Source: Acidimicrobiales bacterium
GTDB taxonomy: Bacteria > Actinomycetota > Acidimicrobiia > Acidimicrobiales > SHLQ01
DNA length: 64,000 nucleotides
Assembly (NCBI GenBank): GCA_020629635.1
Contig: JAHDCX010000005.1
Location: 159,855-223,854, forward strand
Reading direction: 5' to 3'
Shown here: piece after piece, positions 1 through 64,000 of the stretch
How the letters are laid out: each line of letters opens with the position of its first letter
How positions within the stretch are numbered: the first letter of the stretch is position 1
Translations under genes and position numbers: made by a program
Notes under the pieces: model-generated
Database searches by the model: none
What the model was told of the DNA's origin: nothing
The model's input: only the letters and a program-made list of their open reading frames with translations

Positions 1-22
1 GAACGCCGACGATTGCGGCGAG

Positions 23-1294
23 TCAGGGCACGGCGGGGCTGTCGGCGAAGGGCACGAGGAGGCGAGGTTGGGCGCCGGGGGTCACGTCGACGGCCCAGAT
101 GTCGAAGACGGGTTGCGCGTCGGTGCCTTCGTCGGGGTTGGCGATGGCGTAGACGATGGTGTCGGCGTCAAGCCACTCCACCTGGTCGTCGACGAGACGG
201 GTCTCGCCGAGTGGCGACGATGCACCCGTGGCCACGTCGATGGCGACCAATCGGAATCCGCCCTCCACCATCTCCTTGGCCACGATCGTCCGTCCGTCCG
301 GGGAGACTTCGGGGCACGAGTAGCCCTCGAAGCGCACGTCGATCCGGACGTCGTCGATGCTTCCTTGCACGATGCTCGGGACTCCATCGGTGGCCATCGT
401 TGCGTAGAAGCGGTCATTGTCGACGAAGGTCACGCCCCAGTAGTTGCGGTCGACCGGAGCGAACAGTTCGTCGTCCTTGAACGTGTCGAAGACGGTCTCG
501 AGGTTTGCGCCGATGGTGCGTTCGACTTCGATCAGCTGCGTGAGGGTCGCGAACTCCCCGGGGTTGAGATAGCTGTGGCCGAGCGTGAATCCGGTCCAGG
601 CAACGACGCTTCCGTCAGGCGAGATGGCGGCCCGGCTGGGCTTGTTCAGACCGAAGCGCGTCGTCGGTTCGAGACGGTTGTCGGTGATGTATCCGGCGGG
701 GGTCGGCGCGAGCCCGCTGCCGTCGACGAGGCAGATGCCGCCGAAGAAGTTCCAGTCGACGCGGCTGCATTCGAGACCGCCCTGTCGACGCTCGCCCTCG
801 AAGTCGATCCAGCCGAGCTTGCCGTAGTCGTCGCCGGGTGTGCGGTTGACGAAGACCATGGCGGTCGTGACCGGATCGAACGCGTCGCCCATCGGGTTGA
901 CGAGGGCAGCTTCGGCGGCGAGCTCGGCCTCGCGATCGGGATCGAGCGTCGTCGTGGTCGAAGGTTCGTCCTCGAGCGGGAGGGACTCGGGCACGGTCGT
1001 GCTGGTCGCGAGGTCTTCGGGGGTGAACTCGCTCGCGAACTCATCGGGGTCGAACTGGGCGATGGCCTCTTCTGCGCTCGCTTCGGCCGCGGCGGTTTCG
1101 TCGTCCGCTCGCCCTGCGGCTCCAAGGACGTAGACACCGGCGGCCACGAGCACGAACACCGCGCCGATGATCAACCCGAAGCCGACTCCGCCGCCTTGTC
1201 CGTCGCCTGCGTGCTCCGCCGGCGATTCATCCGTGGCGACATCGGGGAGCGGTTCGATCGACTCGGGCTCAGGTTCGAGGTGCTCGTCAACCAC
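23..1294 (-). CDS. Membrane-anchored beta-propeller-like protein
   Basis: Not recognised by name. The 423-residue product has an acidic cytoplasmic N-terminus of about 37 residues, one membrane segment (about 38-58), a Thr/Ser/Glu-rich linker with TSTTV and PSTTTTL runs, and an extracytoplasmic domain. Phrases such as AISPDGSVVAW and EVSPDGRTIVAKE recur in it and are typical of TolB/WD40-type blades. Four or so Cys residues lie in the outer domain and could form disulfides. The ATG overlaps the end of the upstream MFS gene by 8 bp, so the two are probably co-transcribed. The same plan (short tail, one helix, propeller) is seen in the two sigma-linked genes at 20.8-23.7 kb. A sensor or binding role at the cell surface is inference only. 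Confidence 0.8.
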   Translation of the reverse strand: MVDEHLEPEPESIEPLPDVATDESPAEHAGDGQGGGVGFGLIIGAVFVLVAAGVYVLGAAGRADDETAAAEASAEEAIAQFDPDEFASEFTPEDLATSTTVPESLPLEDEPSTTTTLDPDREAELAAEAALVNPMGDAFDPVTTAMVFVNRTPGDDYGKLGWIDFEGERRQGGLECSRVDWNFFGGICLVDGSGLAPTPAGYITDNRLEPTTRFGLNKPSRAAISPDGSVVAWTGFTLGHSYLNPGEFATLTQLIEVERTIGANLETVFDTFKDDELFAPVDRNYWGVTFVDNDRFYATMATDGVPSIVQGSIDDVRIDVRFEGYSCPEVSPDGRTIVAKEMVEGGFRLVAIDVATGASSPLGETRLVDDQVEWLDADTIVYAIANPDEGTDAQPVFDIWAVDVTPGAQPRLLVPFADSPAVP

Positions 1295-2573
1295 GTGGTG
1301 TCTCCAGGTCGGGCGTGTGCAACAGGGCGCGCGATCCGGCGATGGCCATCACGGCCATCAACCCGATCCCAGCGACCCAGAGGGCCCTATCGGCGCCGAC
1401 CTCGTTCCAGATGAGCCCGAAGCCCGCAGCACCGATCATGCGCCCGACGGCGACGCCGGTGGCGAGGACGGCGAGACCTCCCGCCCGGCTGGCTTCGGGG
1501 ATCACCCCAGCGGCGAGTGCCGGAAGCACTCCGTCGGTGGCGCCGTAGTAGAGGCCGAGCAGCAGAAGCACGCCAAGGATCGGGAGCGTGTCAGTGGCGC
1601 CCAACAGCAAGAGCCCGTACACGCCGAGGAGCGCCACGTGTCCGAGCATCCACATGCGGGCGCGTCCGATGCGATCGGCGACGCGACCGAGAGGTGTTGC
1701 GGTGAGGAGAAAGGCCACGGCGGTGCCAGCGAAGAACAGCGCGAACCATTCCATGCCGAAGCCGCCGACTCCGATCTGCCCGGCGCTGGCCGCCCGTGAC
1801 TGGTCCCAGATCACGAGGTACACGAGGGCGTCACCGATCGTGAAGACGCTGAGCGCGACACCGAGCACGAGGATTCTCCGAAATCCTCGGTTGGCGAAGT
1901 GTCCGCGCAACGTCGACGAGAGGCTGGTGTTGGTCGGTTCGGTGGTGATCGTCGGGTTGCGGACGCGGGTCCAGATGACGGCGAAGCCGAGCAGACCGAA
2001 CCCGAAACTCAGTACGAAGACGGCGTCGAACGCGCCGGGGATCTGCCAGAGGATGACCGCGGCCAGGAGTGGGCCGATGAGGGCTCCGGTCGCATCCATC
2101 GTGCGATGGACACCGAACGCCGTGCCCCAGGATTCCTGCGGTGTGGCGAGCGAGATCATGGCGTCGCGGGGACCGGTGCGGAGCCCTTTGCCGAGCCGGT
2201 CGGCGATCAGGAAGGGGACGGCGGGCAACCCGGCAAGCGCCGAGCCGACAAGCCCGGCTCGAGTGACCGTCGAGATGCCGTAGCCGGCGGCGGCGGTTTC
2301 TTTCGGTCGTCGGGTGCGGTCGGCGATCGCCCCGCCGACGAGACGCAACGAGGCGTTGGCGAGCTCGTAGGCACCCTGGAAGAGGCCGAAGGCGGCCGGG
2401 GAGAACCCGAGCTCGATCGTGAGAAACAGCGGAATGACCGCGGCGACCATCTCGGATGAGATGTCGGTGAAGAAGCTCGTGAGTCCGAGCGCGATGACGG
2501 TGCCGTTGAAGGCTCCACGACGGGACCGCTTTCCGGCGGCTTCGTCGGGCCGAACACCGAGACCCGTGTACAT
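1287..2573 (-). CDS. MFS transporter
   Basis: The 428-residue protein has about twelve hydrophobic segments and the major facilitator signature between helices 2 and 3 (GGAIADRTRRPKE), repeated in the second half (GRVADRIGRARM). The early sequence SFFTDISSEMVAAVIPLFL is shared by a group of drug- or sugar-exporter-like MFS proteins; the substrate cannot be told. It starts with ATG at 2573, divergent from dnaX with a gap of 118 bp, and its 3' end overlaps the next gene by 8 bp. Family call is firm, substrate unknown. Confidence 0.9.
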   Translation of the reverse strand: MYTGLGVRPDEAAGKRSRRGAFNGTVIALGLTSFFTDISSEMVAAVIPLFLTIELGFSPAAFGLFQGAYELANASLRLVGGAIADRTRRPKETAAAGYGISTVTRAGLVGSALAGLPAVPFLIADRLGKGLRTGPRDAMISLATPQESWGTAFGVHRTMDATGALIGPLLAAVILWQIPGAFDAVFVLSFGFGLLGFAVIWTRVRNPTITTEPTNTSLSSTLRGHFANRGFRRILVLGVALSVFTIGDALVYLVIWDQSRAASAGQIGVGGFGMEWFALFFAGTAVAFLLTATPLGRVADRIGRARMWMLGHVALLGVYGLLLLGATDTLPILGVLLLLGLYYGATDGVLPALAAGVIPEASRAGGLAVLATGVAVGRMIGAAGFGLIWNEVGADRALWVAGIGLMAVMAIAGSRALLHTPDLETPRG

Positions 2574-2691
2574 CGGTGTTCCATCGGCTCGAACCCCTGC
2601 GGTGTGGAGTAAGGATCAGACCAGAACAGCGGGAATCTGCGCATGAGCGCCCGAAGGGCGCGAACTCGCAGCGAGATACAGTCTGTTGGCG
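2574..2691. promoter_or_regulatory. Divergent intergenic region with small hairpin
   Basis: This 118-bp gap must hold the promoters for the MFS gene and for dnaX. A 6-bp GC stem with a 3-nt loop (GCGCCC gaa GGGCGC, 2647-2661) lies in what would be the dnaX leader. I looked for the small SRP RNA that often sits beside dnaX in actinobacteria and did not find its conserved GUCAGG/GGAAG core. No clear -35/-10 pair was identified. Confidence 0.35.
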
Positions 2692-4692
2692 ATGGCCTAT
2701 CAGTCGCTGTATCGCCGGTATCGACCGGGCACGTTCTCGGAGATGCGGGGCCAGGAGCACGTCGTGATGGCGTTGCGCAACGCCGTTCGCGAGGAGCGCG
2801 TCGGCCACGCGTACCTGTTGAGTGGCCCGCGCGGAACCGGCAAGACGACGGCAGCCCGGGTGCTGGCGAAGGTGCTGAACTGTCAGAACCCGGTCGATGG
2901 CGAACCATGCGGCACGTGTGATTCGTGTCTTGCGATCGAGGCGGGCACGAGCTTCGACCTCCACGAGCTCGATGCGGCGTCGAACAACAAGGTCGACGAC
3001 ATCCGGGACTTGTTGTCGAAGGTCGCGCTCGGCACGCCGGGTCGCACGAAGGTGTACCTGCTCGACGAGGTCCACATGCTCACGCCGGGCGCAGAGAACG
3101 CCCTGCTGAAGACGCTCGAAGAACCGCCGGATCATGTGGTGTTCGTGCTCGCGACGACCGAACCGCACAAGGTCGTGTCAACGATTCGGAGCCGGACTCA
3201 GCACCTCCAGCTCAACCTGATTCCGGCCGAGCAGATGGCCGCCCTCGTGCGCGAGATCGCCGAAGACGCTGGCCTCGATGTCGACGATGAGGCCGTTGGC
3301 CACGTGGTCAAGGTCGGTGGAGGTTCGGCCCGCGACACGTTGTCGGCGCTCGACCAGGTCGTCGCTGCGGGTGGGGTGACCGACCTCGACACGTCGACCG
3401 CGGATCTGATCGAGGCAGTGGCCACCCGTGACGCGGCGATGGCGTTGGCGGCGGTCGAGGCCGCAACCGGCCGCGGCGTCGATCCACGTCGTGTCGGCGA
3501 GCAGTTCATTGATGCGTTGCGGATCGTGTTCCTCGTGAAGATGGGCGCGCCGCCAGCACGGATGGCCGAACCCGACGCGGACATGGCGGCGCGGTTCGTC
3601 GATCGGTTGTCGCCCGCCGCGCTCACGAAGGCGCTCGAAACGGTCGGTGCGGCCCTCGTCGAGATGCGTCAGGCTCCCGATCCGCGGATCGACCTCGAAG
3701 TGGCGTTCGTCCGGATCTGCGAACCGTCGACCGGAGGCGATGCGGACGCTCTCGAAGCGCGAATCGCCGCCCTCGAGCACACGATCGCCAACCTCCAGTC
3801 CGGCGCCGTTGCTTCTGCGCCGCCCAGTGACGCAACTGCTGCACCGACGGCGGCCCCTCGCGACGACGCACCGACGACCGCGTCGGCACCTGCACCGGCA
3901 CCAGCGCCAGCACCAGCGCCGACGACGCCCGCTCCGGCTGCGGACGTTGCCGAGCTCGACGACGACGGCGGACCGAAGCGTGGCCGCCCTGCTGACATGG
4001 CGCGGGCGGCCCTTCGTCCTCGCGGCGACTCCGCGTCGGCACCTCCCTCTCGTCCGGACCGACCGGCCCGAGAGCGGCGTGGGAGCGCGCCGCCGCCCCC
4101 GTCGATGCGCAACTCCGAGCCGTCGCCAGCCTCCGCACCCCCCAGCACCGAGCCTGCTCCGGAGCCAACCGCCGCCCCTGCCGCTGCCGCCGAACCCGAG
4201 CCTGATCCCGAACCGGTCGAGGCAACGCCAGCGCCGACCCCAACCGCTGCCGCTCCCCCCTCGGGAGTCACTGCGGAGGGCATCCGTGCCGCCTGGACCG
4301 AGCTCCTCGACGGGTGTTCGACTCCGGCGCGGGCGAGGTTCCTGGCCGGCAATGTGTCGGCGGTTTCGGGCTCCGCGGTCACCTTGTTGCTGCCCACCGA
4401 GGCCCAACGCAAGCGATGCGAAAAGTACGTCGGAGAGATCGAGGGTGCGCTTGCAACACGCTTCGGACAGCCCCTGTCGATCACCCTCGACGTCGGCGAC
4501 GCGGCGCCAGACCCGACGCCGAGGCCGACCGCACCGGGCGCATCGAGTGCCCCGACCGAACCCCCACAAGCCGACGACGAGATCGACCTCGCCGACCTGA
4601 CCGATGCCGACGTCGGCAGCAACACCGTTGTCGACCGCATCACCGAGACCTTCCCGGGCGCCGAAGTGCTCGACTCACAAGGAGACCACTGA
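2692..4692 (+). CDS. dnaX: DNA polymerase III subunit gamma/tau
   Basis: Clamp-loader ATPase that loads the sliding clamp and links the replisome. In the 666-residue product the Walker A is GPRGTGKT (45-52), the zinc-binding cysteines are C64, C73, C76 and C79, and the Walker B is YLLDEVH (122-128). The ATPase and lid regions end near residue 350. A long Ala/Pro-rich linker (about 365-525) follows, then a C-terminal folded domain before an acidic tail. ATG 2692 is chosen because the family begins with Y-x-x-L-Y-R-x-Y-R-P; a TTG two codons upstream is also possible. The stop overlaps the ybaB ATG by 1 base (TGATG). dnaX-ybaB-recR is the conserved order. Confidence 0.97.
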   Translation: MAYQSLYRRYRPGTFSEMRGQEHVVMALRNAVREERVGHAYLLSGPRGTGKTTAARVLAKVLNCQNPVDGEPCGTCDSCLAIEAGTSFDLHELDAASNNKVDDIRDLLSKVALGTPGRTKVYLLDEVHMLTPGAENALLKTLEEPPDHVVFVLATTEPHKVVSTIRSRTQHLQLNLIPAEQMAALVREIAEDAGLDVDDEAVGHVVKVGGGSARDTLSALDQVVAAGGVTDLDTSTADLIEAVATRDAAMALAAVEAATGRGVDPRRVGEQFIDALRIVFLVKMGAPPARMAEPDADMAARFVDRLSPAALTKALETVGAALVEMRQAPDPRIDLEVAFVRICEPSTGGDADALEARIAALEHTIANLQSGAVASAPPSDATAAPTAAPRDDAPTTASAPAPAPAPAPAPTTPAPAADVAELDDDGGPKRGRPADMARAALRPRGDSASAPPSRPDRPARERRGSAPPPPSMRNSEPSPASAPPSTEPAPEPTAAPAAAAEPEPDPEPVEATPAPTPTAAAPPSGVTAEGIRAAWTELLDGCSTPARARFLAGNVSAVSGSAVTLLLPTEAQRKRCEKYVGEIEGALATRFGQPLSITLDVGDAAPDPTPRPTAPGASSAPTEPPQADDEIDLADLTDADVGSNTVVDRITETFPGAEVLDSQGDH

Positions 4693-5060
4693 TGTCTGAC
4701 CAATCACCCGATGGCATGCCCGATCTGGGCGCCCTTCTCGGCGGTGCCGGAGGCATGGACCTGAGCGGCCTGATGGCCCAGGCGCAGGAGATGATGGCCA
4801 ACGCCCAAGAGGCCGCCGCGATGATCGTCGAAGGCACCGCGGGTGGCGGCGTCGTCAAGGTGCAGGTCGACGGGTCGTTCAACTTCCACTCGGTGACCAT
4901 CGACCCGTCGGTCGTCGATCCCGACGACGTCGATCTGCTCAACGATCTGGTGCTGGCGGCACTTCGCGACGCCTCCACCCAACTCCAGGACAACCAGTCC
5001 GAGGCGATGGGCGGACTCGACATGGATGGTCTGGGCGGCATGCTCGGCGGTGGCCAGTAG
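4692..5060 (+). CDS. ybaB: YbaB/EbfC family nucleoid-associated protein
   Basis: Small DNA-binding protein of 122 residues, homologous in position and pattern to the YbaB/EbfC family that forms dimers on DNA. The core reads MAQAQEMMANAQEA followed by a strand with GGGVVKVQVDG and the helix after DPDDVDLLNDLVLAAL, as in the family. The N- and C-terminal tails are Gly/Met-rich (GGLDMDGLGGMLGGG). It overlaps the dnaX stop by 1 base and is followed directly by recR with no gap, so all three are almost surely one transcript. Its link to RecR-mediated repair is family knowledge, not visible here. Confidence 0.93.
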   Translation: MSDQSPDGMPDLGALLGGAGGMDLSGLMAQAQEMMANAQEAAAMIVEGTAGGGVVKVQVDGSFNFHSVTIDPSVVDPDDVDLLNDLVLAALRDASTQLQDNQSEAMGGLDMDGLGGMLGGGQ

Positions 5061-5669
5061 GTGGCGGTCTTCGCCGGTCCGGTCCAGGACCTCATCGACG
5101 AACTGGGGCGGCTGCCGGGCGTCGGACCCAAGTCCGCGCAGCGGATCGCCTACCACCTCCTGAAGATCCCGAAGGTCGACGCCGTCCGGCTCGCGACGGC
5201 AATCACCGAGGTCAAGGACCGGATCGCGTTCTGCCAGCGCTGCTTCAACATCGCCGAGGGGAATGAATGCGGCATCTGCCGTGACCCGGCCCGAGACACC
5301 GCGGTCGTGTGTGTTGTCGAAGAGTCCCGCGACATCGTGGCGATGGAACGGACCCGGGAGTACAAGGGTCGTTACCACGTGCTCCAGGGTGCGATCAGTC
5401 CGATCGAGGGGATCGGGCCCGAACAGCTACGGATCGCCGAACTGCTGCGGCGGATCACCGAAGAGTCGATCGGCGAGGTGATCCTCGCGACCAATCCGAA
5501 CATTGAAGGCGAAGCGACGGCGATGTACCTCGCTCGCCTCCTCGAGCCGCTCGGCATCACCGTGTCGAAGATCGCGTCGGGCCTCCCCGTCGGCGGCGAT
5601 CTCGAGTACGCCGATGAGCTCACACTCGGGCGTGCCCTCGAGGGACGCACGCAGCTCAACCAATCGTGA
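5061..5669 (+). CDS. recR: Recombination mediator RecR
   Basis: RecR acts with RecF/RecO in loading RecA at gaps. The 202-residue product has the N-terminal helix-hairpin-helix ([18 protein letters not shown]), a C4 zinc motif (C58, C61, C70, C73), and a Toprim domain from about 81 ([15 protein letters not shown], then [16 protein letters not shown]). The GTG start lies immediately after the ybaB stop, with no spacer, which implies translational coupling. Length is normal for the family (about 200 residues). Confidence 0.97.
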
Positions 5670-5733
5670 GGCTGGGGATCGGCTGAGAAATCGCGCGACG
5701 ATTTCGGCGTTCGTGAAACGATGAACCACGCGC

Positions 5734-6243
5734 ATGGCCGGCGGTGCTGATCTTCCCGAGGGATTCGAGGATCTCTACGAGCGTTCAATCGACCTTGTGT
5801 ACTCCTATGCGCGCGCTCGACTTGGTCCTGCCGAAGGCGAGGATGTCGCCGGCGAAGTGTTCGAGGCGGCGCTGATCGCATTTCAGAACGGCAAGCAGGC
5901 GTCGGTAACCGAGGCGTGGCTCGTGGCCGTGACCCGGAACAAGGTCGTTGACCGATGGCGGATGAGCGAGCGACGCATGGCAAAACGCCATCTCGTTGCG
6001 ACAGCCAGATCGACACCCGACCTGGCATCCGCCAGCACGGACGACACCGACCGACTGTTGTTGGCAATGGATCAGTTGAGCGCCTTTCACCGGGGATTGT
6101 TGGTCCTGCATTATCAAGATGGATTCCCGATGAGAGAGGTGGCCGAACAGCTCGGGACCACGCTGTCTTCTGCACAGTCCGGCATTGCTCGGGCCCGCAA
6201 GGCCTTGCGGCTCGCGTACGAGGGGGTGACATTCGATGTCTGA
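5734..6243 (+). CDS. RNA polymerase ECF-type sigma factor
   Basis: The 169-residue protein has sigma region 2 (about 12-75, with LYERSIDLVYSYARARLG and TEAWLVAVTRNKVVDRWR) and region 4 (about 110-158, helix-turn-helix REVAEQLGTTLSSAQSGIARARKAL). There is no region 1.1 or 3, as expected for an ECF sigma. It overlaps the next gene by 8 bp; that gene encodes a single-pass membrane protein and is the likely partner. It starts 64 bp after recR, so it could be partly read from that operon. The regulon cannot be told from this window. Confidence 0.88.
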   Translation: MAGGADLPEGFEDLYERSIDLVYSYARARLGPAEGEDVAGEVFEAALIAFQNGKQASVTEAWLVAVTRNKVVDRWRMSERRMAKRHLVATARSTPDLASASTDDTDRLLLAMDQLSAFHRGLLVLHYQDGFPMREVAEQLGTTLSSAQSGIARARKALRLAYEGVTFDV

Positions 6244-6964
6244 CGAGATGGAGTTCGACCTGGCGTCGCTCGACGATGTCCGCACCACACCCCCGGATGT
6301 CCGAGAGCGAATTCTGGAGCGACTCACGTCCGCCGAGCTCAAACCGGCTCCGTCAGCAAGCCATGTCCACAGCCTCACCGAGTACTCCGAGGAGGGCGAC
6401 GAGTCTGTCGATGTTGTCGTCACCCTTGACCGGTCGAACGCGATCTCACCGCGGCGAAAGAGGCCCGCCTTTGTCGCTGCGGCGGCAGCGGCGGTCGTGT
6501 TGCTTGCGTTGGCTGCCATCGCGGTTCGTGAACGAGACGAAGTCCCCCTCGCATCGTCGCCGTTCCCGTCGGCGAGGGCGGAGGCGGCATGCGCCTCGCT
6601 CACCACGGCATCGGAGGATTTCATCCTGCTCGCATTGAACGGTGATCCAGCGATTGACATCGACCGACTCGAGCCGCTTCGGGACGCCGTGCAGGCGTTC
6701 GCCGACACCGTCGAATCCGAGGGTGTCGAGACGCCAGCGACGCTGGAGCAATGGGCGTCGGCTGCGGATGGCTTCGCTCAGGCGGCGGACCAACTCACCG
6801 CTGGAGCGGAGTTCCGAGCGCAGGGCGCCGTCGAACTCGCACGCGACGCCTTCTTTCAGGCGGCTCAGGCAAGTGACTCACCGACGGCGGAGGCATGCCT
6901 CGGCGACTGGGCAAAGAACCCCTTCTTGGGCGAGCGGCCGGAACTCATCAACCCAGATGGCTGA
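6236..6964 (+). CDS. Single-pass membrane protein, probable anti-sigma partner
   Basis: The 242-residue protein has an acidic cytoplasmic part (1-75), a basic stop RRKR (73-76), one membrane helix (about 78-97) and an extracytoplasmic domain with two Cys residues. The start of the cytoplasmic part (DDVRTTPPDVRERILERL) resembles the short helix with which membrane anti-sigma factors hold their sigma. There is no zinc-binding HxxxCxxC motif. The 8-bp overlap with the sigma gene is the main evidence for the role. It could instead be an unrelated surface protein of the same operon. Confidence 0.7.
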   Translation: MSDEMEFDLASLDDVRTTPPDVRERILERLTSAELKPAPSASHVHSLTEYSEEGDESVDVVVTLDRSNAISPRRKRPAFVAAAAAAVVLLALAAIAVRERDEVPLASSPFPSARAEAACASLTTASEDFILLALNGDPAIDIDRLEPLRDAVQAFADTVESEGVETPATLEQWASAADGFAQAADQLTAGAEFRAQGAVELARDAFFQAAQASDSPTAEACLGDWAKNPFLGERPELINPDG

Positions 6965-6999
6965 CATCGCCGAGACCGGAGAAATATCCACATTACGGG

Positions 7000-7028
7000 T
7001 TGACATCTTGTCGTCATGTTCGTAACAT
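7000..7028 (+). promoter_or_regulatory. Consensus-like sigma-A promoter
   Basis: TTGACA at 7000-7005, a 17-bp spacer, and TAACAT at 7023-7028: the best-matching promoter I found in the window, in an AT-rich island. Transcription would start near 7035, just after the end of the sigma/anti-sigma pair. The only gene ahead in that direction starts 680 bp later, on the far side of an oppositely oriented gene, so the transcript is probably noncoding. Confidence 0.6.
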
Positions 7029-7034
7029 AAATGC

Positions 7035-7150
7035 AACGTCGAGTTCGACAGGGTGATCAGGGTCTCCTCGAGAACGAGACAGGGTTATTGCTGCTTCGGT
7101 CAGTTGGACCATACGACCGCCCGCGCCTGGCTGGCCGAAGCAGCGAACCC
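7035..7150 (+). ncRNA. Candidate structured small RNA
   Basis: The stretch downstream of the 7000-7028 promoter folds into a long hairpin. GGGTT (7082-7086) pairs with AACCC (7146-7150), and after a small internal loop 14 nt at 7090-7103 (GCTGCTTCGGTCAG) pair with 7131-7144 (CTGGCCGAAGCAGC), including one G-U pair. The apical loop is about 27 nt. No credible small protein is encoded. The ends are inferred: 5' from the promoter, 3' from the hairpin. Alternatively the hairpin could be the terminator of the convergent divIVA-like gene, which ends at 7152, but no U-tract follows it on that strand. It does not fit a tRNA, tmRNA or SRP RNA. Confidence 0.4.
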
Positions 7151-7151
7151 A

Positions 7152-7646
7152 TCACTCCGCCCGGAGCTTCTCCTTCATGAAGTCCGCGAGCGTGAGATCG
7201 ATGATCGGATCCGCTTCGACGTGCTCGCCATTGGTTGCGGGAACCTCGGCACCGAGCTGCCCACGCAGGGCAGCGACCTGGTCCTGCAACGCACGTTCTT
7301 GCGCGAGCAAGGCGTCCAGGCGGGCCTGCGATTCGGCAATGACCTGGTCGGCCCGGGCACGAGCGTCATCCTCTGCCGACGAAATCAGCGCATCGGCCTC
7401 GGAGCGCGCCGTGGCGAGGATCTCGTCCGCTTCGGCGCTGGCGGCGGCGACTGCGTGGGCAGCGCTGGCGTCGTGCTCGGCGACCGCACCCGAATCCCCG
7501 TCTCGAACGAGCTGCTCCCTGGCCCGTTGCCGAGCCACCATTTCTTCAGAGATCTGACGGAGAAACTCGCGGACCTGGACGATGTCGTAGCCGCGACGCC
7601 GCATCCGAAATGGCTGGCGGTCGATCTGTTCGGGTGTCAGGTGCAA
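7152..7646 (-). CDS. DivIVA-domain coiled-coil protein
   Basis: The N-terminus (LTPEQIDRQPFRMRRRGYDIVQVREFLRQ) matches the DivIVA membrane-binding domain, which recruits cell-pole and septum factors in actinobacteria. An Ala/Glu/Arg-rich coiled coil follows (about 30-125), then a short tail ending DFMKEKLRAE. With 164 residues it is shorter than Wag31-type DivIVA and may be an accessory family member. TTG at 7646 is chosen because GAAAGGA sits 8 nt upstream and it begins right at the domain; an in-frame ATG at 7709 would add 21 residues and overlap the divergent exonuclease. Reading further upstream gives only the antisense of that gene. Confidence 0.8.
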   Translation of the reverse strand: MHLTPEQIDRQPFRMRRRGYDIVQVREFLRQISEEMVARQRAREQLVRDGDSGAVAEHDASAAHAVAAASAEADEILATARSEADALISSAEDDARARADQVIAESQARLDALLAQERALQDQVAALRGQLGAEVPATNGEHVEADPIIDLTLADFMKEKLRAE

Positions 7647-7718
7647 CGGATGCGTCCTTTCGATCCTGTCGACGACCTCCGCTGGCCCATTGTGACACGC
7701 ATGCACCATGATCGGGCC

Positions 7719-8588
7719 ATGCGTTTGCACCTCGTCGATGGGACCTACGAACTGTTCCGCTACTTCTTCGCCGCTCCCTCCCACGTCACCGACGACGGAC
7801 TCGAGTGCGGGGCCGTCCGAGCCGTCCTCGGTTCGATGATCCAGATGCTCGAAGACGGCGCCACCCACATCGGGATCGCAACCGACCACGTGATCGAGTC
7901 GTTTCGCAACGAACTCTGGGACGGCTACAAGGACGGATCGGGCATCGAGCCAGCCATCGCCGGACAGTTCGGACTCCTCGAAGAGGTTCTCGAGGCTGCC
8001 GGCTTCGTCGTCTGGCCGATGATCGAGCACGAAGCCGATGATGCTCTCGGTGCGGCCGCAGTGCGCTTCGCGGCGCATCCCGACGTGACCGACGTGTGGA
8101 TCTGCACCCCAGACAAGGATCTCGCCCAGGTCGTCGATGACGAGGCGGGGATCGTGCAGTTCGACCGGCGCAAGGGCGTCCGGTACGACGAGGCGGGGGT
8201 CATCGAGAAGTTCGGGGTCCGACCCCAGTCGATCCCCGACTATCTCGGCCTCGTCGGCGACACCGCCGATGGGTTTCCCGGGCTCCCGGGGTGGGGGGCC
8301 AAGTCGACCTCTGCCGTGCTCGCTCGGTACCTCCACATCGAAGACATCCCACCGGCCGCGGGCCAGTGGGACATCACCGTTCGCGGCGGAGCGAAGCTCG
8401 CCAAGACGCTTCAGGATCAGCTCGATCTCGCCCTCCTGTTCAGGAGGATCGCGACGATCGAACTCGACGCCGACATCGGCGACGATCCACACACGTTGCG
8501 TTGGACGGGCCCGACGGACCGATTCGACGAGGTCGTGACACGAATCGATGGCCAACGCCAGGCGGCCCGACTGACCAAGCTGGTCTGA
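7719..8588 (+). CDS. 5'-3' exonuclease, PIN/H3TH fold
   Basis: The 289-residue protein is like the 5' nuclease domain of DNA polymerase I. It starts HLVDGTYELFRYFFA with the first metal-binding Asp, has further acidic sites at IEHEADDALGAAA and CTPDKDLAQVV, and carries the helix-hairpin-helix VGDTADGFPGLPGWGAKS that grips the DNA backbone. No polymerase domain is attached, so it is a stand-alone flap or repair nuclease. ATG 7719 is preferred; ATG 7701 is in frame and would add six residues. It is divergent from the DivIVA-like gene. Confidence 0.9.
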   Translation: MRLHLVDGTYELFRYFFAAPSHVTDDGLECGAVRAVLGSMIQMLEDGATHIGIATDHVIESFRNELWDGYKDGSGIEPAIAGQFGLLEEVLEAAGFVVWPMIEHEADDALGAAAVRFAAHPDVTDVWICTPDKDLAQVVDDEAGIVQFDRRKGVRYDEAGVIEKFGVRPQSIPDYLGLVGDTADGFPGLPGWGAKSTSAVLARYLHIEDIPPAAGQWDITVRGGAKLAKTLQDQLDLALLFRRIATIELDADIGDDPHTLRWTGPTDRFDEVVTRIDGQRQAARLTKLV

Positions 8589-8676
8589 TCTCGCCCCGTC
8601 CGCCATGGGCCGGACGACCCGATCGATTGGCCGGACTTCTCATGTGCCGGTGCCAGCCACAGACCACTCTCGTGTC

Positions 8677-9462
8677 ATGCACACGACACGTCACCTCACC
8701 GATGCGCACACCTGGGGTCTGCGCTTCACGGATGCCACGTCGATCGACCACGTGGCCGACGCCCTCCTCGAAGGCTTTCGGGGCAAGAACGACCAGTTCC
8801 CGCTCGTCGTCACCCCAAACGTCGACATCCTCGTCACGCTCGAAGACGCCGACAAGCGCATCATCGACACGGTCGAGAACGCCGCCGTCGTGCTCGCCGA
8901 CGGACAGCCCCTCGTCTCCTTCAGCCACCTGGCCGGAGACCGGCTCGCCGCAAAGCTCGCAGGCTCGGATCTGACTGCCGTCATGTGGCCGCAGCTCGCT
9001 CTGCAGAATCGTTCGACCTTCGCCGTGGTGTCACGCGCCAACGTCGGACACATCCTCGACAAGAGCCACGCCAACTTCGGCTGGATCAGCGCGCCGATGC
9101 TCCCTGCCCGCGAGGGCACGGCAATCGACGCATTCGCTTGGGAGTGCATCCAGCGCATCTGGAAGATGGACACCACGCCTGAGTTCGTGTTTCTCGGCCT
9201 CGGGTTCCCCAAGGACGTGCTCGTCGCCCGCTCGATTCTCGAGCAGTGGCCCGCATGGGCCGGAGAGCCCCCGGTCCTCCTGGCCGTCGGCGCATCGCTC
9301 GAGTTCATCGCCGGTATCAAGAAGCGTGCACCGAAGATCTTCCAGAAGCTCGGCATCGAGTTCGTCCATCGGATCATCTCCGAGCCTCGCCGGATGGCCC
9401 ACCGCTACCTCATCAAGGACAGCCGATTTCTGCTGATCCTCGGGCGCCACATCTTCCGCTGA
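8677..9462 (+). CDS. WecG/TagA/CpsF family glycosyltransferase
   Basis: The 261-residue protein has the family pattern: TPNVDILVTLEDADKRIIDTVENAAVVLADGQPLV near the N-terminus (substrate Asp and the DG-x-P loop) and FLGLGFPKDVLVARS plus AVGASLEFIAGIKKRAP in the second half. Such enzymes transfer N-acetylmannosaminuronate or a similar sugar to a lipid-linked carrier during envelope or exopolysaccharide synthesis. ATG 8677 is chosen: upstream in-frame sequence is Arg/Pro-rich and not conserved-looking. The acceptor is unknown because no other polysaccharide genes are adjacent. Confidence 0.87.
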   Translation: MHTTRHLTDAHTWGLRFTDATSIDHVADALLEGFRGKNDQFPLVVTPNVDILVTLEDADKRIIDTVENAAVVLADGQPLVSFSHLAGDRLAAKLAGSDLTAVMWPQLALQNRSTFAVVSRANVGHILDKSHANFGWISAPMLPAREGTAIDAFAWECIQRIWKMDTTPEFVFLGLGFPKDVLVARSILEQWPAWAGEPPVLLAVGASLEFIAGIKKRAPKIFQKLGIEFVHRIISEPRRMAHRYLIKDSRFLLILGRHIFR

Positions 9463-9482
9463 GCCACCGGTAGCGTGCCGGG

Positions 9483-10736
9483 GTGGAACCCGGCCAACGC
9501 TCGTCGACTCGCTTCGACGGCCGTTCCATCCTGCTGATCGCCATCCTGACGGGTGGCCTCACCGGGCCCGGTCAGACGATCGGGGTCTCCGTCTTCATCG
9601 ACCACTTCGTCGACGACCTCGAGCTGAGTCGTTCGTCGGTCAGCACCGCGTATCTGATCGGCACGCTGACCGGCGCGACGGTGCTGCCATTCGTCGGCCG
9701 GTTCGTCGACCGTCGCGGCGTGCGACTCGCGCAAATCATCGTCGGCCTCCTGTTCTCGCTCGCGCTGGTGAACATGTCGTTCGTCGGCGGCGTCGTGACC
9801 CTGACCGTCGGCTTCGTCGGCATCCGGATGCTCGGGCAGGGTTCGCTCAGCCTCATCGCCGGGGTCACCGTTGCCCTTCGGTTCCGCAACAACCGCGGCA
9901 CGGCACTTGGCGTTCACAGTGTCGGGCAGCAGGGCCTGATGGCGCTCGTCCCCGTTGCGCTGGCTGCGACGATCGCGGCGGTCGGTTGGCGAACGACGTG
10001 GTTGATCGCCGCTGCAGTCGTTGCCGTCACGGTCGTTCCGTTGGCGTGGCTCGGCCTCCGAACGATGCCGATCGGCCAAACACGCAACTCGCCATCTCCT
10101 GACGAGGAACACGGACCGTCCGTCCCGCGAGGCGCGGCGATGCGAACACGGGGCTTCTGGATCCTCGTCGCCGTCAGTGGCGCCGCGGGCATGTTGACGA
10201 CGGCACTCAACTTCCACCAGATCGATCTGCTCGGTGACGCGGGACTTTCCTCGGGCGAGGCGGCCGCGATGTTCGTTCCTCAGGTGGTCGGATCCACGGT
10301 TGCCGGCATCGGCTTCGGCCGCCTGATCGACCGGGTCGGCGGACGATGGTTGCCGGCGGCGAGCATGCTCATCCTCGCAGCGGCACATGGCCTGGCCGCG
10401 GTGGTCGGGCCGGGCATTTCGGTGTTGCTCTATGCCGCGACGTTGGGAGCGACGGGCGGTTCGGTCAATGTCGTCACGAAGAGTCTGCTGCCGGAGTGGT
10501 TCGGGACCCGTTGGCTCGGCGAGATCCAGGGTTCGTTGACGTTGTTCAACGTCGGCGCATCGGCGCTCGGTCCGCTGATGCTGGCGGTCTCGCGTGATGC
10601 GTTCGATCGGTACCCGCCTGCGGTTCTGCTGCTCGGCGCGATTCCGCTGGCCTGTGCGGCGTTTGCCCTGCTCCCGCCGAACGTTCGACACGAGCCACGA
10701 TTCAGCGAGCGGCAATCGGACCCAGCGCGGCGGTGA
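9483..10736 (+). CDS. MFS transporter
   Basis: The 417-residue protein has twelve predicted membrane helices and the inter-helix 2-3 motif (GRFVDRRGVRLAQ), echoed in the second half (GRLIDRVGGRWLP). A GTG at 9483 starts it, 20 bp after the glycosyltransferase. Its last 35 bp overlap the convergent 3' end of arsR. MFS exporters of arsenicals are known (for example ArsJ and ArsK), and the neighbour is an arsenic-type module, but the gene lies outside the arsR-divergent transcript, so a role in metalloid export is only possible. Confidence 0.88.
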   Translation: MEPGQRSSTRFDGRSILLIAILTGGLTGPGQTIGVSVFIDHFVDDLELSRSSVSTAYLIGTLTGATVLPFVGRFVDRRGVRLAQIIVGLLFSLALVNMSFVGGVVTLTVGFVGIRMLGQGSLSLIAGVTVALRFRNNRGTALGVHSVGQQGLMALVPVALAATIAAVGWRTTWLIAAAVVAVTVVPLAWLGLRTMPIGQTRNSPSPDEEHGPSVPRGAAMRTRGFWILVAVSGAAGMLTTALNFHQIDLLGDAGLSSGEAAAMFVPQVVGSTVAGIGFGRLIDRVGGRWLPAASMLILAAAHGLAAVVGPGISVLLYAATLGATGGSVNVVTKSLLPEWFGTRWLGEIQGSLTLFNVGASALGPLMLAVSRDAFDRYPPAVLLLGAIPLACAAFALLPPNVRHEPRFSERQSDPARR

Positions 10737-11061
10737 GATCGGCGAGCCGTTCCTCGCGCACCCGAAACCAGGCCCACTTGCCCCGCTGTTCACGTTCGAG
10801 GATCCCGGCGTCGACGAGCACCCGAAGATGGTGGCTGATCGTTGGCTGGCTCCGATCGAGCGCCTGCGGAAAGTCACAGGCACAGCCCTCGCCGGCGAGG
10901 GCGATGATGTTGACGAGTCGGAGTCGGATCGGGTCAGCGAGGGCCTTGAGCATCGTGGCCAACTGCTCGGCCGACCCATCATCGATCGTGGACGCGAGCA
11001 ACGGCGCGCAACAGATCGCGGCGGTGTCATCGAGGTTGTCACCGTCGTTGATCGCGGTCAT
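10702..11061 (-). CDS. arsR: ArsR-family metalloid-responsive repressor
   Basis: The 119-residue protein has a winged helix-turn-helix (ALDRSQPTISHHLRVLVDAGILE) preceded by the ArsR pattern MLKALADPIRLRLVNII. It carries C17-C18 near the N-terminus and C60/C62 before the recognition helix. This layout matches the corynebacterial ArsR type, where a vicinal N-terminal pair and one Cys near position 55 bind As(III)/Sb(III). It is divergent from the ArsI/CadI gene, with two ArsR-like operator boxes between them, so it most likely represses that gene and itself. Its 3' end overlaps the MFS gene by 35 bp. Confidence 0.9.
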   Translation of the reverse strand: MTAINDGDNLDDTAAICCAPLLASTIDDGSAEQLATMLKALADPIRLRLVNIIALAGEGCACDFPQALDRSQPTISHHLRVLVDAGILEREQRGKWAWFRVREERLADLTAALGPIAAR

Positions 11062-11085
11062 GTTTCCATCGTAGCGACATCCATC

Positions 11086-11144
11086 ACATTGACGTTTATC
11101 GATACGTTCTCTACAGTTCTTTCACATCGACGTTCATCAATACG
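11086..11144. promoter_or_regulatory. Two ArsR-type operator boxes
   Basis: Two related 21-bp boxes lie 38 bp apart: 11086-11106 contains ATTGA-N6-TCGAT and 11124-11144 contains ATCGA-N6-TCAAT. Each is the imperfect dyad typical of ArsR/SmtB operators (ATTGA-N6-TCAAT). The first box covers the -35 and the second the expected start of transcription of the rightward promoter, which suits repression released by metalloid. Confidence 0.65.
11089..11117 (+). promoter_or_regulatory. Promoter of the ArsI/CadI operon
   Basis: TTGACG (11089-11094), 17-bp spacer, TACAGT (11112-11117). The -35 is inside the first ArsR box; the predicted start near 11124 is inside the second. The message would have a leader of about 150 nt made largely of a 38-bp tandem repeat. 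Confidence 0.55.
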
Positions 11145-11160
11145 ACGAGCCAACCCAATC

Positions 11161-11259
11161 CGCAGTGCGAGCCTGCGGCGACACATCCGCAGTGCGAGCC
11201 TGTTGCGAGCCTGCGGCGACACATCCGCAGTGCGAGCCTGTTGCGAGCCTGCGGCGACA
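11161..11259 (+). repeat. 38-bp tandem repeat in operon leader
   Basis: Two full 38-bp units (11167-11204 and 11205-11242) are identical; a third partial unit (17 nt, 11243-11259) and a leading partial (11161-11166) flank them. Within a unit the decamer TGCGAGCCTG occurs twice. The array ends 14 nt before the ArsI/CadI start, just ahead of its GAAGGA ribosome-binding site, so it is part of the leader RNA. There are no unique spacers, so it is not a CRISPR. Copy number may vary between strains. Confidence 0.9.
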
Positions 11260-11273
11260 AGAAGGAAACCGAC

Positions 11274-11744
11274 ATGCGTGTACAACTCGCCCTCAACGTG
11301 ACCGACCTCGACGAGTCGATCGACTTCTACTCGAAGATGTTCGAGACCACGCCGTTCAAGGTTCGACCCGGCTACGCCAACTTCGTGGTCGAGAACCCGC
11401 CGCTCAAGCTGGTGCTCTTCGAGGCTCCGACCGCTGGCGGGACGCTCAACCATCTCGGCGTCGAGGTCGAAGACGCCGAGCAGGTCGAAGCCGCTGAGCG
11501 ACGCATCAGCGACGTGGGTCTGGAGACGACGGGCATCGACGACACGATGTGTTGCTACGCCGCCAAGACCGAGACCTGGGTGGAGGGGCCGGACAACAAG
11601 TGGGAGTGGTACGTGCGGACCGGTGAGTCCGAGACGCTCGACAACGTGATCGTCTCGGGTGACGGAGAATCGGCCGGCAACTGCTGCGTCGTCGAGGGCG
11701 AAGACGGCTCGGTCGTGTGCAACGTCGAGCCAGCGGGGGCATGA
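11274..11744 (+). CDS. ArsI/CadI-family dioxygenase-fold metalloid resistance protein
   Basis: A vicinal-oxygen-chelate (glyoxalase-fold) protein of 156 residues. The start RVQLALNVTDL, then GGTLNHLGVEVE with H60, the vicinal pair C93-C94 and E111 match the ArsI/CadI family. ArsI splits the C-As bond of methylarsenite using Fe(II), with the Cys pair holding the arsenic. The first metal ligand of ArsI (His) is Gln4 here, as in the mycobacterial CadI branch, so C-As lyase activity is not assured. A second pair C137-C138 and C149 near the end could bind more metalloid. It has GAAGGA 8 nt before ATG 11274, ArsR operators upstream, and its stop overlaps the next ATG. Confidence 0.85.
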   Translation: MRVQLALNVTDLDESIDFYSKMFETTPFKVRPGYANFVVENPPLKLVLFEAPTAGGTLNHLGVEVEDAEQVEAAERRISDVGLETTGIDDTMCCYAAKTETWVEGPDNKWEWYVRTGESETLDNVIVSGDGESAGNCCVVEGEDGSVVCNVEPAGA

Positions 11745-12415
11745 CCTCTCCGCGCACGATCCTCTTCGATCTCGATCACACGCTCATCGACACCGACGGC
11801 GCTGAGGCGAGGTCGCTCGACGATGTGCTCGCGCACGCTCAGCTCCCCCTCGATCCGTGGGCGGATCGGTATCGAGCGATCAACACCCGTCTGTGGGCGG
11901 AGGTCGAGGCCGGGACGAGGCGCCCCGACGACGTCAAGGAAGAACGGTTCCGCCGACTGCTCGAAGACGCTGGCTCCACACGGGTCGAACCAGCAGACCT
12001 CGCCGCTCGCTTTGCCGATGGCTTCGTCCGGCACGCGGAGTTCTTCCCCGGCACCGAAGCCGTCCTCGACGCACTTCGGGCTGCCGGCTGCGTCCTCGGC
12101 TTGGTCACGAACGGCATCGGGTCGATCCAGCGTGGGCGGATCGATCGCCTCGGGCTCGACCGGTGGTTCGACGCGTACGCGATCTCCGGAGAGCTCGGCG
12201 TCGCCAAGCCCGACCCGGCGATCTTCGACATCATCCTTCGCGAGCTCGCAGATCCGCCTCGGGCCGAGGTGGTGATGGTCGGGGACAACCCGACCAGCGA
12301 CATCGAGGGTGGCCGCCGAGCCGGCGTGCGCACGGTGCTGTTCGACCCCGCCGGCCGACACGACGCAACCCTCGCTGATCAGCGCATTCGCTCGCTCGAA
12401 GAGCTGGTGGACTGA
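11741..12415 (+). CDS. HAD-superfamily hydrolase
   Basis: The 224-residue protein has all HAD motifs: ILFDLDHTLIDTDG (nucleophile and acid Asp), LVTNG (motif II), the Lys in GVAKPDPAIF (motif III) and MVGDNPTSDIEGG (motif IV). A helical cap follows motif I, as in YjjG-like nucleotide or phosphoglycolate-type phosphatases. The ATG overlaps the ArsI/CadI stop by 4 bp (ATGA), so it is translated with it and comes under the same ArsR control. Its substrate is unknown; whether it serves metalloid stress is an open question. Confidence 0.9.
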   Translation: MTSPRTILFDLDHTLIDTDGAEARSLDDVLAHAQLPLDPWADRYRAINTRLWAEVEAGTRRPDDVKEERFRRLLEDAGSTRVEPADLAARFADGFVRHAEFFPGTEAVLDALRAAGCVLGLVTNGIGSIQRGRIDRLGLDRWFDAYAISGELGVAKPDPAIFDIILRELADPPRAEVVMVGDNPTSDIEGGRRAGVRTVLFDPAGRHDATLADQRIRSLEELVD

Positions 12416-12424
12416 CGCCGCCGC

Positions 12425-13180
12425 TCAGCCGAGCGTGACCACGGTGATGACCCCTTCATCGATCTCGAAGTTGAGTCGGCCCGGGTTGTAATCCTCGGTG
12501 ACGGCGAAGAACTCGCCATCCACCCGAGTCACTCGCCACGGAATCAGCTGCGGGTCGGCGATGTCGGCCGCTTCGGCCTCGGTGAGTCCAACGAAGTCAT
12601 CGGTCGTCAGATCGGGCGTCACGAGCTGCGGCTCGTCGCCTCCGCCAGCCTGGGCGAACGAGACCCGTCGGTCGCCGACCTCGGAGTTGAGTGGTACCGC
12701 GACCACGAGGTTCCATTCACCGGCCATACAGCTGCGGCTGAGGGCGTCCTCGGTGAGCCCGACGATCAACTCGATGCTCAACTTGTCTGGCGTATCGACC
12801 AGCACTTCGACGTGTGCGGCGGTGCAGTTCGGGTCTCCACCGACGAAACGAACCCAGAGTTCGGAGTCGTCGTCGGGATTGGCCACGACCTCGGTCGGGG
12901 TGGTGACCACACCGCTCACCGGGTTCGGCGTGTCCGGGATCAGTGTTTCGTCGCCCAGATCGACGGGCGCCGTTGCCGGATCGTCAACGGGGAGTCCGGG
13001 ATCCGCACCGTCGCCGGTGTCGAGGTCGCCAGCGTCATCGTCGACCACGTCCGTCGGCGCGTCCACCGCCGGATCGTCGGCGTTGCTGCTGGAGACGTCG
13101 GAGTCGCTGCCGCACGCGGTTATCGCCACGACCATTGCGCACAGAAACAGAAGGGGAAGGAGGGGGATTCTGGTTGCCAT
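12425..13180 (-). CDS. Lipoprotein with I78-type protease-inhibitor domain
   Basis: The 251-residue product starts MATRIPLLPLLFL with a lipobox at VAITAC, then an Asp-rich linker (about 25-75) and a middle beta domain with two Cys residues. The last 60 residues (FVGLTEAEAADIA, IPWRVTRVDGE, DYNPGRLNFEIDEGVI) fit the peptidase-inhibitor I78 pattern, in which a strand-loop blocks serine proteases. It is anchored outside the cell. ATG 13180 is chosen because upstream in-frame codons are Arg-rich and precede no signal peptide. It is convergent with the HAD gene (9-bp gap). The inhibitor call is by motif only. Confidence 0.75.
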   Translation of the reverse strand: MATRIPLLPLLFLCAMVVAITACGSDSDVSSSNADDPAVDAPTDVVDDDAGDLDTGDGADPGLPVDDPATAPVDLGDETLIPDTPNPVSGVVTTPTEVVANPDDDSELWVRFVGGDPNCTAAHVEVLVDTPDKLSIELIVGLTEDALSRSCMAGEWNLVVAVPLNSEVGDRRVSFAQAGGGDEPQLVTPDLTTDDFVGLTEAEAADIADPQLIPWRVTRVDGEFFAVTEDYNPGRLNFEIDEGVITVVTLG

Positions 13181-13247
13181 GTTGGTGATACGTCGGCAGA
13201 TCGACGTGGGTTCCCGCATTCTTCGGAGAATTCTCCGACCGCGCTGA

Positions 13248-14708
13248 TCACTCCCGGAAGGCCTCGATGATCGGCGCGAACGACGCGACGGAGTCGGTCG
13301 AGGCCACATCGGCGAGGCTCACGATCACCGTCTGCACGCCGGCATCGCCCAGGCGACCGAATCGATCGATGTGCGCCTCGTGGGTGCCGGCGTTGGTGCG
13401 GTCGATCGCATCTTCGGCGGTCGTGGTGGTCAACGTGGCGAGCCGTGCGTCGAGGTCGGCGCGGTTCGAACCCGCGAGCACGTTCGACAACTGCGTGACT
13501 TCGACCTCGCTCGGATCCCGCCCCAGGTCGTCGCAGTGTCGGTGGAGTGTGTCGACGAGCGCGCGCACTTGGTCGGGTTCGCCGAACAGGTTGCAGGCGT
13601 CGGCATGGGCGGCGGCGAGTCGCAGGGTTCGTTTCGGTCCCGAACCCCCGACGAGGATCGGAATGCGATCCTGCACTGGACGCGGGTACCCGATCGCTTC
13701 GGGGGTCGAGAAGCGTCGACCCTCGTAGGCAGGGGCACCCGGCCCCCACAGCACCGGCAGATACTCGAGTGCGTCTTCGAGCAGTTCGTAGCGTTCGCCG
13801 ACCGGCGGCAACTCGAGACCGATCGACCGGTGTTCACGCGCGAACCATCCGACGCCGAGCCCGCACCGCGCCCGGCCCCCGGACAGCACGTCGAGAGTGG
13901 CCAGGGCGTGGCCGAGCACCCCGAGGTTTCGGTGGGTGATCCCGTTGACGAGTGCGCCGACGCCGATCGTTTCGGTCCGAGCGGCGAGCCATCCCAGGGC
14001 CGTGGTCGACTCGAGCATTGGGTCCCATTCGCGACCGACCTGGGGGATCTGGACGAAGTGATCCATGACCCACACATGGTCGAAGCCTGCCGCTTCTGCC
14101 TCTGCGGCGATCTCGCCCATCCGAACCGCCGCGTTGTCGCTTTCGAACCGCGAGACCAAGAGGCCGAACCGAAGCGTCGTGGCCGAGTCGTGCGGGCGGG
14201 CGGCGAGGAGCGATCGTCCGACGATGTGGACGGGTCCGGGCGGGTGGACAACACCGAACCGGGAGGCGATGTCGTCGGCGACGTCTTCCCACTTCTTCAG
14301 CTGCGCCGTCAGCACCTTCGACGGGACGCCGCCGGCCCGTGCGGCGTTGCGCTTCCGGCACGTGGCGGGCGTCTCGTCGAAACGAACGAGTTGGGCCGGG
14401 CGGTCGGCGGCTGCCGCCATGGCCAACCAACGCTCGATCCGCTCGGCGTCCATCCCGAGCGTGTCGATCACGGTCAACAAGCCGCGAGCGAGTCGTGCGT
14501 CGACGATCCGATCGAGGATGTCGAACGCATCCGCGCTCGCCCGAAGGTCCTGGGTGTGCGTCCCCACGACACTGCGTAGTTCGTCGCTCGACACGACCTG
14601 CCCCGGCCGGAATTGCTCGGCCGCCCACGTCGACTTGCCCGATCCAGACGGACCCGCGAGCACCACGAGAGCGTCGGTCGGGAGCCGGATCGTCGGCGCA
14701 TCGGACAT
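13248..14708 (-). CDS. P-loop kinase fused to LLM-class (F420) oxidoreductase
   Basis: A 486-residue two-domain protein. Residues 1-175 are a P-loop kinase of the polynucleotide-kinase/zeta type: Walker A GPSGSGKST (19-27), SSDELRSVVG after it, IDTLGMDAERIERWL and a CRKRNAARAGG lid. Residues from about 185 form a luciferase-like monooxygenase barrel (LRFGLLVSRFESDNAA, AGFDHVWVMDHF, RARCGLGVGWF, PILVGGSGPKRTLRLAAAHAD), the class that in actinobacteria mostly uses F420. The reading frame is continuous. The substrate is unknown. Start is ATG 14708; reading further upstream gives unlikely sequence. Confidence 0.88.
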   Translation of the reverse strand: MSDAPTIRLPTDALVVLAGPSGSGKSTWAAEQFRPGQVVSSDELRSVVGTHTQDLRASADAFDILDRIVDARLARGLLTVIDTLGMDAERIERWLAMAAAADRPAQLVRFDETPATCRKRNAARAGGVPSKVLTAQLKKWEDVADDIASRFGVVHPPGPVHIVGRSLLAARPHDSATTLRFGLLVSRFESDNAAVRMGEIAAEAEAAGFDHVWVMDHFVQIPQVGREWDPMLESTTALGWLAARTETIGVGALVNGITHRNLGVLGHALATLDVLSGGRARCGLGVGWFAREHRSIGLELPPVGERYELLEDALEYLPVLWGPGAPAYEGRRFSTPEAIGYPRPVQDRIPILVGGSGPKRTLRLAAAHADACNLFGEPDQVRALVDTLHRHCDDLGRDPSEVEVTQLSNVLAGSNRADLDARLATLTTTTAEDAIDRTNAGTHEAHIDRFGRLGDAGVQTVIVSLADVASTDSVASFAPIIEAFRE

Positions 14709-14815
14709 TCGTCGAGTCTGACAGAGGGGAACTTCGTTCTCGGACACCGCAGACGCGGCCACTGCGGCGATGAGGGCTGGCAGCTGCGATGCAGCCAACT
14801 CATCAAGTGAGCCGG

Positions 14816-15490
14816 TCAGGTCGTTCTTGGTGGAGGGTCGACGAAGGTCGCCTCTCCCCCGGGTAGCTGCAGGATGAGCGGGTTGCACGCCCACCGTTCG
14901 AGGATGTCGGCCGTGAACTCCAAGGCGTCCTCGTTCGTCTTCACTTGCTCGGGCCCGTGTGGACCTTCGGCGCGAAACTGGTACCAGCCGATCTCAATGA
15001 GATCGACCGTGCACGCAACCAGATCCGCCAGCGACCACGCCACCGGATGCCAGAACCGTTCGTACCCCCACCAGAAGTTCCAGAGCCGGCCAGGATGATC
15101 GCCTTCGAGCTCGATGACACACTCGTGCTGGTCGCCACCGATCTGTAGCAGCTTGCCCTGAGGACGTAGGTGAGGACCTGGCATGGGCTCGCCCAAGTAG
15201 TGGTCCGTCGTGAGCCCGCGAAGGAATGTGGTGATGTGATCGACATGGTCAACGCCGTCGATCGTGAAGATTCGCATCCAGCCGGCTTCGATCGTTGATG
15301 CGATCGAAGCGCCCAATCTCAGGTCGTCAGGTAGTTCCGGAAGATTCCCCACCGCATTGTCGATCGCTTCCTCGCTCGCCGGTGGACCCCACTCATTGAA
15401 GAACATCTGAGACTCGGCCCCGCCGAGCCGGGCGTAAACGAGTCCTCGAAGCTCGGGAAGGTCAACGAGGATGTTCCCGGTAGCAGGCAT
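14816..15490 (-). CDS. SMI1/KNR4 (SUKH)-like protein, copy 1
   Basis: The 224-residue protein is not named with certainty. A helix-rich start (LVDLPELRGLVYARLGG, PPASEEAIDNAVGNLPELPDDLR) is followed by a strand region with GKLLQIGGDQHECVIELEGD and the end HPVAWSLADLVACTVDLIE. This order resembles the SMI1/KNR4 (SUKH) fold, widely used in immunity to nuclease toxins, but no toxin gene is seen beside it. It is the first of three tandem homologues; the DNA of copies 1 and 2 is very similar over the last third and across the stop. Start is ATG 15490. Confidence 0.7.
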   Translation of the reverse strand: MPATGNILVDLPELRGLVYARLGGAESQMFFNEWGPPASEEAIDNAVGNLPELPDDLRLGASIASTIEAGWMRIFTIDGVDHVDHITTFLRGLTTDHYLGEPMPGPHLRPQGKLLQIGGDQHECVIELEGDHPGRLWNFWWGYERFWHPVAWSLADLVACTVDLIEIGWYQFRAEGPHGPEQVKTNEDALEFTADILERWACNPLILQLPGGEATFVDPPPRTT

Positions 15491-15645
15491 GTCCTTTGGA
15501 TTCGGGCGGGTCTGTCAGTCGCTTGAACGACGCCGACCCGGTGCTACCGCAGGGCGATGTTGATGATCGGCTGGCTCGAACCAATCAGTCCTACGACGGG
15601 CATTGGGTGCCGGCTGCGTTGTAGCCAGCCCATCAACTCAGACGG

Positions 15646-16329
15646 TCAGGTCGTCTTTGGAGGAGGATCGACAAACGTCGCCTCTCCCCCGGGTAGCTGC
15701 AGGATGAGCGGGTTGCAGGCCCATCGTTCAAGGATGTCCGCTGTGAACGCGAGGGCTTGTTCGTTCGTCTTGATCGTCTCCGGGCCGAAGGGCCCCACGG
15801 AACGCCACTGGTACCAGCCGATCTCAATGAGATCGACCATGCACGCAATCAGATCCGCCAGCGACCACGCCACCGGATGCCAAAACCGCTCGTGCCAAAC
15901 CCAAAAGGTCCAAACACGGCCGGGGTGGTCACCCTCAAGCTCGACCACGCACGAGTTCGGCGCTTCAGAACCGATGTTCAGCAACTTACCCTGCGGCATC
16001 ATATGTGGATCTGGTACAGGACGGCCCTCATGATGCTCCGACGTGAGTAGATGCAAGAATTCGTTCTGCGCTTCCAGATAATAAATGTCCAGCATCATTC
16101 CGATTCGGAGCCAGCCGGCGTCAACGTGCGTTGCGACCGAGACGATCTGCTGCACGTCATCTGGAAGCTCCGGAAGCCGACGCACCGCCGCAGCGATCTC
16201 CTCGTCGGTGGCTGGCGGACCGAACTCATCAAAGAAGGCGGCAACGTTGTCGCCGCCTGCGGCGCGTCGACTATCGCACAACCGTCGGAGCTCCGGCAGG
16301 TCAACGAGGATGTCACCAGTTGCGGCCAT
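15646..16329 (-). CDS. SMI1/KNR4 (SUKH)-like protein, copy 2
   Basis: The 227-residue paralogue of the 14816-15490 product. Start (MAATGDILVDLPELRRL) and end (ILERWACNPLILQLPGGEAT) are nearly the same, while the middle, around residues 20-100, differs by substitutions and small insertions. Conserved signature: GKLLNIGSE, VVELEGDHPGRVW and HPVAWSLADLIACMVDLIEIGWYQW. The divergent middle against conserved flanks would fit a variable recognition face in an immunity-like family; this is inference. ATG 16329 is the matching start by comparison with copy 1. Confidence 0.7.
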   Translation of the reverse strand: MAATGDILVDLPELRRLCDSRRAAGGDNVAAFFDEFGPPATDEEIAAAVRRLPELPDDVQQIVSVATHVDAGWLRIGMMLDIYYLEAQNEFLHLLTSEHHEGRPVPDPHMMPQGKLLNIGSEAPNSCVVELEGDHPGRVWTFWVWHERFWHPVAWSLADLIACMVDLIEIGWYQWRSVGPFGPETIKTNEQALAFTADILERWACNPLILQLPGGEATFVDPPPKTT

Positions 16330-16437
16330 GAAACAGTGTCTTCGAGAGGTTGCTTCAGTCGCTTGAGCAGAACGATTCCGATCTTGCGAATCCCGCCGGC
16401 ACGCAAACGGGTGGTCGGCCTGTGAGCAGCGACTCAA

Positions 16438-16535
16438 TCAGGTGGTCTTCGGAGGTGGGTCGACGAACGTCGCCTCTCCGCCCGGCAGCTGAAGGACAAG
16501 CGGGTTGCAGGCCCATCGTTCAAGGATGTCGGCTG
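16438..16535 (-). pseudogene. SMI1/KNR4-like copy 3, truncated
   Basis: The last 31 codons of a third copy remain (ADILERWACNPLVLQLPGG, then the common end TFVDPPPKTT). Similarity to copies 1 and 2 stops at about 16535, where IS256-type transposase sequence begins on the other strand. No start or N-terminal part is present. This is clearly a remnant left by an IS insertion followed by loss of the rest. Confidence 0.85.
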
Positions 16536-16807
16536 ACGATTTCATCCCGTTCCTCGAGTTCCCTCCCGAGCTTCGCAAGATCGTGTACTCGACGAACGCG
16601 ATCGAGTCGCTGAACGCCAGGTTCCGGAAGGCCGCTGTTCGGCGCGGCCATTTCCCGACGGACCAGGCGGCGCTCAAGGTCCTCTACCTGGTGGCGATCG
16701 AACGGCGCAAGAACCGGCAAAGCCCGACCGGGCGAATCAACGCCTGGAAAGACATCTTGAACCAGCTCACCATCCACTACGCCGACCGACTGGCCACCAA
16801 CAATTAG
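16536..16807 (+). mobile_element. IS256-family transposase, C-terminal remnant
   Basis: About 90 codons of the Mutator/IS256 transposase C-terminus: FIPFLEFPPELRKIVYSTNA, IESLNARFRKA, RRGHFPTDQAALK and a final tryptophan-containing helix (INAWKDILNQLTIHYADRL). The family protein is about 400 residues, so the catalytic part is missing and the fragment is dead. An in-frame ATG at 16505 within the SMI1-like remnant could make a chimeric 100-residue product. The sequence after the stop (cagtgatcaccgacgttaca) is probably the right end of the element. Confidence 0.85.
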
Positions 16808-17123
16808 AAACAGTGATCACCGACGTTACACACACCAAACGACAGTCTCGTCCCCGCAGTCACCGTCGAACTTGACCTCATCGGCGACTCCGCACGACGC
16901 TGCCTCGCCCTACCGGACAAACCCGAGCTCACCGTCGACTCCGTTCTCGTCACGACCGCAGGCATCCAAACCGGTCACGTCAGCATCGCCCCGCTACCAG
17001 AGAAATCGGTCTCTAGACCATTCAACGAGATCGTCAACCGGCGCTCCGGCGCCTCCGCCCTCCAACATCGAGCCACGCCAGACGTCGGCCATGTCGCCCT
17101 CGCTCCAGTGCCAAGTTCTGACC
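16808..17123. other. Non-coding gap with IS end and gene fragment
   Basis: This 316-bp gap holds the presumed right end of the IS256 remnant (to about 16836), then copy A of a duplicated gene fragment (16851-16996), then 127 bp with no recognisable feature before the S1 protease gene. No clear promoter was found for that gene. Confidence 0.6.
16851..16996 (+). repeat. Duplicated gene fragment, copy A
   Basis: 146 bp that match 19821-19966 with only about five differences. Read in frame it gives PAVTVELDLIGDSARRCLAL and LPDKPELTVDSVLVTTAG, the same residues as in the secreted-protein relic at 19.7-20.1 kb. Copy A lacks the start and end of that gene. The two copies are direct repeats 2970 bp apart and bracket the S1 protease and the lipoprotein at 18580. 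Confidence 0.92.
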
Positions 17124-18458
17124 ATGCAACCGATACAACGCATCGTTTTCTGCCTCGTTGCAGTGGTCGCAATGGTGGTCAGTAGCACCGCAGTGGATGC
17201 AAAGTCACCGCGCTATGACCTCCCAGATGTGCAAGGGGATCGATATGAAAAGCTCTCCAAGGAAGAACAAACCGAGATCGCGATAGAGGCAGACGCAGTA
17301 ACCATCGCAAACAAGTTTGATCTTGACATCGAGACCGTGCGATCGCAGCTCAGCTATCAACGTTTGGCTCGAGAGGCACTGATTGAGCTGGATCAGCTCA
17401 TTAATTTCGATCACTCAAAGTACACGATGGCGGAGTTTGACTTCGAATCGTATCCACCCTCGCTGCGCTTCCATATGAAGCAGGACGCTTCTGGTAAAGA
17501 CGTTGAAGCGATACGAGGCCACTTCTCGGCGGCAGGAGTGGATAGAGTCGAGGTACTGCCTACCGCGCCCTTCTCTTTCGATGAGATGGTCGATTTCGAG
17601 CGCGAGGTCCATCAAGCCGTGAGGTCTTCGGGTCGCTACTCAGAGGTCGTTAGCAGAATTGATTTCATCAACGGCCGGATTGGTGTCACTGCCAGTCTGA
17701 ACGAACGGTCCACCGTCGACCAGCGAGCCGCCGAGGCCTACATTGCTTCAGAAACGAGAAATGTTCCCGCTCCCTTCGAGTTGGTAGAAACTGTAGAGAT
17801 GCTCGGGAACAAAGAAACGATGTTCGGAGGTTCTCACTTTCAGGCGTTCGTAAATCAAAGCAACTCGCCTCCTGGTGGCGGCGGAGGTGGAACGTGGGGT
17901 CAGCCAGGATGCACAACGGCATTCAGCGCGCGACACCCGTCGACCGGAAAAACAGGATTCGTTATCGCCGAACACTGCGATGGTGATAGTACGGTCAACT
18001 CGACCTCTCAGGGCTGGTCGTGGCGATCGAGACGGGCAGTTTCAGGAGGTTACAAGAAGGCGGTGCTCGTAAGTCAGCACTCAGGTGTCTGGGGCGACTT
18101 CGCCTTCTTCAATACCCCTTGCTGCCCCGATTCTCACAGATTCTGGGATGGGCATATCAAGCGGCAAGCCCTCTCCAAGGCCAGTGCGGGGGGCTACTAC
18201 CTCAACATGTGGGTCTGTCAGTATGGGATCATCACGGGCAAAGACTGCGGAGGCATCACGGATACTTGGATGAGCGCAAACGGGCTGAGCTCCCTGGTTG
18301 GAGCCAACGTTGCGACTGAGCACGGCGATTCCGGTGGGCCCTACTGGATCAACAACGAGGTTCTGGGAATACACCACGGTCGATACAACGGGAACGCAGC
18401 CTTCAGCCGAATCCACTACGCAGAAATCCTCCTTGGTGTCGAGGTCATCCTCGGATGA
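17124..18458 (+). CDS. Secreted S1-family (trypsin-like) serine protease
   Basis: The 444-residue precursor has a signal peptide (about 1-27, FCLVAVVAMVVSSTAVDA), a pro-region of about 200 residues and a chymotrypsin-fold catalytic domain. The triad is visible: H284 in IAEHC, D325 in WGDFAFF and S403 in GDSGGPYW, and Cys pairs are placed as in bacterial streptogrisin-like enzymes. A Gly-rich linker (PPGGGGGGTWG, near 270) separates pro- and protease domains. Base composition is less GC-rich than the neighbours, with A/T-ending codons common, suggesting transfer. It lies between IS remnants and duplicated fragments. ATG 17124 is fixed by the signal peptide. Confidence 0.88.
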   Translation: MQPIQRIVFCLVAVVAMVVSSTAVDAKSPRYDLPDVQGDRYEKLSKEEQTEIAIEADAVTIANKFDLDIETVRSQLSYQRLAREALIELDQLINFDHSKYTMAEFDFESYPPSLRFHMKQDASGKDVEAIRGHFSAAGVDRVEVLPTAPFSFDEMVDFEREVHQAVRSSGRYSEVVSRIDFINGRIGVTASLNERSTVDQRAAEAYIASETRNVPAPFELVETVEMLGNKETMFGGSHFQAFVNQSNSPPGGGGGGTWGQPGCTTAFSARHPSTGKTGFVIAEHCDGDSTVNSTSQGWSWRSRRAVSGGYKKAVLVSQHSGVWGDFAFFNTPCCPDSHRFWDGHIKRQALSKASAGGYYLNMWVCQYGIITGKDCGGITDTWMSANGLSSLVGANVATEHGDSGGPYWINNEVLGIHHGRYNGNAAFSRIHYAEILLGVEVILG

Positions 18459-18579
18459 CCGCGGTGGGCGAGCCGTTCGAATCGTGATTTCGCCTCCGAG
18501 AATATTGACTCATGCAAGTGTTCCTTCCGGCCGACATGAACGCATGCTTACGGATGGGCACTGCACCGTACACAGGGTC

Positions 18580-19566
18580 GTGATACTCAAGAAGTTCTTG
18601 GCACTGCTGTGTATGGCGCTGGCGCTCGCGTCTTGCTCCGTACGAGCTGAGGAGGTCCCCGAACAGTCGTCGACGCCCTCATCGGTGACCCCGACTACGG
18701 AGATGACCACCACGACGACGACCTCACCGGCGTTCGACTTCGTCGAGGCAATCGGAATATTCGGTCTCAACGGGTTCGACTGGGAGTCGCCGACGGACGG
18801 ATTCGAGTTCCTGTTCTTCTTCGAGGTCCTCGATGGCGAACAACGCATCGCCGTGAACCACGTCTCCGATTGCGAAGGCTACGTCCGGCCGTACTCGATC
18901 GAGGCCGACGCGACCGGGTTCACAGTCATCAAGCCCTCGCCAGGCCTCGCCGCGTTCGAGCCGACGTCGCCTCCAGAACAGAACTGCAACGACTCGTTCA
19001 CGGAATCGTGGTTCGCGACCGGCGCCAGGTTCGAGGCAGCACTCGACGGTGAAGCGCTCACACTGACGGCACCGAACAACGCACGGATCCCCGAGATGCG
19101 ATTCACCCGCACCTTCGAGGGCACCACGAACCGTGCCCTGCATCCAGACGAACGAAACGACGGAAATCCGCTCGCAACGGTGCGGCTCGCCAACGGCACG
19201 TCGCATCAACTCGACGAGTGGAACGATTACCTAACGGACGGGCGCCTGTACATCGGAGAACACTGCGTCACCTACCGCTCGGACAAGAGCGGTACCGAAT
19301 GGACCGTGTTGTTCTGGGACGAGCACGCAACGTACAACCCCACGGACAACACGATCACGCACGCTGGTCCACCCTGGGCCGGGCCAGAGTGGGCCGACGC
19401 GACATTCTCGAGCTTTGACGCAGGAATACTCGCGGTGAGGTCCGCTTCGGACCTCGAAAAGACCATGGAGGGAATCGACTTTGTCCGTCCACCGCACCCG
19501 TCGTGCTCTCCCTTCTACGCGCTTACTGATGGACAGCTGAGACGCCCCGAACCACAGACGCGGTGA
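18580..19566 (+). CDS. Lipoprotein of unknown function
   Basis: The 328-residue product starts with a lipoprotein signal (ILKKFLALLCMALALASC) followed by a Thr/Ser linker (PSSVTPTTEMTTTTTTS). The mature part has four or five Cys residues and is beta-rich, without a family I know. GTG 18580 is chosen because it puts the basic n-region directly before the hydrophobic core; ATG 18544 would add 12 unlikely residues. It follows the S1 protease by 121 bp on the same strand and lies inside the 2.97-kb bracketed segment. GC content is back to the window norm. Confidence 0.72.
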   Translation: MILKKFLALLCMALALASCSVRAEEVPEQSSTPSSVTPTTEMTTTTTTSPAFDFVEAIGIFGLNGFDWESPTDGFEFLFFFEVLDGEQRIAVNHVSDCEGYVRPYSIEADATGFTVIKPSPGLAAFEPTSPPEQNCNDSFTESWFATGARFEAALDGEALTLTAPNNARIPEMRFTRTFEGTTNRALHPDERNDGNPLATVRLANGTSHQLDEWNDYLTDGRLYIGEHCVTYRSDKSGTEWTVLFWDEHATYNPTDNTITHAGPPWAGPEWADATFSSFDAGILAVRSASDLEKTMEGIDFVRPPHPSCSPFYALTDGQLRRPEPQTR

Positions 19567-19692
19567 TGCCACGAAGACTTCTGTAGCTGTCGAGCGATCA
19601 GAGCCACGAACCTCTCGACTCGGAGCAGGGGCCGGCTGCGTGACCCCGAGGATCCCGACATGGTCGAGCCGGCCAGCCGGCATCACTCAACT

Positions 19693-20110
19693 ATGCGTCG
19701 TATCGATCAGACTACGATCCTCGTATCGGCGGGGCAGGGGAGGGGTCATCACGATGACGCTCCTCGCGGTCCTCGTCGGCATCCACGACACGGCCGTCGC
19801 TCAAAGCGACGAACCCGCGGTCCCCGCAGTCACCGTCGAACTTGACGTCATCGGCGACTCCGCACGACGCTGCCTCGCCCTACCGGACAAACCCGAGCTC
19901 ACCGTCGACTCCGTTCTCGTCACGACCGCAGGCATCCAAACCGCTCACGTCAACATCGCCCCTCTATCCGACACGATCGCGGGCACGACCGACGCGATCA
20001 TCCAAGTCGACCCCAAGGCCCTGACCGAGCGCATACCGGCCGACCAGCGTTCAACGGCGCTGCGACCAGCAACGCCGACGGCCCCACCCCCGCCGACTCG
20101 AACCCGGTGA
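19693..20110 (+). pseudogene. Secreted-protein gene, frameshifted and truncated
   Basis: From ATG 19693 the frame reads MRRIDQTTILVSAG, then must shift in the G-run at 19730-19746 to continue as GVITMTLLAVLVGIHDTAVA, together a normal signal peptide. The mature part (PAVTVELDVIGDSARRCLAL onwards) contains the 146-bp block also found at 16851-16996. After about 20040 the frame turns into Pro/Ala-Thr sequence and stops at 20110, where IS30-like sequence follows. A short intact frame exists from ATG 19754 but lacks a proper n-region. Probably a relic; a sequencing error in the G-run could explain the frameshift but not the lost end. Confidence 0.6.
19821..19966 (+). repeat. Duplicated gene fragment, copy B
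   Basis: Partner of 16851-16996 in the same orientation. This copy is joined to a signal-peptide region upstream, so it is the more complete one and copy A is probably derived from it or from a lost sibling gene. Confidence 0.92.
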
Positions 20111-20123
20111 CCCACACCGAGAC

Positions 20124-20267
20124 CGGATCATCGACGAGCTGACACTGGGCCGGTCGCCGTACGCGATCTGGGCTGATCTGATCGCCGACGGGCACATCGA
20201 CGTTCCGTGTGCCGAGACCATCTACCAAGCGATCTACGACACAGATCACACGGATCGCCGCACGTAA
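20124..20267 (+). mobile_element. IS30-like transposase remnant
   Basis: 48 codons reading RIIDELTLGRSPYAIWADLI then CAETIYQAIYD before a TAA stop. The pattern G-x-S-P-x-x-I followed about 20 residues later by ETIYQAIY is the conserved region before the catalytic core of IS30-type transposases. Nothing of the DDE domain remains. It directly follows the truncated secreted-protein gene, so this element may have caused that truncation. Confidence 0.6.
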
Positions 20268-20329
20268 GAATTCCGTTCGCACGCACCACGAATCGGGGAA
20301 AGAGAACCTGTCTCTGACAGAATCCGTCG

Positions 20330-20782
20330 ATGGGAAAATGGGATGCGGAATACGTGGCGAGCCCGACCGGGTGGGTCGCAGAACAGGTCGAGACCTACGA
20401 GGCGTCCGGAGGCACCGAGGCGAACACGCTTCGCGAGACCGGTATCCCGATCATCGTGATGTGGACGATCGGCGCGTCGAGCGGACTGCTTCGCAAGGTG
20501 CCGCTGATGCGCGTCGAGGCCGACGGGGAATATGCGATCATCGCCTCCAAGGGAGGCGCCCCCGACCACCCGGCGTGGTACCACAACCTCGTGGCGGACC
20601 CGGAGGTCCGCATCCAGGACGGACCCGCACCACTCGACTACCGGGTCGATCTCGCCGACGGCGACGAGCGGCAGCGGTGGTGGGACCTCGGTGTTTCCGT
20701 CTTCCCCAACTACGCGAAGTACGAGATCACGGCGACCGAGGCCGGCCGGGTCATCCCGGTCTTCATCGCGCGCCCGCAATGA
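20330..20782 (+). CDS. Deazaflavin-dependent nitroreductase (Ddn)-like protein
   Basis: The 150-residue product is a split-barrel protein of the F420-dependent Ddn/FDOR-A group: ASSGLLRKVPLMRVEADGEY, IASKGGAPDHPAWYHNLVADP and the C-terminal helix VFPNYAKYEITA. Family members bind F420H2 and reduce quinones, nitro compounds or unsaturated esters. The start MGKWDAEYVASP is typical. The last 20 bp overlap the convergent propeller gene. It follows the IS30-like remnant and marks the return to regular chromosome. Confidence 0.9.
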   Translation: MGKWDAEYVASPTGWVAEQVETYEASGGTEANTLRETGIPIIVMWTIGASSGLLRKVPLMRVEADGEYAIIASKGGAPDHPAWYHNLVADPEVRIQDGPAPLDYRVDLADGDERQRWWDLGVSVFPNYAKYEITATEAGRVIPVFIARPQ

Positions 20783-22160
20783 GCTCGTCGCTCACATCGA
20801 TGCGATAGACCTCCGCGTCGATCCCACAGCTCCCGCCGTCGGAGTTGAACCACACGCGGGTCAGGTCTCGATTGGTGGCGGCGTGCGTTTCGGTCCAGTA
20901 GCTGTCCCCACAGTTGTGAGTGTGCGCAATCGGCACGACGTCGGCGGTTTCGATGTCGAGCAAGAACACCTTCTCGCAGCTCCACGCGCCCGGCTCCTTG
21001 CAGTTGTAGGTGGAGGCGACGACCCATCCGGGAGCGTCGTATGCCTTGCCCGAGAAGTGGATCGAGGTGTTGGCATTGTCGTACAGATCGATCAGCCGGG
21101 TGGCCTGTCCGGTGACCAGATCGACCGCCATCACCCAGCCGCCATTCGCGCCCGCCGAGAAGTCGATGAACACGTACACGTCGTTGCCGTTGCGCCCGAT
21201 CGCCATGTCTGAGTGCTCGGCGTCGTCGTGGAGCTGCCGGGGGTTGGCCAGATCCGCATCGAACACCCACGTGCCGTCCCACCACGCCGCCATGACGTAC
21301 GCGCCCGTGGGTGACGCCGACACCCAGTCGAGCGTGTCGGACCGGCTGACGTCGAGCGGCATCAGGCCCAGCACCTCGTCGGTCGCAAGGTCGTAGCTGA
21401 CGATGGCGATCGCCGTCTCGTTGGTGTCGTACACGATCCACGCCCACCGGTTGCCGTCGATCGACGGGGCGCCTTCGGCCCGGTCCTTCAGATAGGCGGC
21501 CGTCGGAAACACCGATTGCAACCGGTCGGTGAGATCGGCGATCGTGCTCGACACTCCGTCGAGCACGTCGACTTCGAACAAACGCAGCTCGCCGACGCTC
21601 GAGTTGGGTCCGGCGATGTGGCGGATGCGGTGCGGGTCGTCGGGATGCCACTGTGGTTCGGCGTCGGGATGGATCCCGAGCGTCCGCACCAGTGCACCGT
21701 CGGCGACGGACCGGACGGTGTAGGTGGCGTCGCCGTGGTAGGTGAAGAAGAGCGTGCCGTCGGCGTTCTCGGGGTTTCGTCGGCTGTAGGTGTTGCGATC
21801 GAATCGCGTGCCGTCGGCCGACGTCATCCGGGTGATGGCCGTCCCGAACGACTCGTCGATGTAGCGGCCACCGAGCGCGGGCTTTGTCCAGCCAACGGCT
21901 GCGGAGTCTTCGATGGCGGCGGGGAGCGCCGATCCCGGTTGGAGCGGTGCGACGGTGACCGGTACTTCGGTCACGCCAACGGAGGCGAGCGACGGAGCGA
22001 CCTCTGCCGGTTGTTCGACCGGGCCCGCCGATTCGACGACGACCTCGGCGTCGGCAGACACGTCGGTCAGCAGCACAATGGCGAGCGCGGCGCCCACGAA
22101 GGCGCCCACTGCGGCGCAGACCGCCGCGATCAAACCCGGTCGTCGTGTGGAGGAGTTCAT
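20763..22160 (-). CDS. Membrane-anchored beta-propeller protein, paralogue 2
   Basis: The 465-residue product has a very short cytoplasmic tail, one membrane helix (about 9-32) and a large outer domain with TolB-like blades. The C-terminal third (PGWVVASTYNCKEPGAWSC, VFLLDIETADVVPIAHTHNC, LTRVWFNSDGGSC) is nearly the same as in the upstream paralogue, with six conserved Cys residues suggesting disulfides. It lacks the longer N-terminal tail of that paralogue and so probably does not bind the sigma factor. The gene lies 69 bp downstream of it on the same strand. ATG 22160 is chosen by the membrane anchor. Confidence 0.82.
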   Translation of the reverse strand: MNSSTRRPGLIAAVCAAVGAFVGAALAIVLLTDVSADAEVVVESAGPVEQPAEVAPSLASVGVTEVPVTVAPLQPGSALPAAIEDSAAVGWTKPALGGRYIDESFGTAITRMTSADGTRFDRNTYSRRNPENADGTLFFTYHGDATYTVRSVADGALVRTLGIHPDAEPQWHPDDPHRIRHIAGPNSSVGELRLFEVDVLDGVSSTIADLTDRLQSVFPTAAYLKDRAEGAPSIDGNRWAWIVYDTNETAIAIVSYDLATDEVLGLMPLDVSRSDTLDWVSASPTGAYVMAAWWDGTWVFDADLANPRQLHDDAEHSDMAIGRNGNDVYVFIDFSAGANGGWVMAVDLVTGQATRLIDLYDNANTSIHFSGKAYDAPGWVVASTYNCKEPGAWSCEKVFLLDIETADVVPIAHTHNCGDSYWTETHAATNRDLTRVWFNSDGGSCGIDAEVYRIDVSDELIAGAR

Positions 22161-22229
22161 GGCTGAGCTGTTCCCTTCGGTTGGACCCGCGGTGGTCACA
22201 CGCACGAAGGGTCGCTTCGGGGGGACCGC

Positions 22230-23675
22230 TCAGCTGTCGAAGGCGCGCTCGGGAATGTGGATCTCGTAGATCTCGGCGGCGTCGGTACACGAACCGGCGT
22301 CGGAGTTGAACCACACGGCAGTCAGATCGGCGTTGGGGACGGCCAGGGGTTCGGCGAAGATCGACTCGGCGCACGAGTACGTGTGGGCAAGATTGACGAT
22401 CGTTCCGTCGTCGATGTCGAGGAGGAGAACGCGGTCGCAGCTCCACGCGACGGCCTGCTTGCAGTCGAACGTTGACGCGACCACCCAGCCGGGCCGATCG
22501 GGGGCCACGCCGAAGTCGATTGCGGTGTTCGCTCCATCGAAGAGCTCGTGGATCCGCCGGCTGACGCCATCGTCGAGCCCGATGGTCACGATCCACCCGA
22601 CATCATCTGTCGCCGAATCGAAGTTGGCGGTGATCAACACGTCCGCGCCGTCCGCGGTCTGGGCGAGCGCTGGTCGATCGGGCTGCTGATCGATTCGACG
22701 TTGCTCGTCGATCGACTCGTCGTAGACGACGACGCCTTCGGCGTAGCCCGCAACGACGTGGCGGCCCGATACCGAAACCGACACGTACTCAAACGTCCCG
22801 AGCTCGTCAGAAGGCGCGGGCCCGGCGGCCAGCAACCGTTGCTCGTCGAGGTCGACGAGGGCGAACCCGACAACGGCTTCGGTCTCGTCGTAGATCGCCC
22901 ACGCCATCCTCGAGCCGTCGCCGGACGGCGCCCCGGTGTCGCGCGAGCCGACGTATGAGGCCGTGGGGATCGTGGCCCGAATGGAATCGCTCAGATCGAC
23001 AAAGACGGTCGCCTCCTCGCCGAGCACCGTTCGATGGAGCCGCAGCTCCCCGGAAGACGCATCGGCGCCGGCAAGGTGGACGACGGATCCGTCGGGCAGC
23101 CAGAGCGGTTCGGCGTCTCGCGGGAGTGTCGTGAGACGCTGTTCGGCGGGGTCAGACTCGACGAGCACCCACTCCTCGTCGCGACGAGTGAGCAGCGAGC
23201 CGTCGGGACCCACGATTGGTCGGGCCGCGCTCTGCAGTCGGTGGAATCGAGCCCCTGCCGTGTCGGTGACCCGGCGAATCGGTGTCCGCCAGGTCGGTTC
23301 GGCAACCCACGTGCCGAGTGGTGGCCGCTCACTGTCGGCCACGGGGGTGCGATCGTCGAAACCGGTCTCGGGTCGCCATTGTGCGAGGAGGACATCGAGG
23401 GTCTCGACAGGATCGGCCGACGAGCTCGGAGGAGTGGAAGTGGTCTCTGCGGTTCCGGGTTCGGGTGCGGTGACATCGAGCTGGGTCGTGTCGTCGGGAC
23501 GGAGTCCGAGCCATGCGGCAAACCCGGCGACGACCGCCACCGCGACCATCGCCGCGCGCCGCGCCGTGTCGTTCGGCGGCCTGAACTCCGGGATGGGTTG
23601 GCTGTCGAGTTGGTGGCGGAGGCCCTCGGATGCGTCGCCGAGGACGTTGCGGAGCGGATCGTTCTCATCGATCAT
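22230..23675 (-). CDS. Membrane beta-propeller protein, probable anti-sigma factor
   Basis: The 481-residue product has a cytoplasmic tail of 40 residues, one membrane helix (about 41-58), a Ser/Thr/Glu linker and a large outer domain with blade-like repeats and a conserved Cys-rich end. The ATG overlaps the ECF sigma stop by 11 bp. Anti-sigma factors with a short inner tail and a propeller outside are known in actinobacteria (for example RskA-like or Tol-like forms), so control of the sigma by an outer ligand or damage signal is likely but not shown. Tandem paralogue of 20763-22160. Confidence 0.8.
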   Translation of the reverse strand: MIDENDPLRNVLGDASEGLRHQLDSQPIPEFRPPNDTARRAAMVAVAVVAGFAAWLGLRPDDTTQLDVTAPEPGTAETTSTPPSSSADPVETLDVLLAQWRPETGFDDRTPVADSERPPLGTWVAEPTWRTPIRRVTDTAGARFHRLQSAARPIVGPDGSLLTRRDEEWVLVESDPAEQRLTTLPRDAEPLWLPDGSVVHLAGADASSGELRLHRTVLGEEATVFVDLSDSIRATIPTASYVGSRDTGAPSGDGSRMAWAIYDETEAVVGFALVDLDEQRLLAAGPAPSDELGTFEYVSVSVSGRHVVAGYAEGVVVYDESIDEQRRIDQQPDRPALAQTADGADVLITANFDSATDDVGWIVTIGLDDGVSRRIHELFDGANTAIDFGVAPDRPGWVVASTFDCKQAVAWSCDRVLLLDIDDGTIVNLAHTYSCAESIFAEPLAVPNADLTAVWFNSDAGSCTDAAEIYEIHIPERAFDS

Positions 23676-24282
23676 CGTCGTCGGCTCCTCGGGGGTCGTG
23701 CGCGGCGAGTTCGGATCCGAGTTTGGCGCGAGCTCGACTGAGGTGGGTCTTCACCGTCTCAGTTCCGCAGTCAAGAACCTCGGCGATCTGGGCGAGCGAC
23801 AGATCGTCCCAGTAGTAGAGGGCGATCACCTGAGCCTGGCGGGTCGGCAGAGACCGGACCGCCGCCCAGACGTCGGCGTTCACGTCGGGAGTTCGGACCA
23901 GTGGTTCTCGCTGCCCGCGAAGCCGGACCAGGGTCTTCGATTCGGTCTTCAGTTTGCGAAACCTCGACGTCGACCGGTTGACCATGACTCGGCGGACCCA
24001 CGCTCCGGGATTGTCGTAGGACCGGATCGTCGACCACTTGCGATGGGCGGTGATCATCGCGTCATGGGCGAGATCCTCGGCGGCCCACTCGCTCCCCGTC
24101 AGGACGTACGCCAGTCCGACGAGCGACCGGTAGTCACGTTGGTAGTACTCCTCGAACGTCTCGGTGGCCGCGAGCGAGACGTCGACGAAGGACGGTGCGG
24201 GTTGGGGGGTTTCGGGACGACGGCGAATCCGGACAGGTTGACACGGTGCCTCCGGATCCAGCGCGATGCCAGGTGACTGCAT
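23665..24282 (-). CDS. RNA polymerase ECF sigma factor, SigE/SigM-like
   Basis: The 205-residue product has region 2 (about 40-105: FEEYYQRDYRSLVGLAYVLT, GSEWAAEDLAHDAMITAHRK) and region 4 (about 140-190: LPTRQAQVIALYYWDDLSL, AQIAEVLDCGTETVKTHLSR). This SigE-like type is common in actinobacteria. The N-terminal 30 residues are Pro/Arg-rich and may not all be translated; ATG 24282 is used and GTG 24291 is possible. It overlaps the propeller gene by 11 bp and is divergent from the ArsR-like gene at 24369. Confidence 0.9.
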   Translation of the reverse strand: MQSPGIALDPEAPCQPVRIRRRPETPQPAPSFVDVSLAATETFEEYYQRDYRSLVGLAYVLTGSEWAAEDLAHDAMITAHRKWSTIRSYDNPGAWVRRVMVNRSTSRFRKLKTESKTLVRLRGQREPLVRTPDVNADVWAAVRSLPTRQAQVIALYYWDDLSLAQIAEVLDCGTETVKTHLSRARAKLGSELAAHDPRGADDDDR

Positions 24283-24331
24283 GTCAGTCACACGTTCGGC
24301 GGGGCGGGTCGGGGGGACACGACATTTCCGC

Positions 24332-24369
24332 TTGTACTGAACCCATCGGTTAATTAACCTTCAAGTTAA
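24332..24369 (+). promoter_or_regulatory. Promoter with overlapping palindromic operators
   Basis: TTGTAC (24332-24337), 17 bp, TAACCT (24355-24360) would start transcription at about 24367-24369, on the ATG of the regulator gene, giving a leaderless message. A perfect 12-bp palindrome GGTTAATTAACC (24348-24359) and an overlapping dyad TTAAC-N6-GTTAA (24354-24369) cover the -10 and the start codon. This AT-rich dyad is a likely autoregulatory ArsR-family site. Confidence 0.55.
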
Positions 24370-24740
24370 TGACAGGGGCGAACACCGACCAGCAACAACT
24401 CGACGACGTGTTCGCTGCGCTCGCCAACACCACCCGACGTTCGATGCTGGCGCATCTGGCGACGGGTCCTGCGACCGTCTCCGAGCTCGCCGAGCCATTC
24501 GACATGTCGCTGCCCGCCGTCTCGAAACACCTCAAGGTCCTCGAGCACGCAGGCCTCGTCGCTCGGACCCGCAATGCCCAGTACCGACCCTGTCACATTC
24601 AACTCGGACCGCTCCTCGCGGCCGCGTCGTGGCTGGTCACTCAGGAGAACACCTGGAACGAGAGCTTCGACCGGCTCGATGCCCAGCTCCTCACCGACCC
24701 GACCACCGATTCCCCATCACCAAACAGAAAGAAGACATGA
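24369..24740 (+). CDS. ArsR-family regulator of SRPBCC operon
   Basis: The 123-residue protein has the winged helix pattern VFAALANTTRRSMLAHLATG, then VSELAEPFDMSLPAVSKHLKVLEHAGLV. The single Cys (in RPCHIQL) is not in a metal-binding arrangement, so it is not a metal sensor. Such regulators regularly precede SRPBCC/AHSA1 genes, as here: the stop overlaps the next ATG by 4 bp. Palindromes sit on the promoter and the start codon. No ribosome-binding site is seen, in line with a leaderless start. Confidence 0.9.
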   Translation: MTGANTDQQQLDDVFAALANTTRRSMLAHLATGPATVSELAEPFDMSLPAVSKHLKVLEHAGLVARTRNAQYRPCHIQLGPLLAAASWLVTQENTWNESFDRLDAQLLTDPTTDSPSPNRKKT

Positions 24741-25195
24741 ACATGAGCGACACGACCAACGACGCCGTCGTCATCGAACGCACCTTTGCCGCACCGATCG
24801 AGACGCTGTGGTCGAAGTGGGCCACCTCGGAAGGATTCGCCTCCTGGTACGGACCGCAGGGCGCGACGATTCCGACGGCCGACATGGACGTCACGGTCGG
24901 CGGACGCCGGCACATCTGCATGGAGATGCAGGGCCCGAACGGCGCAATGCAGATGTGGTTCGTGGGCGAGTACGTCGAGATCGAAGAACCCACCCGACTC
25001 GTCTACACCGAAGGCATGTCGAACGAAGCTGGTGAGTCGATGTCACCGGCCACCACCGTGACCGTCGTGCTCACCTCGGTCGACGAGGGCACACACATGG
25101 TCATGACCCATGTCGGCATCCCCGCCGATTCGCCCGGAGCCATGGGTTGGCAGATGGCGATCGACAAGCTCGCCGATCAAACGAGCCAGGCATGA
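24737..25195 (+). CDS. SRPBCC (AHSA1-like) domain protein
   Basis: The 152-residue product has the START-like helix-grip pattern: IERTFAAPIETLWSKWATSE, FASWYGPQG, VGGRRHICMEM, LVYTEGM and a final helix GAMGWQMAIDKLADQ. Members bind small hydrophobic ligands in the cavity; the ligand is unknown. It is chained by ATGA overlaps to the ArsR gene before and the LLM gene after, so the three are produced together. A second ATG two codons in is possible. Confidence 0.9.
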   Translation: MNMSDTTNDAVVIERTFAAPIETLWSKWATSEGFASWYGPQGATIPTADMDVTVGGRRHICMEMQGPNGAMQMWFVGEYVEIEEPTRLVYTEGMSNEAGESMSPATTVTVVLTSVDEGTHMVMTHVGIPADSPGAMGWQMAIDKLADQTSQA

Positions 25196-26100
25196 AGTTC
25201 TCCGTCTGGCCGGCCCCCGGCCGAGCGGTCGAGGAGCTTCTCGACCTGGCGAAGTGGGCGGACGCATCGGGGTGGTTCGGGTTCTGGTTCGCGGATCACT
25301 ACATGCCCAACACCGGCGACGAGAGCTTCTCGCCCGGCGACGTCCACGAGGTGTGGTCGATCCTGCCTGCCGTCGCCGCGCTGACCTCGACGATCCGGGT
25401 CGGGCCGCTCGTCTCGCCGACGTCGGTGCACCATCCCGCCGTCCTCGCCAATCGGGCGGTCACGCTCGACCACGTCTCCGCGGGACGGATGGTGCTCGGG
25501 CTGGGAGCCGGCTGGCAGATCAACGAGCACCGCGCCTACGGCATCGAGCTCGAACCACCGAAGGTCCGTGTGGACCGTTTCGAGGAGGCGATTCAGATCA
25601 TCCGATCGCTGCTCGACGACGACCGCACGACCTTCGACGGAACGCACTACACGATCACCGATGCGCCGTCGGACCCGAGGCCCATCCAGGACGTGCTGCC
25701 GATCGTCGTCGGAACGAAGGGGCCGCGCATGTGTCGCATCACCGCCACCCACGCCCAGGAGTGGAACACGTGGGGCGAGCCCACAACCGCCGCCGAACGC
25801 CTCGCCATCTTCGACGCCGCCTGTGCACGAGTCGACGTCGATCCGACCACGAAGCATCGGTCCGTCCAGGCGATGATCACCTTCACGTCCGACCAGTCGA
25901 TCATCGACGAGATCGAGGCGAGCCCTCGCGCCGAGATGGCGATCGCCGGCTCGACCGAACGAGTCCTCGACGCGATCGGCCGGTGGTCAGAATCCGGATT
26001 CGACGAGGTGATCGTGCCGGACTTCTCGTTCGGCGACACCGCCGCCGAGCGGCGAGACAACTTCGAACGCTTTCGCGACGAAGTGATCGCCAAACGCTGA
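25192..26100 (+). CDS. LLM-class F420-dependent oxidoreductase
   Basis: The 302-residue TIM-barrel oxidoreductase: KFSVWPAPGRAVEELLDLAK, WFGFWFADHYM, IRVGPLVSPTSVHHPAVLAN, RMVLGLGAGWQINEH and PIVVGTKGPRM are diagnostic of the luciferase-like family; this subgroup uses F420 in actinobacteria. The substrate is unknown. ATG 25192 overlaps the SRPBCC stop by 4 bp. PhyH follows after 14 bp and may be the fourth gene of the operon. Confidence 0.9.
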   Translation: MKFSVWPAPGRAVEELLDLAKWADASGWFGFWFADHYMPNTGDESFSPGDVHEVWSILPAVAALTSTIRVGPLVSPTSVHHPAVLANRAVTLDHVSAGRMVLGLGAGWQINEHRAYGIELEPPKVRVDRFEEAIQIIRSLLDDDRTTFDGTHYTITDAPSDPRPIQDVLPIVVGTKGPRMCRITATHAQEWNTWGEPTTAAERLAIFDAACARVDVDPTTKHRSVQAMITFTSDQSIIDEIEASPRAEMAIAGSTERVLDAIGRWSESGFDEVIVPDFSFGDTAAERRDNFERFRDEVIAKR

Positions 26101-26114
26101 GCGAGACTTGGCCC

Positions 26115-26723
26115 ATGAGCTTTGACGAAACGGCGGGATGGAGCCTCCTTCCGGGTCTGTTGGACGCGCACGAGATCCAACTGATCCTCGAGGGGTGCGA
26201 ACGTCTGCTCGGGGTTCCCGAAGAAGAACGAGCCGCACGCGACCGTCCGAACAACGGCACGCGCCACCTGGTCGACCTTCATCAGCGGGTCGACGGTCTC
26301 GGCGACCTCTTCGAGCGGCCGGCCCTCGTGGACGCACTCGCCGAGATCTTCGGCGAGCCGCCCACTCTGACCCAGTGCGACTTCCGGTCGCCGCAGCCCG
26401 GCTTCGGCGATCAGAAGCTCCACATGGATGCGCTCCCACGACTCGATGTCGACAGTGGCCACCGCGTGGCCACCATGATCCTTGCGCTGTGCGACTTCAC
26501 CGAAGAGAACGGTTCGACTCGGATCGTGCCGGGGAGTCACCGTCGACCCGACCTCCAGCAACTCGGCGGCAACGTCGACCGCCTCGAGGGAGAACTACAG
26601 GTGACGTGCTCGGCAGGCGACGGGATCCTGTTTTCGGGTCACCTGCTTCACTCCGGAACGAAGAACTCGAGCGACGGCGAGCGGCCTGCGCTGCAGATCG
26701 TGTGGAACCCCGAGGGGACTTGA
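26115..26723 (+). CDS. Phytanoyl-CoA dioxygenase (PhyH)-like oxygenase
   Basis: The 202-residue protein is a non-haem Fe(II)/2-oxoglutarate oxygenase of the PhyH type. The facial triad is visible: H103 and D105 in LHMDAL, and a distal His in GHLLHSGTKN (176 or 179), with R190 placed to bind 2-oxoglutarate. IVPGSHRRPD is the usual PhyH loop. It is shorter than average for the family (250-300). It lies 14 bp after the LLM gene and could oxidise the same metabolite; this is inference. Confidence 0.87.
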   Translation: MSFDETAGWSLLPGLLDAHEIQLILEGCERLLGVPEEERAARDRPNNGTRHLVDLHQRVDGLGDLFERPALVDALAEIFGEPPTLTQCDFRSPQPGFGDQKLHMDALPRLDVDSGHRVATMILALCDFTEENGSTRIVPGSHRRPDLQQLGGNVDRLEGELQVTCSAGDGILFSGHLLHSGTKNSSDGERPALQIVWNPEGT

Positions 26724-26755
26724 CCGGACGTTCCCGGCGAGCCACGGTTGCTCGG

Positions 26756-27088
26756 ATGGCTTACGACGAAGCGCTCGCGGATCGAATCCGCGACGAGCTC
26801 ACCGACGAACCCGACCTGGTCGAACGGAAGATGTTCGGCGGACTCGCCTTTCTGCTCGGCGGCCACATGACGGTCGTGGCGAGCGGCGAGGGCGGGATGA
26901 TGGCCCGTGTCGGCGTCGAGATCGCCGATGACCTGATCGAATCCACCGCCGCCGAGCAGGTGGTCATGAAGGACCGGCCGATGTCGGGCTGGTTGCGCGT
27001 CCCGACCGAGGCGCTCGACGACGACGAGCTGAAGGTGTGGATCGACCGGTCGGTTTCGTTCACCTCTCAGCTCCCACCGAAGACGTGA
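26756..27088 (+). CDS. TfoX N-terminal domain protein
   Basis: The 110-residue protein matches the TfoX N-terminal domain: MAYDEALADRIRDEL, VERKMFGGLAFLLGGHMTVV, the acidic middle and the end VPTEALDDDELKVWIDRS. Stand-alone TfoX_N proteins are common outside competence systems and their role is unclear. The start is ATG 26756, 32 bp after PhyH. The stop overlaps a GTG at 27085 that would start the following broken amidohydrolase. Confidence 0.9.
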   Translation: MAYDEALADRIRDELTDEPDLVERKMFGGLAFLLGGHMTVVASGEGGMMARVGVEIADDLIESTAAEQVVMKDRPMSGWLRVPTEALDDDELKVWIDRSVSFTSQLPPKT

Positions 27089-27819
27089 TCATCGACGCCT
27101 GGGCGCAGCATCCGACGCTGCGCCACATGACCGACCCGATCTTCGATCGCTCCGGCGTTGGAGTCGAGAGGCCATCCCGACGGAGGATCTTCCCGTTTCG
27201 GTGACCATCGCCATGATGGACGAGGCGAACGTCGACATCAGCCTGATCAGCGCGTGGGAGGCGCCGCATCGCACCATGATCTCCAACGACGAAGTCGCGG
27301 GCTTCGTTGCCGAGGCACCCGATCGGCTCCGTGGCGTCGGGTCGGTCGATCTCTCGAAGCCGATGGAGGCGGTGAGAGAGATCCGGCGCTGCGTGGAGGA
27401 GTTGGGCTTCGTCGGGATCCGCGTGCTGCCGTGGCTCTGGGAGACGCCGCCAACCGATCGCCGCTTCTATCCGGTGTATGTCGCGTGCGCGGAGCTCGGT
27501 GTGCCCTTCTGCACGCAGATCGGCCACACCGGACCGTTGATGCCGTCCGAGCCCGGCCGGCCGATCCATCTCGATCAGGTCGCCATCGACTTCCCCGAGC
27601 TGACGATCGTCGGCGGCCACATCGGTTACCCGTGGACGGAAGAGGCGATCGCCGTGGCCACGCGGCCTACACCGCCAAGCGCTATCCCCGCGCCTCGTCG
27701 AGTTCATGAAGACCAACGGGCGACACAAGGTCCTCTTCGGCACCAACTGGCCAATGATCCCCCCGGCCAAATGCCTCGCCGACCTCGACGCCCTCGACAT
27801 GGGGTCAAGTCTGACATAG
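27085..27819 (+). pseudogene. Amidohydrolase, frameshifted and truncated
   Basis: The remains of a metal-dependent hydrolase of the ACMS-decarboxylase-like group. The start IIDAWAQHPTLRHMTDPIFD is in one frame. From about 27150 the sequence continues in a second frame (LRRWSREAIPTEDLPVSVTI through GVGSVDLSKPMEAVREIRRC to IVGGHIGYPWTEEAIAVAT). It moves to a third for AYTAKRYP, then returns to the first for RLVEFMKTNGRHKVLFGTNW. Codons expected before AYTAKRYP are missing, and the end is cut by the palindrome at 27799. Three frame changes plus a deletion make this a true pseudogene. The first GTG overlaps the TfoX stop, so the gene was once part of the operon. Confidence 0.8.
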
Positions 27820-27878
27820 CAAGAGGTTCGTGGGGGCAAGGCAGGGACAACCTGTTGCTATGTCAGACTTGACCCCAT
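27799..27878. repeat. REP-like 80-bp palindromic element
   Basis: A perfect 24-bp inverted repeat: the left arm 27799-27822 begins ATGGGGTCAAGTCTGACATA and the right arm 27855-27878 is its exact complement. After one mismatch the arms continue for 5 bp, leaving a loop of about 20 nt. The length, strong symmetry and GGGGTCAAGTC head resemble REP/BIME or small MITE elements. It truncates the amidohydrolase and supplies the ATG (27877-27879) of the next gene. It could also act as a transcription terminator. Confidence 0.85.
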
Positions 27879-29091
27879 GATTGATCCGGGGCGGTTTCTC
27901 GAGGATCTGCGGACGCTGCGGACGTTTGGGGCGACGGGGACCGGCGTGGTGCGACCGTCGTACTCCGAAGTCGATCTCGCGGCGCGGGCGTGGCTCCGCG
28001 ACCGATACGCCGACGCTGGCCTGAAGGCGGAGATCGACGGGGTGGGCAACGTCTTCGGGCGGTCACCCAATCCGGGTCCGGCGCTGCTGATTGGATCGCA
28101 CTCCGACACCCAACCGACCGGCGGATGGCTCGACGGCGCCTACGGCGTCATCGTCGGACTCGAAGTGGCCCGCGCAATCCGGGAGTCTCCCGACACGGCC
28201 GATCTCGCCGTCGACGCGGTCGCCTGGATCGACGAGGAATCGACCTATGTGAGCTGCCTCGGAAGCCGGGCCTTCTGTGATCTGGTCGAGCCGGATGAAT
28301 TGGTCGACGCCACCGGCCTCGACGGCCGAACCCTCGCCGAGGCCCAAGCGGACGCCGGCTTGTCCGGCACATCTGCTCGGTGGGACGAGCGCAACTATGC
28401 CGGATTCCTCGAGGCGCACATCGAGCAGGGGTCGGCGCTCGAGGCGTCCGGCGACCTGATCGGCGTCGTCACCGCGATCGTCGGCGCCCGCACCATGGTG
28501 ATCCGCTTCTCCGGCCAACAGAACCACGCCGGCACCACCCCGATGCGGCTCCGTAGGGATGCCGGCATGGCCGCTGTGCGACTGGGTCAGGCGATCGACG
28601 CCCGATTCGGCGAACTCACCGGCGAGCGGACCGTCTGGACGATCGGCGACATGCGATTCGAGCCGGGGGCGTCGAGCATCATTCCTGGCTCCGCGCAGCT
28701 GACGCTCCAGTTCCGCGATCCCGACGCCGCCCTGCTCGCCCGCTTCACCGATGAGGTCGAGCGACTCGCCGCCGAGATGTCCGCAGCGACAGGTGTCGAC
28801 ATCACGATCGAACCGGACGGTCGAGCGATCGAGCCCGTCGACATGGACCCGACCCTCCATGACGCGCTCGCAGCTGCGGCAGCCGAGACCGCGCCCGATC
28901 GGTGGACGTCGATGCCCAGTGCCGCCGTGCACGACGCCATGTTCCTGGCAACCCGCATGCCCGCCGGCATGATCTTCGTCCCCAGCATCGGCGGGATCAG
29001 CCACGATTTCGCCGAGGACACGAGCGATGCCGACCTCGTCCGGGGCGCCCAAACCATCGCCGACGCAGCGGTGAAGATCCTGCGTAACTGA
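27877..29091 (+). CDS. Zn-dependent amidase, hydantoinase/carbamoylase family (M20)
   Basis: The 404-residue protein is like N-carbamoyl-L-amino-acid hydrolase and allantoate amidohydrolase. Metal-site motifs are present: H75 and D77 in GSHSDTQPTGGWLDGAYG, D86, E120/E121 in WIDEEST, H181 in LEAHIEQG, and a late His in GGISHDF. QNHAGTTPM is the dimer-interface His loop. Its ATG is the last three bases of a large palindrome plus one base, so the natural start may once have been upstream; no Shine-Dalgarno is visible within the hairpin. The substrate (a ureido acid) cannot be narrowed. Confidence 0.9.
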   Translation: MIDPGRFLEDLRTLRTFGATGTGVVRPSYSEVDLAARAWLRDRYADAGLKAEIDGVGNVFGRSPNPGPALLIGSHSDTQPTGGWLDGAYGVIVGLEVARAIRESPDTADLAVDAVAWIDEESTYVSCLGSRAFCDLVEPDELVDATGLDGRTLAEAQADAGLSGTSARWDERNYAGFLEAHIEQGSALEASGDLIGVVTAIVGARTMVIRFSGQQNHAGTTPMRLRRDAGMAAVRLGQAIDARFGELTGERTVWTIGDMRFEPGASSIIPGSAQLTLQFRDPDAALLARFTDEVERLAAEMSAATGVDITIEPDGRAIEPVDMDPTLHDALAAAAAETAPDRWTSMPSAAVHDAMFLATRMPAGMIFVPSIGGISHDFAEDTSDADLVRGAQTIADAAVKILRN

Positions 29092-29102
29092 CGCACGCGA
29101 AC

Positions 29103-29138
29103 GACTTCTCACCGGATCCGCCAATCCGGTGAGAAGTC
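29103..29138. terminator. Bidirectional hairpin terminator
   Basis: A perfect 15-bp stem (GACTTCTCACCGGAT, 29103-29117, with its complement 29124-29138) and a 6-nt loop, placed between the convergent amidase and RTX genes. There is no U-tract, which is common for actinobacterial terminators. Confidence 0.8.
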
Positions 29139-29175
29139 AGCCCGCCATTCCGCCGCCGAGGTGGATGCCCGGGGG

Positions 29176-30798
29176 TTACTGGAGTCGGACTCGTTCGCAG
29201 ACGAACGCCGTCCCGGCGACATCGAAACAGGTGTCGCGTCCGCTCTGACCGAGAAGAATGTCGTCCTCGGTTCCGCCGTACATGAAGTCCTTGCCCGAAC
29301 CCCCGCGCAAGATGTCAGGACCGGCCTCGCCGTAGATGACGTCGTACCCCGGTCCGCCGAGGAGGAAGTCGGCAGCCGAACCGCCTCGGATCACGTCCGC
29401 ATCGCGGCTGCCGTGAATCTCGTCGCGGCCTCGGCCACCCCAGATCTCGTCTTCGCCATCACCGCCACGGAGTTCGTCGTTGCCGTCCCGGCCGATCACG
29501 ATGTCTTGGTCGGGGCCGGCGAACACGAGGTCGTCCCCGTTGCCCCCGTCGATCCAGTCGTTCTCACGGTTGCCGTGAAGTTCATCGTTGCCGTCGCCGC
29601 CGCAAATGATGTCGTCGCCGCGGAGTCCTCGGATGTAGTCGTTGCCGCCGAGTCCGACGATCACGTCATCCCCGTTCGTCCCGACGATGTCGTCGTCGCC
29701 ATCGGTGCCGACGATGGTCGCCACCCGACCGTTGCAGACATGCACGGGCTCGGGATCGAAGAGATCGGGCTCCTCTCCAGCCACGGTCGGTAGCTCGCCC
29801 ATGATTGGTCCGAGAAATGCCTCGATTGCGCCGTTGGCAGCCGTGAGGGTTTCGGCTTCGGCGACATCCGTCGTCAGCGGGTACCAGAACCCGGCAAAGC
29901 CGACCCCGTAACAATCATGGAACCGCAGTAGGTAGTCGCCGTCGTCAGCGGTGGCGGTGTCGCGCCGAACGAAGCTGCCATCGGTTGCGTGAAGGGTCGT
30001 GCACTTGGGCAGCGCGTCGATCTCCTGGTCATCGAAGAAGGGGATGAACAAGATGCCGGTGGAGCGGTCTCCGTAGGTGTTGGTCAGATCGAAGTCGATG
30101 CTGTCGCGGGTCTCCCCATGGCCCACTGAGATGACCGTGCTCGCAGCTGATGTGTCTGCTCCCGACCACGCCTGGAAGGCGGCGATCGTCTCGCAGGCAA
30201 CCTCCGCCCGGTAGTCACCCGGCGGTACGAGGAACGAATACGTGCCGTCGGCGCCAGGCGTGCTGGTTGCGACCGGCTTCAAGTCGTCGGCAACCGTGAC
30301 TCGACAGAGGCTCGGATCTGGAGCGACGACACTGCCTCGAATCAGGCTCGCGCCGTAGGTGACGACGATGTCGTTGGTGCCCTCGATGACCTCGATTGGA
30401 TCGCTGTAGGCCTGGAACACGTCGTTTGGTGACCCGACCAATACTCCGTTGTGCCACGTGGGCACGAGCATGGTGGGAGTTTGTGAGCATTGGATCGCCT
30501 GGATGGCAAGTTGCGCACCGACCGGCACCTGCAGCGTCATGGCTCCATCGATCGGGAAGGACGGGCCGCCGCCGATGAAGGCACCGTCGGTCGGCCCCGT
30601 CACCGCGAAGACCTGCGCGCAGACCGTCACGTCCTGCACTGGGGAGCCGTCGGGATAAGCGACAGAGATGTTGACCGTTTCCGAGTTCTGGCCGTCCGCC
30701 GATCCGCTGCCGGTCATCACCCCCGCCAGCGTCAGGGCTGCCGCAAGAAGCAACAGCCGGAGTTGGGTGAACCTGGGTACCGCCATGTTTTTCGCCAT
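29176..30798 (-). CDS. Secreted RTX-type calcium-binding protein
   Basis: The 540-residue product starts with a signal peptide (LRLLLLAAALTLAGVMTGSG). An N-terminal half of beta domains follows, one like a carboxypeptidase-regulatory fold (TYSFLVPPGDYRAEVAC). From about residue 364 there are some fifteen RTX nonapeptides (GGNDYIRG, GGDGNDELHG, GGNGDDLVFA and so on) that bind Ca2+ in a parallel beta-roll. A Cys pair closes the end. The presence of a Sec signal rather than a type I C-terminal signal, and no ABC/MFP secretion genes nearby, fit a Gram-positive envelope. ATG 30798 is used; ATG 30786 also works. Confidence 0.85.
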   Translation of the reverse strand: MAKNMAVPRFTQLRLLLLAAALTLAGVMTGSGSADGQNSETVNISVAYPDGSPVQDVTVCAQVFAVTGPTDGAFIGGGPSFPIDGAMTLQVPVGAQLAIQAIQCSQTPTMLVPTWHNGVLVGSPNDVFQAYSDPIEVIEGTNDIVVTYGASLIRGSVVAPDPSLCRVTVADDLKPVATSTPGADGTYSFLVPPGDYRAEVACETIAAFQAWSGADTSAASTVISVGHGETRDSIDFDLTNTYGDRSTGILFIPFFDDQEIDALPKCTTLHATDGSFVRRDTATADDGDYLLRFHDCYGVGFAGFWYPLTTDVAEAETLTAANGAIEAFLGPIMGELPTVAGEEPDLFDPEPVHVCNGRVATIVGTDGDDDIVGTNGDDVIVGLGGNDYIRGLRGDDIICGGDGNDELHGNRENDWIDGGNGDDLVFAGPDQDIVIGRDGNDELRGGDGEDEIWGGRGRDEIHGSRDADVIRGGSAADFLLGGPGYDVIYGEAGPDILRGGSGKDFMYGGTEDDILLGQSGRDTCFDVAGTAFVCERVRLQ

Positions 30799-30891
30799 GT
30801 GGCACCGTCGGCGAACGCCATGACGATGTTGAGCGTTTCTGGATGAACAGTACGCAAACTCGTCATGACATCCTCAACTGCGGCGTTCCGG

Positions 30892-31671
30892 TCAGAACTT
30901 GCCGGAGTTGACCCAGGTGTCTTCGGGACCGATCTCTTCCATCACGTCCCAGTGTTCGACGATGAGGCCGTCGTCGAGCCGGAAGATGTCCATCGCCGCC
31001 ATCGGCGTGCCGCCGAAGTCGAGCTCGGACAGCGTCGCCACGAAGTTGCCGGAGCCGACGATCTTGTGGATCTTCGAATAGGTCATCGAGACACCCTGTT
31101 CGGCGAGCTGGCCGAGGAAGACTCCAAGCCCTTCGAGACCGTCGCCGACCTGCGGGTTGTGCTGGATGTAGGTCTCGGTCGAGACGTAGTCGGTGCTCTT
31201 GTCTTCACCGTTGATCAACACGTCGGTGATGAAGTTGGTGACGATCGCCTTGTTCGCGTCGGTCTTGTCGAGGTCGGTGATCTCGGTCGGTCCGTCAACC
31301 TGGCTGTGGCCCGACACCGTCTCGTCGACCATCTCGGCGATGACGTCCCAATGTTCGATCATCTTGCCGTTCTCGTCAGCTTCGAGGATGTCGGCGGTCA
31401 CGTACTTGTACTCGCCGTTGTTGAGCGACTGTGCGACGTGGAGGAAGACGAGGTTGCCGTCCTGCCATGAGCGGACGATCTCGATGTCGCGGACGGGGTT
31501 GCGCTCGAGGAAGCCATCGAAGAACTCGACGAACCCATCCGCACCGTCCTTCACGCCCGTCGAATGTTGGGTGTATCGATCGCCGGTGTAGGCCGCGGCG
31601 GCTTCGGCGGGCTTTCCGTCCCGGATGCCGAGAAGGTAGAGGCCCTTGGCGTTTTCGAGTGCGTCGCTCAT
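30892..31671 (-). CDS. Tandem SnoaL-like (NTF2-fold) protein
   Basis: The 259-residue protein contains two NTF2-like domains (about 1-125 and 135-259). Both have the pattern YIQHNP or YTQHST after the first helices and end with HWDVIAEM or HWDVMEEI. Such SnoaL-like folds act as cyclases, isomerases or binding proteins; substrate unknown. ATG 31671 has AAGGAG eight bases upstream, a very good ribosome-binding site. It lies downstream of the AraC regulator gene on the same strand, 101 bp apart. Confidence 0.85.
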   Translation of the reverse strand: MSDALENAKGLYLLGIRDGKPAEAAAAYTGDRYTQHSTGVKDGADGFVEFFDGFLERNPVRDIEIVRSWQDGNLVFLHVAQSLNNGEYKYVTADILEADENGKMIEHWDVIAEMVDETVSGHSQVDGPTEITDLDKTDANKAIVTNFITDVLINGEDKSTDYVSTETYIQHNPQVGDGLEGLGVFLGQLAEQGVSMTYSKIHKIVGSGNFVATLSELDFGGTPMAAMDIFRLDDGLIVEHWDVMEEIGPEDTWVNSGKF

Positions 31672-31772
31672 GGTCGGTGCTCCTTGCGTTGAACACCTCC
31701 GATCGTGCCGGGCGCTGGCGTTCACGAGAAGGTGCAGGGCAGACGAGGGGTGGTCCAAAGTGGACACCGATC

Positions 31773-32636
31773 TCAGCTCGGCTGTGCGGTCAGCCCGCTC
31801 TTGCGGAGTCGTGCTCGCATCTCTGCCGGAAGCTCACCCGAGGTCCTCCGAAAGAACTTGTTGAAGTTGGACGGCTCGGAGAACCCGAGCTGTCGCCCGA
31901 TCGACCCAACGGGCCGATCGGTGTGCGCGAGCAGCCGACGGGCTTCGAGCGTGACTCGCTCGTCGAGCACTCGCTTGGCCGTCCGGCCGGTGACCTGCTG
32001 ACAGGCGCGATTGATCGTGCGCTCCGACCAGGCGAGGTCTCGCATGAAGTCCCGTGCGTCGCGACTCCGAGCGAGGTCCGCTTCGATTGCGTGGCGGAAG
32101 GCGACGTACGCCTCAGGGAGACGGGTTGCGGATTCTGAGGACTCCGCTCGTTCGAAGACCCCGAGCATGGCGGACACGAGGTCGGCGACCAGTCGAACGG
32201 TTGTGGGATCGGTTCGAAAGTCCCGCTGCGTCCGCTGGAGCGTGTCCACGAGTGCACGCATCGAGGCTGCGTCATCGACACCGAGATCTCGGTACGCGAC
32301 GTCGCCCGGGAACCAGAACTCGGACCAGCACAGTTCGGGTTGGGCGAGTACCGCTGTTGCGACGACCGTCTGGAGCAGTTGCCAACGTTGGACTTGGCCC
32401 GGTCGAACGAACACCGCTCGATCGGGTTGCAGCTCGATCTCATCGAAATCAACGGCGTGTGTGCCCGTTCCCTCGTGAACCACGAGAAGGACGCCGAAGG
32501 TCGGGCGCTGCGCAGCGGCCAGATGTCCGGGTCGCATTCGATCGCGAAGTTCGTCCAGCGAGACGACTTCTGCGGGAAGCGACTGGTGGATCGGGCTCGA
32601 GTAGGCGACGTCGAGGAGATCGCGACCAGGTGTCAC
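31773..32636 (-). CDS. AraC-family transcriptional regulator
   Basis: The 287-residue protein has an N-terminal cupin-like sensor (VVHEGTGTHAVDFDEIELQP, VFVRPGQVQRW) and a C-terminal double helix-turn-helix (MRDLAWSERTINRACQQVTG, RLLAHTDRPVGSIGRQLGFS then EPSNFNKFFRR). The GTG start overlaps the stop of the upstream flavoprotein gene (GTGA), so it is translated with it and probably regulates this demethylation gene or the SnoaL gene after it. The inducer is unknown. Confidence 0.88.
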   Translation of the reverse strand: MTPGRDLLDVAYSSPIHQSLPAEVVSLDELRDRMRPGHLAAAQRPTFGVLLVVHEGTGTHAVDFDEIELQPDRAVFVRPGQVQRWQLLQTVVATAVLAQPELCWSEFWFPGDVAYRDLGVDDAASMRALVDTLQRTQRDFRTDPTTVRLVADLVSAMLGVFERAESSESATRLPEAYVAFRHAIEADLARSRDARDFMRDLAWSERTINRACQQVTGRTAKRVLDERVTLEARRLLAHTDRPVGSIGRQLGFSEPSNFNKFFRRTSGELPAEMRARLRKSGLTAQPS

Positions 32637-35065
32637 GCCTTGAGTCGCTCCGAGGCCGGGTCGAAGAGCGGCCCGGTCACAATCGAGGCGGGCATGCGTC
32701 GGCCGGTGCGCTGGACCTCGACCACGGTGCCTTCGGTGGCGTGTTCGGCATCCACAAACGCGTGGGCGAGGAACGCGCCGACGTTGGGGCCGTACTCGCC
32801 GCCGGCGATGTAGCCGACGACGTCATCGCCGATCAGCACCGGTTCCCAGCCGTAGACCACCGCATCGGCGTCATCGAAGCGCAGGGTCGACACCTTGCGA
32901 CGTACCGGCGCCGCGAGCGCGGCGGCCTTGCCGTGGAAGTCCTTGGTCTTGCTCATGGCCCACGACACACCGCTCTCTGCCGGGGTGTACTCGGGCGTGA
33001 GGTCACTCCCCCACAGGCGGTAGCCCTTCTCGATCCGGGCCGAGAACACCGTCTGCGCGCCGACGGCCGGCATGTCGAACGCTCGGCCCGCCTCCCAGAG
33101 CGTGTCCCAAACGTGCAGCGCAAATGACTGGGGCACGTAGATCTCCCAGCCGAGCTCGCCGACGTAGGACAGCCGAAGCGCGGTGACCGGGGCCATGCCG
33201 ACTCCGATGTCGCGCATCGTGTACCAACCGAAAGCGCCGTCGGAGACGTCGTCGTGGGTGACGGTTTCGAGTACGGCCCGACTGTTGGGGCCCCACAATC
33301 CGATGGCGACCAGTTCTTCGCTGCGGTCGCGGTAAGTGACCGATCCATCGTCGGGTGCGTGCGAGGAGAACATCGCCATCTCGGCCGGAAGGTTGCCTTT
33401 GCCGGTGAGGATCCACCAGGTGTCGGCGCTGCGGCGGGCGACTGTGACGTCGCGGGCCACCCCTCCTGATGGGGTGAGCACGAGCGAGTATGCGATACCG
33501 CCGACGGGCACATCGATGTCGGCAGTGCACAGCCACTGGAGGTGTCCGAGGGCACCGGGGCCCGACACTTCGATCGGCCCGATCGCCGCCGACCAGTCGA
33601 CGAGGCCGACGTTGTCGCGCATCTCGAGATGTTCGGCCGCCATCGTCGGCGTCCAGCCGATGGCGTCGTAGCCGGTCCGCTCCACGATCTGGTCGGCGTG
33701 CTTGGCGACCAGTCCGTCGTTGGACGAGTACCAGAGCGGTGTCTCCTGCCCGGCGATCGGCACGAACTCGGCGCCGAGGGCTTCGAGGCGATGGTGGTAC
33801 GGGGCGTGGCGCAGGCCGCGGACCGATGACGCGACGGCCGACGGGTGGAGGTCTTCGAAGCCGATCTCGTAGAAGTAGCCGGCCTGACGCCAGAGGAACT
33901 CGCGGTTGGACTGGTGGCGGTGGAAGCGATCGATGTGGCCGGGCGTGACGTCCATGCCCGGATCGCCAGTGGTCATCCACCGAGTCATGACCGCGCCGAC
34001 CTCACTGGCGAACGACAGCCAGGCACCGACCGCCGACCACAGTCCCTTGACGGTGGTCTCGCCCATGATCGGATGGTCGTCGACGGTGAAGGAGAACATG
34101 CCGTTGAACCCGTGGTCGATCGCGACGTCGGCGAGCGGCGGCATGTGATGCTGCATCTTCGACCAGGCGGAGGTGAAGTCGTCCGCGGTGAACGGCATCT
34201 TCGCCGTCTTCGGAAGCTCCTTCGGGTCGACGAGCATCGCCGGATGGTCGTAGCTGCCGATGCCGATGTGATCGAGATGCTGGCGGAAGTAGATCGACAG
34301 GTCGTCGAAGGTGGCAACCGGGATCTCGACGTCGGTCGTGGCGTCGGCGAGCATCGGCACGGGTGTCGTGTGGATGTACTGGTGCTGTCCCGGGAACAAC
34401 GGCATGACCGTGCCGGTCTTCTCGGCCAACAGCGGCGACCAGATGTTGGTGCACACAATCGCCTGGTCGCAGGTGATCCGCCCCGCATCGCCCGAGCAGA
34501 CGACCGCGGCGATCCTGCCGTCGACGACCTCGAGATCGATCACTTCGTTGTGCGGGTGCATCGTGACGCGACCGGTTGCCTCCGCGATCTGTTGCATCGA
34601 GTGGGCGATCCGGCTCGTCTTCACGATGCCCGATGACGGAATCCAGACGCCACCTTCGATCGTGGACGGGTCGACCAGGGGCAGCTTCTCGGCGATCTCC
34701 TGTGGCGACAGCATGTGCGCCTCCATGCCCTCGGACATGCCCATCTCGGCGAGCCGCTTGTGGGCGTCGAGGCGTTGTGGCGTGTTGGCGACCTGGATGA
34801 GACCCGTGCGCCAGAACTGCTCCTTGCCGGGTTCGGCGAGCGGCAGCTGGTCGTATACCTCCCGGGACTTGCGGCCAAGGGTCGTGAAGAAGTGCGAGCC
34901 GGTCAGCGTGCGCAGGCCGCCCGGGGCATGGGAGGTGGAGCCGTCGTTCTCGTCGAGCGCTCCCTTGTCGACGAGCGCGACGCCGTCGACACCGGCTTGC
35001 GCAAGGTGGTACGCCACGCTCGACCCGATGACCCCGCCCCCGATGACGACGATGTTTGCGTGCAT
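32633..35065 (-). CDS. Dimethylglycine/sarcosine dehydrogenase-like flavoprotein
   Basis: The 810-residue protein has an N-terminal DAO-type FAD domain (IVVIGGGVIGSSVAYHLAQA at 5-24) and the usual sarcosine/dimethylglycine dehydrogenase linker. The C-terminal half is GcvT-like and binds tetrahydrofolate (MRDNVGLVDWSAAIGPIEVS, AVTALRLSYVGELGWEIYVP, EKGYRLWGSDLT). These enzymes oxidise N-methyl groups and pass formaldehyde to folate. GTG 35068 precedes ATG 35065. It is in operon with an AraC regulator. An MttB-family methyltransferase begins at 63.7 kb, so the strain may use methylated amines; the two are far apart. Confidence 0.9.
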   Translation of the reverse strand: MHANIVVIGGGVIGSSVAYHLAQAGVDGVALVDKGALDENDGSTSHAPGGLRTLTGSHFFTTLGRKSREVYDQLPLAEPGKEQFWRTGLIQVANTPQRLDAHKRLAEMGMSEGMEAHMLSPQEIAEKLPLVDPSTIEGGVWIPSSGIVKTSRIAHSMQQIAEATGRVTMHPHNEVIDLEVVDGRIAAVVCSGDAGRITCDQAIVCTNIWSPLLAEKTGTVMPLFPGQHQYIHTTPVPMLADATTDVEIPVATFDDLSIYFRQHLDHIGIGSYDHPAMLVDPKELPKTAKMPFTADDFTSAWSKMQHHMPPLADVAIDHGFNGMFSFTVDDHPIMGETTVKGLWSAVGAWLSFASEVGAVMTRWMTTGDPGMDVTPGHIDRFHRHQSNREFLWRQAGYFYEIGFEDLHPSAVASSVRGLRHAPYHHRLEALGAEFVPIAGQETPLWYSSNDGLVAKHADQIVERTGYDAIGWTPTMAAEHLEMRDNVGLVDWSAAIGPIEVSGPGALGHLQWLCTADIDVPVGGIAYSLVLTPSGGVARDVTVARRSADTWWILTGKGNLPAEMAMFSSHAPDDGSVTYRDRSEELVAIGLWGPNSRAVLETVTHDDVSDGAFGWYTMRDIGVGMAPVTALRLSYVGELGWEIYVPQSFALHVWDTLWEAGRAFDMPAVGAQTVFSARIEKGYRLWGSDLTPEYTPAESGVSWAMSKTKDFHGKAAALAAPVRRKVSTLRFDDADAVVYGWEPVLIGDDVVGYIAGGEYGPNVGAFLAHAFVDAEHATEGTVVEVQRTGRRMPASIVTGPLFDPASERLKA

Positions 35066-35165
35066 CACCGGAGACTAGATCGGCACGGCCACGCGACGGA
35101 TTCTGCGACTCCGAAACGATGTCTGGGTGGGAACGCAGCGCGCCTGCGCTGCGGAAGGGAGACCC

Positions 35166-35582
35166 ATGTTGAAGAAAGTCATCGCCCTCTGCCTCTCGGC
35201 CATGATCTGGTCGACGGCACTCGTCGGAACGGCAGCTGCAGATGCTCCCGAACCATTCACGGTGGAGTTCAGCTTCGAGGATGTGAACCCGTGCACGGGA
35301 GAACCTCACGTGATCACCATCGAACTGGTCATTCGGGAACGCGTTCACAAGAACAACTTCGTGGCGACAGTCCGGGCCAGTGGGTCGACGAGTGACGGCT
35401 ACACCATGGTGAGCGGCAGCGAGACCGTGGTCGAAACGAAGAAGGGGGTCAACGCTCGATTCATGGATCGGTGGGTCGGCGAGGATGGATCGAAGTTCCA
35501 GGCGCGAGGGTCGTTCGGTCTGAATTTCGAGACGGAGAAGCTCCGAAAGGACACTTTCGTCCTCCGCTGCATCGGTCGATAA
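35166..35582 (+). CDS. Small secreted protein of unknown function
   Basis: The 138-residue product has a signal peptide (MLKKVIALCLSAMIWSTALV to AAADA, cleavage near 26) and a mature domain of about 112 residues with two Cys residues (CTGEP and RCIGR), probably one disulfide closing the fold. No family recognised. It has a good ribosome-binding site (GGAAGGGAGA) before ATG 35166, and a hairpin terminator follows 12 bp after the stop, so it is a single-gene unit. Confidence 0.8.
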   Translation: MLKKVIALCLSAMIWSTALVGTAAADAPEPFTVEFSFEDVNPCTGEPHVITIELVIRERVHKNNFVATVRASGSTSDGYTMVSGSETVVETKKGVNARFMDRWVGEDGSKFQARGSFGLNFETEKLRKDTFVLRCIGR

Positions 35583-35594
35583 CCGCGATCGTGG

Positions 35595-35618
35595 GGTGAC
35601 CGGTTTCGGCCGGTCACC
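35595..35618 (+). terminator. Hairpin terminator
   Basis: A 9-bp stem GGTGACCGG / CCGGTCACC with a TTTCGG loop directly after the small secreted protein gene. There is no clear U-run. Confidence 0.7.
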
Positions 35619-35659
35619 TCGCAGACTTTCCTCGGGACATCCGGTTCTTGCGTAGAACG

Positions 35660-35684
35660 ATTGACATGGTGCAATCCTGTCAAT
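35660..35684. promoter_or_regulatory. Palindromic operator before DUF1648-GntR pair
   Basis: ATTGACA - 11 bp - TGTCAAT, perfect 7-bp arms, ending 12 bp before the first start codon. The left arm also contains TTGACA. A weak promoter TTGCGT-N16-TGCAAT (35648-35675) would have its -10 inside the dyad. The likely binder is the GntR protein encoded by the second gene of the operon. Confidence 0.55.
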
Positions 35685-35696
35685 CATCATGGAGCC

Positions 35697-36665
35697 ATGA
35701 ACCCCGAAACCACGCCGACGATCGATCGACGAAGACTGGTCACGACGCTCGGACTACCACTGATGATTGCATTGGGCGCGTCGCTGTATCTGGTGGCAGT
35801 CCGGTCACGACTACCGATCGAGGTCGCCACACACTGGAACGGCGACGGCGTGGCCGACGGGTTCACCTCACGCGACACGCTCCCCTGGCTGGCGGCCGTG
35901 TTGTCCCTCGTCTCGGGTCTTCCGATCACCCTGATCGCACTTGTCGCCTCGACATCGCCACTGATGCCCCGGTGGTTGAGCGGACTCGGTGGCGGCATCG
36001 TCGCCTTCGTCGCCGCGATCTTCCTCTTTACCGCACAGGCACAGCTCGACACGGAGGAAATCATCGAGTTCCCGGGATGGGTGATCGGTCTTGCCACCGT
36101 CGCTGGCCTTGCTGTGACCGCCCTCGGCGCCGTCCTCACTCCCCCGCCCGAATCGCTCCCGGCGACGACCGATCCCGCACCCGCGGACGCGTTGCGGCAC
36201 CCGCTCGCCGAGGGCGCAACAGCCGTCTGGACCGGCCGCACCCCGTTCGGCATGGCCATGGTGATCGCCACACTGCTGACGACGATGCTGTTCCTCGTGC
36301 TCGCGGCCTTCACGTCGTGGTGGATGCTTGCGATGCTCCTCGTGCTCGCCCTCGTCCTGATTGGTTCGACGAGCTTTGCGGTCACCGCTGGACCGGCGGG
36401 AGTCCGCGTCGCCGGAATCTTCGGCTTTCCGCGAGTGACGGTGCCACTCGCCGAGATCACGGCGGCAGAAGCCGGCACCATTCGAGCGATGCAGTTCGGG
36501 GGCTGGGGGTACAAGATCAACCTCGCCGGCGACTCCGCCGTGATCACGCAAAGCGGCTCCGCGCTCGTGCTTCACCGAACCGACGGCAAGCGCTTCCTCG
36601 TCTCGCTCGATCGCCCCGAACAACCCGCGGCGCTGCTGTCGACGCTCATGGACCGGCGAGCATGA
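35697..36665 (+). CDS. DUF1648-domain membrane protein
   Basis: The 322-residue protein has about six or seven membrane helices. The N-terminal region with LPIEVATHWNGDGVADGFTS is the DUF1648 signature. The C-terminal domain after the last helix (VRVAGIFGFPRVTVPLAEIT, GWGYKINLAGDSAVITQSGS) is a PH-like fold. In many Gram-positives this protein is paired with a GntR/YtrA regulator, as here: the stop overlaps the regulator ATG by 4 bp. Function is unknown; envelope stress has been proposed for related pairs. Confidence 0.85.
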   Translation: MNPETTPTIDRRRLVTTLGLPLMIALGASLYLVAVRSRLPIEVATHWNGDGVADGFTSRDTLPWLAAVLSLVSGLPITLIALVASTSPLMPRWLSGLGGGIVAFVAAIFLFTAQAQLDTEEIIEFPGWVIGLATVAGLAVTALGAVLTPPPESLPATTDPAPADALRHPLAEGATAVWTGRTPFGMAMVIATLLTTMLFLVLAAFTSWWMLAMLLVLALVLIGSTSFAVTAGPAGVRVAGIFGFPRVTVPLAEITAAEAGTIRAMQFGGWGYKINLAGDSAVITQSGSALVLHRTDGKRFLVSLDRPEQPAALLSTLMDRRA

Positions 36666-37015
36666 TTCTCACGATCGATCTCGGCTCGGATCGGCCGCTG
36701 TTCCATCAGATCGTCGACGGGGTGAAGCGAGCCCTCGTCGACGGAGAACTTGTCGCCGGTGATTCGCTTCCGGCGGGACGCGAGCTCGCCGCGCAGCTAG
36801 ATGTTTCGCTCGAGACCGTCCAGCGCGCCTACCGACTCCTCGCCGAAGATGGCATCGTCGTCTCACGGGTCGGTCGGGGAACGCGGATCGCCGAACCCGT
36901 TGCCCTCGATCGGATCCAACTCGACTCGTTGATCACCGACTTGGTCTCTCGTGCCCGCGAGGCGGGAGTCTCGAAGGCCCGACTCACCGCGCTCGTCGAC
37001 GATGCGTGGTCCTGA
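36662..37015 (+). CDS. GntR-family regulator, YtrA type
   Basis: A short 117-residue GntR protein: PLFHQIVDGVKRALVDGELV, SLPAGRELAAQLDVSLETVQ, RAYRLLAEDGIVVSRVGRGT, then a small helical dimer domain of about 40 residues. The lack of a ligand domain puts it in the YtrA subfamily. It overlaps the DUF1648 gene (ATGA) and a palindrome precedes the pair, so it is probably autoregulatory. Confidence 0.92.
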   Translation: MILTIDLGSDRPLFHQIVDGVKRALVDGELVAGDSLPAGRELAAQLDVSLETVQRAYRLLAEDGIVVSRVGRGTRIAEPVALDRIQLDSLITDLVSRAREAGVSKARLTALVDDAWS

Positions 37016-37067
37016 TCACCGTCCCCTCGGACGGGAACTCACGGAGGAGGCGCGTCGTACAAGAACC

Positions 37068-38390
37068 ATGCGCCTGCTCACTCTTGCTCTCCTTCTCGTC
37101 CTCGCCAGCACCGCGTGCGCGAGTGACGCATCCCCTACCGCGACCGGCGACTCGGTGTCGGACATCTCGACCCTCGACACCGCCGACACGACGATGCCGG
37201 CCTCCACCGGCGACGCCACCACTGCACTACCCCCCACGAGCACAGACCGAGCCGCTCCCGACCCGAACGCTCCGACGGACGCCCTCGCCGCGAGCTTTGC
37301 CGACGCCGGGTTCGACATCCTGCGAACTCAGGACTCGACGACCAACTCCGTCCTGAGTCCAACGAGCATCGGCCACGCACTCCTGATGGCTCGAGCGGCA
37401 GCCGACGACGCCACGCGAGCGGCAATCGATGCGTCGCTGAATCTTCCCGAGGGCATGAGCGCCCATGACGCGTGGAACACGATCGATGCGGCGATCCAAG
37501 ACGCAAGCGGCGCGGCCCGAGACATCGAGGGCGAACCGACGCCGGTGATCACGATCGCCGATCGGATCTGGCCAGCAGAGGGCGTCACCCCGGACCAGGG
37601 ATGGGTCGACCTACTCGCCACCCACCACGGAAGCGACGTGGCCACCATCGACGTCACCCAGGCCGACGCCGCCCGCGACGAGATCAACGCGTGGGTGGCC
37701 GATGCGACCGAAGGGCTCATTCCTGATCTGCTCCCGCCGGGATTCATCGACGAATCCACGACGCTGGTCCTCACCGACGCGATCTACTTCAAGGCGCAGT
37801 GGCAGACGGTCTTCGGCAAGTACGGAACGATGGACGGCGACTTCACGCTGCTCGACGGATCGACCACACCCACCACCTATCTGCGTGAGCTTGAGGGGCG
37901 AGGGGCCCGGGGAGCCGGAGACGGATGGACCGCCGCGGAGCTGCCGTATCTCGGAGATCAGTTCTCGATGCTCGTCGTCGTTCCCGACGCTGGCCGCTAC
38001 GACGAGATGCGTACAGAACTCTCCGCAGACCTGCTCAACACGATCGACGCCGCGATCACACCCGGGCCCTACGAACTGCTCCTGCCGAAGTGGACCGACG
38101 ACAGCTCGATCGACCTCCTCCCCTGGCTCACCGAAGTCGGTGCAGCGCCCGGCGCGTATCCGGGAATCTCCCCAGGCAGCTTCCTCTCGGGCGGCGTGCA
38201 TGCGGCGGACATCGCGGTCAACGAGATGGGCACGGTGGCCGCGGCGGCAACGGCCCTCGGGTTCACTTTGTCTGGCACGCCCCCGCCAGAGCTGACCGTC
38301 GCTGCTGATCGGCCGTTCTTCTACGTGATTCGCCATGTCGACAGTGGTCTCGTGCTGTTTGCCGGGCAGGTCACGAATCCCGTCGAGTGA
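37068..38390 (+). CDS. Serpin-family protease inhibitor, lipoprotein
   Basis: The 440-residue product has a lipoprotein signal (LTLALLLVLASTAC), a Thr/Ser-rich linker of about 50 residues, and a complete serpin fold. Diagnostic stretches: SVLSPTSIGHALLMARAAAD near the start, LVLTDAIYFKAQWQTVF in the shutter, the hinge VNEMGTVAAAATA that inserts into sheet A, and the end FFYVIRHVDSGLVLFAGQVT. The reactive-centre loop is thus at about 395-415; the small, Ala-rich hinge indicates a real inhibitor. It acts outside the cell, trapping foreign or own proteases. It is 52 bp after the GntR gene. Confidence 0.9.
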   Translation: MRLLTLALLLVLASTACASDASPTATGDSVSDISTLDTADTTMPASTGDATTALPPTSTDRAAPDPNAPTDALAASFADAGFDILRTQDSTTNSVLSPTSIGHALLMARAAADDATRAAIDASLNLPEGMSAHDAWNTIDAAIQDASGAARDIEGEPTPVITIADRIWPAEGVTPDQGWVDLLATHHGSDVATIDVTQADAARDEINAWVADATEGLIPDLLPPGFIDESTTLVLTDAIYFKAQWQTVFGKYGTMDGDFTLLDGSTTPTTYLRELEGRGARGAGDGWTAAELPYLGDQFSMLVVVPDAGRYDEMRTELSADLLNTIDAAITPGPYELLLPKWTDDSSIDLLPWLTEVGAAPGAYPGISPGSFLSGGVHAADIAVNEMGTVAAAATALGFTLSGTPPPELTVAADRPFFYVIRHVDSGLVLFAGQVTNPVE

Positions 38391-38400
38391 CCAGCAGTTG

Positions 38401-40200
38401 TTACTTGTTGGGACTTGACCCCAGGGTGTTGCCGATCCAGTCGGCGTGGAGCGCGGCGTAGGTCCCTCCGGCAGCGACGAGGGTGTCGTGGGTGCCGACT
38501 TCGACAATGCGGCCCGCATCCATCACCACGACCAGGTCGGCGCGCTCGGCGGTCGACAGTCGGTGGGCGATGGAGATGGTCGTGCGACCCTCGCTGAGTC
38601 GTTCGAGCGCGCTCGCCATGCGGACCTCGGTCTCGGGGTCGACGGCGCTGGTCGCCTCGTCGAGGATCAGGAGACCAGTGTCGGCGACCTGGGCACGGAT
38701 GAGCGCCACCAACTGACGCTCGCCAACCGAAATCCCCTCCCCACGTTCGCCGGCGAGGGTGTCGAGCCCGTCGGGCAGTGAGGACACCCAGTCCTCGAGA
38801 CCCAGCGCCCGCGTGGCGTCCTCGATCGCGTCGGCGGTCACGTCTGGTCGACCGAATCGAATGTTGTCTCGGAGCGTCGTGTCGAACAGAAACCCGTCCT
38901 GGGGGACCATGCGGACGATCCGGTTGCGACTCTCCCGCGCAATGGTCCGCAGGTCATGGCCGCCGATGAGGACCTCTCCCCCCGTCGGATCAGCGAGGCG
39001 CGCGAGCAGCTTGGCAAGAGTCGTCTTGCCACTACCCGTCTCCCCGACGATCGCCACCGACTGCCCAGGGTCGATCTGCAGGGACACCTCCTGCAGAACG
39101 GGTCCGCCCGTTCGGTAGGCGAAGTCGACGTTGCGAAGTTCGACCGACGGCGCACCTGGGGCGAGCTCGATACCGGGGTCGGGTTCGACGACATCGATCT
39201 CGACGTCGAGCATCTGGAGGATCTTCCACCACCCGGCGAGTGCCGTCTGGGTCTGGTCCAGCACCTCGCCGAGCTGAGTGATCGGCTGGATCAACAACGT
39301 CACCAGAAAGATGAACGCGGTCGCCTGCCCGAGCGTCAACGTGTCCGGACCAAGCAACACGGCACCGACGATCACCGCGCCGGTGGTCAGTCCTCCGAAG
39401 AAATCCATCGTCGGTCCGAGCAGCGAGAAGAACTTGTGGGCTCGGATCTGCGCGTCGACCAACGACCAGTTGCCGTCTTCGAGACGGTCCCCGACTCGGT
39501 GCTCATAGCCGTAGGCGCGAATCGTCGCTGCACCAGCGACGGCCTCCGACGTCCGGCTGATCATCTCGCCGGTCGCCGAGCGGACCTCGTTGTAGGCCAC
39601 GAGCTGGCGGCGCTGGATCCTCCGGAGGATCGGCAGCAGCGGCAGATAGATCGCGATGGTCACCAGCGTCAGCTGCCAGCTGTAGATCGCCATGACGACG
39701 AGGACGCCGACGATCAAGGTTGTGTTGAGGATCCAGGAGAGCGCGCCCCACTGCGTGAATGCGGCGAGCGTCTCGACGTCGCTGGTCACGCGTGCCGTGA
39801 GAATGCCCTTCTTGCGGGCGGTGTGCTCGGCAAGGCTGAGCTCTTGGATGTGGGAGAAGACGCGGACCCGCGTGGCGTAGAGGGTGTCTTCGGCGGTACG
39901 AATCACGCGGCGGTAGGTCGCGGTCGTCAGCACGTAGATCGTGAGAATGATCAGCGCTGCCATGACGGCTGCCTGCGAGATGACATCGACGTCGACCTCG
40001 CCATCGGAGAGTCCGCGGTCGAGCGCCTGTTGGATGACGATGGGCAGCACGAGTCGCGCCATCGCGCTGAGGATGCCGAACAGGACGGTGATCCCGAGCC
40101 CGGCGCGGAGCTCGGGGCTCGATCGGAGGCCGCGGCGCAGGATGCGCATTGCCGGAGGTTGCTCCGTGTCGAGCAGTTCGAGGGAGCGGGCCGAGGTCAT
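38401..40200 (-). CDS. ABC exporter half-transporter (heterodimer subunit 2)
   Basis: The 599-residue protein has a six-helix ABC membrane domain (about 30-320) and an ATPase domain with Walker A GETGSGKT, Walker B LLILDEATSAVD and H-loop IAHRLS. The signature is altered: ISVGERQ instead of LSGGQ. The partner gene upstream has a normal signature but Asp for the catalytic Glu, so together they form one active and one degenerate ATP site, as in known heterodimeric multidrug exporters. ATG 40200 overlaps the partner by 4 bp. The last codons contain a 12-mer shared with the REP-like element at 27.8 kb. Confidence 0.93.
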   Translation of the reverse strand: MTSARSLELLDTEQPPAMRILRRGLRSSPELRAGLGITVLFGILSAMARLVLPIVIQQALDRGLSDGEVDVDVISQAAVMAALIILTIYVLTTATYRRVIRTAEDTLYATRVRVFSHIQELSLAEHTARKKGILTARVTSDVETLAAFTQWGALSWILNTTLIVGVLVVMAIYSWQLTLVTIAIYLPLLPILRRIQRRQLVAYNEVRSATGEMISRTSEAVAGAATIRAYGYEHRVGDRLEDGNWSLVDAQIRAHKFFSLLGPTMDFFGGLTTGAVIVGAVLLGPDTLTLGQATAFIFLVTLLIQPITQLGEVLDQTQTALAGWWKILQMLDVEIDVVEPDPGIELAPGAPSVELRNVDFAYRTGGPVLQEVSLQIDPGQSVAIVGETGSGKTTLAKLLARLADPTGGEVLIGGHDLRTIARESRNRIVRMVPQDGFLFDTTLRDNIRFGRPDVTADAIEDATRALGLEDWVSSLPDGLDTLAGERGEGISVGERQLVALIRAQVADTGLLILDEATSAVDPETEVRMASALERLSEGRTTISIAHRLSTAERADLVVVMDAGRIVEVGTHDTLVAAGGTYAALHADWIGNTLGSSPNK

Positions 40201-41987
40201 CGCGCGTCCTCGTAGGCCTGCACGAGCGTGCGGTACCCGTCGATGTCGAGCAGCTCCTCATGCGTGCCAGCGGCAACGATCGATCCGCCTTCGAGGTAGG
40301 CGACGCGGTCTGCCAACGCGATCGTCGAGAGCCGGTGCGCCACCATCAACACGGTCATCGACCGGTCGCCGAGACCGCGCAGGATCGCTGCTTCGATCGA
40401 TGGGTCGACTGCGCTGGTGGCATCGTCGAGCAGGACCAGGGAAGGGTCGCGGACGAGTGCGCGTGCCAGTGCGACGCGTTGTCGTTGGCCACCCGACAGG
40501 GTGACGCCGCGTTCGCCGACGATCGTGTCGTAGCCCTCGGGCGTGTCGGTGACGAAGTCGTGTGCCTGACTCGCCCGAGCGGCGTCCACCGCATCTGCCC
40601 CGGAGATCGACGGGTCTCCCATGGTGATGTTCTCGCCGATCGATTGGGCGAAGAGAAAGGTCTCCTGGAACACCATGCCGAGGCGGCTCGCTCGGTCGTG
40701 TGTCGCCAGCTCGGCGGCGTCGAGCGCTCCGACGGTGACGGTGCCGCGTTGGGGACGGATCAATCCGGTGGCGAGCTCGAGCATGGTCGTCTTGCCGCTG
40801 CCGGTGGCGCCGACGAGCGCGACCGTTTCGCCTGGACCCACTCGGAGGTCGACCCCGGACAACACGACGTGGTCGTCGTGGGCGAAGGACACGTTGTCGA
40901 AGTGCAGCTCGAGCGGTCCGTCGGGAAGCGCCCCGGGCGCAGCACCGTCCGGAGGTGTGATCGCGAGCACCCGGTCGATCCGATCGAGAGCGACGACCGA
41001 TGACGGCATCGATTGGAGAAAGAAGCCAATGATCCGAATCGGCAGTCCGAGCACGCTGAACAGCGACATGGCGCCCACGAGGTCGCCGACGCTGATGTCG
41101 CCGCTGTCGACGAGGCGCGCTCCCAGGAGGAGGAGTGCGAGGATCCCGATGTTGGGGATCAGATCGATCAACGGTTCGAAGACGGCCCGGAGTCGCCCGA
41201 CTCGCAGTCGCTTGGTCCGCAGGTCGTCGGACTCGATGCGCATGCGATCGATCTCGGCGTCGATGCGACCGAGCGTCTTCACGACCATCACTCCGTCGAA
41301 GCTCTCGTGCGCCACGCTCGTCACATCGGCGACCGACTGTTGCACCTCGGCCACGGGCCCCGACACCTTGGCCGAGTAGACCCGGTTGACAATGAACAAG
41401 AGCGGGAGCACGACCAGAGCGACCAGCCCGAAGCTCCAGTGCAGGAGCGAGAGGGAGATCACGGCGAGGACGGCGAGCACCACCGTGGCCACGGCGAAGG
41501 CGAGCGGGCGGAGCACCATCCCGGCCACGACGAGATCGTTGTCCGCGTGGGCGATCAGCTCGCCGGTCGGCGTCTGCCGGTGGAACTCGATCGGCAGACG
41601 CAGGTACTGGTCGTAGATCTGGCTGCGCCACGTGCCCTTTGTCTTCGACTCGGCCATCGACAGGTAGTAGCGGCGCACGATCGCGCCGGCGCCTCGGACG
41701 ACGGCGATCACCATGATGACGCCGAAGCCGATCACGACTCGCTCGTCGTCCGCACCGTCACCAACGAGTGCCGGGGTGACCACCTCATCGGTCACCCATG
41801 CGATCGCCCGGCTGAGCGCGACCACGGACACCGCGAACGACACGGCACCCACGATGGCGATTGCGTGCGGGACCGGGTGGGCTCGAAAGCTCCGCCCGAT
41901 CAGACGGAAGCCTCGGCGCAGCATCGAGGCGCCGGTGTCGACGGTGGTTGGAGCTGATTCGCTCAGCGCGGCACCCGGCTCATGCAC
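40197..41987 (-). CDS. ABC exporter half-transporter (heterodimer subunit 1)
   Basis: The 596-residue protein has a membrane domain of six helices (about 35-330) and an ATPase domain with Walker A GATGSGKT, canonical signature LSGGQRQRVALARAL and H-loop VAHRLS. Walker B reads LVLLDDATSAVD: the catalytic Glu is Asp, so ATP bound here is hydrolysed poorly. This pairs with the altered signature of the downstream subunit. The substrate is unknown; drugs or lipids are usual. The gene starts at ATG 41987, 16 bp after the stop of the 42004 gene's neighbour position on the same strand, so it may be read with that gene. Confidence 0.93.
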   Translation of the reverse strand: MHEPGAALSESAPTTVDTGASMLRRGFRLIGRSFRAHPVPHAIAIVGAVSFAVSVVALSRAIAWVTDEVVTPALVGDGADDERVVIGFGVIMVIAVVRGAGAIVRRYYLSMAESKTKGTWRSQIYDQYLRLPIEFHRQTPTGELIAHADNDLVVAGMVLRPLAFAVATVVLAVLAVISLSLLHWSFGLVALVVLPLLFIVNRVYSAKVSGPVAEVQQSVADVTSVAHESFDGVMVVKTLGRIDAEIDRMRIESDDLRTKRLRVGRLRAVFEPLIDLIPNIGILALLLLGARLVDSGDISVGDLVGAMSLFSVLGLPIRIIGFFLQSMPSSVVALDRIDRVLAITPPDGAAPGALPDGPLELHFDNVSFAHDDHVVLSGVDLRVGPGETVALVGATGSGKTTMLELATGLIRPQRGTVTVGALDAAELATHDRASRLGMVFQETFLFAQSIGENITMGDPSISGADAVDAARASQAHDFVTDTPEGYDTIVGERGVTLSGGQRQRVALARALVRDPSLVLLDDATSAVDPSIEAAILRGLGDRSMTVLMVAHRLSTIALADRVAYLEGGSIVAAGTHEELLDIDGYRTLVQAYEDAR

Positions 41988-42003
41988 GCGAATCTATCGG
42001 TGG

Positions 42004-43689
42004 CTACTCGTTGACCCGCCGCTCGATCTCGGCGAGGAGGTCCTCGAGCGGAACCTCTTGGAGCGAGATCTCACCATCGGCCGTCGTCGCCGCAGCGGTT
42101 CGACCGGTCGCATCGAAGACGAGCGTGCCGAGCGGCCGCGGGTCGGCCGTGAGCGGCGAACAGTCCAAGGCGACGCCGGTGCGTGATTCGACACAGATCT
42201 CGCCGACGAGCTCGCCGTTCGCGATCACGGTTTCGCTCCGAGCAACGAAGCGCACCTGATCCTCGCGCCCGATCGTGATCCGGCTGCTGCCCGACGCCGA
42301 TGGCGTGACCTCGTAGATGCGGTCGGCTTCGGAGAGGTCCTGGCCGTAAAGCACCCGGATGGTGTTGGCGAGGGTGGTGTTGGCGCCTTCGGGTTCGGGC
42401 AGTCGATACAGCGTGGCCTGGGGAGCCTGACCGTTGACGATCGTGTCGAGACGCACTTCGAGGTACGCGGTGATCGTCGACGCCGAGCCGAAGCTGGTGA
42501 GCGGGGTAACGGCGTACGGAACGCCGTCTCGCTGGAGCACGAACTCGGTGGAGTTGCCGAAGTTGGGGTCGGATCGATCGATCTCTGCCTCCCCATCGCC
42601 TTCGTCACCCCCGAGTTCGATCGTGCCCTGGAGCGAGTCGCTCGAGCGTGACGGGCGCTTGGAGACCAGAAAGCCGTAGCTGTCGTTGATCGACTCGCGA
42701 ATGCGTTCGGCGATGGCGAGACCCGCAACAGGACCGGGGTGGGTGCCGGCAGCGACGTCGTCGAGAACCTCGACGGCGTAGTCGCCACTCGCCGCCACAC
42801 CGAAGATGATTGCACCGTCGGGAAGGACCGGTTTGGACAGGTCGAGACCGCGGCGGTCACCCAATGGCACGACCAGGCGAGGCACGGCGTCGCCATCCAC
42901 GTCTGCGATGTAGCCGTAGATGTCGTCGGCGCTGAAGAGGGCATCGGACCCGGCGATCTCCGCAACGACGTTGGCCATTTCGCTCTTTCGGAAGCCGAGT
43001 CCGACGGAGGGCACGGTGTCGACCGGGAACGACGCGCGGCGCACCTGTCCGGTGTCGTTGACGCACACGACGCTTTCGGTCCAGCGGTTGCGGATCTCGG
43101 CGGCGGTGGTGATGTAGGAGCACCATTCCTCGGCGACGCGTACGGGCGGCGAGATGTCGCCGACGACACCGGCGAGCGACCGTCGGATCACGAATGAGGC
43201 CTGGTCGAGCGCGATGCGCTCGTCGTAGTCCGGTCGCTGCTCGTTTCGCTCGGTCAGATTGGCGATGTACTCGACGCGTCGCTCGTGGCCGGCTCGATTG
43301 AGCGCTGACCACACGTTGCCAACGCCTTGATCGGACCCGAGTCCAGCAACGGAGAGAAGGCCGCCGAGTATCGAGATCACGGCGGCGATGGCAACCACAC
43401 CGGCGGCCCGATCCCATCTGGCGATGGCGGCAATGGCGAAGAGCACGCCGACCACGAACACCGAGAGGGGAAAGGTGACCTGAAGAACCGAATGCGCGAA
43501 GCGAGCGGACCCGTCGAACCCGAGCGCCGGAAAGACGACGAAGAAGAGCAGAACGAAAACGCCGACGAGGCCCGCCAGAAGCACGGCGATACCGGCGATC
43601 ACGTCACCTGCGGCCGTCTCCCCGTGCTCGTTGTTCTCGTTGTCCGGGATCTCCTCTTCGGAGCCGTGGTCTTCAACGATGTATTCCAT
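42004..43689 (-). CDS. Large membrane-anchored protein of unknown function
   Basis: The 561-residue product is not recognised. An acidic tail (1-28) is followed by three or four membrane helices (about 29-52, 66-87, 95-117) and then an outer part of about 430 residues. There are Cys residues in EEWCSYIT, SVVCVND, EICVESRTG and ALDCSPL. The outer part includes a WSALN-RAGHERRVEYIANLT helix and beta-rich regions, ending in a helix (EDLLAEIERRV). It has one in-frame ATG after an extended -10 promoter, whose predicted start is the ATG itself. The ABC exporter genes follow on the same strand after 16 bp, so it may be an accessory of the exporter. Confidence 0.78.
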   Translation of the reverse strand: MEYIVEDHGSEEEIPDNENNEHGETAAGDVIAGIAVLLAGLVGVFVLLFFVVFPALGFDGSARFAHSVLQVTFPLSVFVVGVLFAIAAIARWDRAAGVVAIAAVISILGGLLSVAGLGSDQGVGNVWSALNRAGHERRVEYIANLTERNEQRPDYDERIALDQASFVIRRSLAGVVGDISPPVRVAEEWCSYITTAAEIRNRWTESVVCVNDTGQVRRASFPVDTVPSVGLGFRKSEMANVVAEIAGSDALFSADDIYGYIADVDGDAVPRLVVPLGDRRGLDLSKPVLPDGAIIFGVAASGDYAVEVLDDVAAGTHPGPVAGLAIAERIRESINDSYGFLVSKRPSRSSDSLQGTIELGGDEGDGEAEIDRSDPNFGNSTEFVLQRDGVPYAVTPLTSFGSASTITAYLEVRLDTIVNGQAPQATLYRLPEPEGANTTLANTIRVLYGQDLSEADRIYEVTPSASGSSRITIGREDQVRFVARSETVIANGELVGEICVESRTGVALDCSPLTADPRPLGTLVFDATGRTAAATTADGEISLQEVPLEDLLAEIERRVNE

Positions 43690-43724
43690 CCATCCATTAT
43701 ACCATCTCAATAGGGGACCAAAAC
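43690..43724 (-). promoter_or_regulatory. Extended -10 promoter, probably leaderless
   Basis: On the minus strand a TATAAT hexamer (43701 to 43696) is preceded by TGG, giving the extended -10 TGGTATAAT; TTTTGG lies 16 bp upstream as a weak -35. Transcription would begin 6-7 bases on, at 43689-43690, which is the first base of the gene's ATG. No ribosome-binding site is available, so the message is probably leaderless. Confidence 0.6.
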
Positions 43725-43736
43725 TAATGGGTGACG

Positions 43737-44744
43737 TTATGGCGCGAAGTTGGCTCGAATGCGTTCCTGCAAGAAGTCGTGGGCGGTGATCGGGCGGTGA
43801 GTGCCGGCCGGCCCCTCGATGATGACGTCTCGGTTGGCCTGCGCGAAGAAGGCGATCGAGTACCTCGGACCTGCGTCGGCGGCGGGCACGACCCGGTGGA
43901 GCGTGGATGGGAGTCGGTCGTCGCTCCAGCGCATCAACATGTCGCCGATGTTGCAGGTCACGATCCCGGCGGTCGGTTCGACGTCGGTCCAGCCGAGCGG
44001 TTCGTCCGGGTCGCGGTCTGCCGCCGCGGCACCGGGACACACCTGGAGGCCGCGTTGACCGGGTCGCTGGTGAAGCAGCGTGAGACAGTCGTAGTCGGTG
44101 TGGGCTCCCGCTCGCCACGTCTGGTCATCGACGTCGGCATCGGTGAGCGCGAAGTAGTGCAGGAACCGCAACGTGCTCTGATACTCCGCCGAGGTCGGGT
44201 CGTGGCGTTCCTCGAAGAAGTCCGACGAGAACCCGAGGGATCGAGCGATGCTCGAGAGGATCGTCATCGCCAGCCGCCAGTTGGCCTGTTCGAAGTCGAG
44301 CATGGCGTCGACAAACCCGGTGAGCTCGTCGTTGGTTGGCCAGAGGTCGTGACGGTCCATTCGGGTGCGGGTGATCTGGTACGACTCCTTCTCGTCGAGG
44401 ACACCGGTCGACGGCCGACGTTGCGTCTTCGACTCCCACCCCGAGTTCGTGCCGGTGGGCATCGACCGTTTCGCCTTGGCGTCGACCGGCAGGGCAAAGA
44501 ACGCCTGGGCCCGCTCGAAGGCGTCATCGATGGCGGCCATCGGGATCCCATGACCGCTGACCTGAAAGAACCCGAGGTCCGCTGCCGCGTCCCAGATCTG
44601 GCGGTCGATGTCGTCCCGGTTCGACCCGAGATCAGTGAGGTCGATCACGCGAATGTCGCGCTCGACGATCACCCCGCGGCCGCCGAAGGTGCGCTCGCGG
44701 GCGAGTTCGACTTCTGCCGAAGGGGCGTCGAGATGACCAGACAT
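43737..44744 (-). CDS. Isopenicillin-N-synthase-like 2OG-Fe(II) oxygenase
   Basis: The 335-residue protein has the N-terminal DIOX_N part (IRVIDLTDLGSNRDDIDRQI, LGFFQVSGHGIP) and the double-stranded beta-helix with the Fe(II) triad H-x-D in AGAHTDYDCLTLL and a distal His in PSTLHRV, followed by RYSIAFF with the 2-oxoglutarate Arg. Similar proteins hydroxylate or desaturate small metabolites. No beta-lactam genes are near, so the name states the fold only. It is a single gene between the unknown membrane protein and the divergent DrrAB-like operon. Confidence 0.9.
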   Translation of the reverse strand: MSGHLDAPSAEVELARERTFGGRGVIVERDIRVIDLTDLGSNRDDIDRQIWDAAADLGFFQVSGHGIPMAAIDDAFERAQAFFALPVDAKAKRSMPTGTNSGWESKTQRRPSTGVLDEKESYQITRTRMDRHDLWPTNDELTGFVDAMLDFEQANWRLAMTILSSIARSLGFSSDFFEERHDPTSAEYQSTLRFLHYFALTDADVDDQTWRAGAHTDYDCLTLLHQRPGQRGLQVCPGAAAADRDPDEPLGWTDVEPTAGIVTCNIGDMLMRWSDDRLPSTLHRVVPAADAGPRYSIAFFAQANRDVIIEGPAGTHRPITAHDFLQERIRANFAP

Positions 44745-44833
44745 CTCCCGAGTGTCGTCGACCGGTGCTGGCGAGTCACGAAGATCCGCGGCCTCGAAAC
44801 GGACTGTTCATTCGACCGTGCGGCAGGCAGCGC

Positions 44834-44860
44834 TTGACATCGCGGTCTACGTTGTAGATT
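44834..44860 (+). promoter_or_regulatory. Promoter of DrrAB-like operon
   Basis: TTGACA at 44834-44839 and TAGATT at 44855-44860; the 15-bp spacer is short. The -10 lies at the end of the first of two palindromic boxes, so a bound repressor would block it. Confidence 0.45.
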
Positions 44861-44881
44861 CTGGATGTCTACGCTGTAGAT
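44845..44881. promoter_or_regulatory. Two tandem TetR-type operators
   Basis: GTCTACGTTGTAGAT (44845-44859) and GTCTACGCTGTAGAT (44867-44881): each has 5-bp perfect arms TCTAC/GTAGA around 3 bp. Their starts are 22 bp apart, two helical turns, so two dimers could sit on the same face. They cover the -10 and start of the exporter operon, whose third gene encodes a TetR protein. Confidence 0.7.
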
Positions 44882-44900
44882 ATCGACCAAGGCGGAACCC

Positions 44901-45644
44901 ATGCTCACGCTCCACAACATCCGGAAGTCCTTCGGCGACCACGACGTACTGCGCGGCGTCGACCTCGACATCGCTGCCGGAGAGATCTGTGCCCTCCTCG
45001 GACCGAACGGCGCCGGCAAGACGACCCTGGTCTCGGTGGCCACCGGGCTCAGCCCGCTCGACGGCGGCACGATCACCGTCGCCGGAGTCGACGCCCTTCG
45101 TGACCGAGCGGCGCGGGCCTCGATCGGCGTCGCACCTCAGACCCTCGGTGTCTACCCGACGCTCACCGTCAAACAGAACCTGGACTTCTTCGGGCGCCTC
45201 GCCGCGCAACCACGTCGAAAGCGACGTACAAGGATCGATGAGCTCGCCGATCGACTCGACCTCGCCGACCTGCTCACCACCCGGGCGGGACTGCTCTCGG
45301 GGGGCCAACAGCGGCGAGTCCACACCGCGATGGCGATGATGGGACAACCCGCCGTGCTGTTCCTCGACGAACCGACGGTCGGCGCCGATGTCGACAGCCG
45401 AACACAGATCCTCGACGCCGTGCGCGACGTCGCCGAGGACGGTTGCGCGATCTGTTACACGACGCATTATCTGCCCGAGATCGCCGAACTCGGGGCGACC
45501 GTTGCCGTGCTCTCCGGGGGACGGATCCGGGCCCGCGGCACCATCGATGAACTCCGCGCAGACGCCCACCTCGCGCCAGACGCCGATCTCGACGAGCTCT
45601 ATCGCATGCTCATCAAGGGAGAGGCCCTCGATCATGTCTCGTGA
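44901..45644 (+). CDS. ABC transporter ATP-binding protein (DrrA-like)
   Basis: The 247-residue ATPase has Walker A GPNGAGKTT, Q-loop VAPQTLG, signature LSGGQQRRVHTAMAMM, Walker B AVLFLDEPTVGAD and H-loop TTHYLPE. The type is that of drug or lipid exporters (DrrA/NatA group). AAGGCGG precedes ATG 44901. It overlaps the permease gene by 11 bp. Tandem TetR boxes lie in its promoter, so expression is probably induced by the exported compound. Confidence 0.93.
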   Translation: MLTLHNIRKSFGDHDVLRGVDLDIAAGEICALLGPNGAGKTTLVSVATGLSPLDGGTITVAGVDALRDRAARASIGVAPQTLGVYPTLTVKQNLDFFGRLAAQPRRKRRTRIDELADRLDLADLLTTRAGLLSGGQQRRVHTAMAMMGQPAVLFLDEPTVGADVDSRTQILDAVRDVAEDGCAICYTTHYLPEIAELGATVAVLSGGRIRARGTIDELRADAHLAPDADLDELYRMLIKGEALDHVS

Positions 45645-46404
45645 ACGATTGTCCGGGCTCGTGTCGCACAACCTGCGACTCCTCGCCGTCGAACCAGGCC
45701 CGATCCTCGCCATGACGATCATGCCGCTGTTCATGATCACGTTTCTGCAGGGCATGGGACGGACCGCGCTCGAATCCGGAGGGTACGACGACGTGTCGGG
45801 CGCCGAGCAGGTGGTGCCCGGCATGGCGGCGCTGTTCAGTCTCTTCGGCGTGGTCTACCTCGGCATCGCGTTCTACCAGGAGCATGGCTGGGGCACCTGG
45901 GACCGACTTCGGATGAGTCCGGCGTCGACCGCCGAAATCCTCCTCGCCAAGCTCGCACCGTCGGGGCTCGTCATCCTCGGACAGACGGTTGCCCTGTTCG
46001 GGCTCGGTGCGCTGCTCTTCGGCCTCGACGTTCGAGGATCGCTGTTCGCTCTCCTCGCGATGATGCTTGCGTCGACCGTGATGTTGGTGGCGATCTCCAT
46101 GCTTGCCGTGGCGGTGTTCCGATCGATCAATCAGCTCTCCGCGGCGACCAATGTGGGCGCGATGTTGTTCGGCGGACTCGGCGGCACGATCGCGCCGCTC
46201 GACACGCTTCCCGGCTGGGCCCAGACGCTGGCACCGATCAGTCCGGCGTACTGGTCGATGCGCGGATACACGACCGTCGTGCTCGACGGCGGAGGACTCG
46301 CCGACATCGTGAGGCCGCTCAGCGTCATCGGAGTCGTCTCGATCGCGGCGGCAGTACTGTCGGCGTGGCGTTTCCGCCTCGCCGAGCCCAAGGACTGGAC
46401 CTGA
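45634..46404 (+). CDS. ABC-2 type permease (DrrB-like)
   Basis: The 256-residue protein has six membrane helices in the ABC-2 pattern. TWDRLRMSPASTAEILLAKL between helices 2 and 3 and LPGWAQTLAPISPAYWSMRG before the last helix are the family's signatures. It partners the ATPase encoded just before (11-bp overlap). The end overlaps the possible start of the TetR gene by 40 bp. Substrate unknown. Confidence 0.92.
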   Translation: MSRERLSGLVSHNLRLLAVEPGPILAMTIMPLFMITFLQGMGRTALESGGYDDVSGAEQVVPGMAALFSLFGVVYLGIAFYQEHGWGTWDRLRMSPASTAEILLAKLAPSGLVILGQTVALFGLGALLFGLDVRGSLFALLAMMLASTVMLVAISMLAVAVFRSINQLSAATNVGAMLFGGLGGTIAPLDTLPGWAQTLAPISPAYWSMRGYTTVVLDGGGLADIVRPLSVIGVVSIAAAVLSAWRFRLAEPKDWT

Positions 46405-47024
46405 GCCCTCGCAGCCTCACCCGTGAACGAATCATCACCGCCGCGCTGGCGATCGTCGATCGCGACGGCGTCGATCGACTGACGATGCGCGCGCTCGGCG
46501 CCGAGCTCGGCGTCGATCCAATGGCGGCGTACAACCACATTCCGAACAAGGCGGCGCTTCTCGACGGTGTCGTCGAGGCCGTGTGGGCCGATCTCGAACT
46601 CCCCGAGACCGACGCCTTGGACGAGGCGGAGACCCTGGCGGCATTGGGGAGCGCGATGCGCGACACCCTGCGCCGTCACCCAAACGCCGTCCCGCTGGTG
46701 GGCAGTCGACCGAATCGAGGCAACGCCGGACTCCAGGTCGCCGATCGGGCGATGGCCGCGCTGACCGGGGCAGGCGTCTCGGCAAGCGACGCGATCGCGT
46801 TCGTCAACGCCGCGTCGAGTTTCGTGATCGGCCACACGATGTGCGAAGTCGCCCAGTCGCCCGCCACCGACACTCAGCTCATTGCCAGCATCCGCGACGC
46901 CATCGACGCGCGGGATCACCCGACACTCGCCCGCGCCTTCGGCGATGTCGACGACGACGCGTTCAGCGACGATCGAGCCTTCGATCTCGGCCTCCGGTCG
47001 ATGATCGCCGGGATGCTCAACTGA
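46365..47024 (+). CDS. TetR-family repressor of the DrrAB-like operon
   Basis: A helix-turn-helix (RIITAALAIVDRDGVDRLTM, RALGAELGVDPMAAYNHIPN) is followed by a C-terminal ligand domain of the classic TetR_C type (LLDGVVEAVWADLELPE). The start is uncertain: GTG 46365 gives 219 residues with a 40-bp overlap into the permease, while a CTG at 46401 would overlap only the stop codon. Co-transcribed with the exporter and most likely binds the two TCTAC-N3-GTAGA boxes at 44845-44881. Confidence 0.85.
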   Translation: MAFPPRRAQGLDLSPRSLTRERIITAALAIVDRDGVDRLTMRALGAELGVDPMAAYNHIPNKAALLDGVVEAVWADLELPETDALDEAETLAALGSAMRDTLRRHPNAVPLVGSRPNRGNAGLQVADRAMAALTGAGVSASDAIAFVNAASSFVIGHTMCEVAQSPATDTQLIASIRDAIDARDHPTLARAFGDVDDDAFSDDRAFDLGLRSMIAGMLN

Positions 47025-47042
47025 GGTTCACCACCCAAACGC

Positions 47043-47071
47043 TTGACCTCGTGATGCCAACGTTCCTAAGT
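47043..47071 (+). promoter_or_regulatory. Promoter before lipoprotein gene
   Basis: TTGACC (47043-47048), 17-bp spacer, CTAAGT (47066-47071), 39 bp before the start codon at 47110. It would serve the small lipoprotein and perhaps the large SGNH-VWA gene behind it. Confidence 0.4.
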
Positions 47072-47109
47072 TGGCGGCGAGTTTGGCGAGGAAGTCACCG
47101 GGGGTGGGA

Positions 47110-47520
47110 ATGCGACGCCAGTGGCAACTCGGCATCGCGCTCATGGTGGCGCTCGGTGCGTTCGGATGCACCGATGGCGCGGGAGCTCGGCTCGAACAGC
47201 TTCGGGATGCCCCGCTTGCGGACTACGACCTGACGTCGGAGTATCCCGTCGAACGCTCCGAGCGAGCCGGTTCGGATTCCGCAGGCGTGCCGAGTCCATC
47301 ACGAATCACGTTCCGGATCGACGTCAGCGAGGGGGATCCCGACGAGGCGTTCGAGACGCTCGTCGCCGAGCTGGCCGCCGCCGGGTATCGCGACGGCGCA
47401 ACAGAGGGACCGGTGTCCTTCTCCGCCCGTCAGCAGACATCCGACGGCCTCGAAGTCGTCGCCGAGCTGACGAAGAGCACTTCTCAACCACGAATCACAC
47501 TCGACTTGAGTGCTCGCTGA
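47110..47520 (+). CDS. Small lipoprotein of unknown function
   Basis: The 136-residue product has a lipoprotein signal (LGIALMVALGAFGC, Cys at 20) and a mature domain of about 115 residues with an alpha-beta pattern (FRIDVSEGDPDEAFETLVAE, LAAAGYRDG). No family recognised. ATG 47110 is preceded by GGGGTGGG; a GTG two codons earlier is possible. It lies 22 bp before the next gene on the same strand, so a joint message is likely. Confidence 0.75.
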   Translation: MRRQWQLGIALMVALGAFGCTDGAGARLEQLRDAPLADYDLTSEYPVERSERAGSDSAGVPSPSRITFRIDVSEGDPDEAFETLVAELAAAGYRDGATEGPVSFSARQQTSDGLEVVAELTKSTSQPRITLDLSAR

Positions 47521-47542
47521 CACGAGCAGAAGGGGAAATGAA

Positions 47543-50413
47543 ATGACTGCGCGGGGCAAAGGGCGCCGGTTCATGCCGGTGGTTGTTCTCTTGGGATTGG
47601 TCGGGGTTCTTCTCCCCACGAGTGCCGTTCAGGCAGCGGGACCTGGGCCGTTGAAGGTCGTCCTGATCGGCGACAGCTACGCCGCAGGCAACGGAGCTCG
47701 AGACGCAGACGGCGACCGCAACTACGAGGGACCGAAAGGCTGCTACCGAAGTCCAACGAACTGGGCGTCGCAGTATGTGGGCCATCTGGAGGGCGGCGGG
47801 TATGACGTCACGTTCGTCAACCGTGCGTGCTCCGGTGGCGTGATCACCGACTACACGCAGCGGCGAGACATGGACGACGAGATCATTCGGTACGTCTCCT
47901 TGCCGGAGGACACACCCGAAGCCGACGTGATCCGAAGCGCACAGAGCGACGAGTGCGCGTCACGATTCCCTGCCGACGAGGAGTACGACATCGAGTACAA
48001 GCGATACTCGGTGCTTCTCGGCCACCAAGTCGAATGTCGACGGTTCATGAAGCCCCAGCTCGATGCGATCGGGGCAGACACCGACCTGATCCTCATGACC
48101 GGCGGTGGCAACGACGTCGAGTTCTCGAACATCGTCAAGCAGTGCTTTGCGCCGGTCCTTCGCGATCCGGGCGGGTGCCGAGAGAAGGTCACTCAGGCCA
48201 ACGACGACATCGACCTCATCCAGGATCGATTGACTGCGGCGCTGCTCTCGGCCAGAGAGCGAGCACGTCCCGACACGAAGATCGTCGTCGTTGGCTACCC
48301 GTTCCTCGCCAACAACGACGACTTCGAGCTCGTGTACAAGCGACTCGGCATCTGGGAGAGCGACCGCTACGCCGCAGCGCGGGAGGTTCGTGAGCTCGGT
48401 CGACAGGGCGACATCGCACAAGCGGCCGCCGTCGCAGCAGCAAATGCCGAAGCTGGCACGGACTTCGCCCAGTTCGTCAACATCAAGGAACTGTTCACCG
48501 GTCACGAACCCAAGCCCGAGCTCGGCACCGGCAACCCCGACCGGTGGATCAGCGAAATCGAGAATCGGATTCTGATCGAGAACTACCACTACAACGCCGA
48601 GGGCCACCGCCAGCTCGGGTTGTACCTCTCGGGCTTCGACAGCTTCGGCGCCATGGGAACCGTGGGCACCGATTCTTCGAACATCGACTTGGCCTTTGTC
48701 GTGGACACCACGGGTTCGATGGGCGCCGACATCGACGCGGTCAAAGCGTCCATGAACGCGATCCTCGACTCACTCGAAGCTTCCACTGCCAGCTACCGAG
48801 TCGCGGTCATCGACTACCGCGACTACGCCGACCGCACAGGATTCGAAGGCGACTACCCGTCGCAGCTCGTGCTCGACTTCAGCACCGATCCCGTGGCGAT
48901 ACGCAATGCGATCAATGGGCTCACCCTCGGCTTCGGCGGTGACACACCGGAGACGATCTGGTCGGGCCTGTTCGAGAGCTTCAGGCTCGACTGGCGACCG
49001 GGCGTCAAGAAGCTTGCGTTGCAGTTCGGCGATGCCCCGGCGCTCAATCCCGAACCGGTCAGCGGATACACGACCGCATCCGTGATTGCGGCGTCGCTCG
49101 CGATCGATCCGGTCGCGATCTACGCCATCGACACGGGGGCGGCAGGCACCGAGATTCGCGAGGCTGCGGTCGCGACCGGAGGCCAGGTGCTCGTGGCACC
49201 GACACCGACGCAACTCGTCGACCAGATCCAGGCCGTCATCTCGACGGCTGCCCAGTCGCCGTACGCGTGGATCGGAACCGGCTATGCCGGGCGGACCGGC
49301 GACGCGATTGCGTTGAGCGGCGCTGGCAGCTTCGACCCAGACGGAACGATCGTCAGCTGGGAATGGGATCTCGACGGCGATGGAACGTACGAAACCACGA
49401 GTCCGGGATCCGAACTCGTGTACACGTACGACGCCGACTATTCGGGTCTGGTCGCCATGCGGGTCACCGACGACGAGGGCAACATCGGGATCGCCACGGC
49501 CCCGATCGACATCTCGATCGACGGTGATTCGGTGGCAACCGATGAGGACAACTGTCCGACCATCCACAACCCGGGTCAGCTCGACGACGACGGAGACGGC
49601 GTCGGCGACCTGTGCGATCCGGACTGGGTGCTCGAGACCGGCGATGCCGAGGGCGTCGGCTTCGCCATCGGCCCGGCTCCGACCTCATCGGTCGCCCCGA
49701 CCACGATCACGGCGGCGCCAGGAGCAGCGTTCACCGCCACCGGGACCGTGGGTGACCCGGAGGGAGATCCCGTCACGGCGACGTGGATCATCGACGGTTG
49801 CACCGTTCTCGACCCATCTCTCCCAGAAGCAACGATCGTGTGCGACACGGCCGGCACCTACGAGCTTGCGCTCGTTGCCGAGGATGGCAACGGCGGAGTC
49901 GTTGCTGGATTGGCCGTCGTCGAAATCTCGGGCGACCCCGGCGGTCCAGCCGAATGCGTTGCGTCGTCGTTGAGTGATGGTCGTGTCGAGGTGACGTGGT
50001 CGTCGTTCAACGGTGAGGACGACAACTATCAGTTGCGGGCCGACGGTGATTGGCGGGCGTCGGTGTCTGCCGCCGGCGAGTTGCGTTGGGTCGACGACTA
50101 TCCGGTCGCGGGGACCGTGTACACGGTGCGTTCTGCTGAGGCCGCTGGCCGTGTCGATCAGACGTGTTCGGTGACGACGGGTGATGTCACGCCTCGACCC
50201 GCGTGCGTGTTGGAGGAGTTCTCTGATGGCACGGTTCGGTTGACGTGGGATGCGCGTGACATCGAGAACGACAACTATCAGGTCCGGGTGGATGGTCGTT
50301 GGCGGGCGTCGGTGCCTGCGGATGGGCCGTTGTCGTGGACGGGTGTTGGTGGTGTCGAGCACATTGTTCGTAGCGATGAGCTCGGCGCCCGCCTCGACAT
50401 GACGTGTGAGTAG
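47543..50413 (+). CDS. Secreted SGNH-hydrolase/VWA/PKD/TSP3 mosaic protein
   Basis: A 956-residue exported protein. A signal peptide (about 1-32) is followed by an SGNH/GDSL esterase domain: block I LIGDSYAAGNG (Ser45), GGGNDVEF, and the block V His near 353 in YNAEGHRQL. A von Willebrand A domain starts near 380 with MIDAS VVDTTGSMGADIDAVK, then a PKD-like domain (about 580-655). One thrombospondin type-3 repeat (DEDNCPTIHNPGQLDDDGDG, near 666), a further beta domain, and two Cys-bounded repeats of about 70 residues (from 803 and 888; YQLRADGDW and YQVRVDGRW) end the protein. No cell-wall sorting signal is seen. AGAAGGGG precedes the ATG. Confidence 0.9.
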   Translation: MTARGKGRRFMPVVVLLGLVGVLLPTSAVQAAGPGPLKVVLIGDSYAAGNGARDADGDRNYEGPKGCYRSPTNWASQYVGHLEGGGYDVTFVNRACSGGVITDYTQRRDMDDEIIRYVSLPEDTPEADVIRSAQSDECASRFPADEEYDIEYKRYSVLLGHQVECRRFMKPQLDAIGADTDLILMTGGGNDVEFSNIVKQCFAPVLRDPGGCREKVTQANDDIDLIQDRLTAALLSARERARPDTKIVVVGYPFLANNDDFELVYKRLGIWESDRYAAAREVRELGRQGDIAQAAAVAAANAEAGTDFAQFVNIKELFTGHEPKPELGTGNPDRWISEIENRILIENYHYNAEGHRQLGLYLSGFDSFGAMGTVGTDSSNIDLAFVVDTTGSMGADIDAVKASMNAILDSLEASTASYRVAVIDYRDYADRTGFEGDYPSQLVLDFSTDPVAIRNAINGLTLGFGGDTPETIWSGLFESFRLDWRPGVKKLALQFGDAPALNPEPVSGYTTASVIAASLAIDPVAIYAIDTGAAGTEIREAAVATGGQVLVAPTPTQLVDQIQAVISTAAQSPYAWIGTGYAGRTGDAIALSGAGSFDPDGTIVSWEWDLDGDGTYETTSPGSELVYTYDADYSGLVAMRVTDDEGNIGIATAPIDISIDGDSVATDEDNCPTIHNPGQLDDDGDGVGDLCDPDWVLETGDAEGVGFAIGPAPTSSVAPTTITAAPGAAFTATGTVGDPEGDPVTATWIIDGCTVLDPSLPEATIVCDTAGTYELALVAEDGNGGVVAGLAVVEISGDPGGPAECVASSLSDGRVEVTWSSFNGEDDNYQLRADGDWRASVSAAGELRWVDDYPVAGTVYTVRSAEAAGRVDQTCSVTTGDVTPRPACVLEEFSDGTVRLTWDARDIENDNYQVRVDGRWRASVPADGPLSWTGVGGVEHIVRSDELGARLDMTCE

Positions 50414-50478
50414 CCGGTCTGCGGCGGATCGGGCGCCGAATAGGGCGAGCCCGATCCGTCGCGGCTGGTGCCCCGAGG

Positions 50479-50883
50479 TCAGGGAACGGCGTGGTCGGAG
50501 ACCGGCGTGTCCTGACTGAACGTGTTGCGCCAGATCCCATCGTCGGACCGCTGCCACAGCGAGCTCACCCACATCTGTTCGTCGACCGAGGCGCCGGGTC
50601 GACGGTACGTGGCGAGATAGCAGAGCAGAGCGGCCTCCCGAGCGACGGCCACCGATCGTGCGTCGCTGAGCTCGAAGGAGACGACCGTCGGCCCGTCAAG
50701 GAGCTGGTCGACGTGTTCGTCCTTGGTCGCGTATCCCGAGGGATAGAGCCCGAGGAAGTCGTCGTCGAGTGCAGCTGCATCGGCACCCGAGTCGCCGTCG
50801 ACGAGCGCTCGCCAGACGGCTCGTTCCAGATCGAGGAGCTCGTCGAGCGTGATCGCTCGGTCCGAGGCGTCTGCCGAGCTCAC
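50479..50883 (-). CDS. NTF2-like (DUF4440-type) protein
   Basis: The 134-residue protein has the NTF2-like pattern: LDELLDLERAVWRALVDGDS, LDDDFLGLYPSGYATKDEHV, VSFELSDARSVAV and SSLWQRSDDGIWRNTFSQDT near the end. This is the DUF4440/SnoaL type with a cone-shaped pocket; ligand unknown. GTG 50883 overlaps the stop of the upstream membrane protein gene (GTGA). A more upstream GTG at 50898 is possible. Confidence 0.8.
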   Translation of the reverse strand: MSSADASDRAITLDELLDLERAVWRALVDGDSGADAAALDDDFLGLYPSGYATKDEHVDQLLDGPTVVSFELSDARSVAVAREAALLCYLATYRRPGASVDEQMWVSSLWQRSDDGIWRNTFSQDTPVSDHAVP

Positions 50884-51335
50884 GCCGGAAGCGGACACGA
50901 CGTCTGCTGGTACGTGGAGAGTCGGGTGCGGAGCGCCCACAGCACCAGACCGATCGCCGCGAGACCGACGAAGGGCTGGACCGGTGCCCACCAACTGAGC
51001 GCGCCGCCCGTGCCCAGCAGCGCGACGACGAGCTGGTTGCAGACCGGGCAACCGACGGCGAGGAAGGACACGAAGCCGCCCCAGACGGTGCGGACGTCGT
51101 CTCGTTCTTCTTCTGCGGAATGCGACGCCGGCAACCGGATCGCGAAGACGAGTCCGATCAACGCCGAGGTGATGGCCCAGATCAGATAGTCGATCGGCCG
51201 GGTTTCGACCGGACGACCGAAGATCGGCGTGTCGATCAGATCCGACGGGACACCGATGAAGACCGCCGCCACGAGGGCGTACGGGATCGCCCGGAGATAG
51301 GTGACCGGGGCGAGCGCACGAAGCGAGCCGAACAT
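50880..51335 (-). CDS. Four-helix membrane protein
   Basis: The 151-residue protein has four hydrophobic helices (about 18-34, 50-67, 88-104, 120-140). A CPVC motif (GCPVCNQLVVALLG) lies at the start of the third helix region and a second Cys (QTSC) close to the end. CPxC in a membrane helix could bind metal or haem, or act in redox; no family is certain. It is followed by the NTF2-like gene with a 4-bp overlap. Confidence 0.75.
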   Translation of the reverse strand: MFGSLRALAPVTYLRAIPYALVAAVFIGVPSDLIDTPIFGRPVETRPIDYLIWAITSALIGLVFAIRLPASHSAEEERDDVRTVWGGFVSFLAVGCPVCNQLVVALLGTGGALSWWAPVQPFVGLAAIGLVLWALRTRLSTYQQTSCPLPA

Positions 51336-51406
51336 CGCACAAAGGCTAGGGCTTCAGCTTTCGGGCGTCCTGCCGACCACTGCCGGGAGACTTTCGTGGA
51401 GGTGTG

Positions 51407-53008
51407 ATGCGGCAGTACCGCACACAGATGTTGGTCGGCGTCGCCATGGTGGCGCTGCTGTTGGCCGGGGTGTTGGCGGTCAGCGTCGATCGAGCCGAGC
51501 CCGCCGATGCCACGGCGTTCGCATGCGTCAAGGCCCCATTCCAGAACGGGCTCGAGCTTCGGCTGTCTGGCCTCGACGGAGTCGCTGGCACCTATGCGGT
51601 TCGTCAGAACGATCGGTACCACTCGACCTCGGAGACGCTCACCGACTCGTTCATCGAAGGGTCGGTTGAGGATGACTGGACGCTTCGGCTCCGAGGCCCG
51701 GAGATCCCCGACCCGTACCTGACGCTGCCGTGCCTTCTCGAAGCCGACGCGCTGTGCACGGTGATCCCGACCGACGATGGCGCCCGACTGGAGTTCAACG
51801 GCCTCGACGAAGCGGACCGGATCGCCGTCCGCAAGAACGGCCGCTGGCTGGCCAACACGACCGGCGCGTCCGCCAGCCTCCGCGTCGACGGCGGCATCGA
51901 CGACACGTGGGAACTCCGGATCCGCGGAACCCGTTGGACGAGTCCGTTCGAGTCGACGACATGTCTCGCTCCGGCGACACCTCCGGTCGGCACCGCGTTC
52001 TGTCAGGTGATCGAGACCGGGCTGGTGTGGTCCAACGCCGAAGTCGACTCGTACCAGGTCCGCAAGGACGGTGCGTGGGTCACCGAAACCCGACGACGGG
52101 CCTTCGAGACCGACGATCTCGATGCACAGTGGCTGATTCGGTACCGCAGTGCGGGGCGGGTGGTCGACGAGCCGTGCGTGTCGGCCGACGACGTCGAGAT
52201 CGATCCGGCGGGACCCTGCCTGTTTGACGGCGAGCTCGTCGAGAGCGTCCTGAACGGTGCGCAGTGTGATGTCATCGCCCGCTCGCTCGGTGCCGAAGGT
52301 TCGCCGTTGCCGACGACCGACCCCTGCGATCGCAGCTACCCGGTCTTGTGCGTCGACGGTACGGCCACGTGGCTCTGGCTGTCGGTGGTGCCGACCGCCG
52401 AAGATCTCGCCGCTTTCCCGGACGTGAGAACCCTCTACGTCGTCCCGATCACCGACGATGTCCACGATCTCACGGCCGTCACGACGATGACCGAACTCGA
52501 GTACCTCTACGTCGCGTCGCTCACGATGGAAGAGCTCCCCCGCGACATCGGCCGCCTCGAAAATCTGCTCGAGCTCCGAATCCTCGAGGCGCCGCAGCTC
52601 ACCCGACTCCCCGACGAGATCGGTGAGCTGACGAAGCTGATCTCCCTGCACATCGGCGAACACCAGGGTCTGCGCGACCGGGTGGAGGTGCCAATCGAGC
52701 GGCTACCGGATTCGATCGGTGACCTCGTGTACCTGCGCGAGCTCGAGCTCGAAGGCACCAACATCTCCGTGCTCCCGGCGTCGATCACGGGACTGGTCAG
52801 CCTGTCGACCCTCGACGTCTCGGACACCCTCATCCGGGGCGACCTTGCCGCTCAGCAGCTGGTGCTCGGTGACCCCGAAGACGTTCCCTTCGACATCATC
52901 TGGTGGAACGGCGAAGGCGACTGCCCGGTCTGGACCACGAACACGACCTGGAATGCGTGGCAACTGCGCAACGATCCAACGTGGAGCGACTGCCAGACGG
53001 CGCGTTGA
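51407..53008 (+). CDS. Exported leucine-rich-repeat protein
   Basis: The 533-residue product has a signal or anchor helix (about 8-28, LVGVAMVALLLAGVLAV). Three Cys-bounded modules of about 65-75 residues follow (from about 40, 110 and 185; YAVRQNDRY, IAVRKNGRW and YQVRKDGAW), resembling the two C-terminal repeats of the SGNH-VWA protein. A leucine-rich-repeat domain (about 340-480) of SDS22/bacterial type has repeats such as MEELPRDIGRLENLLELRIL and IERLPDSIGDLVYLRELELE. A Trp/Cys-rich cap ends the protein. GGAGG is close upstream; GTG 51404 is an alternative start. Probably a surface binding protein. Confidence 0.87.
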   Translation: MRQYRTQMLVGVAMVALLLAGVLAVSVDRAEPADATAFACVKAPFQNGLELRLSGLDGVAGTYAVRQNDRYHSTSETLTDSFIEGSVEDDWTLRLRGPEIPDPYLTLPCLLEADALCTVIPTDDGARLEFNGLDEADRIAVRKNGRWLANTTGASASLRVDGGIDDTWELRIRGTRWTSPFESTTCLAPATPPVGTAFCQVIETGLVWSNAEVDSYQVRKDGAWVTETRRRAFETDDLDAQWLIRYRSAGRVVDEPCVSADDVEIDPAGPCLFDGELVESVLNGAQCDVIARSLGAEGSPLPTTDPCDRSYPVLCVDGTATWLWLSVVPTAEDLAAFPDVRTLYVVPITDDVHDLTAVTTMTELEYLYVASLTMEELPRDIGRLENLLELRILEAPQLTRLPDEIGELTKLISLHIGEHQGLRDRVEVPIERLPDSIGDLVYLRELELEGTNISVLPASITGLVSLSTLDVSDTLIRGDLAAQQLVLGDPEDVPFDIIWWNGEGDCPVWTTNTTWNAWQLRNDPTWSDCQTAR

Positions 53009-53055
53009 CCCTCACCCGCCCTCGAATCCGTCGCGGCGTCGACGAGACTGCAGGC

Positions 53056-54096
53056 ATGAGACAACGAGCGGTCGCCGCACTCCTGCTTGCTGTGGCGCTC
53101 GGGGCATGTGGCGACGATCTGGCGGTCGATCCACAGCAGGCGCTCGATCCTCGACTCGGCGACGCCTCGGTCGAAGAAGGCCTGCGCGTCGACGTTGTTG
53201 TCGACGGTCTGGTGGGCCCGACGCAGTTCGTCGTCGACGGGAACGACTTCGTGGTGGCTCAGATCAACGGCGGCGAAAACGACGCACAGGGTCAGGTCAT
53301 CCGCGTCTCAGCTCGAGGCGGTAGCCCGGTCGTTCTGGTGGATGGCCTCGACAAGCCCACCGGCGTCGCCGTGGTCGACGGGGAGCTGTGGATCATGGAG
53401 CGCGATCGGTTGACTCGCGGACCCCTCGGCGGCGAACGCCAGATCGTCATCGACGACCTCCCGAACAACGGCCGATCCGAGGGAACACTCACCGTTCTCC
53501 CCGACGGGAGGCTGCTCTTCGACACGTCCGGCTCGAAACGCGGATCGGACGTCGTCGACGGTTCGGGACGGCTGTTCACCGTCGATCCCGCCGACCCCGA
53601 CGCGTTACCCGTCGAGTACGCCGAGGGGTTCAAGCACGCGTACGCCCACGTCGTCGACGACGACGGCACCCTCTGGACGACAGAGATGACCGACGGCCGT
53701 TTCGACGACGAACCGGCGACCGACGAAGTCGTGGCGGTGGCCGAAGGCGTCGACCACGGCTGGCCGCATTGTGTCGGCAACAACCGCATCGTGGACGAAT
53801 TCGGCGGCTCGGCCGAACGCTGCTCAACCGTTCCGGGATCGCAGGCCGTCTTCGACCCGTCGGCCACGCCGACCGGGATCGCCGTGTCGCCATTCGAGCC
53901 GGACACCTTGCTCGTCGCGCTCTGGAACGAGCGTCGCATCGTGGCGCTCCGCTCGACCGAGTCGGTCAACCCGGTGCCGGTGCGCACGTTGGTGAGTGAT
54001 CTCGACCGACCCCAGCATCTGGTCACGGTCGGCGACGACGTCTACGTCTCGGACTTCGGTTCGGGGCTGGTCCTTCGCCTCTCGTCCGATTCCTGA
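53056..54096 (+). CDS. PQQ sugar-dehydrogenase-like propeller lipoprotein
   Basis: The 346-residue lipoprotein (lipobox VALGAC) has a six-blade propeller like soluble glucose or sorbosone dehydrogenases and NHL proteins: VDGLVGPTQFVVDGNDFVVA, VDGLDKPTGVAVVDGELWIM, DGRLLFDTSGSKRGSDVVDG, FKHAYAHVVDDDGTLWTTEM, GVDHGWPHCVGNN and FDPSATPTGIAVSP. Not all PQQ-binding residues can be checked by eye, so catalysis is uncertain. It starts at ATG 53056, 47 bp after the LRR gene, and is convergent with the aminotransferase. Confidence 0.85.
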   Translation: MRQRAVAALLLAVALGACGDDLAVDPQQALDPRLGDASVEEGLRVDVVVDGLVGPTQFVVDGNDFVVAQINGGENDAQGQVIRVSARGGSPVVLVDGLDKPTGVAVVDGELWIMERDRLTRGPLGGERQIVIDDLPNNGRSEGTLTVLPDGRLLFDTSGSKRGSDVVDGSGRLFTVDPADPDALPVEYAEGFKHAYAHVVDDDGTLWTTEMTDGRFDDEPATDEVVAVAEGVDHGWPHCVGNNRIVDEFGGSAERCSTVPGSQAVFDPSATPTGIAVSPFEPDTLLVALWNERRIVALRSTESVNPVPVRTLVSDLDRPQHLVTVGDDVYVSDFGSGLVLRLSSDS

Positions 54097-54105
54097 CGGT
54101 CGAGC

Positions 54106-55224
54106 TCAGCTGGCGGCCAGGTACTCCGACACGAGCGGCAGTCCAGCCTCGAGGACTTCGGTGTGGTTCGCGTAGCCGATCCGAACGGTGCCCTCCGCCT
54201 CCAGAGCGCTTCCCGGCAGGAGCATCACTCCGGTGGCGTCGAGCAGCCCGATGCAGAACTCCCGAGACGAGACGTCGACGTCGAGATGGAGCAACGCGGT
54301 CGTTCCGGCCTTCGGCTGCACCCACGACACCCGCGGCTCTTCGTCGACCCACGCCGACAGAATCGCGAGATTGGTGCGCGTGATGCGGCGGCTGCGTTCG
54401 AGCAGAACAGACGCTTGCTCGAGCGCGATCGCGGCAAGGTGGTCGTCGATCATGCCAACGCTGATCGTGCTGTAGTCGCGATGGTGTGCGACCGCCTGAA
54501 TGAGTTGGGCCGGGGCGGCGATCCACCCGAGGCGAAGCCCCGCGAGGGAGAACGCCTTCGACATCGAGCCGGTGCTGATGCCCTTGTCGTAGAGGTCGGC
54601 CATCGACGGGCCGGTTCCGGGATCGGTCTGATTCGTACCCCGGTAGACCTCGTCGCACAGCACCCATGCGTCGGCCCGGCCCGCGATCTCCCCGATCGCC
54701 GCCAACATCGCTGCGTCCATCAGCGAGCCGGTCGGGTTGTTCGGATTGTTGATCGCGATCAACGAAGTCTGATCGGTGACGAGGCTGGCGAGCTCGTCGA
54801 GGTCGGGGAGGTACGCGTTGTCGGCTCGGAGTCGGAGGATCTGGACGTCGGCGCCGTAGCTCTGCGGGATCGAATAGTGCTGCTGGTACGTCGGTTGCAC
54901 CGAGATCACCCGATCGCCCGGCTCGACAATCGTTTCGTGCACCAGCTTGTTCGCGCCGATCGCGCCGTGGGTCACGATCGTGTTGGCCGGTTCGATCGTG
55001 TCGTAGAGCGCCGCGATCGCTGCCCGCAACCGATCCGATCCTTCGATTGCTCCGTAGGTGAGGCGAAGGTCGGCAACGTCGTCGAGGGCCGCACGACCAA
55101 CCCCGGTCAGCTCGAGGAGTTCGGCAACGGTGAGCGAGGCCACACACGTCTCGGCGAGGTTGTGGGTGCAGTGGTTCTCGAACTCGTTCATCCAGAGCTC
55201 GACCCCAAACGGCTCGATCAGCAT
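54106..55224 (-). CDS. PLP-dependent aminotransferase, class I/II
   Basis: The 372-residue enzyme of fold type I: AINNPNNPTGSLMD (Asn for PLP), VLCDEVYRGT (Asp), the PLP lysine in STGSMSKAFSLAGLRLGW, and a late Arg in GTVRIGYANHTE for the substrate carboxylate. The amino donor and acceptor cannot be told. ATG 55224 (MLIEPFGVELW) is chosen; the 27 bp around this start (55213-55239) recur exactly at 56496-56522, where they form the start of a lipoprotein gene. Confidence 0.92.
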   Translation of the reverse strand: MLIEPFGVELWMNEFENHCTHNLAETCVASLTVAELLELTGVGRAALDDVADLRLTYGAIEGSDRLRAAIAALYDTIEPANTIVTHGAIGANKLVHETIVEPGDRVISVQPTYQQHYSIPQSYGADVQILRLRADNAYLPDLDELASLVTDQTSLIAINNPNNPTGSLMDAAMLAAIGEIAGRADAWVLCDEVYRGTNQTDPGTGPSMADLYDKGISTGSMSKAFSLAGLRLGWIAAPAQLIQAVAHHRDYSTISVGMIDDHLAAIALEQASVLLERSRRITRTNLAILSAWVDEEPRVSWVQPKAGTTALLHLDVDVSSREFCIGLLDATGVMLLPGSALEAEGTVRIGYANHTEVLEAGLPLVSEYLAAS

Positions 55225-55239
55225 GTGTCGAGTCTGGCC
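55213..55239. repeat. 27-bp repeat at aminotransferase start
   Basis: Exact match to 56496-56522, same orientation. It covers the first four codons of the aminotransferase gene and 15 bp upstream. Both copies work as translation starts on the minus strand. Confidence 0.95.
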
Positions 55240-55298
55240 GAAACGCATCTCATCGGTCCGCCAAAGGGCCGCCGAATTCGGTTTCGCGCGGACGCCCT

Positions 55299-55826
55299 TC
55301 AGTCCACGAGCCCATCGACGTTGGCCAGCGATTCACGGTCTTTGCACGGGTGGCTGTCGGGCAACTCTTGGTTCCTGGGACTCGACCGGAAACCTTCGCT
55401 CACTCCACCGCCGAAGACGTAGTATTCGCCGATCTCGATGGTTTCGCCCCAGACAGTGATCGTTCTCCCGTCGGCAGAGACTACCGGTTCCATGTCTGTC
55501 TCGGTGAAGAACAGGATGCTCTCGTCGACGACGAGACACCCTTGATCGCTCCACACGATCCCCGGGACTCTTGCTTCCAATCCGGCGCCGCGTTGAACCC
55601 AGAAAATGGACTCTTGTTCGACAGTTCCCCACTCATCTGTCGGCTGGGCGCTCGTTGCGTTGGTGGACGGTTGAGTCGTCGTCGCCTCGCTCGTCGATTG
55701 CTCGGAAGACCCGACATCGGGCGCCGTCGTAGCTGTGGCCTGCTCCGCGTCTTCGATGGTCGCAGTGCCTTGAGTACTGGAACATGCGACCAACAAGATG
55801 CTGCCGGCGATCAGGGTTCGGATCAT
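55299..55826 (-). CDS. Lipoprotein, tandem copy 1
   Basis: The 175-residue lipoprotein (MIRTLIAGSILLVAC, Cys 15) has a Thr/Ser/Glu linker (SSEQSTSEATTTQPSTNATS) and a C-terminal domain of about 110 residues: VWSDQGCLVVDESILFFTET, VVSADGRTITVWGETIEIGE. Two Cys residues in the domain are shared with copy 2. No family recognised. ATG 55826 is the normal start, to be compared with copy 2, whose first four residues were replaced. Confidence 0.8.
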   Translation of the reverse strand: MIRTLIAGSILLVACSSTQGTATIEDAEQATATTAPDVGSSEQSTSEATTTQPSTNATSAQPTDEWGTVEQESIFWVQRGAGLEARVPGIVWSDQGCLVVDESILFFTETDMEPVVSADGRTITVWGETIEIGEYYVFGGGVSEGFRSSPRNQELPDSHPCKDRESLANVDGLVD

Positions 55827-55991
55827 GTCTTCAGCGTGAGGCCCCACGCTTGAAGAATCGCACAGACCGGGCTGAACGCATCGAGTGCGACGCCCCCGGG
55901 CGAACACCCGTCGCCGACGACGTCGAACGAGCTCCTCACCGCGAGCGACGGCGGCCTGTCGCCCGAATCTGGCTTCCCCGCGAACGATCTC

Positions 55992-56507
55992 TCATCGCAC
56001 AAGCCCGTCGACGAGCGCGAGGTACTCCTTGTCACGACATGGATGTGTGGCTGGAATTCCGGGATCGGATTGGGATCCACCGCCGAAGGTATAGGGATTG
56101 CCGATCTCGATCGTTTCACCCCATACGTTGATTGTTCTCCCGTCTGCAGAGACGACGGGCTCGGTGTCTGTCGAGCTGAAGAACAGAACGCTCTCACCGA
56201 CCACCAGACACCCCTGGTCGCTCCAGACGATGCCGGAGATTCTTGCTTCCAATCCGCCGATGCGTTCTGACCAGAGGATCGATTCCTGTTGGACGATTCC
56301 CCACTCGTCTGCCGGCGAGGCACTCGTTGTGGTGGTGGACGGTTGAGTCGTCGTGGCCTCGCTCGTCGATTGCTCGGAAGACCCGCCATTGGGTGCCGTT
56401 GTTGGCGCCTCTTGTTGCTGGTCTTGGATTCTCGCGGTGCCTTCGGTGCTGGAGCATGCGACCAACAGAACGCTCCCGGCGATCAGAGTTCGGATCTCGA
56501 TCAGCAT
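55992..56507 (-). CDS. Lipoprotein, tandem copy 2 with chimeric start
   Basis: The 171-residue paralogue of the previous gene, very similar from IRTLIAGSVLLVACSS on, through the linker (SSEQSTSEATTTQPSTTTTS) and the domain (VWSDQGCLVVGESVLFFSST, VVSADGRTINVWGETIEIGN). Its start is MLIE-IRTLIAG, not MIRTLIAG. The DNA for MLIE and the region just upstream (56496-56522) is identical to the start of the aminotransferase gene. The start codon thus appears to come from recombination. It is divergent from the methyltransferase fusion, 32 bp apart. Confidence 0.8.
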   Translation of the reverse strand: MLIEIRTLIAGSVLLVACSSTEGTARIQDQQQEAPTTAPNGGSSEQSTSEATTTQPSTTTTSASPADEWGIVQQESILWSERIGGLEARISGIVWSDQGCLVVGESVLFFSSTDTEPVVSADGRTINVWGETIEIGNPYTFGGGSQSDPGIPATHPCRDKEYLALVDGLVR

Positions 56508-56522
56508 GTGTCGAGTCTGGCC
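56496..56522. repeat. 27-bp repeat at lipoprotein copy 2 start
   Basis: Exact match to 55213-55239 in the same orientation. The two repeats lie 1283 bp apart and enclose lipoprotein copies 1 and 2, as expected if a duplication of this segment had one end within the aminotransferase start. Confidence 0.95.
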
Positions 56523-56539
56523 CGTGGGAGACTCGGCTG

Positions 56540-58090
56540 GTGCGCTACGTGTTGTTTCCCGGTCGGCATCACGTCCTGACGACCTACCAGGCGGCATATC
56601 TCGCTGAGCTGCTGGCTGGCCACTGCACGGATCGATCCGGTCACGGCATCGAGGTCTCGGCCGACGCAGTCGTGATCTTCGCGGTCACGTCGTGGGATCA
56701 GGCCGGCACTCGTCGCAACCCGCTTCCCGGTCACCGGCGGGAAGCGGCGATCGAACTGTTCGGCCGAGAGGCCGGTCTGCCCGTGCTCGTGGTTCCGGTA
56801 CCCAATGTCTCGCCCACGCCGCGATTCGCCGACGTGATCATCAACGCCGTCGATGTGCAGACCGGTGGCCGGGTGCGGCTCGATCCAAGCAACTGCGTCG
56901 TGGCGAGCTCGAGCCCCGAAGTGTTCTCGATGTTCGAGGCGACCGGCTACGCCATAGCGCCGGTCGAACTCGCGGCCGGTACGCTCGTCGCCGACCGACC
57001 CTGGACCCTTGTCGAGACGATCGCCGACGACGCGTCAACAGCGGCTGTGGCCGACCGGTTGCACCCGGCGTCGCTCGAGATTCTCGAGCGCTACGACCTC
57101 GCCAACCAGATCGCCGAACTCTTCGCCGATCCACTACTCGGCGACGACGGCGACCTGACCGAGACGCGCGACTACATCACCTACGCCGACAGCTTCGACC
57201 GCGGCGCCGACCGCAAGTTCGGCCTTGTGCGGACGCTGATCCGTCCCGGCCGTATCGTCGACATCGGGTGCGGGACCGGTGCGCTCCTCTCGAAGATCGC
57301 CGGCGCGCCGGAGTTCGCCGAGTGCGACCTCTTCGGCGTCGAGGCAGCCCGACCGCTCTTCGAGATCTGCGAACACCGCCGGACGATGGGGTGGTTCGAC
57401 AACGAGAACACGTTCTTCCATCACCGGAACGTGCTCAACAGTCCGGTGCTGGCCCCGGGGTCGATCGACACCACGATCACGATGGCGCTGACGCACGAGG
57501 TCTACTCGTATGGGACGCACCAGGACGTGCTCGCCATGGCGGCACGGATCGCCCAACACACCCGGTCGGGCGGCGTGTGGATCAACGCCGACGTGTGCGG
57601 CCCGGACCATCCCGACGGCGTCGTCGAGTTCGATCTTGCGGTCGACGACGGGCTCGCCGACTCGTGTCCGGACACGCCGACACCACAGCTGGCCGACATC
57701 GCCGGACACCTCGAATCCCTGTCGACCTGGTCACGCTGGCGGCGATTCGTCGACGACTTCCGGTCCGTCGAAGGCGAGACGGTCGAATGGGAGGAGCGGT
57801 CGCCCGGAACGGCGAGAGCGACGCGCCGAGTCCTGTACGAGTTCTTGTCGAAGAAGGACTACCCGAACAACTGGCTGTCGGAGATGCACGAGGCGTTCTG
57901 CACCTACACGTACGCCGACTGGATCGACATCGCGGAAGAGGCGGGATTCACGATCGCACCCGGGAGCCACGCCTATCGCAACGAGTGGATCGTCGAGCAT
58001 CGGTGGCGCCCCACCTGCTCGATCCGTTCCGCCGACGGGTCGGCAGAAGACTTTGGCGTGAGCCACCTCGTTCTCGCCGCCGCACGCTGA
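56540..58090 (+). CDS. Nucleotidyltransferase-like domain fused to SAM methyltransferase
   Basis: A 516-residue protein with two domains. Residues 1-150 resemble HIGH-type adenylyl/cytidylyltransferases such as NMNAT: FPGRHHVLTTYQAAYL for the (H/T)xGH site and TSWDQAGTRRNPLPGHRREA for the second motif. From about 205 a class I methyltransferase follows with motif I VDIGCGTGALL (240-250), an acidic residue in FGVEAARPLF and TITMALTHEVY as motif IV. Substrates are unknown. The GTG start at 56540 follows GGGAGA. A molybdopterin oxidoreductase begins 20 bp after the stop, so the two are one operon. Confidence 0.8.
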   Translation: MRYVLFPGRHHVLTTYQAAYLAELLAGHCTDRSGHGIEVSADAVVIFAVTSWDQAGTRRNPLPGHRREAAIELFGREAGLPVLVVPVPNVSPTPRFADVIINAVDVQTGGRVRLDPSNCVVASSSPEVFSMFEATGYAIAPVELAAGTLVADRPWTLVETIADDASTAAVADRLHPASLEILERYDLANQIAELFADPLLGDDGDLTETRDYITYADSFDRGADRKFGLVRTLIRPGRIVDIGCGTGALLSKIAGAPEFAECDLFGVEAARPLFEICEHRRTMGWFDNENTFFHHRNVLNSPVLAPGSIDTTITMALTHEVYSYGTHQDVLAMAARIAQHTRSGGVWINADVCGPDHPDGVVEFDLAVDDGLADSCPDTPTPQLADIAGHLESLSTWSRWRRFVDDFRSVEGETVEWEERSPGTARATRRVLYEFLSKKDYPNNWLSEMHEAFCTYTYADWIDIAEEAGFTIAPGSHAYRNEWIVEHRWRPTCSIRSADGSAEDFGVSHLVLAAAR

Positions 58091-58110
58091 CCAGTGGTAA
58101 GGAAGAGGCC

Positions 58111-60348
58111 ATGAGTATCGAGACCGCCTATCGAACGTGTCCCTTGTGTGAGGCCGGATGTGGTCTGGCCATCGAACACGACGGCGATGCCGTCACTCGT
58201 ATTCGCGGAGACCGCGACGACGTCTTCTCTCGCGGCTTCCTGTGTCCGAAGGGAACCGTGCTCGGCCACTTCCACGACGACCCGGACCGTCTTCGCACGC
58301 CGATGGTTCGGGTCGACGGCGAGCTCCAACCTGCGTCCTGGGAAGACGCCTACCAGGCGATCGCCGACGGGCTGAACGGCGTGTGGGAACGTCATGGCCG
58401 CTCCGCGCTCGCGGTCTATCTCGGCAACCCCATGGCGCACAGTCTCGACGGCGCCATGTACGGAAAGACCCTGCTTCGCTCGCTCGCTCCCGGCGCCGTG
58501 TTCAGCGCGTCGACGGTCGACCAACGGCCCCGAGAACTCGCGAGCGGGCTCCTCTATGGCCAGTCCGGCACGATCCCCGTCCCGGATCTCGACCGGACCG
58601 ACTACCTGTTGCTGCTCGGCGCCAACCCGATGGTGTCCAACGGTTCGCTCGCCACCGCGCCCGACTGGCCCGGGCGCATCGACGCGCTCCGAGCGCGCGG
58701 GGGCGAGTTCGTCGTCGTCGACCCGGTCCGGACCAAGACCGCCGAGAAGGCCGATCGGCACCTCCCGATCGTGCCGGGCACCGATGTGCTCCTTCTCGCA
58801 GCGCTGGCGACAGCGCTCGCAGACCACCCCACCACCGACCTGAAGTCGCTGCCCTCTCACTTCGCCGGACTCGCCGAGGTCGTCGATGCGCTGTCGGAGT
58901 TCACGCCCGAATCCGTCGCCGAACGAACCGGCATCGACGCCGCGAGCATCCGCTCGATCGCCGCCTCGCTGGCGACCACCGAAAAGGCCGTCGTCTACGG
59001 GCGGATCGGCACCACGGTGACGCCGTTCGGCACGACGGCGAGCTGGCTCATCGATGTCGTCAATGCGCTCGCTGGCTCGCTCGACCGTCCGGGGGGCTCG
59101 ATGTTCAGCACGCCCGCGGCCGGGTCGTCCACCACCAGAGGTGCTCGCGGGAACGGACGGTCGCATCGCCTCGGCGGCAGGTCGACCCGGGTCGACGCGA
59201 TGCCCGTTGCCCTCGGCGAGCACCCGGCCTCTGCGATGGCGAACGAGATCCTCACCGAGGGAGACGGACAGCTCCGAGCGATGATCACCGTCGGCGGCAA
59301 CCCGGTGCTGTCGTGCCCGGACTCGGATCGATTCGACGACGCGCTCGAGTCGCTGGAGTTCATGGTTTCGCTCGACTGCTACGTCAACGAGACGACCCGT
59401 CACGCCGACGTCATCCTCCCCGCCCCGTCTCACCTGCAGAAGCCCCACTACGACGTCGCGCTCCTGACGCTGGCCATTCGAAACGTGGCCAACTACTCGC
59501 CGGCGATCCTGCCGCTCGACGACGGCGCGGACCGGGAGTGGACGCAGATGACCCGGCTCGCGGCGATGGGCCTCGGCATGGCGTGGGACGACGAAACGAT
59601 CTCGGCGATCGACGACGAAGTCGCCGGGCGCGCAATCGCCGCGGCGTTGGCAGACGCGTCGGCACCCGACGACGGGGTCGACAAAGCCGAGGCGCTCGAC
59701 GTGGTGGCGTCTCGCACCGGCGCCGAGCGGCTGCTCGACATCGCGATTCGGACCGGACCCTACGGAGACTGGTTCGGGGCGCGCCCGGACGGGCTCACGC
59801 TCGACGAGCTCGAGTCACATCCGCACGGCATGGACTTCGGTCCGCTCGAACCGCGTTTGCCCGATGCCATCCGGACCTCCAGCGGCGATGTCGAGTTCGA
59901 CCATCCGGATCTGCTCGCGGACCTCCAACGGGTCGCCGCTCTTCTCGCGGAGCCGTCCGCGGACATGGTGCTCACGGGGCGCCGCACGCTGCGGTCCAAC
60001 AACTCGTGGATGCACAACATGCGGGTACTCGTGAAGGGCAAGCCACGCTGCACCCTCCAGGTCCACCCCGACGACGCGGACCGAATCGGCCTCGCCGATG
60101 GAGCCCCCGCGCGCGTGACGTCGACGTCGGGCACGGTGACCGCGCCCGTCGAGGTGACCGACGCGATCCGTCCTGGCGTCGTCTCGCTCCCCCACGGGTG
60201 GGGCCACGACGTCGAGGGGAGTCGCCTCCGTGTCGCGGCCGAACATGCGGGCGTGAACAGCAACATCCTCACGCCGGCCGACGCGATTGATCCGTTGTCG
60301 GGGACGAGCCAGTTGACCGGGATCCCCGTCGACGTCGTGCCTGCCTGA
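58111..60348 (+). CDS. Molybdopterin oxidoreductase with 4Fe-4S cluster
   Basis: The 745-residue enzyme of the DMSO-reductase superfamily. C10, C13, C17 and C45 bind the N-terminal 4Fe-4S cluster. Residues from about 55 form the Mo-bis-MGD catalytic domain; FSASTVDQRPRELASGLLYG is where the Mo ligand and the active site lie, with no Cys or Sec, so an Asp or Ser ligand or none is implied. The C-terminal molydopterin-dinucleotide binding domain includes LRSNNSWMHNM and VSLPHGWGH. No Tat signal, so it is cytoplasmic. TAAGGAAGAGG precedes the ATG. It is in operon with the fusion methyltransferase. Confidence 0.92.
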   Translation: MSIETAYRTCPLCEAGCGLAIEHDGDAVTRIRGDRDDVFSRGFLCPKGTVLGHFHDDPDRLRTPMVRVDGELQPASWEDAYQAIADGLNGVWERHGRSALAVYLGNPMAHSLDGAMYGKTLLRSLAPGAVFSASTVDQRPRELASGLLYGQSGTIPVPDLDRTDYLLLLGANPMVSNGSLATAPDWPGRIDALRARGGEFVVVDPVRTKTAEKADRHLPIVPGTDVLLLAALATALADHPTTDLKSLPSHFAGLAEVVDALSEFTPESVAERTGIDAASIRSIAASLATTEKAVVYGRIGTTVTPFGTTASWLIDVVNALAGSLDRPGGSMFSTPAAGSSTTRGARGNGRSHRLGGRSTRVDAMPVALGEHPASAMANEILTEGDGQLRAMITVGGNPVLSCPDSDRFDDALESLEFMVSLDCYVNETTRHADVILPAPSHLQKPHYDVALLTLAIRNVANYSPAILPLDDGADREWTQMTRLAAMGLGMAWDDETISAIDDEVAGRAIAAALADASAPDDGVDKAEALDVVASRTGAERLLDIAIRTGPYGDWFGARPDGLTLDELESHPHGMDFGPLEPRLPDAIRTSSGDVEFDHPDLLADLQRVAALLAEPSADMVLTGRRTLRSNNSWMHNMRVLVKGKPRCTLQVHPDDADRIGLADGAPARVTSTSGTVTAPVEVTDAIRPGVVSLPHGWGHDVEGSRLRVAAEHAGVNSNILTPADAIDPLSGTSQLTGIPVDVVPA

Positions 60349-60351
60349 GCG

Positions 60352-60621
60352 TCAGTCGTCTCGACGCCACGCCCACGCACCCGTCAACGCGGTGACGAGC
60401 ACGAGTACGGCGACAGCGAACAGGGTCGGGGTGTCGTCACTGTCCGAGATCAGACTTCCGACCAGATAGAGACCGGCGAGCAGCATCACGACGGCAGCGG
60501 CGCCGGACCACATCGCGAAGGCGCGTCGCCCGCCTTTCCACGCCCAGACGACCGCCCCGATGCCAACAAGCACCAGGGCGGCCAACGTGAGCAGTAGTAG
60601 TCCGATGATCGCGAGCCCCAT
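60352..60621 (-). CDS. Small three-helix membrane protein
   Basis: The 89-residue protein has three hydrophobic helices (about 3-27, 36-57, 66-84) separated by short charged loops (KGGRR, SDSDDTP) and ends WAWRRDD. No family recognised. It is convergent with the molybdopterin enzyme (3-bp gap) and follows the 60666-62003 lipoprotein gene on the same strand. Reading frame and membrane pattern support it being real. Confidence 0.7.
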   Translation of the reverse strand: MGLAIIGLLLLTLAALVLVGIGAVVWAWKGGRRAFAMWSGAAAVVMLLAGLYLVGSLISDSDDTPTLFAVAVLVLVTALTGAWAWRRDD

Positions 60622-60665
60622 GGCCGCCCGACCCTACTCGCAGGCCATGTCGAGGGATCAGGCCA

Positions 60666-62003
60666 TCACTGGCCGAAGGCTTCGATGACGCAGCTGGTCG
60701 AGAGGTGCGCTGGGGCGACTCGGACGTCGGTCGGGTCGTTCGATGTCGAGCCCGCGATCGTTGCTCCGGCGCCATAGGTGCTGTGCACGATGTCGAGCGA
60801 CGGCGTGCCGGTGTTCTCGTCGAACTCGGTGGCGACGTTTTGGAGCACGTCGAGGGTTCCGTCGGCGTTGAAGAAGCACTCCGCCTGGTGGGCGTAGCGC
60901 ACGCTCGCCCGATTGAGGATCCCGACCTCGAAACCCGTGGCCTGGTCGACGATCGGCACGATGTTGCAGCCGTCGACGGTCACCGCCGCCGAGTACGTGC
61001 CCGAGGCCGGACCATCAGCGGAGTGGATCAGCTCGGGCACGCCGTCGGCGTTCCAGTCGTGCCACCCGATCTGATCGAACATGCCGTCGATTCGGGTCGA
61101 GTACCAGGACTTGACCATGCCGGAGATGACTCCACTCGTCGGGTCGTCGATCACGACCCACGCACCGGCGTCGTCGTGCACCATCTGCAGCAACTCGATC
61201 TCGCCATCAGCGTCGACGTCTGCGGATCCCGAAGCCACGACGTCCGGGTTCGAGAAGGACGGTGCAGCGCAGCCGGTGGCGAACGCGGCCCGGGCCGCAA
61301 CGGGTCTGGCGTCAATCTGGATCGACGACATCATCTCGTCGAAGGCCGCGACCGTGTGGGCGAACCGTTCGGCGGTCGTGGCGAACAGGGTGTTGGCGTC
61401 CGAGTCGGCGAGCTCGTCGGCGGCGATGAACAGCACACCGTCTCCGGCATCGACGACGATCGTGTCGCGTGCGCCGCTCATCCAGAACTCTTCGAGGATT
61501 CGGATCCGGACCGCGGGCAAACCGTCGACGGTCGTTTGGACGCTGGTGTCGACGTCCATGGTCGCGTTGATTCGGGCGAGTGCCTCGGTGAATGTTTCGG
61601 CGGTCGTGAAGTGAGCCGTGATCTCCGATCGCCATTCTCGGGCTCCGGGGTTGGCCGGGATCGGCGCCGGGGAGAACTGATCGCAGTCGCGGTGATGCCA
61701 GCCATCGGGGACGATCACCCGGTATCGAGTGCCCGCACAGGAGGCCGGGTCGACGACGGGCCCGGGTTCGATGGTCGGCGCCGGGGCGGGCGACGTCGTC
61801 GTAGGGGCGCCGGCGACGGTGGTCGACGGAGTCGGATCAACGACCGAATCGATGGGCTCGGAGACCTCGCTGAGCAGCGGTGCTGCCGTCGAGGGCGTCT
61901 GTTCGGCGGTGAACGGAAGCTCCTCGGGCGAGGTGGAGTCACCACAGGCCGCAACGCTGAGGGCTGCGACGGCGACGAGGGAGAGCACGCGGCGGGAAGT
62001 CAT
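60666..62003 (-). CDS. Lipoprotein with VCBS-like repeats, unknown function
   Basis: The 445-residue product has a lipoprotein signal (LSLVAVAALSVAAC), a long Thr/Ser/Pro linker (to about 90) and two outer parts. The first has a Cys pair and alternating strands. The second has FG-GAP/VCBS-like sequence (VVASGSADVDADGEIELLQM, QIGWHDWNADGVPELIHSAD), where Asp-rich loops bind Ca2+. No function known. ATG 62003 with AAGGA 9 nt upstream is chosen. Confidence 0.8.
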   Translation of the reverse strand: MTSRRVLSLVAVAALSVAACGDSTSPEELPFTAEQTPSTAAPLLSEVSEPIDSVVDPTPSTTVAGAPTTTSPAPAPTIEPGPVVDPASCAGTRYRVIVPDGWHHRDCDQFSPAPIPANPGAREWRSEITAHFTTAETFTEALARINATMDVDTSVQTTVDGLPAVRIRILEEFWMSGARDTIVVDAGDGVLFIAADELADSDANTLFATTAERFAHTVAAFDEMMSSIQIDARPVAARAAFATGCAAPSFSNPDVVASGSADVDADGEIELLQMVHDDAGAWVVIDDPTSGVISGMVKSWYSTRIDGMFDQIGWHDWNADGVPELIHSADGPASGTYSAAVTVDGCNIVPIVDQATGFEVGILNRASVRYAHQAECFFNADGTLDVLQNVATEFDENTGTPSLDIVHSTYGAGATIAGSTSNDPTDVRVAPAHLSTSCVIEAFGQ

Positions 62004-62115
62004 TTCAGGGTCCTTGGGTTGGCTGTCTTCATGATCGGGAACGCCGGTGCGCTGCTGTATCGGGAGCCACCCCCGGGCCGAACGGCCCATGTCTGGCTGC
62101 CTAGGGTGGGATGCG

Positions 62116-63177
62116 ATGCCTGATCACGACGTGATCGTCGTCGGAGCCGGTGCCTCCGGACTGCGGGCGGCGACCCTGCTCGACGCGGCCGGACTCGACG
62201 TCGTCGTGTTCGAGGCCCGTGATCGTGTTGGGGGACGGTTGCTCTCTGCACCGACCTCCGGTGGAGTCGCCGACCTCGGCGCCACGTGGTTCTGGGATGA
62301 CGAATCAGCCGTGAACCAACTCGTCGAGCGGGCGGCGCTGCCGGCGTTCCGCCAACACCTCGCCGGCGACATGATCTACGACGCGCCGGGTTTCTCCCCC
62401 CGCCGTCTGGATGGCAACCAGCTCGATGTGCCGTCGAGTCGGCTCGCAACTGGCATGGCGGCGGTCACGGACCATCTCGCCGCGCAACTTGGGCCCGACC
62501 GGATTCTGTTCGGGTCCAGCGTGGACGAGATCGTCGTGCTGGACGACGGGCTCCAGGTCCGTCTGGCGAACGCGGCTCGTACGGCCCGTCATGTCGTGAT
62601 CGCGGTCCCGCCGGCGCTTGCGGTCTCGAGGATCGTCATGAGTGACCTGGACGATGCCGTTCGCACGATCGCTGAGGCGACCCCGGTATGGATGGGAACG
62701 ACCGTCAAGGCGGTCGCCGTCTACCCAACACCGTTCTGGCGTGAGACCGGACTTGCGGGTGCGGCGTTCAGCCATGTGGGGCCGATGCGCGAGCTTCACG
62801 ACATGAGTGGCCCCGGTGGCGCGCCGGCGGCGATCTTCGGTTTCTGTTCCCCGCGGGTTGGCGAGCCGGCACCGACGAGCGAAGCGATCATCGAACAACT
62901 CGTTCGACTGTTCGGCGAGCGGGCCGGCACTCCGTCGGACGTGTTCGTCTTCGATTGGCGCGACGAACCGCACACGTCGCCGTCCAACGTCGAAGCGCTC
63001 AGTGACTACACGACGTACGGGCACCCCGTGTTCCAGCGTCCGTCGATGGCGTCGCGATTGCACTGGGTGTCGACCGAAACCTCCACGGTCGCCCCCGGAC
63101 ACGTCGAGGGCGCGCTCGCCGCCGCGCAGCGGGCGGCAACAGCGATCATCGATGCATCAAAAGGAGTTCCCGCATGA
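62116..63177 (+). CDS. FAD-dependent amine oxidase
   Basis: The 353-residue flavoprotein of the monoamine-oxidase family: the Rossmann start DVIVVGAGASGLRAATLLDA, the ARDRVGGRLLS motif, DLGATWFW, and a C-terminal FAD loop (STETSTVAPGHVEGALAAAQ). It is shorter than usual (about 450), with a reduced substrate domain. Substrate unknown. The start is ATG 62116 (an out-of-frame ATG lies 5 bp before). The stop overlaps the DinB-like gene by 4 bp. Confidence 0.92.
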   Translation: MPDHDVIVVGAGASGLRAATLLDAAGLDVVVFEARDRVGGRLLSAPTSGGVADLGATWFWDDESAVNQLVERAALPAFRQHLAGDMIYDAPGFSPRRLDGNQLDVPSSRLATGMAAVTDHLAAQLGPDRILFGSSVDEIVVLDDGLQVRLANAARTARHVVIAVPPALAVSRIVMSDLDDAVRTIAEATPVWMGTTVKAVAVYPTPFWRETGLAGAAFSHVGPMRELHDMSGPGGAPAAIFGFCSPRVGEPAPTSEAIIEQLVRLFGERAGTPSDVFVFDWRDEPHTSPSNVEALSDYTTYGHPVFQRPSMASRLHWVSTETSTVAPGHVEGALAAAQRAATAIIDASKGVPA

Positions 63178-63701
63178 GTCCATCCCTGTCCGAACTGCTC
63201 GTCGAGTACGACACGGCGCTGGCGTTCACCGAGTCGCTGCATCGCGGCCTGACCGATGACGAGATCCTGTGGAGACCGGTGCCCGAGTCGAGCGCGATCG
63301 GTTGGCACCTCGGGCATCAAGCTGCCGTCGCGCACTACATGGTCCGAAACCTCACCGCGGCCGAGCCCCCGATCGATCACCGGCTCGACGCCGTGATGGA
63401 TTCGGCCACCGAAGAGCGCCAGCGCGGTGACCTGCCCGGGGTGGAGCAGATCCTCGAGTACCGGTCGAGCGTTGCGGAGCGGGTTCGTTACCGCGTGTCG
63501 ATGATCGACGAGGGCAGGGTCGGGGCGCCTGTCCAACTCCGGCGAATTGCCGAGACGATGCTGACCGCGATCGTCAATCACGAATACCAACATTCGAAGT
63601 GGATCGGCGAGGTTCGCCACGAACAGCACGGCCATGCCCTCCCCGACGCACCGACTTCGGACCGGCTCGAACTGGTCGAGGGCTACCTGATGGTGGGTTG
63701 A
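63174..63701 (+). CDS. DinB-superfamily protein
   Basis: The 175-residue four-helix protein has the DinB/YfiT metal-site histidines in SAIGWHLGHQAAVAHYM (second helix) and NHEYQHSKW (third helix). DinB-like proteins often act as thiol-dependent transferases with bacillithiol or mycothiol; damage induction is not a general trait. It is coupled with the amine oxidase by an ATGA overlap. Confidence 0.88.
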   Translation: MSPSLSELLVEYDTALAFTESLHRGLTDDEILWRPVPESSAIGWHLGHQAAVAHYMVRNLTAAEPPIDHRLDAVMDSATEERQRGDLPGVEQILEYRSSVAERVRYRVSMIDEGRVGAPVQLRRIAETMLTAIVNHEYQHSKWIGEVRHEQHGHALPDAPTSDRLELVEGYLMVG

Positions 63702-63745
63702 CGCTCGACGAGTCCCTGCTCGTCGATCATGTGGGACACTCGCGC

Positions 63746-64000
63746 ATGGTTCGTCGGGGTCGAACGCGTGAAGAGCGAGCCGTTCGGTCGTCGGACGACG
63801 ACGCGTCGCGATACCGAAATCTCGTTTCGCCGTTCGAGCCGCTCCGGGTGTTGAGCGACGATCAGGTGGCGCACATTCACGATTCGGCGGTGAACTACCT
63901 CGCCGACGAGGGCATTCGTGTGCTGCTGGGCGAGGCACGAGAGATCTACGCGTCAGCGGGGTGCCGGGTCGTCGACGACATGGTCTTCGTCGACCCCGAC
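63746..64000 (+). CDS. MttB-family (trimethylamine methyltransferase-like) protein, partial
   Basis: The first 85 codons of a gene that runs off the window. The sequence PFEPLRVLSDDQVAHIHDSA, then LADEGIRVLLGEAREIYASA and GCRVVDDMVFVDP, is the typical start of MttB/trimethylamine methyltransferase-like proteins. Most bacterial members lack pyrrolysine and act on glycine betaine or other quaternary amines, passing methyl to a corrinoid protein. Only the N-terminus is visible, so the Pyl position cannot be checked. ATG 63746 is 44 bp after the DinB gene. Confidence 0.8.
   Translation, partial: MVRRGRTREERAVRSSDDDASRYRNLVSPFEPLRVLSDDQVAHIHDSAVNYLADEGIRVLLGEAREIYASAGCRVVDDMVFVDPD

Follow-up and report, generated by a model that had tools for sequence, protein, structure and literature searches.

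NAD metabolism is one of the best-mapped pathways, and its bacterial core includes no dedicated methyltransferase that we are aware of. The described systems closest to the protein analyzed here are the archaeal NMN adenylyltransferase (NMNAT; NadM; 1ej2, 1f9a), the NadM-Nudix enzymes (2qjo, 2qjt), the class I SAM methyltransferases YcgJ (1xxl) and RebM (3bus), and the NAD regulons controlled by NrtR, a Nudix-type repressor whose targets are NAD genes and which responds to ADP-ribose (PMC6800001). Each of these is resembled in part by a fusion gene in the window, the 64,000-nucleotide stretch of DNA that was analyzed. With the archaeal NMNAT the fusion protein shares a predicted fold (Z 17.4, ~17% identity), the Arg of the GR motif (R9 in the fusion), and the R-N/D-P loop. 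It is unlike that enzyme in its T-x-x-Q and RPWxxL motifs, in the attached methyltransferase, and in escaping recognition by Pfam and NCBIfam. Like NadM-Nudix, it combines an NMNAT-type domain with a second domain and occurs in an NrtR/NAMPT neighborhood, and a NadM-Nudix copy lies in one of the fusion operons (locus L157). The second domain is a Nudix domain in NadM-Nudix and a methyltransferase in the fusion, and NadM retains an HxGH-type motif. YcgJ and RebM have the fold and motif I of this methyltransferase but not the HExxSY, KDY, and N-x-W signatures that are conserved in the fusion family. The likeness to the NrtR regulons consists of physical linkage of the fusion to NrtR in several phyla. 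No NMNAT-methyltransferase fusion was found described among open-licence papers, and no described NrtR regulon containing the gene was found in the open-licence literature searched.

Gene layout of the locus

The features of the locus are as follows, in window coordinates.

55992-56507, minus strand: small lipoprotein-like gene, divergent, upstream of the fusion
56540-58090 (stop codon included), plus strand: fusion gene of 516 aa, NMNAT-like domain and SAM methyltransferase
56540-57124, plus strand: predicted NMNAT-like domain, residues 1-195
56579-56590, plus strand: T-x-x-Q in the place of HxGH, residues 14-17
56711-56722, plus strand: RRNP, residues 58-61
56996-57013, plus strand: RPWTLV in the place of SGTxxR, residues 153-158
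57152-58087, plus strand: predicted class I SAM methyltransferase domain, residues 205-516
58111-60348, plus strand: molybdopterin oxidoreductase of 745 aa, judged a non-conserved neighbor

The sequence-only reading had placed a fusion gene and a molybdopterin (Mo) oxidoreductase gene 20 bp apart. Both genes are real and their coordinates were confirmed. The fusion ORF opens with GTG at 56540, which coincides with the start of the family alignment, and closes with TGA at 58088-58090. The Mo enzyme starts on the same strand with ATG at 58111, after a gap of 20 nt, and this codon is preceded by the purine-rich GGAAGAGG. An ORF of 1218 aa (56692-60348) in the frame of the Mo enzyme was rejected as a mechanical extension over the fusion gene; the Mo homologues begin near ATG 58111. 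No promoter was found by a promoter scan. Just 5′ of the fusion, the minus-strand segments 55299-55907 and 55992-56507 are tandem paralogous small lipoprotein-like genes. At 63746-64000, the end of the window truncates a gene of the MttB-type trimethylamine methyltransferase family (PF06253, E 8e-13), and only its start is included.

The two domains of the fusion protein

A full-length AlphaFold model of the fusion was built from a 39-sequence alignment and has a mean pLDDT of 92.8. The pLDDT is 95.2 for the N-terminal domain modelled alone. In structural comparisons of this domain, archaeal NMNATs rank first (1hyb/1m8g; Z 17.4, rmsd 2.2 Å, 156 of 161 residues aligned), and lower positions are taken by NadM-Nudix (Z 13.6), NadD (13.0), and PPAT (12.2). 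The overall NMNAT Rossmann-like fold is matched with Z values of 17.4-18.5 and rmsd values of 2.1-2.2 Å. A MobA-like molybdopterin nucleotidyltransferase was considered and set aside; no such fold appears among the neighbors listed, an absence that weighs little with NMNAT, NadD, and PPAT filling the list. When a 22-sequence profile was searched against 177,635 PDB sequences, archaeal NMNATs were the sole matches below E 0.5, with 1f9a as the best (1.3e-10). Only the family profile succeeded: a single-sequence search of the PDB with the fusion N-terminus gave no match. The curated Pfam and NCBIfam models gave no match to the N-terminus of the window protein at E values up to 1. Residues 1-195 are predicted from the models to be an archaeal/NadM-type NMN adenylyltransferase fold. 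A nucleotidyltransferase had been proposed for this region, and as a fold assignment the proposal was right.

The residues G8, R9, T14, Q17, L21, S51, N60, P61, R67, G136, and P154 are invariant in 22 diverse homologues, down to 26% identity. The superfamily motif is T/HxGH (PMC1249556). It is absent from the fusion family, which has the invariant T-x-x-Q instead. The spacing of R9-T14-Q17 equals that of R11-H16-H19 in the M. thermautotrophicus enzyme, and the equivalence of TxxQ with HxGH is drawn from this spacing and from the model range (residues 2-195 on chain 4-170) rather than from a residue-level structural alignment. RRNP matches the RDPF/ENPF loop of archaeal NMNAT. The C-terminal SGTxxR motif is also absent, and RPWxxL is found at the aligned positions in the HMMER alignment to 1f9a/1ej2. 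The earlier label of a HIGH-type nucleotidyl transferase thus survives in its fold and fails in its signature, with T14 and Q17 at the positions equivalent by spacing.

The NadD variant H19A keeps 0.62% of its activity (PMC1249556), and the FAD synthetase variant H28A/H31A turns over at below 0.1 per min compared with 17 per min (PMC3509593). Adenylyl transfer by the fusion is doubtful because HxGH is replaced by TxxQ and SGTxxR by RPWxxL, and because NadD and FAD synthetase lose all or nearly all of their activity when the motif His is replaced. With both catalytic motifs replaced, the suggestion of the sequence-only reading that a metabolite is activated by nucleotidyl transfer is equally doubtful.

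Alternatively, the N-terminal domain might retain nucleotidyltransferase activity with T-x-x-Q for HxGH, its chemistry or substrate having changed, and the protein would then make a nucleotide conjugate and methylate it. The fold is intact, conservation of the pocket across phyla is strong and extends to T14 and Q17, and a T at the first position agrees with the T/HxGH superfamily motif (PMC1249556). These points are outweighed by the loss of the Arg of SGTxxR as well as the second His, by the effect of losing the motif His in NadD and FAD synthetase, and by the canonical NadD-family genes present in 14 of the 14 genomes tested, and this explanation is judged unlikely. Because of those NadD-family genes, the fusion is not the housekeeping enzyme. 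The archaeal enzyme mutants H19A and R136A have been solved as complexes, as given in their PDB titles, and the ligand is presumably NAD. Since these mutants were solved as complexes, the analogy suggests that loss of the His and Arg motif residues need not abolish dinucleotide binding.

The C-terminal part of the fusion was compared in the same model and gives 1xxl with a Z of 20.2. It has the Rossmann fold and the glycine-rich motif I (VDIGCGTG) of class I methyltransferases, which is also supported by alignment, and Pfam methyltransferase families match it below their cut-offs. The nearest structural neighbors are mostly small-molecule enzymes. Residues ~205-516 are assigned from the model as a class I SAM methyltransferase, and methyl transfer is predicted; the earlier identification of a SAM methyltransferase in this part of the protein is supported by both the fold and motif I. 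In four Myxococcota proteins of ~730 aa (L154, L155, L156, and L158), the same methyltransferase family is N-terminal and is followed by two possibly Nudix-like segments. The C-terminal part of these proteins matches ADP-ribose pyrophosphatases weakly, at E 0.08, and the sequence match is suggestive of a tandem Nudix identity.

NAD-gene neighborhoods and the role of the fusion

The fusion family is found in at least five phyla. No relatives were found in viral contigs in one scan, and a plasmid search gave no match. The family profile has matches in 38 of 195 Myxococcota genomes; some are divergent fusions, and in others the methyltransferase is joined to a different C-terminal part. Each genome has 1-2 NrtR_WHD genes. 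Fourteen of the Myxococcota genomes with a divergent fusion were checked, and in 13 of these an NrtR gene, usually the only one of the genome, lies 27-2752 bp from the fusion. The exception is G596, where the fusion is close to a contig end and NrtR is located on a different contig. The chance of such proximity is ~0.1-0.4% per Myxococcota genome, and since the genomes are related the 13 adjacencies may represent one inherited event. A NadD-NadK fusion gene is located 15 bp upstream of the fusion at one Myxococcota locus (L068).

Linkage to NrtR or NAD genes is found in several lineages. In Elusimicrobiota, NrtR lies 66 bp downstream of the fusion. NrtR, SPFH, and NAD-kinase-like genes stand beside the fusion at five Microbacteriaceae/Propionibacteriaceae loci. 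The Bacteroidota genome G789 has an apparent operon (L157) of NrtR, NadM-Nudix, NAMPT, Prs, a HAD-like gene, SPFH, an NAD-kinase-like gene, and the fusion in last place; the HAD-like label was assigned by eye. The NAD-kinase-like protein matches NAD kinase 2 in a PDB profile search (E 4e-15). The NAD-kinase-like genes L032:13392-14300 and L157:8449-9369 are without a Pfam match and are paired with SPFH and NrtR in both Actinomycetota and Bacteroidota. At least 3-4 gains or losses on the tree are needed to account for NrtR adjacency.

Linkage is not seen in the genome of the window, which has NrtR on contig C15 and the fusion on C35. Within the same genus, NrtR adjoins NAMPT in G000 and G005 and adjoins SPFH and the NAD-kinase-like gene in G007, and the fusion is elsewhere. 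Nothing nearby is conserved at most fusion loci of Micromonosporaceae. The NAD link of the fusion in the window is therefore borrowed from its relatives.

Because relatives in several phyla adjoin NrtR or NAD-salvage genes, the fusion probably acts in NAD metabolism, and this link is well supported. We infer that it binds a pyridine nucleotide, that it has lost adenylyl transfer, and that its methyl acceptor is related to NAD. The N-terminal domain would have given up adenylyl transfer (HxGH to TxxQ, SGTxxR to RPWxxL) and kept its conserved pocket, which would bind NMN, NAD, or a derivative, either as a grip on the substrate or as a sensor. With the NrtR regulon switched on, the methyltransferase would then move a methyl group from SAM to an NAD-related small molecule. 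The complete proposal, an NAD-metabolism enzyme with an NMNAT-derived domain that binds pyridine nucleotide without adenylyl transfer and with an NAD-related methyl acceptor, is given an even chance. A more specific version, a methylation step of NAD metabolism not described before, is offered tentatively; in it the NMNAT domain would be repurposed to grip a pyridine nucleotide for methylation, a methylated NMN or NAD would be formed or an aberrant one cleared, and NrtR as the ADP-ribose sensor would serve as the switch. Candidate substrates for the fusion family can be narrowed to a short list by its linkage to NrtR and, in one genome, to a complete operon for nicotinamide salvage.

The NMNAT-like domain may instead be a sensor of NAD or NMN that is coupled to methylation of a protein or RNA, possibly an operon partner such as SPFH or the NAD-kinase-like protein. 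The presence of a conserved pocket alongside degenerate catalytic motifs, the linked SPFH/NAD-kinase-like pair, and the weakly ADP-ribose-pyrophosphatase-like C-terminal part of some Myxococcota methyltransferases are consistent with a sensor. The mostly small-molecule character of the best structural neighbors of the methyltransferase argues against it, and most genomes do not have the two partners next to the fusion; it is considered quite unlikely. Lower still is placed a bacterial nicotinamide/nicotinate N-methyltransferase that acts as an overflow valve against salvage and is tuned by the NMNAT-like domain. Such a valve would fit the operon shared with NrtR and NAMPT and the adjacency of NrtR and NAMPT in the window's own genome, but no relationship to the known nicotinamide/nicotinate methyltransferases was detected among the matches listed, which counts as weak evidence against it.

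The molybdopterin oxidoreductase

The protein encoded downstream of the fusion matches PF00384 (E 1.3e-30), PF01568 (E 9.7e-26), and PF04879 (E 8.3e-10). It has the Fe4S4, molybdopterin, and dinucleotide-binding domains of the DMSO reductase superfamily, and among solved structures it is closest to thiosulfate/polysulfide reductase and the formate dehydrogenases. When it is aligned with 2vpw, a thiosulfate/polysulfide reductase (SLCTAPRE vs TVDQRPRE), the ligand column is occupied by Asp. The Cys/Sec ligand of Fdh/Nap/Phs is thus missing, and the prediction of a Mo site without Cys/Sec was borne out.

The fusion was surveyed in 76 full-length relatives from one genome scan together with same-genus and phylum matches. 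The Mo enzyme adjoins the fusion in the window only, among 78 distinct fusion loci. A Mo homologue lies within 10 kb of the fusion at three of the 78 loci besides the window, all in Actinoplanes (L039, L067, and L088); it is 7-9 kb away there and ~50% identical to the Mo enzyme of the window. In the same-genus genomes G005 and G007, both genes are present on separate contigs. Of 59 relatives, 29 have the Mo enzyme and 3 have the fusion. No conserved neighbor of the fusion was found across the Actinomycetota loci. The partnership envisaged in the sequence-only reading was rejected on this neighborhood survey, the co-occurrence of the two genes having largely failed. A single pathway of the fusion and the Mo oxidoreductase, or a modification of the molybdopterin dinucleotide cofactor, has in its favor the 20-bp spacing on one strand and the three Actinoplanes loci and is very improbable in view of the lack of adjacency at any other examined locus, the different contigs in G005 and G007, and the unequal occurrence of the genes among relatives. 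The Mo enzyme looks like a chance neighbor of the fusion, an example of how a neat gene pair in one genome can arise by chance. In the genome of the window it may share a transcript with the fusion while standing outside the system to which the fusion belongs.
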